A stretch of DNA of 27,728 nt from Gryganskiella cystojenkinii (taxonomy: Eukaryota > Mortierellomycota > Mortierellomycetes > Mortierellales > Mortierellaceae), in the NCBI GenBank assembly GCA_015852425.1, contig JAAAIG010000418.1, forward strand, positions 4,497 to 32,224. The letters are read 5' to 3'. Each line of letters starts with the position of its first letter. Position 1 is the stretch's first letter. A model generated the notes under the pieces. The model made no database searches, was not told the DNA's origin, and worked only from the letters and a program-made list of their open reading frames with translations. Shown here one piece after another: positions 1 to 27,728 of the stretch. The position numbers were made by a program, and so were the translations under genes.

Positions 1-1330
1 TTTTTTTTTTTTTTTTGCAAGAATAATGGAGCGGACTTGGCACATGAGTTCAAAGCGAACAAAGTGAGGAGGGTAGAGAAGGTTATCGAGAAAAGTGAAA
101 GAGGAATAAAGGCGTGCGGATTGGTGGGGACGAAAAGAGAGAGCGGGGTAAAAGTAGTTGATCGAGGCAACCACAGCAAAAATAAAAAGGGAGATATGAG
201 CCGACCATGGAAGAGCATTGACAAATGTGCTCTCCCACACGCCACAGATAGCATTCGAAAAGAGAGAGGGGAGATCGCTTGGGTTGGTGTTCGGTGGTCT
301 TTGGTGGAAAAGGGCACAAACATTCAAGGTTCATTTTGGTCGCAGGGCATAAGAGCGGAAAGCGAAGAAAAGAGGGTGGAAGGAACGGAAAGAATGCGGA
401 GGAAGGAACAACAATGTTCTTTTCTTGAAAGGCAGCAAAAGTTACCTTCGTTCAACGCCCTTTCTCTCTTCTCTTCTTGTCTCTCTCTTTTTCCTCTTTT
501 TTATTTTTTCTGCTCTGTCGTTCACCTTTCCCCTTTCACCTCTTGCTCGCTCACAAACACTCTCAGCATTTTTTTTTTGCATTATATAGTTCTCATTCTC
601 AACAGCAAAACCATTCTCCTTTGTTCCGTCGCTTTTATCGACCTCGAGAACGAGCAATTGCAATCGAACCTCCTGCACTCTTCTAGCTTTGTCGCTGTTG
701 TTCATTTCAATTACCCTCGGCAAACAACAGAAAAGACTGTGCACACAGCTACGTCTCTCCGTTTTGTTTCTTAATTCAAATAACAACGCGCAGCACCGTA
801 TCCTGTCTCCAGGTTATCTATCGAGTGTCTGCGAATAACTTTTTTTTTTTCCTTGAGAGGTGAGTTGCCATTGCAATGAATGGACTCCCCCATGCATTCG
901 AAGCACTTGTCCTGAACCCATTAGCTTTCTTTCATTCTTTTTCTCTCTCTCCCTCTCCCTCCCCCTCTCTCTTTGCTCCCTCCTTCCCACCTCTATCTTC
1001 CGACATGAGCGCGTTCTTTCATTGAAATGAACCTGATGACTCTTTGAATGAATGAAATTCTCATGCTTAGCCTCTAACGACCCCTTCCCGTTCGCAAACA
1101 CAAACCTTTCTTCTGATCCAACGACTCTTTTTTTTTCCACCGTTCCAACCCGACCGACTACCAAACCCTAACACGCGCATAATTCATTTCCCCAATAGAA
1201 AAAAACGTCCTAGGGGCTCTCATTTTCGACAAAACGTTCACCCCTCCTCCATCCCCGCAACGGAACCGATCAAGTTCACCACCGATATCTCTTTTTTTCT
1301 TTTCTTTTCTTTCTATCATAACCACCAACC
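1..1330 (+). promoter_or_regulatory. 5' flank and leader of the PH-domain gene
   Basis: No supportable coding gene lies here. The open frame at 37-774 has low-complexity Lys/Glu then Ser/Phe/Leu content and looks spurious. The stretch starts with a poly-T run (1-16). It carries long pyrimidine tracts at about 460-545 and 925-985, and a TATA-like TATATAG at 583-589. Pyrimidine-rich leaders also precede the other plus-strand start in this window, so this is plausibly the promoter plus 5' UTR of the gene starting at 1331. The core promoter assignment is inference. No experimental start site can be read from sequence. Confidence 0.45.
860..1198 (+). other. possible 5' UTR intron
   Basis: A strong donor (GAG then GTGAGT at 860), a branch-like CTAAC at 1168-1172, and an acceptor CCCAATAG ending at 1198 are spaced like a fungal intron. 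It would lie wholly in the leader, 132 bp before the start codon at 1331. At 339 bp it would be longer than every coding intron I find here. It rests on splice-site appearance only. Confidence 0.3.
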
Positions 1331-4300
1331 ATGGCCACTGAAGTTCAACGAGGTAAGAAAGAAAAAGAAAAAAAAGGCTCTCGTAATCATTTTCTGCACT
1401 TTCCACATTGTCTCAACTTCATTTACTCTTTTGTACTTTTTCCTCGTGTTCCTTGAACTGACGCCGTTTTCTCTCTTTTTTCCGCTCACAATTTAGAATG
1501 GCGCTCGGGAGAATTGATGGATCAAATGAATAACAACAGGATCCATCATGACGATAACAAACGATCCTCTCTCTTGCCTGCACTCCCAGTGGATGGCAAG
1601 AGAGGCGGTCATCACTCTGACTCGGATGACAAGAATGGGATCGATGCCGCGGTAGAAGGTCTTGGGATCGGGTCCCCGACCAGTTTGACTTCTTCTGGCA
1701 TCAGTTACCCTTCTCCACCACCAGCCAACCACCACCATAATGCGAGACCAAGTACGGACCCACGCCAAGCAACTTCTCCATCTCTTCAGGCCGTACTTTT
1801 CACGGAGAACCAACAACAACAGCCAAGATCGATCCAATCAACAATTGAGAGCAAAATGATGATGAGAGCCGGTGGCGCCTCCAACGGAATGATCATGCCA
1901 ACACCATTGCAGACCCAGCATCTGGGACCCAGAACCGCTGGTGGGGCTCTAAGCTCCTCTGCTTATTCGCCTTCGGCTTACTCCAGTGACTCACCCATGA
2001 GTTCACTCTCAGCCCACGCGCTTCACTCTCACCCTCCTCAACCATGGATCCAACCCTCAGCTTCGCCAAGGCACGGACCATTACTCACCCCGGGTCACTC
2101 ATCACCTTCTCTGACGCCCCTCCCAACAAATGGTCAGGTTTCTCGTCAAGGATCCTCAAACTCCCTCCCACTTCCTTCAGGGACCTGGACCCCCTCATCC
2201 CGCAAAAATTCCGTCGCTAGTTTGCAAGGAGCATCCCCTTCAGGGGGTCTTGCGCCCGCGCCAACCTCACCTGCCTTAACACCAACAATTTCTCGTGCTG
2301 GCTTCCGGGGTGCCCCACTCGGTCAGACCTCCGATACAGAGTCGGTCTTGAAGCAATTTGATGTCTATTTCGGTAAAATCTATATCAAGGGACAACTTCA
2401 AAAGAAGGCCGAGTGTGGTCTGGATGGATTCAAGATGCCTGGTCAACAATGGGCAGCCTATCGTGCTGAACTGGTCGGACGCACACTCAAAATCGTCCCC
2501 ATGAATGGTCCTAGTGGTGCCGGGGGTGTCGCAGAGGAGATGAACATGGAAGAGGCCCGAGTCGAGATGCAGGATGGTCCCAACGGAGGCACGTTCACGA
2601 TCAATTGGATGGGCGCCAACAAAGCCGTCTTTCAACCTGTTCAACAGTTGTCCCTAGGTGCGCCCGAGGTCGGTTCCACCTGTCAGGATTGGGTCTGTGC
2701 TATTCGTCTCAGTTGTTACGAATGCTCCCGTCTTCAGGAGATCTATACTTCGACCTTGTTACGTCGCCCAAAGTTCCGGGACCAGGTTGCAGCCTCGATC
2801 GAGGGTCCCATCAAACACGAGGGTATGCTTCGAGTGCGTTTCTGGGCCGGTGAGGAGTGGTTACGTCTCTGGGTCGTGATCACAGATCAACGTGGAGGTG
2901 GCGAAGAGATCAAGAAGAAGAAACAGGGCAAGATCCTTCAAGCGACCCCGATCCGTGGTCAAATTCATTTCTATGAACATCAAAAGGCCAAACGACCGTT
3001 CGTCTCCATGTACAATGTCAGTCAGGCCTATGCGGTCTGCCCAAGTCGCTCGTCCTTGAACGCCTCCAAGGATAACAAGGCCATGGACGAGGAAGGATCG
3101 TTGACCATCAAGCTGGAGGGCGATGTGGTCTTGCAACGCGAGAACCTGTCCTCGCCTCGGAAGGGGTTCTTCAATTCCCCGTCTCCACCTTCGGTGATGG
3201 CTCGTGATCTTCAAGGATTGCTCCCAACCGGCCGATCCATGTTTGCCATGTTCCAGGTCCCCAATGCAGTCGAACGGACAAAGTTCTTGCTCGGTACCAG
3301 TGAGGCCTTCAGGATCTACGGCAAACCTGGCCCTCTTCTCTTTGACTCACCTACGGATCCCGCGGCCATGAATTTTGGTTGTATGGCTTCTTCGCTCTTG
3401 CAACAGGAACTCTTGATCGGACTAGATGCCGTCTTGCACTTGCCCCAGAAGGGCGAGTCACTGGCCGATGTCAAGTTTTCTTTTGGTGAAGTCCTCCGGA
3501 AGCGTTTGATCGCTGAGAACCCTCCCTCGAATGCATCAAGTCATCAACGCCGGTTCTCAAACCAATCTGGTCAGTCGTTCAATGGAGTTCCTCCTACCGG
3601 TGCAAACGGTGTAGCCCGTCGTCAAGGCTCGATGCCGTATGATATGGCTCCACCATCGCCTATGATGGTCATGGCCATGCGCTCAAGAGCCAATTCTGGA
3701 TCCGGTTACTTGGTTCCTCAGCCATCTCCTGGCCTTCACCCTGTTGGCCACATATCCGTCTATGGCGTCCCTCTCTCGCCCTCAATGGGTCCTTATGGTG
3801 TCTCTGGTCTTTCCCCTCGTCAGGGTCCTGTTCATGGATCACCATACCATCAACACTTGCACCGGTCACCATATGCTGCATCCAACACCTCCACAGACGA
3901 GAATGATGCCAACCTGGCAACGGATGACGAGGGCGAAGACGATGAATACCCAGACAGCCCCGAGGAAGAAGAGGATCCCAATGGATTGAACGTTCAAATC
4001 GGTCATCATAATAGTGGCAGCGGTCTTCAGACTCCCTATATGCGATCCAGAGCTGGATCCTTGATGGCCCCACCTCCACCAGGATATGGTCAAGTCCGAA
4101 AGGGAAGCATTGGCGGCATGCAAAATGGTATGCCCTTGCCCAAAGGTTCTCGTCAAGGCCGTAGCGCCTCATTCACGAGCGCTTACGGCGTCCAAGTCGT
4201 TGCTCCCCAACCAGCCTCTGCAGTCTTAGAACTACCTTCGTTGAATTCATTCTCGGACGATTTCGGTATTCGACAGGATCAAAACAAAGAGAATAAGAAA

Positions 4301-4528
4301 AAGTTGACCGCAGTCGTGTACCCGACACAGATTGTCATCCCCAAGAACAAGAAGAACAAGGATTTGACTGCCGATACCGCGGCTGCGTCCTTGAATACGA
4401 TATCCGCAGGTGGATTGGCCAGTGCCTCCTCCATGGCTTCGCATTCCCCACTCTCGGCTGGTGGTGCCCCCAGTCCCTCGATCAAGGTGAATGGCAAGGA
4501 GAGTCCAGAGCATGAGGACAAGAACTAA
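1331..4528 (+). CDS. Skg3/Caf120-type double PH-domain protein
   Basis: Two exons, 1331-1352 and 1497-4528, give 1017 aa. The intron at 1353-1496 has a GTAAGA donor and an ATTTAG acceptor. The ATG at 1331 (context ACC ATGG) encodes only seven codons before the split codon, and the joined frame enters the long exon exactly in phase. Without it, the first ATG is at 1517. Residues 1-285 are a Ser/Pro/His-rich disordered tail. About 293-418 form a first PH-like domain (VYFGKIYIKGQL, then a tryptophan helix QDWVCAIRLS). About 443-613 form a second PH-like region (HEGMLRVRFWAGEEWLRLWV, then SQAYAVCPSRSSL), the sequence style of the yeast Skg3/Caf120 family. The C-terminal 400 residues are disordered, with an acidic stretch near 810-835. 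Basophilic-kinase-like sites (RKNSV, RRFSN, RKGSI) are scattered in both tails. Family members are linked to bud-site/cell-polarity and CCR4-NOT contexts in yeast; membrane phosphoinositide binding is inferred. The exact orthologue is not resolved. Confidence 0.88.
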
Positions 4529-4956
4529 GTCGATTCCGAATGGATTACCCTCCTCTCCTCACTCTCTCTCTTCCTCACATTGTATATTTTCCCTTGGATT
4601 ATCTTGTTTGATCCGTTTCTTTCTAAAGTCGATTCCATCGACAGACCCAAGGAATGAGAGAGAGGCAGAAAAAAAGCAGAGTTTTTTCTTCCCATAGCAT
4701 AAGTATGAACAAATCCTTTTAACGAACAAATTTTATGACCCTCAACCTACCTCCCCCCCCTAATGACACCCATCACTGCCTACCACAGGTTCCCTACTAC
4801 TTACACACGCATCTCGTAATTTTTGTTCTTGGATTTGTTCATAAATACAACACAATTCATCTCTGCATCTTTCATATCGCATTTCAGTCAAATAAAAATA
4901 AAAAGATGCCAAAAGGTATTCAAAATAATTATATGGTAGCTTATCATAGTTTACAT
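4529..4956. other. convergent 3' intergenic region
   Basis: This 428-bp AT-rich spacer separates two convergent genes (stop codons at 4528 on + and 4957 on -), so it should hold both 3' UTRs. It includes a C-run at 4751-4759. No conserved coding frame is visible; the 76-aa frame at 4735-4965 has no recognisable content and overlaps the end of the transporter gene. Confidence 0.7.
4891..4896 (+). terminator. candidate poly(A) signal of the PH-domain gene
   Basis: AATAAA sits 363 bp after the stop codon at 4528, inside an A-rich run. It is the only canonical plus-strand hexamer I noticed in the spacer. I saw no canonical AATAAA for the opposing transporter transcript. Confidence 0.4.
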
Positions 4957-7900
4957 CTATATTGACTTTTGGCTATGTCGCTTCTCCCACTGCGCCTTGG
5001 CAATCTTTCGAAGCGTCGCTGCGTTCTCTGGTCCAGTGCCCTCGACCATACCCTTGAGCCATCCTCCACCAATATTATCATCGTCGTCTCTCAACAGCTC
5101 CCAAGCCTCTCCAAACTCCATGACCTGACCCTGATCCAGAACCAAAATTCGATCGTAAGCCCCATCAATGACAGTATTGAGTCGATGAGCAATCGTAAAC
5201 ACAGTTGCGTCCTTGAACTCTTGATGGATCGCCTGTTGAATCATTCGGTCACTTTGAAGATCCACATTTGCGGTGGCCTCGTCCATGACAATGATCTTGG
5301 ATCGTCTCAACACTGCACGCGCAAGCGATAACAATTGACGCTCTCCAATCGAAAAGTTCTTGCCGTTATCGTCCACATTCGCGTCCAGTCCGCCCTCGAG
5401 TGATTCCACCAGTCGTTTCAGCTCGGCAGCTTCCAATGCTGCCCAAATATCTGCATCCTGATGTTGGTTTGTTGGATCCAGGTTGAAACGAAGGGTACCA
5501 CGGAAGAGGAAAGGTTCTTGAGGGATAATCGCCATCTTGGCACGGAGGTCGTGCATACCAATCTTGCTGATATCGATTCCGTCAATCGTAATACCGCCTC
5601 GGTGCGGTGGATTACCGGTCGTGGTTTCGACCAAACGGAAAATAGCACCAATCAAACTGGACTTGCCAGCACCAGTTCGACCAACTATAGCAATCTTCTC
5701 ACTGCCTCGGAAATCCAATGAGATATTCTTGAGGACTGGACCGTCGCCGCGAGGGTAGGTCAAAGACATGTCTGTGAATGTGACCTTGGCCTCCGAGGGC
5801 CAGCCATTGGGGACGACACTAGAGCCATCGGGGTTGAACAGGTGACGATCGGATTCCTCGGGTTTGACAGTCGTATACTCCATCATACGCTCGACCGAGA
5901 CCATCAGGATCGCGGCCTCGACACTCATCCGGACTGCCCACTGAAGTTCTCCAGAGAGACCGATAATCGAGGACATGGCTAGACCCGCACGCGCAGCTTG
6001 TTGAGAATCCCTGGCGGCCGTACAGGAAATTGCCGTGATACCCAAAAAGACTGCCGATACTGCATCCAGACGAAGTCCCTATAAGAAAAAAAATGCATTC
6101 GATTCATTAGGGAACTTGCACAAAAAAAGGTAGTGCGATGTCGGCATGGCGGACGAAGATAAAAGGCAAACAAAAAAAACTTACCAGCCAACGTGCCATG
6201 GCCAAGTAGAGAAAGAACGGTCGTCCGTTATCCTCTTGGGTCCTCATCTGCTCCTCCATAAATTGACGACTGACACCAAAAGCCCTCACAGAGCTCAACC
6301 CGTCTAGGGTCTCGGAAAGATGTGAATAAATCGGCGAACGGGTCTGACTGTCGATTCTCTTGACCTGACGACTCGCCTTGATATAAAGGGACCTCAGCGC
6401 CGCAAACGCTCCCAAAATAAACGGGACTGCAATAACAATCCAGGGGTTCACGATACAGACGGTGACGATGGATCCCAATAGCATAAACCCGACCTGGATG
6501 GTATCATAGAAGACCTTCGGTAACAACTCATCACAGGTCGCCATGTCCTTTGAGAATCGGTTCAAGACCCGTCCATGAGGGTTTGCATGGAAGAAATCGA
6601 GAGTGGTGCGCATCAATGACTCCATCATGGATGCAAAGATGTTTCGCGCACTCGCGGTCACGCAGTCAAAGAACAGGAACGAGCGAATGATCGTCATGAT
6701 CACTGTACCGAGAGCGTACAGCCCAAAGGTTGTAGGATAGTACGATCGTTTTTGTTCCGTTGCGTCCTTTCCCGACCATACGGTAAGAAAGAAACCGCCT
6801 CCGACCACGATAGCCTGAGCACTCGAGAGGCAGACAGCTGTTAAAATCAACTTTGGCCATGGGGATCCAATACGCAAGAAATCGACATAGGACTTCATGG
6901 TAGTCTCGCCTTCTTGAATCTCCTCGATCGTGAGATTCTTTTCCGCGACACTGGCTTCGTCATCGTTCGCATAACCTGCCTTGACGTTCATCCTCGACGA
7001 TTCTTCCTCGACTTCAGAGGTGACCGCATCGACCTTCTCATGGGTTGTGGTGTCGTCTACCACCTCAGTGGTCTCGGCCTTCTTGGAAAACTCGCGAAGA
7101 ACGTCCACAAACTTGGCTCGCATCCTGACACTTCTAGCCGAGATACCATCGTTGACGACGCTTTCGACGACAACCTCTTCCTGCATAACATCGTCAACGC
7201 GTCCGGTATGGGTGACCTGTCCTTGCTCAAAAACAATGACGTTCTCACAGTCCTTGATATATTGAAGCTGATGCGTCACTAGAACACGGGCCTTGTCCTT
7301 CAACAGTCCGTTGATACAGTTTTCAAAAAGAGCCCGACCGACCTTGGGATCGACAGCGGAAAGAGGATCGTCCAAAATATAAATGTCCGAGTCGCGATAC
7401 GCGGCTCTTGCCAGTGAGACACGGGCACGCTGACCTCCACTCAGAGTCACACCCTTCTCTCCAATAAGCGTGGCATCGCCTTGGGGGAAGAGAGTCAGGT
7501 CCCGAGTCAGTTCACAGGCCTTGATGACCCTGTCGTATCGGTCTTGATCAAACATGGATCCAAACAAGATGTTGGTTCGGATCGACCCTGCAAAGATCCA
7601 TGGCGATTGGGCTGAGTAGGACATGGCCAAAGGTTGTAAGTTTCTAGACCCAGAGAGTTGGCGGTTAGCCTGAACCATAGACCCAGAGACAATTGGCAAC
7701 TCCTTCAAGAGTGCCATGCAGAAACTCGACTTTCCGGAACCGACCGGTCCGACAATCGCCAGTAACTCATCTTTTCGCAGAGTCATGGTGACGTTCTTGA
7801 GGATAGCCTTCTTGGGTGAGCTCCGCGTATTGGAGTCATTGTTTTCAACGGCAGCAGTGTCCACTGGAGAGGAACTCCTCCTTTGATTGTTCTTCTCTTT

Positions 7901-9707
7901 AGATGTCACCCTCGTCTGCTTTTGCCTTTCCTTGCTACACATCTCCAAGATCTCGTTATCTTCCTCGATCGCGATTGTCCACGAGAACGACGCGTCCTTC
8001 ATCTCGACCAAGACGTCCGGTATCTCATAATCCTGACGGCTGTCAACAGCTTTGGCCTTCGATGTCTTGATTTGCTCCAGTTCCAGGGTCAACTGCGAAT
8101 CGTCCCGATGATCCTTCATCATGTCTGATAGTGGGAATGGACTTTTCGGCTCATCTTCAATACTCTTGAGCTCCGGTAGCAACAGGAAGTCGACGATCCG
8201 CTTTGTCGAGACTCGAACTTCGGCAAGCGTCTCCAGGGCCTGTGGGAGGTACAATGTCATAGTCTGCCTCAAGACATTAAACAACGTCAAAGAGACAAAG
8301 ACCTTGTCGGGTGTCAGGGTCTTGCCCTGCAGCCAATACGTCACAAACATGAAAACAGCAATCACAGACTGGAAAAAGGCCCAGATCGACAAGTTCATGG
8401 CTCGCATCGAGTTTGCCGTCCAGATATGCCGAACCTCGATAGATCGTAACATCATGACTTTTTCCTGAAACGGTACTTCCCAGGCACAGAGCTTGACGAG
8501 CTCGATTCCTGAAAAGACATCGGACAGGGTTCGGATCCTTTCATCACGGGCCTCGACGGTTTTGGCCCGCACTCTTGCGAATCGTCGCGAGAAGAAGGCC
8601 TGAATCGGCATGAGAATACCAAAAGCCAAGAGTCCGGCGAAACAAGCCTCTTCCAGCTCCCTCCAGAGAAAGTACATGATCACGATCGCCTCCAAAGGCC
8701 CAAGCACGATGAACATGACTACGACTGAACAGTTTTCGAACGGTTGAACATCTGTTAAGAGAAGTGAAAAACAGGTTAGAGCTCGTTAAAATTATATCGG
8801 CCGAGGTCGAACACACAACGCATAATATCCAACTTGAAAATTGGACCAGAGCTTTAATCATGGGTTATAGATTTCGTTACCATTCGAAATCATGTTGACG
8901 ACCGTTCCTGTGGAGATGGAGCTGGAGGTGGAAAGCGTGAGGCATTTGCGGTACATGAGCGAAATCAAACTCTGTCGAGTCCAGGTTCCGATTCGGAGGG
9001 TATGGAAGTAGTTATGATGATGGATCAGACCATGAAAGAGCGTGAGCAAAAAGAGTCCGACTGCATAGCCCATTCCTTGGTTCATTGTCATCGAAGGTGT
9101 ATCAAAGAATCGAATGACATATCTAGAGCGAAGAGTGTCAGTAAAGTAGAGAGGTAAATGTGAGTATGCTGTTTCCTAATCGGTCAAAAACTGGCATGCT
9201 GCGCATTGTTTACCCAAGAAGGACTGCTTCACTGATCTTGAAGACACTCTCTGTGACTCCAACGAAAGTGGGTACACAAAAGTAAAGACCAAAGCATCGC
9301 CATAGGACCTTGTAGAGATTCGGTCGCTTCATCTTTTGACCTCGAGTCTCAGCCTGAGCCCTCTTTTGTTCGACCTCTGCGGTCCATTCCTTGAACATCA
9401 AGTCCGACAGTCGCTCGATCCGATCGTTCTCGGAGAGTCGTTGAAGGTCATCTTCTTTCAATATATGTGTCTATGAGAGGGCGGATCGAAGGTCCAGTGA
9501 TAACAAAAAAAGTCGTTAGTTGCAGGCACAGCACAGTATCAGGAACCGAGATGTAAGGTCGCTTAAGGAAGAATAAGAGAGAGGAGAAGGTCCAAGAGGC
9601 TGCTGTACCTTTCCGTAAAGAATGAGAGGTTGAATCCACTGGAAGGTGATATAAGAAAGGATGCCGGCTTGCGCAATGGCTGCTGGGGGGTGCTTTGTGT
9701 CTCTCAT
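4957..9707 (-). CDS. ABCC-family full-size ABC exporter (Yor1/MRP-like, no TMD0)
   Basis: Five exons on the minus strand (9707-9609, 9470-9214, 9122-8881, 8751-6185, 6078-4957) give 1428 aa. The introns are 138, 91, 129 and 106 bp, all GT...AG and in phase. The ATG at 9707 is followed by ILSYITFQWIQPLILYGK, the usual ABCC entry into TMD1, so there is no N-terminal TMD0. NBD1 has Walker A GPVGSGKSS near residue 534, signature LSGGQRARVSLARA near 636 and Walker B IYILDDPLSAVD near 656. Its catalytic Glu is replaced by Asp, as is common in ABCC NBD1. NBD2 has Walker A GRTGAGKSS near 1188, a degenerate signature FSIGERQLLSLARA near 1297, Walker B IIVMDEATANVD with the Glu retained near 1317, and the switch His in FTIAHRLNTV. 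About a dozen hydrophobic segments are visible across the two TMDs. A charged insert of about 45 residues sits early in NBD1, and an acidic linker joins NBD1 to TMD2. It probably exports organic anions or drug conjugates at the plasma or vacuolar membrane; the substrate cannot be read from sequence. Confidence 0.95.
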
Positions 9708-10449
9708 TGATATTACAGAGGAACGGGAATAGTGACGGTTGACATGGGAGTGTAAGTGTTGGGTATATGAGTGTGAAGAGTAAAAGAGAAGAAAGACTTG
9801 AAGATTAAACCCGATTCGCTTTCTTGTCTGAAAAACGCAAAAAGGCATACAAGTCGAGCAAAGTCCAACCCCTCCAGAGTGGTTTCACACCTCAAAATTT
9901 TTCTGAATATTGCACCCGGCAAAAAAGAGATCTGCCGTCGCCTTAGACTTTTTTTTCTTGACATGCCAAAGCATGTTTTTCTCGGGATATGGCTCCAACG
10001 GGTCCAGTCCACAGCGGAGGCACAATGGAAGTATTATTATTACTAGTCCTTCCTACATATCGCTTTCAAACGATATCCTGGTATTTAGCACTTCCTTTTT
10101 TGGTGGAGTTACGAACAAAAATTTTGTAGCCAGACCAGCTTTCCTTTTCCGGGGCCAACGATCAACTACTATAGAGGAGGTTGCGTTCGGTCTTTAACCC
10201 TGGACGCACGCGGCAAATTTTTCTATTTTTTTAAAATATCCCTGTTGCTCGTCGCTTATGCTTGCGAGAGTCAAGAGAGTAATGTCGATCGATCGAGAAG
10301 AACATTAGCTTTCTTGCTATAGTATTTACGGGTACGTTCAGTTAGAAATAACTATCTCATCCATCTCTGTTATTAAAAACGTTGTACCATGCGCCAACGG
10401 TCTTTCAAAAGAAAACAAGAAACGAAACAGCTGCCTGAGGATAAAGGTT
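9708..10449. promoter_or_regulatory. upstream region of the ABC transporter gene
   Basis: This lies between the transporter start (9707, minus strand) and the retroelement relic. It should contain the transporter promoter and 5' UTR. A minus-strand frame runs upstream of 9707 to 9848 in phase with the gene. Its residues (Phe/Ser/His-rich) do not look like transporter sequence, so I treat them as leader. Nothing else is supportable here. Confidence 0.5.
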
Positions 10450-11300
10450 TGATAGCTTTGAATAAATAGCCTTTGTCAACGACAATGGTGTGTTACGATA
10501 TATTTATTAGAAGAACATGACGACCATGTCAGAAAGATCCTCAAAAAAGCTAGGGGTACTAGTCCTACACTTGAATAATGCGCGTTTGATCTAGAAGAAG
10601 TCGACTTCATTGGCATTGTCATTTAGGTTTACGGCATCTCCATGGACCCCGCCAAGGTCGCCGTTATTAAGGAATGGTCTACTCCAAGTTTGCCTTCGAC
10701 ACTCATCTTCCTTTGTTAACCTCTACCGCCGGATGTGTTCGATCAACTCAAGCAAATTGCTCCATGCCAAGATGAATTACCAGATCTACGATAAAGAACT
10801 ACTAGTTATAGAGTGTACTCAAGCATTGGCGACATTACCTCGAGTTTTGTCCTCCGGTAGTCGAGGTACTCATTGACCACCACAACTTGGAATACTTCAC
10901 CACTTCTCGACACCTCAGTCGACGCCAAGTCCGCTCGTCCGAAATCCTCTCTGACTACAACCTCGTTATCAAGTACCGCCCTGGATCCCTCAACAACGCA
11001 GCTGATAGTGGGGATACAGCCCGTCTTGACAAAGCCGAGATGACCTTGTTCCCGCCAATCCAATTTCTGAGTCCTATCGCGTCTTACCTCTCTTGGCTAA
11101 GAACCAAGATATACAAAATAAAATCCGACAACCTATCCCAAGCTTCCCTTATGGTCCAAGCTTTCAACCCCGAAACACCATACTCTGTCCAAGACGACCT
11201 TTTCCTCCACGGTGGTCTGGTCTGCGTCCCTGACAACCAAGACCTCAAGAAATTGAACGCCACGACTGACCCCTGGCTGGCCATTTTGACGGTATGTCCG
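10450..11300 (+). pseudogene. RT/RNase H (pol) fragment with frameshifts
   Basis: Hallmark strings fall in different frames. EEHDDHVRKIL (10510-10542) and GISMDPAKVAVIKEWSTP (about 10630-10685) belong to the RT thumb, with in-frame stops between them. NYQIYDKELLVIE (from 10775) starts RNase H. A frameshift near 10815 moves the reading into LKHWRHYLE, then DHHNLEYFTTS and DYNLVIKYRPGSLNNAAD (to about 11010), which is typical Ty3/gypsy RNase H. GGLVCVP (about 11210-11231) resembles the stretch just before the integrase zinc-binding domain. The catalytic RT YxDD segment is not recognisable. This cannot encode a working polyprotein. Confidence 0.8.
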
Positions 11301-11410
11301 AGCGAACATAGGAACCTGCCCAGAATTCAAAGAATGCTCCTGATCTCGTTGCCAAGTACCATGAAGCCAACCCCACTGAACCTGCTCTCTAGCTTCGCAG
11401 AGTTCAGTCC

Positions 11411-11423
11411 TAGAGGGGAGGAT
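11411..11423 (+). other. candidate polypurine tract
   Basis: AGAGGGGAGGAT lies directly against the proposed start of the 3' LTR. Plus-strand priming tracts of LTR retrotransposons sit at exactly this place, so the tract and the LTR start support each other. Confidence 0.5.
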
Positions 11424-11720
11424 TGTCGCATCCACGACCCTTCATTGCGACTATCAGTCACGCCCCTGTGCCACCATGGCTATTCTTGGTTCACGTCAGC
11501 TTCACAACACGCCCGACGAAATCGATGCAGGGAGGAGAGAAAGAGCCAACATCGAAGTATCAAAAGCAACCTTGTTTTGAACGCCTGGCTTCCGCAAGTC
11601 TGTTATCTCACATCCATCTTGTCCTAACATGCCCTAGAATTCTTCCTCGGCTCCCTTGAAAGCAGATATCAACTATTTACTAAAATGTGCCATTAGGAAA
11701 ACCGAGAGGGGGGTGATACA
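11424..11720 (+). repeat. probable 3' LTR (about 297 bp)
   Basis: The segment starts TGTCGCATCC just after a polypurine tract and can be closed at GTGATACA, giving TGT...ACA termini. The other LTR copy is not in the window, so the right edge is a guess from the terminal inverted bases alone. No target-site duplication can be tested. Confidence 0.45.
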
Positions 11721-12149
11721 GAAGGATCCGATAATACAAGAGTAGACGACGACGTAAGCGCATATTCTCTGCCTTTTCACACGCCATTGTAATTTTCTGG
11801 CCTCTGGATCCACGGGTTGCTCTGAAGAATCGCTCTTAAATTTGTTGTTAAACGCTATCCTGAAGGAATCAAAGTCACTCCATTCTTCCAAGTTCTCTAT
11901 GAACCAGGTCTTGGTCTCTCCTTGCAAGTAAACGGGGACATTATCGAGCTTGGCTTTGGGACTCCAATTATTGGCTAGCGCGATCTCCTCAAAGTCTTGC
12001 AACCATTTAAGACTGTCACCGTCGGAAGAAAGATCACTTGGGGTTGCGAGTTGGCGCTCTTGATATTGATTACTCTCAATATCGCCCATTTTGAGCACAA
12101 TGGTGGTGCCTTCTTGGGTGTCTTCCTGGTGTAGTGCATGGAAGGCCAT
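11673..12149 (-). pseudogene. Gag-like ORF (retrotransposon gag domain), antisense to the pol relic
   Basis: A 158-aa minus-strand frame starts at an ATG in good context (AAACCATGG). Residues about 41-110 have the Trp/Phe spacing of the retrotransposon gag domain: LKWLQDFEEIALANNWSPKA, then TWFIENLEEW and FDSFRIAFNNKF. After about residue 125 the sequence turns hydrophobic and unrelated, and its last 16 codons overlap the proposed LTR, so the C-terminal zinc-knuckle part is lost. Its orientation is opposite to the adjacent pol relic, so the two are not one colinear element. It is either a fragment of a second element or a retained gag-derived gene. The gag part itself is free of stops. Confidence 0.6.
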
Positions 12150-13120
12150 GGTTTAGGGTCTATGGCCGTTGATGAAGGGAGAAAGGGACGGAGACAGGTG
12201 AAAGGTGACTTGTTGAGGGGGAGAAAGAGATGAGAGACAGGTGGAAGGCGACGGACACAGAGTCCACGATGGAGCGATGGAGATAGACACAGCCCAAGGA
12301 ATGAGAGCAAAAAAATAAGGTTCTGGCAGCACAAAACAAGAAACCGACGATGAGGTCGCATGCATGGGAGCGGGTTTATTGGGAAATGGAGAAGCATGGT
12401 TTTTCATTGCATCCATGGCAGAGGTTATGATTGCTGTTAAAAAAGGGCAGGTGTAGGTTGAAGTGGATTCCTTCGGAGAAGAGAGGGATAGAAAAAGGGA
12501 GGGTAGGAGAACGAGAGGGATGCGGTCGTTGTTGAGGGGCCATGGTTGGCATGACGCAAAGTTGGAATCTCACAATGGAACACAACTCTTTTTTTTTGGG
12601 TGCCACAAAGAGAAACGGGTGAATGGCAGTGCAAACGTGGAAGAAATGTTTCGACTACTCCCTTGGCCGAAGAACACGGAACAGGAAGCTCTCGCCACAA
12701 CAATGAGGGTTTATGTAATGAATAAAAGATCCGAGTTGAATACAGGGTGTTGGCGCATGTGCAATGGTAGTTCCAACCTGAAGGCATTCTCGTGTCAAAA
12801 AATAAAAAATAAAACATGTTTTCTCCTAGATCCTCGTTATGTTTCCCTGGATTTGCCACCAATTACGGAAAGGGAGAGCACTGTCCAAAATACTTTATAA
12901 TAATGGATTTTAATATGAATGGTAGGTAGTTTACAAGTCAGTCTCACGTATGAAAGAAAGAGAGAACAACAGAAGGAAGATAATGAATGCAAACGGAGAA
13001 AGTGAAATGAAGAAATATATACGAATGAAGGATGAAAGTGATGTTTTACACGAGGTACAATAGGGTAAAAAAGAAGAAAGAAAAAAAAAGAAAGGAAAAA
13101 AAAGGTGCAGAGCGACAGAG
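12150..13120. other. intergenic region between the gag-like ORF and the PHD gene
   Basis: No supportable gene. Reading the minus strand toward 12149, the stretch 12450-12150 is pyrimidine-rich and looks like the leader of a host gene. The plus-strand frame at 12463-12900 has no recognisable motif and runs through purine-rich sequence. The last 200 bp (12915-13115) are A/G-rich on the plus strand and should be the 3' UTR of the PHD gene. An ATTAAA on the minus strand (12914-12909) is a weak poly(A) signal candidate. Confidence 0.5.
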
Positions 13121-16100
13121 TTACACAGAGATGTCGCCGTCATCCAGGTCCTGATCCACCGCTGCTGTGGTAGTCGTGCCGCTTTCTGTAGTCTGGACAA
13201 GACTCTCTTCCATCGCTGCTTTCTTGGCCAATAGACGATCATGGAACCCTTCCATCTCCTTGGCGATGTCCAACTCAAAGTGGGGCACCAGGGAATCTTC
13301 TGGTGGTGGTGGCGCTGGACGAGAACTCATACTCGTCTTTGATCGGATCTCTGCCTCGCCCGATGGCTGATGATGTACTCTTTCTTCCGTACGAGTCGCA
13401 CTGAAAAGGGGCGAATGCAGCGGCGTCGGACAAGCAGATGACGGTAACTGGGACGAATCCGTCATAACATCCGGTTGCTTGGTATTACTCGCGCCTCCTA
13501 CTCCTCCGCTGCTGTCAAGTCCGATGCCCAACCCAGCATGACTTGCATCCGACTTTGTCGAACGATGACCAGACCGGGCCATACTGGACGAGGACTCGTT
13601 TTTGTTACGATGTCGTCGGCGACTTGTAGACTGTCCAGATGAACGACTTGACATTGATCTGTCGCCAGTCACAGTCAATGCGCGGCTATAAGAGATAGGC
13701 GCACGCATAAGACCTTCCGGAGATCCAAAGCCCGCCAAGCCCTCCATCGCCATCCCAGCGTGGACACTTGGTGGCGTCTGTGAGTGTGAGAGAGTCGAGA
13801 TCCCGGAAGATCGAGATCGCAAATGCTGTTGTTTGAACTGAGCAAGACTGTGTCGGTCGATATTACTCGAGTCATTCAACTGATGCGAATTATGATGATG
13901 TCCAAAGACAACATCTGAAGCTGACGACGACGATCGGTGCTTTCGAACACCTCCTGACTTTCTGGAATGACGATACGAGTTCTGGTATAAATGTTGTTGT
14001 TGTTGTAGTTGTTGTTGCTGTTGTTGCTGATGCAGTTGATGATTAGCAAGAAGGGTCGCTGGCATGGTCACGTTTCCAAACTTGAGAGCACCTTGGAGAC
14101 CAACATAAGGCGAACTGGGTCGACGACTCTTTCGGAAGGTGCCAATAGGGACACGCTCCCATCGGTGCAAGTCCTTGAGCGCTGACTGTGACATCTCTGC
14201 ATGGTCTTTGACTTCGTCATTGTCGCCGCCACCACCACCATCATCATGACCGCGTTCGGGCGAAGGTGATCGAGATGAAGAACGACCATAGAGAGCCGAG
14301 GTATCCACCAGATCGTCCATCGGCATAAGATCCGAGGCGTACATGACTTCCTTGCCCTTCAAACTGAACTTTCGGGATCGGACTGTCGGCGGCGAGGTAA
14401 TGATTCGTGCAGTAGGATCGACAAAGGGCATCGTTGATTTAGAAAAGTCGTAACTGCCGATCGACGTTCCAAGAGCAGCAAGAGCCTCGTGTAAACTAAC
14501 AGCGCCTGATTCAGAGTGGGTCAACGAGGGAATAGAAGAAGTGGCTGTTGTTGAAGATGGCTCGGTATCCTGTTTAGCGGGAGCAGCGGACAATCGTCGT
14601 CGCTTTCCTTGATTCATGGCAGCCTACAAAATATAAAACAACAATAACTGTAAGTCTATCATTTCGTGCAGAAAAGTCAAGAGAGCATATATAACCTCAT
14701 GCTCCAAAAATCGTTCTATTTTCTTACCTCGCGATTCCTGAGTTCCTCGTTATGTCTCTTGCGGAACTCGCCGCCATGCATTGTCGGTGATGCTTCATCT
14801 GTGGTATCGCCACTCGGTATAACCTCGTCAGCGGTTGCAGAGTTGTCGTTCGGGAGGTCGGTCTGCTGGGTATTGACCTGAACTGGAATCCCGCCAAAAG
14901 CTCGCTGTGCAGCTTCCTTGAACGAACTCGACCCGAGTGTCGCAAGAAGAAGCTGGTTATTAGAGGCAGTACCTGTCGCACCTTCTCTCGACGTGGGCAT
15001 TGCTGTAGCCGTATCAACAGAGTTGAGGTGCCTGTATGTCGGGTTCTTAGGAATTGGCTCGCCATTAAAGTCCAAAATAGCGCCTTTCGAAGTCTCAGTC
15101 ATCATGGAAGACCCGGCGATCGTACTCTCAGCTGTGGTTTGCAAAGTAGGTGAAGACCCGCCAACTGTTCCTGGAGGAGTGGGAGTGTTGGCTGGAGTGG
15201 GAATAGTTGCAGATCCCGTGACTGACGAGTTGGTTGGTGTAAGGGATGCGGGTACTGTCCAAGCCTGAGCCCCTGACGAGGGGGATGTTGACGAGGCAGA
15301 CACTGGTGAGACCGTGTCGGGTCCAGCAGTGTTGTCGTTTGCGGAGGCATCTCCTGAACCTGACTGAGTCGCATTGTCAATGATTCCGTGCTCGACCGTC
15401 GTCGAAGCCAAAAAGGCCTCTGGTTGGGATTGAGCCATACTGTTGGCAATGCTATTGGCAAGAGAGGCCGCCAACTGTTCCGAAACCGCATCCAAGTCGG
15501 GCACGTTCATATCAAACTGCGGCAACAAGCCCGGTGCAGAAAGAACGCCCTGAATGTGATCACCCGTCTGAATATGGAATCCATGATTCCCAAGACCAGC
15601 GCCATCCTGCTGCTGCTGAAGTTGCTGTTGTTGCTGTCGATGAGTTTCTTCGTAGTGCTGCAAAAGTAAAAGTTGCTCCTGCTGCTCAGGGGGGATCATC
15701 AGAAGTGCTAAATCTGCTTGTGATCCTCGCAGTTGTTCAAGGATCTCGGCCTCTGTCAACTCTCCGAAACCATCATCCGAGTATTCGTCCTCGTAAAATT
15801 CGTCCGAGTACTCGTCCTCGTCTCCATCAAACTCATTCTCGTCCCGCTCATGTTCAGATTCGGAGCTATCAAACGGGTTCCGACCAGGATCCGATTCCTC
15901 GTCACTAAAATCCTCGTGCAGACCTTGAGCTTTGGCGAGGAAGTGTCGCTCTTGTTCCTCCAACCGCAGCAGCTCTTCGTCATCGATCAACTCTTCCTCA
16001 CCCTCCACCTCGAATTCGAACTGTTCTGGGTCATCATCTTCCGAGAGATCCTGAGGGTACGGTTCAATGTCCGAGTCGGTTTCGATATCGGAAGATCCAG

Positions 16101-19084
16101 AGCTTTCTGAGCTCACAGAGTTCTCGGACGAATCCGAGTCCACCAAAGACTCATCCTGCTCTTCCATATCAGAGTAATGAAACTCTTTGGGACTGCTGCT
16201 GCTGCTCACTTCATCTTCCTCGTCGCTGCTACTGAAATCGAGACCGTCGTCTGAAAGATCGTCGAGATCCTCGCTTGAAATGTCACTGAGGTCACCACTG
16301 AGCTCGTCACTCAGATCACCATCGCCAAAGATATCATCGTGGCTGACAGCTAACATCGATGGCGCTGCAGTGGCGTCAGACTCGGAGACATCTGGGCCAG
16401 AGTCAGCGTCACTGCCTGAACCGTTCAGGGCCTTGACATCCTGTGCGACCTCTGGGTCATAGGCAATGAACGGGAATTCGGATTCGATGATGATGGTTGA
16501 CGGTGTCTCCGATCGTCCAGACGAATGTTTGTGTGTTGCCGCCTTTCTAGATGCAGCAATCGCGGGCGTGTAGAGCGTCTTCTCATCCTCGCGACTAACG
16601 ACGAGAGCGTCCTTGCGCTTCTTGGGTCTGCCAGGTCCACGCTTCTTTGGTTCTGCCTTAATCTTGAAATTTACTGGTGAACCCTGTTGAGTCGTAGTCG
16701 AAGATGATCCTGGCTGGTTGTTGTCTGTAACTGAATCCGAAGATGGACGGTTGTTGTGGTTGTGGGTATTGATAGATCGCCTCCGTCCAACGGCCATTTC
16801 CTCCTCCTCGTCTTCAAAGTCACTAAGGGAGCTTGACGAGTCTAATGACATGTGACCATCCGCTGGAATGTTTTCGCTCTCGCGATCGTACTTGATGCGG
16901 CGCAATGACGACTCTTCTTTGACAACCATGCCCTCGTCCTCGTCCTCCTCGTCGCTGAGGGCTTCCGATATATCCGAGCTGGAGGTAGAGAGGGTTTGCT
17001 GGTAGAGATGCATCGACGCCTTCCCACCCTTGAGGCTTTTCCCCCGGCTACGTCCTTTGACTGCCTGCATCAGATGGGGAGCTTTGCCAATACCCTTGCC
17101 ACCTCGTCGAAGGATTGATGGTCGGCGTGGAGTTGACATTGGGTTCTTGTACGATGTGAGAAAGGTGTTACTGGCATACGGTTGAGCAGGTTCTGGCACA
17201 GTCTCGTCGTCGCTCATTATCTGGTAGCTCCTTGTTGGTATTGACTCCACGTCCTGCGGTTCCTGAGCTGCCGTGTTGGGTTGGAATGGCACTTTGATTG
17301 CATTAAAGGAGTGAGAATTCTCGACCAACGGTGTGGTTGAGGCAGAAGGTGGTACGGACTGTTGAGCTGTACTTCCTCCGGTGTTGCATGTACACTCGTC
17401 TTCGCAGACCGGACAGACATCTTCCTCATCATCGTCTTCCATGGTCGGTGGCACTATAATGGAATAGTATTAAAGCAGGTTGAACAGTTAGCGCACGTTC
17501 TATAAAAAGTAGGTGATTAAGATCTTATAGTCGTCATTATAGCTCACCTTGATGGAGGCTGGGGATTACTGCAGCAGCAGTATAGGTCGGTACATTGATG
17601 GTAGTCGGATGTGGTTCGTACTGTAGAGACAAAGGTAATAGCTCCTGTTCTTTACGACGAGGAATCTTGCCAGATTGAGCCTTGGGTTTCTTGGGGCTTG
17701 CTTGTTGCACCGACATGGCCGGCATGGATTCGGTGACATGCAAAGGCTGAGGTGAAGACGATGAGTATCTCTGTTCTTTAGGTTTGCCCCCTAATCCTTG
17801 CATTTCGATACGCGGCGAGTCCACGACTGTGACTTGATCATCCTCGATCAGGTCCACAACCACGTTCTCCTGCTTCTCGGATCTCTTTTCTTCAGACTTT
17901 TTGCTGCGAGATTTAACCTTTGGAGGCTTTGTTGGTTCTTGGACTGCGGAACTGACTCCAAGCATCTGGCGGATGCGAAGGCACTGATCGCAATAGTAGT
18001 GGTTGCTTTTCTTGGCATCCTGGGGCTTCATCCCAATACATCGTCCGTGAAACCACTCTAATGACATTGTATCAAACGCTTGTTTAGTACATGTTGAAAG
18101 GACTGCTCTTTTTGCCGTTATAACGCTCTTTTTGTGTTGTCTGTTACCTTCGCAGCGATCGCATGCAATCATAAACTCTACACCGTCGTAAGGTCCTCTG
18201 CAGATACAGTAGACGTCTTTGGATACCGTCTTTGGCCGCCCAACTTTGCGTGCACTTCCAGACTTTGGCTTGGAGTTGCTTGCCTTGGCTGGTTTGTTTG
18301 CTTTTATGCGCTCGACTGATTGCTCTTTTTTACTGTCTGCAGGCGAAGTTACTGGCAACCCCAGGGGTTGTACCTGTAGTTCTTGTTGTTGTTGGTGGTG
18401 GTTGTGAATGGGTACAACAGAGGCGGGAGTGACGGGAATCGAAGGAGAGACGATTTTTTCTGTTTGCGTAAAGTCCTCAAAGTCAATCACGGTAGCACCG
18501 GAAGCGTCGTATTTTCGGGAAGCATGACCAGTCAGGGTTCCCCTGCCTCGGCCTCGGCCGCGACCCCGACTTGGCGTGGATATGCCTCGAGAGGCAATGG
18601 CTGTGGCTGAGGCAGATATGGCAGCCTGCGAGTAGACTGGCTGAGAGGCAGAGAGGGAGATTGGTGCGTTTCCTTGCTGTTGTGGTTGTTGGAGATGATG
18701 ATGGAGAGGCGATGGAACCTGTTGTTGGGCAGACCTTTCCTTTTTTACTTTGGTCTTGGAGGAAGGGTACTTTTTGCTGGCACGAAGATGCTTTGGGGGT
18801 CTCTTTCCATGACCACTGTTGCCGTCGTCATCGAGGTCCGAGGAACTTTGGTCGGTCGAGTCGGCCGAGTCTGAAGAGGAGAAGGAGTTGGCCCGTGCAG
18901 GCCCTGGTTGTTGTTGTTGTTGTATTTGTTGTCGATGAGAAGAAGGAGGGGTGGACTGTTTTGGCTGTAACCGCATCTTGACCTTGACCTTGCGTTGGTC
19001 ATCCTCGGAAGCCGAGGAAGAGTTGTCTGAGGACAAGGACGCGGCATCGGAGAGGTCAGACGATCCCGAGTCAGAACCCAACAT
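13121..19084 (-). CDS. large acidic PHD-finger, AT-hook chromatin-type protein
   Basis: Four minus-strand exons (19084-18148, 18057-17548, 17453-14728, 14623-13121) give 1891 aa. The frame stays open farther upstream, but the first ATG is at 19084, right after a GA/CT microsatellite, so I start there. Order of parts: Ser/Asp-rich N-terminus, an RG run (173-182), then an AT-hook-like KVGRPKTVSK. A complete PHD finger spans about 291-338 with zinc ligands C293, C295, C308, C311, H316, C319, C335 and C338, and the aromatic CDRCEEWFHG core. Next come a CPVCEDECTC cluster (C496, C499, C503, C505), a second AT-hook KRGPGRPKKRK near 755-764, a very acidic Ser/Asp/Glu stretch about 823-1045, and Gln runs near 1089-1098 and 1590-1601. 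The PHD resembles H3K4-methyl readers of the CFP1/Spp1 and KDM7 type. DNA- and histone-tail binding in the nucleus is inferred. No enzymatic domain is visible, and I cannot name an orthologue. Confidence 0.85.
13991..14035 (-). repeat. CAA/CAG glutamine-coding tract
   Basis: An imperfect CAA/CAG run encodes Gln around residues 1590-1601 of the PHD protein. CAA and CAG codons are mixed, so it is not a pure triplet microsatellite. A second, shorter Gln tract is coded near 15605-15645. Confidence 0.75.
18058..18147 (-). other. 90-bp stop-free intron splitting the PHD finger
   Basis: The donor is GAAG|GTAACA and the acceptor CATTAG|AGTGG. Removing it joins CDRCE to EWFHGRC and restores a canonical PHD core. 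The intron length is a multiple of three and has no stop in the gene's frame, so a retained form would still be open. It would add 30 residues between the fourth Cys and the His of the finger. Confidence 0.88.
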
Positions 19085-20089
19085 GCTCTCTCTCACACTC
19101 ACTCTTTGTCTATCTCTCGCTCTCACTCACTCACTCTCTCTCACTTTCTCTACTGGGAACAGTGCAGGGGAGTGAAGGTCGCTGACTGGATAGAGAATGA
19201 AACGGATGTGTAGGTATGTGTATAGACAGAGCAGCAAAATAGAATGAAGGCGCGCGTGAGAACAGAGAATAGGAAGAGAGAGTGAAAGAGACAGGGGTGG
19301 AATGTGTTCAAGGATGTGTGTGCGGCGCAGAAGAGTAGAAAAAAAGGAATGTGGACAAGGAGATTCACTCTGTAATGAATGCGGATTGAGAGAGAGGGGG
19401 AGAAAGAGTTGTGCGTGCGTATGTGTGTGTGTGTGTGTGTGTATATGTCGATGCGTTGTAATGAATGGATTCAAAGAGGAGGAGGCAATCCCTTTGTTCC
19501 CTTTTTTACTTTGCCTTTGGCGAATGCAAAAATAGAGTCCTCTTTCCCTGTTCAAAAAGTCTCTCAAAAAATAGGTCTCGTCTCTGTCTCTTCAATCTTT
19601 TCGAACTTTTTTCTGTGAACAAAAAAAAAAAAGAAACAAATGAAAAACAGTCACACCCCAGGCAAACAAATCCTACTTTTGGTGGCGTAATCGACCTTCA
19701 CTCAAACATCCAGGGCTGTGTCTCGTCCACGGCCTCCTTTGTACAAAATGATTTTCATAGGTTCCTATTCTGACCTCCAATGGTATCCTGTACCTTGGTG
19801 ACAATTTTTTCTTTCCCTACACGCGATATCTTTTTTTTTTCTTGTTCTTCTCGTTTTCTTTACCCCACCTCTGCCTTGCACTGCGTTGCGCTACGGTTTT
19901 TTGTCCTTTACGTTTTTCCCTTGTACATACTCCTCGTTGGCTCTTTTCTTTGTCTGCATGTCATTCTAGCACATCTCCTTTTATCTCTCCTTCCTCTGTA
20001 AATACATCTTCATCTTTTGTAAATATTTTCCATCTTTATCACCCAAAGAAAAAACCCTTTCCCTTTGAACAGAACAAGAACTCATTATC
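19085..20089. promoter_or_regulatory. divergent intergenic region with microsatellites
   Basis: About 1 kb separates the divergent starts of the PHD gene (19084, -) and the His-rich gene (20090, +), so it should hold both promoters. It contains a CT/CA-rich microsatellite beside the PHD start (19085-19150) and a TG repeat. On the side of the His-rich gene there are several T and pyrimidine tracts (for example 19806-19865 and 19930-20035). AT-rich TGTAAATATTTT near 20018 is not a clear TATA box. The frames seen here (for example 19780-20093) are low complexity and unsupported. Confidence 0.55.
19421..19443 (+). repeat. (TG)n dinucleotide microsatellite
   Basis: About eleven uninterrupted TG units lie in the divergent intergenic region and continue into GTATATG. 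No coding context. Confidence 0.9.
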
Positions 20090-23000
20090 ATGAACAGCAA
20101 CACCTACGAAGCCAGAAAAGTTTCCCGAGGATCGTCCCGACCGGACGAGGACTCGGTCATGGATTCCATGGACGGTTTCACCCTTCCTGGCGCCACCGTT
20201 ATGCGAGTCGTCGCTGTTCGCGATGATGGCTCCGAATTTCGTATTGCCGATGACAAGTACGGTGGTGGTTCAAAGCCCCAGCACTTGAACTCGAAAGCCC
20301 CTGTCAAGGCTGTCGCTACCGATGGGACCGAGTTTGCCCTTCCTCTTGGTGAATACCACAGTTTATAACGTGCAACCATCACCTATGAAAAAAAAACAGT
20401 TCATTTCATCAGGATCTAACCATTTACGACTTTTTTTTTTTTTTTTTACAAACAGACAAGGTTGTCGTTCAGGAGATCGTTTCCGGCAGAAAGGACGAGG
20501 AGCCCGTCAACCACTTGCATCAGCACCTTGGCCATCGAGTCCACGTCGGAATCGATCGTCCATCCCTGACCGTCTTTAGCTCCATGGGTGGTCGTCGCAA
20601 CTCGTCCACGACCGTGCTTGAGTTTGGTGGTAGCTCGGATGCCCACGCCAAGGCTCATGCCAACCAGCCCAAGGAATTTGTTTACCGCGACGAGGACTTT
20701 CAGCCTTTGGTCTCATCCCATCCAAAGAAGTCGTACGTTCTTCACAACGCGTAAATTTGTTTCTTGAACATTATGATCGACGCGTGTATTAAAAAGACGG
20801 CTCTTTTATTTCTTTCCTTTTATATCTTTACAGCACCCAATCAGGATCTTGCGCCCAAGGAGTCTCGTAAGTATTATCTGATTGTTCATACATTACACAT
20901 TGAAAACAGATCCCACGGCTAAACTAACAGGTTACTATTGTTGTGCTTCGTACAGTTCCCAGCACGGAAGCCATGGGATCCAGGCTCAAGTCAAACACTT
21001 GGGATCGTCTATGCATGGTGGATCATCATCGCAAGCACAGACCAAAAGGTATTTTTGGTTTTTGGTTTTTGGTTTCTGGTTCTTTATGAAGATGCTTTAG
21101 AGAAATGAGCTCACGCGACCCTCTGATATCGCCTGTCCTGTATAAAAAAAATAGCCATGACTCATCCTCGTTTGGCCTCAACCCGTCGTTCTTTACGCAA
21201 TCGAGATCCCATCACGACAGCTCTCATGGTACCACGGCCAGCGGTCACCATGCTATTGCGTACCCGGACAGTCGAGAGCACTTCAAGATCCCTCATCACC
21301 ACCATGAACACGATCCAACGGACCATCATGACCACCATGGCCATCAATGCGACGATGAGGACTGTAGCGACCATGACTATAGCCACGAACATCACTTGCA
21401 ACATGGAGGCATTTCCCATGGTGCTCATCAGCATCAACACCACCAGCATGCCCCATCGTCGATGAAGCACCAGACTCATGCCAGAGTCCAATATGGCCAT
21501 GGTCACGGGCAAGGACATCACACTTCTGGCATTGCTACTCCTGAGATGCACTTGGATCAGCTCTTCAAGGAACCTAGCAGTCTGCCTTCGAGATCTGGAC
21601 AGCGACTCCACAGTCACCACCTCGATGCCTTCAATGCTCCTGTTCATTTGATCCATGCCGTGCACGAGCAACATCCTAAAGGGTTGTCATCTCAGTCTCG
21701 TGCAAGTGCTTCGCATCAGCCTTCGCGCCGGGAAGATCCCCATGGCCATCACACCCATGCTGTCCCTGATATGAAGGAGCAGCACAAGATCCCTCATCAT
21801 CACCATGACCATGACCCTGCTGACCATCACGATCATCACCGCCACCAGTGTGACGATGAGGATTGTAGTGATCACGAGGAAAGTCACGAGCATTTCCACC
21901 CTGCCCGTTATTCCTCGCACCCTCAGTACTACCAGCCTCCAGTCCATCATCGATATGCTGCCGTGCAAGCGACTCATGCTCATGGAAGGGACCAATCTCC
22001 CGAGCTGAATTTGGGTACCCTGTTCCCGGATACAACCTCCTACGGATCGTCAAAGAAGAGCAGACAGCAGGGCCCTTCTTACCAGCACCACATCGATCCA
22101 TTCAATGCGCCCGCTCATTTGATCCATCTAAGTGGCGCGTATCACCCCCAAGCACTTCATCGCGACCATCACGACTATGACCACGAACAAGAACAAGAAC
22201 ACTTGGGTCGAAGCGTTGGCCACATGGGACACAAGCCGACCCATCAGTTTGATAGATATGTCGGTCCTGAGCATTCAGACCACGGTCCCTATTCGCACCG
22301 CCACGTAGCCATTCATGCAGCAAGGGCAGACGTCCAGCATCACCAGCAACAGTTAAAGCACCAACACGCGCCTGTGCACAAGTCGCATGTCGCTGTTCAT
22401 ACTCATCACTCCCATGCTCGTGAGGAGTCTCCAGAATGGAATCTTGGAACATTGTTCCAGGATACGAGCTCGTCTGGTACTTTCCGAGGAAAGAAGAGCC
22501 AGTCTCAGCAACCGTCTTGGAGCCAACATCGTCACGTTGAAGCTTTTAACGCGCCTGCCCACCTGATCCACCCTGTCGCACATCATATCGGTGCTTCATC
22601 GTCGTCGTCGTCGTATCATCCCAGCCATGGTACATCTCATGCTAAGACTGATGACGAACATAGCTGGTCCGTTGTCACAGGAAAGAAGAGACGATCCTCT
22701 GGAAAAAGTGCAAGTGCTGCTACGCATGTTCCGTCCCATACTTCCTCCCAAGAGCACCAGGGACAAGCTCTCAAGGGTCATGCTCATGCCGCTCCAGCTC
22801 ATAACATCCACAAGATCCTTCACCACCACCGTGATCAGGAGGCCGGAGATCACCACGATCATCATCGTCACCAGTGTGATGATGAGGAGTGCAGCGATCA
22901 CGATGACAGTCACCAGCATCAGTACCAGCACGCCGGGTATGGCTCCCATAGTTCTCACCAACAGCATCACGCGTCGTCGTCGATCAAACACCAAGCCCAT

Positions 23001-26000
23001 GCAAAACTCCAGACCAGCCATGGTCATCACTCTACTGGGACCTCAACCCCAGAGATGCACTTGGATCAACTGTTCAAGGAATCCAGCACTAGCGGCAAGT
23101 CGTCGAAGTCGCATAAGACCAATAGTACCTCGGCGCACGGCCATCATGTCGAACCATTCAATGCTCCTGCTCATTTGATCCATTCAACTCATGCGCATCA
23201 GTACACTGACGACGGCCACGGTTGGCAGACTCAGGGGAAACGCCGCAAGTCCAACAGTCAGCCAGCCAAGACTGCGCACCGTCCCACAGCTGTTATGCAC
23301 TCGCATGATCATGCTCGGACTGCCTCTCCCGAACTTAACCTCGGTGTTCTCTTTAATGAGAATCAGGTCATGTCCGGCGTAGCCTCCAAGAAAAGCAAGA
23401 ACAAGTTGACTCAGCCCCATCACGTCGATCCCTTCAATGCTCCCGCTCATTTGATCCACCCTGGTAGTCACCATGTCTCGGCAGCTCAGGGATTAAAGTC
23501 CCATGCGACTTATGCGAAAGTGGCGGTGGCGCCCGCCAAACAAAGCAGCGGACATGGCAAGTCTCACCTTCAGCCTCACGCTCAACCGTCTCACATCCCA
23601 GTTCACAAATCTAGACAAGCTCCTCATTCGAAACCTGGCCCGTCGCATCATGCTAAAGGTTCGACTGCCTCTGCACATTCTCACCCAGCCAAGGATTTCC
23701 CTGAGCTTCATTTGGAGGTCCTGTTCAAGGAACAGCATGCTCGCTCTGGCCAGTATTCTGATCATCATCAGACCGGCGATCTGGAGCAACAGCATTTGGA
23801 AGAACACTTGATCAACAAGAGACGAGGAAACTCACATGGACATCATGCAATCGCTGTCCCAGCCCATAATGCTCAACACAAGATCAAGCATGCCGCTGTT
23901 GAAACCGAGCCCTGGGATCATCATAACCACCACCGACACCAGTGCGATGATGAGCACTGTGGCGATCATAACCAGAGTCACCGTCACTTCCATCCTGAGG
24001 GCTACAAGTCGCCATACCCCAAGCCTGTGGTGGCGCCTGTGCACCAACGACATGTCGTTGTTAAATCCGCCCATGGTCGTCATGCTCGGGACGAGTCTCC
24101 AGAGCTAAACTTGGGCGCATTATTTAAAGAGCCTGTGTCCTCTGGATCGAAAAAGTCGAGTGCCTCAAAGACCAAGTCCTCATCTGCTTCGAAATCGCGT
24201 TTCTCTCACCATCATATCGATCCCTTCAACGCTCCTGCTCACTTGATCCACGCAACCGGTATTTATCATCCTCAGGCGTCTCACCACAGCGATTACTACC
24301 ACGAGTATGAGCACATGGGTCGAAGCGTTGGCCACAAAGGACACAAGCCGACTCACCAATTTGACGGCTATGTCGACTCTGAATACTCGGACAACGAACC
24401 CTCGCATCATCAACACCAAGTCACCGCTCATGCTGCCTATCCCAAGACTCAGTACCAGCAGCAACAACATACTCCAGTCCACAAATCGCACTCTGCTGTT
24501 CATGCTCACCATTCTCATGCTCGTAATGAATCTCCAGAGCTGAACCTCGGCACTTTGTTCCAAGAGGTGTCTTATGCAGGCTCTTCTGCTCAAGGACGAA
24601 AGTACAAGCAAGTCCCTTCAAGTCATCATCACGTTGATCCCTTCAATGCCCCGGTTCACTTGATCCATCCTGCCGCTATGTACCACCCTCATGCTCCTTA
24701 TTCTCGTTTGCATTACGCACCAGTCAAGCAGTTCCACACCAATGTCCATGCTCATCATGCCCGCCCCAGGAATGATTCTCCTGAATACAACCTTGGAACC
24801 CTATTTGCTGAGAAGCAAAGCCAATATCAACCGACCCCGAGTCGTCAGGCTCCAGTCCAGTTTGATGAATCGGACGAGCACAAGGATCGCAGCGTTGGAC
24901 ACAAGGGCCATAAGCCCGCCCATTCCCTTCGACCTGTCGATAAACACTGGAATTATGACACCGAGATTCGTGAGAGTGACGACCCTAACTCTCACCACCA
25001 TCAGCACTCGGACCATGAGCCCATGATCTACATTGCGCAGTCTTCGTCTTCGCGCCCAGCTCACGCTAGTAACCATCATACTTCAGCTACCCCTAAGGCG
25101 ACTCAGCAGCATCATCAGGCCGCCCTTTCTGCGGAGCACGATCACAACCACCAATCGTACAAGCATCAGCCTCAACAAATGTACAGCGGACGTGTATCCC
25201 CATATTATAGCTCCCAAAGTCAACGATTTGTGGGTATGCACCACCATTCGTCTCACGCTCGAACCGATTCCCCTGAGATGAACCTTGGTCAACTTTTCCG
25301 AGAGGATGGTCAATCCAGATGGGTACCACACAAGCCTGCCCCACAGCATTTTGTCTCGGGTTCGTATACCTACTCTGCCGCAGTAAAAAATGATCACCAC
25401 GGCAACCCTGTCTCCAAAGTAAGCTGCTGGCAATAACAATTTGAGCTAATTTGTATTCTCTGTGGCGATCACTTATTCCTAACAACCATACTCCTTTTTT
25501 TTTTTCTTACAGTTGCCGTCCTCATCTTCTCGCAGATATCCTTCTCATCACGAGGAGGCTCCTCATATCAGACACTCGGCAGTTCGCGCGCAGCACACTC
25601 GTGTGTCAGCAGCCTCTCCCGAGTTGAATCTCGGAAAGCTATTCGAGATCCCATCTCAATCACGTCCTTCCAAACATCAGCATTTTGAGCCTCTCGAGGA
25701 TGAGGATGAGAAGCATAAGCAGGAGCATTTGCAAAACAGGGCGCGTGGCAACTCTCATGGTCACCATGCTCACGCTACCCCCGATATGAAGGACCAGCAC
25801 AAGACCATTCATCAGCACTATGATCATGACCCTGCTGACCATCACGATCACCATCGCCATCAGTGCGACGACGACGACTGCAGCGACCACGAGGAAAGTC
25901 ACGAGCATTTCCACCCTGCCCGTTATTCCTCGCACCCTCAGTACTACCAGCCTCCAGTCCATCATCGATATGCTGCCGTGCAAGCGACTCATGCTCATGG

Positions 26001-27728
26001 ACGGGACCAATCTCCCGAGCTGAATTTGGGTACCCTGTTCCCGGATACGACATCCTACGGATCGTCAAAGAAGAGCAGGCAACAGGTCCCTTCTTACCAT
26101 CACCACGTCGATCCATTCAATGCGCCCGCTCATTTGATCCATCCAGCTGACACGTATCACCCCCAAGCACCTCATCGCGACCATCACGACTATGACTACG
26201 AACATGAACACATGGGTCGAAGCGTTGGTCATAAAGGACACAGACCGACTCACCAGTTCGACCACTACGGTGTCCATACGCCAGTTCATAAGTCGCATAC
26301 CGCCGTCCATGGGCAACACCTCAATCGCCGAGATCAGACTCCTGATATGAACTTGGGTTCTCTATTCCAAGAAACCGACGCTTCGTACGGCAAGAGTCAG
26401 CGTAGCGCCGCTCCTTGGAGTCAACATCACCATGTTGACCCCTTTAATGCTCCGGTTCATTTGATCCACTCTGCTGGTACATACCGCGCGCAGGCGCCTT
26501 CCGCTTCTCGTTCGCATCAAGTGCCCGTGAACCAATTCCACGCAACGGTTCATGCCCATCATTCCCGACCCAGAAATGACTCGCCCGAGTACAACCTCGG
26601 ATCTCTCTTTGCTGAAAACCAAAGCAGATCGAACCGACACGCGCCTCTTCACTCTGAACACACCGACAACTCGCTTGAGCACAAAGATCGTAGTATCGGA
26701 CACCATGGACACAAACCCGCTCATGCCCTTCGTCCTACTGGCAAGCACTGGGATTACGATATCGAGATGCGCGAGAGCGACGATCCTCATGCTCACCACC
26801 ATCCCGAGCATGATCATCAACAGGGATATGATGCCAAGGGACGTCCTTACCTCCTTGGGGCTGATGATTATGACGACTTTCAGTACCATGCTCCTGCACA
26901 GCAGCATAACACTGGCTCGTCTTACGATCATCAAGTTGACAAACATACTCTGAATCAACAGCGCGGTAACTCTCATGGATACCACGCTATTGCTTACCCT
27001 GACAGTCAGCACCATTTCAAGGTTTCTCATCTTCACCACGACCATGACTCTACCGACCATCACAACCACCACCGTCATCAGTGCGACGATGAGTACTGTA
27101 GTGATCATGAGGAGAGTCATGCTCATCATGGCCACCCTACGCATACATCTTTGCCTTCCTCCTACGGTCGTTCTGGTGGAGCAGCCGGTCAAGGTTTCGG
27201 GTCGTTCTTGGCTGATCATACTGCTGAGATCGTTGACCTTAACGATGCACACTTGAACATTGGAGCCTTTTATGGTGAGGCGCCAGACTTTCATCATCAA
27301 CGAAAGACTCATTCCACTGGCGGAAGTCATCTGGGATCTATGAGTTACGCTGAGGCCGTCAAGCACGCATCACACCATCATGCATACAATCCCGTAAGAA
27401 TTACAGAACAAGCTGCTAGAGGGGGGTTTTTTTTTCATTTGCTGAAATCATCCGCATAACAACTAAGTCCTCGACTCCATTCATTTTTTTTTTTTACATA
27501 ATTTAGGTGACTTCCTGGTCGTCTCATGCACCGAGACAGCGTCACCCACCCACGCACCCTCGACGCCCCGTGGTCCGTGCAGCTCACCACCACCACACCG
27601 CATCATCCTCGCCCAATCTCAATCTCGGTACTCTCTTCCCAGAGTCGAGAAGTGGAGGTGATATCGGATACAGGTACCAGTCAAGATTTACGGGTCGTAT
27701 TGGAACCCATATCCTCGATGAACGACCA
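20090..27728 (+). CDS. giant histidine-rich modular repeat protein, 3' end beyond window
   Basis: Seven exons are visible: 20090-20348, 20456-20732, 20834-20866, 20956-21048, 21101-25418, 25513-27393 and 27507 onward. They total 7083 nt, or 2361 codons, with no stop inside the window. All introns are GT...AG and in phase; the third has a CTAAC branch-like site. The first 200 residues are not His-rich and contain a short internal repeat (VVAVRDDGSEFRIADD and VKAVATDGTEFALPLDK). From exon 4 on, His makes up 17-25 of every 100 residues in the four blocks I counted. The rest interleaves four motif families: a Cys/His module (6 copies), SPELNLGxLFxE (15 plus one degenerate), PFNAPAHLIH (9) and GRSVGHKGHKP (5). 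There is no signal peptide or membrane segment in the N-terminus, so it is likely cytosolic or nuclear. I recognise no family. Metal binding or multivalent scaffolding is inference. A separate start at the ATG at 21105 is possible, but the upstream exons join in frame. Confidence 0.8.
20733..20833 (+). other. intron 2 of the His-rich gene, with alternative in-frame donors
   Basis: Two donors, GTACGT at 20733 and GTAAAT at 20751, are 18 bp apart and leave the same phase. Both join to the acceptor TTTACAG ending at 20833. Use of the second would add six residues (YVLHNA). I prefer the first because it has G at position +5. Confidence 0.6.
21873..22250 (+). repeat. superblock segment A of a recent intragenic duplication
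   Basis: This matches 25888-26265 at a constant offset of 4015 bp. The first 160 bp or so (21873-22032) shows one difference by eye, including third codon positions. Similarity then falls but stays high to about 22250. Just left of 21873 synonymous differences are frequent, so the near-identity has a sharp left edge. Confidence 0.8.
25419..25512 (+). other. intron 5 of the His-rich gene
   Basis: GTAAGC donor after a lysine codon and TTTTTTCTTACAG acceptor, phase 0. It follows a YSAAVKNDHHGNPVSK segment. The intron at 27394-27506 (GTAAGA donor, ATAATTTAG acceptor, phase 0) follows a related YAEAVK...NP segment, so the two introns occupy matching places in a duplicated unit. Confidence 0.85.
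25888..26265 (+). repeat. superblock segment B of a recent intragenic duplication
   Basis: Partner of 21873-22250. The offset of 4015 bp minus the 94-bp intron at 25419-25512 equals 1307 codons exactly, so both copies are read in the same frame. Confidence 0.8.

Follow-up and report, generated by a model that had tools for sequence, protein, structure and literature searches.

A giant histidine-rich protein family of Mortierellaceae built from repeated, constrained motifs

A giant gene cut by the end of its contig

We analyzed a stretch of 27,728 nucleotides from Gryganskiella cystojenkinii (Mortierellaceae), hereafter the window. A giant gene runs on the forward strand from an ATG at position 20090 to the end of the window at 27728. 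It has seven exons (20090-20348, 20456-20732, 20834-20866, 20956-21048, 21155-25418, 25513-27393 and 27507-27728) separated by six introns, all GT-AG, and its 2343 codons are free of stops. An earlier note on this DNA had recognized the giant multi-exon open frame but had put it at 2361 codons or more. The GenBank model, recorded as 'hypothetical protein BGZ83_007250, partial', agrees with the translation at every one of its 2324 residues. Since the end of the window is also the end of contig C462, the gene is truncated inside and its 3' part is missing. Judging from the splice consensus, the GenBank model and the long relatives, the exons appear to form one gene and not separate short ones. 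The window contained no RNA element at the Rfam gathering score and no tRNA.

Exons 1 and 2 (20090-20732, forward strand) encode a conserved N-terminus with the boxes RPSLTVFSSMGGRRNSSTT and KEFVYRDEDFQPL. The N-terminal KEFxYR box, in the form KE[FY]x[FY]R[DE][DE]DFQPL, occurs in 13 of the 20 family proteins compared below. Histidine makes up 383 of the 2343 residues (16.3%), rising to 17-18% over the two long exons, with a peak of 31 per 100 residues; the protein is thus His-rich, at an overall share slightly lower than the one-fifth noted earlier for sampled blocks. Cysteine is rare (13 in 2343 residues, 0.6%), and 12 of the 13 lie within six copies of a Cys/His module, M.

Four repeated motifs under selection

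The protein was scanned with score matrices whose thresholds were taken from shuffled sequence. The scan gave 6 copies of M, 15 of L, 9 of F and 5 of G, in the order M-L-F, M-L-F-G-L-F, M-L-F-L-F-L, M-L-F-G-L-F-L-G-L-L, M-L-F-G-L-F-L-G, M-(L)-L, confirming the four motif families and the order that had been read from the sequence. Simpler patterns gave 14 L, 9 F, 5 G and 6 M; when the window protein was shuffled 20 times, they averaged 0.0 (rounded). One additional degenerate L (LNIGAFYGE, 27241-27279, forward strand), bracketed in the order above, was read by eye and lies below the scan threshold. The G motifs are at 22197-22253, 24309-24365, 24876-24932, 26206-26262 and 26677-26733, all on the forward strand.

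The full module is about 55 residues long, and M is its second half. A GHHAxAxP-like R box lies upstream in all six copies, so the Cys/His module noted earlier is present six times but extends further upstream than M. With the R box included, the copies occupy 21228-21395 (C-x4-C-x2-H), 21729-21896, 22758-22922, 23823-23990, 25744-25911 and 26962-27129 on the forward strand by the score-matrix scan. Both Cys and many of the His are invariant in the six copies.

The motifs M, L, F and G are under purifying selection at the protein level. Between internal copies, pN/pS was 0.078 for F, 0.081 for M, 0.164 for G and 0.28 for L; the ratio for M is rough only, because its pS of 1.17 exceeds the range of the method. 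The forward-strand block 21741-22040 is 90% identical over 300 bases to 25756-26055, also on the forward strand.

L and F had been treated as separate words. In the window protein, they are the two ends of one unit, in which an acidic-hydrophobic L (consensus S/TPELNLGxLFxE) is followed by a basic, Ser-rich linker and then by F (consensus D/EPFNAPxHLIH). Motif scan and linker analysis place nine such units on the forward strand, at 21531-21659, 21990-22130, 22422-22574, 23040-23186, 23319-23462, 24090-24254, 24525-24671, 26005-26145 and 26332-26472. Six further forward-strand L motifs from the score-matrix scan have no F (23691-23735, 24771-24815, 25263-25307, 25609-25653, 26575-26619 and, the last, in exon 7, 27603-27647). 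The linker is about 20 residues long, rich in Lys, Arg and Ser and almost free of acidic residues, and it occurs in six proteins, including one encoded by a second gene in this genome. The 27 linkers of these six proteins hold 104 Lys/Arg and 7 Asp/Glu, against averages of 48 and 49 in control segments, and their net charge of +97 compares with a maximum of +44 in 1000 control draws. When the motif order was shuffled 20000 times with the R box excluded, 71 shuffles had L after every M and 1 had L before every F. The rule that M is always followed by L and F always preceded by it stands for the window protein but is not general, as Linnemannia proteins break it.

No fold was predicted by AlphaFold2, at low confidence, for a 174-residue M-L-F-G block (mean pLDDT 48.6) or for a whole relative of 1096 residues (mean pLDDT 40.6); both models were made with shallow alignments and no metal, which puts folding on metal beyond their reach.

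Relatives within Mortierellaceae

Three large protein searches found relatives only in Mortierellaceae, plus one protein of unnamed source (P0018). Because the searches took candidates of 0.55-1.75 times the query length with exact words in common, they may miss relatives outside the family that are shorter or distant. Twenty proteins were compared: the window protein, a draft from contig C136 of the same genome, and P0002-P0019, with P0001 left out as a duplicate of the window protein. P0019 (E 0.51) was counted as a relative because of its R/M and F motifs. The rows are not all independent, as five are M. alpina strains and P0004 and P0005 both come from P. clonocystis; P0001, P0003, P0015 and P0016 are labelled partial. 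Sequence relatives include E. parvispora EMPS_02652, Podila BGZ81_007619 and BGZ81_003239, Linnemannia BGZ95_001717, M. alpina KVV02_002275 and M. polycephala BG011_006577, all hypothetical proteins. The labels in this family are 'hypothetical', 'uncharacterized' or 'unnamed' only, and the motif set varies by genus.

L was found in 20 of the 20 proteins, M in 11, F in 10 and G in 6; some of the L matches in the M. alpina group are the related LxLFPEE box, and a few weak ones elsewhere may be due to chance. The L-F unit is present in six proteins. The C136 gene (8.7% His) lacks M and has two good L-F units, and Podila P0016 likewise lacks M and consists of six L-F units. The M. alpina proteins (6.4-7.2% His) and the C136 gene share the N-terminus and L with the window protein and have no M, and the motif scan found no F in M. 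alpina. The M-bearing Podila proteins P0004, P0005 and P0011 have neither F nor G. In Linnemannia, the orders F-F, M-F and M-G occur, as does F without L. An L lies within 45 residues upstream of F in 0 of 17 cases in Linnemannia and P0019, compared with 27 of 28 in the other six F-bearing proteins. The His share is highest in the window protein; Gln/His runs are also present in relatives.

Identity within motifs did not always exceed the background. Pairwise identities were 48% in L and 50% outside motifs for P0003 and P0008, and 77% and 75%, respectively, for P0004 and P0011. For the window and E. parvispora proteins, they were 60% in F, 67% in L and 50% outside motifs. The tree of the N-terminus for dating the paralogues did not settle 7 of the 11 inner branches and contained one very long row; orthology is therefore given only as the best BLAST match by a single alignment. 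The summed scores of the C136 gene leave the groups unseparated (up to 591 with M. alpina, 579 with the window protein).

The Cys-Cys-His set of M is retained in all 12 modules of the window and E. parvispora proteins and in 14 of 16 Podila modules, but in just 4 of 21 modules of Linnemannia and P0019 and in neither of the two of M. polycephala. Only part of the paralogues carry M modules, which are putative metal clasps.

Candidate functions and known systems

None of Pfam, NCBIfam and the PDB offers a family that accounts for the window protein, which supports the earlier remark that no named family is known with this architecture. Pfam gave no match for both long window reading frames, the N-terminal piece, P0002 and P0004; for P0007, it gave Hirudin alone (E 0.36), under the cut-off. 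NCBIfam, a prokaryote-oriented library, gave none for P0001, P0002 and P0014. A PDB sequence search returned one match for M at E 8.4 and none for L-F. In a limited literature search, from which we do not claim absence from print, no paper joining Mortierella with a histidine-rich protein was found.

Two functions had been proposed for this protein, metal storage or buffering and a multivalent scaffold. If its main job were to hold zinc, copper or nickel, the 383 His would supply ligands by the hundred, and the strong constraint on M (pN/pS about 0.08) and its intact Cys/His set in the window and E. parvispora modules would be expected. However, the C136 gene and the M. alpina proteins lack M despite their common N-terminus and L, most Linnemannia modules have lost their Cys, and plain buffering gives the constrained L, F and G no evident role. 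Metal buffering is thus weakened as the main function, and we regard it as unlikely. A gel-forming or structural protein of the coenocytic hypha, in a wound plug, at the septum or at the cell cortex, acting like Gellin with an unrelated sequence, would suit a giant, repetitive, His-rich protein with no predicted fold, in a lineage whose hyphae are mostly aseptate. No predicted fold resembles the Gellin beta-trefoils, though the model is of low confidence, and we consider this explanation improbable. We give hardly any credence to functionless low-complexity sequence from repeat expansion. The 90% identical block and the Gln/His runs of relatives would suit it, but it is already disfavoured by the selection test (motif pN/pS 0.08-0.28), the motifs are common to several genera and the two long exons stay open.

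The scaffold could also belong to an mRNA-binding complex, with F (DPFNAPAHLIHP) as a divergent PAM2 for docking to poly(A)-binding protein through its MLLE domain. PMC9249222 and PMC4466420 give the PAM2 consensus as xxLNxxAxEFxP, and PMC9249222 names Phe at position 10 as the major binding determinant. Against this consensus, F is in register at Asn (42 of 45 motifs) and Ala (34 of 45), with Phe in 42 and Leu in 2 of 45 at position 3. The genome also has at least two MLLE loci above the Pfam cut-off. However, position 10 is Phe in just 1 of 45, position 9 is Leu instead of Glu in 34, position 12 is Pro in 14, and none of the 45 fits the ELM pattern for PAM2. We rejected F as a PAM2 because the key Phe is missing in 44 of 45, and this docking mode is very improbable.

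The multivalent scaffold fits better than buffering, and our preferred reading, held tentatively and at somewhat less than an even chance, is a giant disordered Mortierellaceae scaffold that combines L-linker-F docking units for a partner with metal clasps in M. Each L-linker-F unit would be a bipartite docking site for one partner, hydrophobic at either end and positively charged in between, and nine or more units per chain could gather many copies of it. The M modules may coordinate a transition metal ion (Zn, Cu or Ni) with Cys-x4-Cys-x2-His plus the adjacent His cluster. Depending on metal or pH, they might fold or cross-link the chains, which would make assembly responsive to conditions. 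This reading draws on the selection on the motifs, the presence of L in all 20 proteins, the basic linkers, the L-F units without M in the C136 gene and P0016, and the low pLDDT values, taken as disorder; for metal, it draws on the placing of 12 of the 13 Cys in M and on the Cys-Cys-His set of the window, E. parvispora and Podila modules. Against it count the limit of the L-F unit to 6 of 20 proteins, the lack of F in M. alpina, the loss of the Cys-Cys-His set in most modules of Linnemannia and P0019 and in both of M. polycephala, and the motif identities that do not always exceed the background. A bolder version, which we consider rather unlikely, sees in the Mortierellaceae a condition-gated scaffold of a new class, with the L-basic-F array and the metal-clasp modules in one paralogue, in which metal, or pH acting through hundreds of His, switches partner crowding in the hypha. 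Mortierellaceae are oleaginous soil fungi, and this constrained, unnamed giant protein family offers a natural experiment, since some paralogues carry the putative metal modules and others lack them. Should the clasp idea hold, it would provide a genetically simple case of assembly under metal control, together with a docking unit defined well enough to serve as bait for the partner.

Among known systems, the PAM2/PAM2L proteins Upa1 and Upa2 of Ustilago maydis are comparable in their repeated short motif, which is about as long as F and lines up with it at Asn and Ala. The difference lies in the PAM2 key Phe, which 44 of 45 F motifs lack, and in the domains: having no Pfam match, the window protein shows no FYVE, ankyrin or RING domain. 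With His-rich metal-binding proteins and metallothioneins, it shares dense His, paired Cys and acidic neighbours. Metallothioneins are small and have a large share of Cys, whereas the window protein is giant, with 13 Cys in 2343 residues, and does not fit that description; unlike either group, it has constrained motifs without evident metal ligands. Gellin of Mucoromycota, a large repeat protein of folded beta-trefoil (Gll) domains from a neighbouring fungal lineage, resembles it in being large and repetitive; Gellin is set apart by its folded domains, in contrast to the family described here, for which no fold is predicted.

The giant gene and its surroundings

The window covers positions 4497-32224 of contig C462 (total 32224) in a 35 Mb assembly, reaching the contig's right end. 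The giant His-rich gene at 20090..27728 (+) was modelled with seven exons and six GT-AG junctions, giving 2343 codons and zero stops. Its database record, hypothetical protein BGZ83_007250, partial (Gryganskiella cystojenkinii, Mortierellaceae), matched the model translation at all 2324 residues and ended 19 residues short of the contig end (window 27672-27728). These 19 residues contain FTGRIGTHILDERP, similar to FTGHIGTHGQDDHG at the corresponding E. parvispora site. Because of this resemblance, the frame probably continues past the contig end, and the record is probably too short at its 3' end.

A divergent gene at 17537-19126 (-) gave a Pfam PHD-finger match just under the cut-off (PF00628, E 7.5e-5). 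Its likely start and the ATG of the giant gene are about 1 kb apart, so a common promoter region may serve both. The window also holds a large frame with a match to the fungal PH-like domain PF25381 (1457-4528, +), an ABC transporter spread over two long frames (4957-8785, -) that match ABC_tran twice and a membrane domain once, and a frame matching reverse-transcriptase RNase H (PF17917; 10812-11627, +), probably part of a retroelement fragment.

Motif modules and their constraint

Motif matrices were seeded with the window copies and refined on 20 family proteins (the window protein, the draft of a second gene on contig C136 of the same genome, and P0002-P0019; P0001 was excluded as a duplicate of the window protein), with thresholds set by shuffles. 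In the window protein, the scan found six M (Cys/His module), 15 L (SPELNLG-type), nine F (FNAPAHLIH-type) and five G (GRSVGHKGH-type), in the order given by the earlier note; the listed coordinates were verified by translation. YAEAVK-like and WSVVTGKKRR-like words also recur. Differences among the internal copies are mostly at silent sites, with pN/pS of 0.078 for F, 0.081 for M (a rough ratio, as the pS of 1.17 is outside the method's range), 0.164 for G, 0.28 for L and 0.50 for the R box, a GHHAxAxP-like box upstream of M. Codon usage varies at most invariant motif residues, one exception being the Ile of F (ATC in 9/9). Therefore, the sameness of the motifs mostly does not come from recent copying. 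A duplicated block (21741-22040 vs. 25756-26055) has 90% identity, with pS 0.32 and pN 0.04. Judging from sequence, the giant gene is constrained; this, the open frame and the reproduced motif counts and order uphold the original observation of a giant motif-repeat His-rich gene.

The M motif was recognized earlier in its six copies but incompletely, being part of a longer module. The R box begins 28-29 residues upstream of M in all six; it carries invariant His, Ala and Pro residues plus a Lys. The modules carry a dense His cluster and 12 of the 13 Cys of the window protein, the remaining one being residue 185 in exon 3. The Cys-Cys-His set is intact in 12/12 modules of the window and E. parvispora proteins and in 14/16 of Podila, and in only 4/21 of four Linnemannia proteins plus P0019 and 0/2 of M. 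polycephala. Many modules without the intact set retain the DxHxHxRHQ part, indicating that either His alone is enough there or the function has shifted. We infer that the M modules bind metal and gate assembly.

L and F had been described as separate motifs. Both are present, but in the window protein they make one unit with a basic linker. From 28 neighbouring L-F pairs, 27 linkers of at most 45 residues were taken (one pair, spacer 294, was excluded): nine from the window protein, six from P0016, five from P0002, three from P0018 and two each from the C136 gene and P0014. Their 542 residues include 104 Lys/Arg, 7 Asp/Glu and 135 Ser. Equal-length non-motif segments of the same proteins, drawn 1000 times, averaged 48 Lys/Arg and 49 Asp/Glu, and their net charge reached at most +44 vs. 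+97 for the linkers. An L lies within 45 residues upstream of 27/45 F motifs, all in these six proteins (27/28 there), and of 0/17 in P0003, P0008, P0015 and P0019. Across the compared sequences, the L-F unit is thus not general and is absent from the Linnemannia group.

Relatives and the second gene

Apart from the window protein's own record, searches of 5.8 billion proteins returned proteins named as Entomortierella, Linnemannia, Podila and Mortierella, and one without an organism name. Pfam, NCBIfam and PDB sequence searches gave no match to a described family, and the family is without a name in the database records compared. L is present in all 20 proteins, F in 10, M and R in 11 each and G in six. 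The motif string is LFRMLFGLFRMLLFLRMFGGLFGRMLLRLGRMLLMLL in E. parvispora, R-M-L repeats with zero F and zero G in Podila P0004, six L-F in Podila P0016, and L only in M. alpina. The earlier rule that M is always followed by L and F always preceded by L stands in the window protein but fails in Linnemannia P0003, with its neighbours F-F, M-F and M-G; as far as these strings indicate, the strict grammar belongs to the window protein rather than to the family.

The N-terminal box KEFxYRDEDFQPL (window 20090-20732) is highly conserved: 13/20 proteins have it, among them the products of both genes in this genome, and they span four named genera. As a remark, its RDEDFQPL has an acidic F-x-P core like that of PAM2, but neither LN nor Ala. 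Relatives also carry LYPEEExxYPRG boxes, and their acidic C-terminus contains WVKKxxTTxEFYDSDD. The C-terminal parts of P0002, P0004, P0007 and the C136 gene, absent from the window, repeat an LxLFPEExxYPRG box, often followed by ENPxHP. A GLGGIRSMLGSxHxP-like segment, also repeated there, looks amphipathic by eye.

The C136 gene (locus L018, 2846-9479, -) has an N-terminus of the same kind, L-basic-F units and zero M, and shares the exon 1-2 intron position (LPL / D, then VVVQEI) with the window gene; GETVIWVKKVYTTQEFYDSDDEDD lies close to its end. Its string is L-F-L-F-L-(F)-L-L-L, the third F being a doubtful match excluded from F counts (45/46 retained). On one reading, an ancestral L scaffold (perhaps L-F) was duplicated and M was gained in one copy; M may instead have been lost in the other copy, and F lost in M. 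alpina. By single BLAST alignments, the C136 protein was closest to M. alpina and Mortierella sp. GBA30, at 273 to 226 bits compared with 124 for the window protein, but summed scores (591 vs. 579 for the window) did not separate the groups, and neither did an N-terminal tree. The window protein's best match is E. parvispora P0002, and vice versa.

Proposed function and comparison with PAM2

AlphaFold2 models, both metal-free and from shallow alignments, predicted nothing stable for window 25744-26265 (six window copies aligned; mean pLDDT 48.6, 0/174 residues at or above 70) or M. polycephala P0014 (14 proteins aligned; mean 40.6, 13/1096 residues at 70-90). The sole helix longer than four residues, at 427-440 of P0014, directly precedes an R box. 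In the window model, 10-residue blocks at mid-M, mid-L and mid-F scored 55-58 and the rest 39-53, except that a block immediately preceding M reached 55. G had no peak.

Because L occurs throughout the family and L-basic-F arrays occur in six proteins, on a chain without a predicted fold, we propose that the protein would recruit a partner in many copies. Of the two functions suggested earlier, a scaffold fits better and metal storage more poorly. A giant disordered multivalent scaffold is a tentative proposal, to which we give somewhat less than even chances. It is rather unlikely that this scaffold is also condition-gated, with metal or pH acting on metal-clasp modules to switch partner crowding on an L-basic-F docking array. 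The missing L-F unit in the Linnemannia group lowered our confidence in both. The architecture is unusual, and the family gives a usable natural comparison.

PAM2 is given as xxLNxxAxEFxP, with Phe as the main determinant (PMC9249222, PMC4466420). The F motif was rejected as PAM2 at this key position, where Ile or Leu replaces Phe in 39/45 copies; the Asn of PAM2 is present in 42/45 and its Ala in 34/45.
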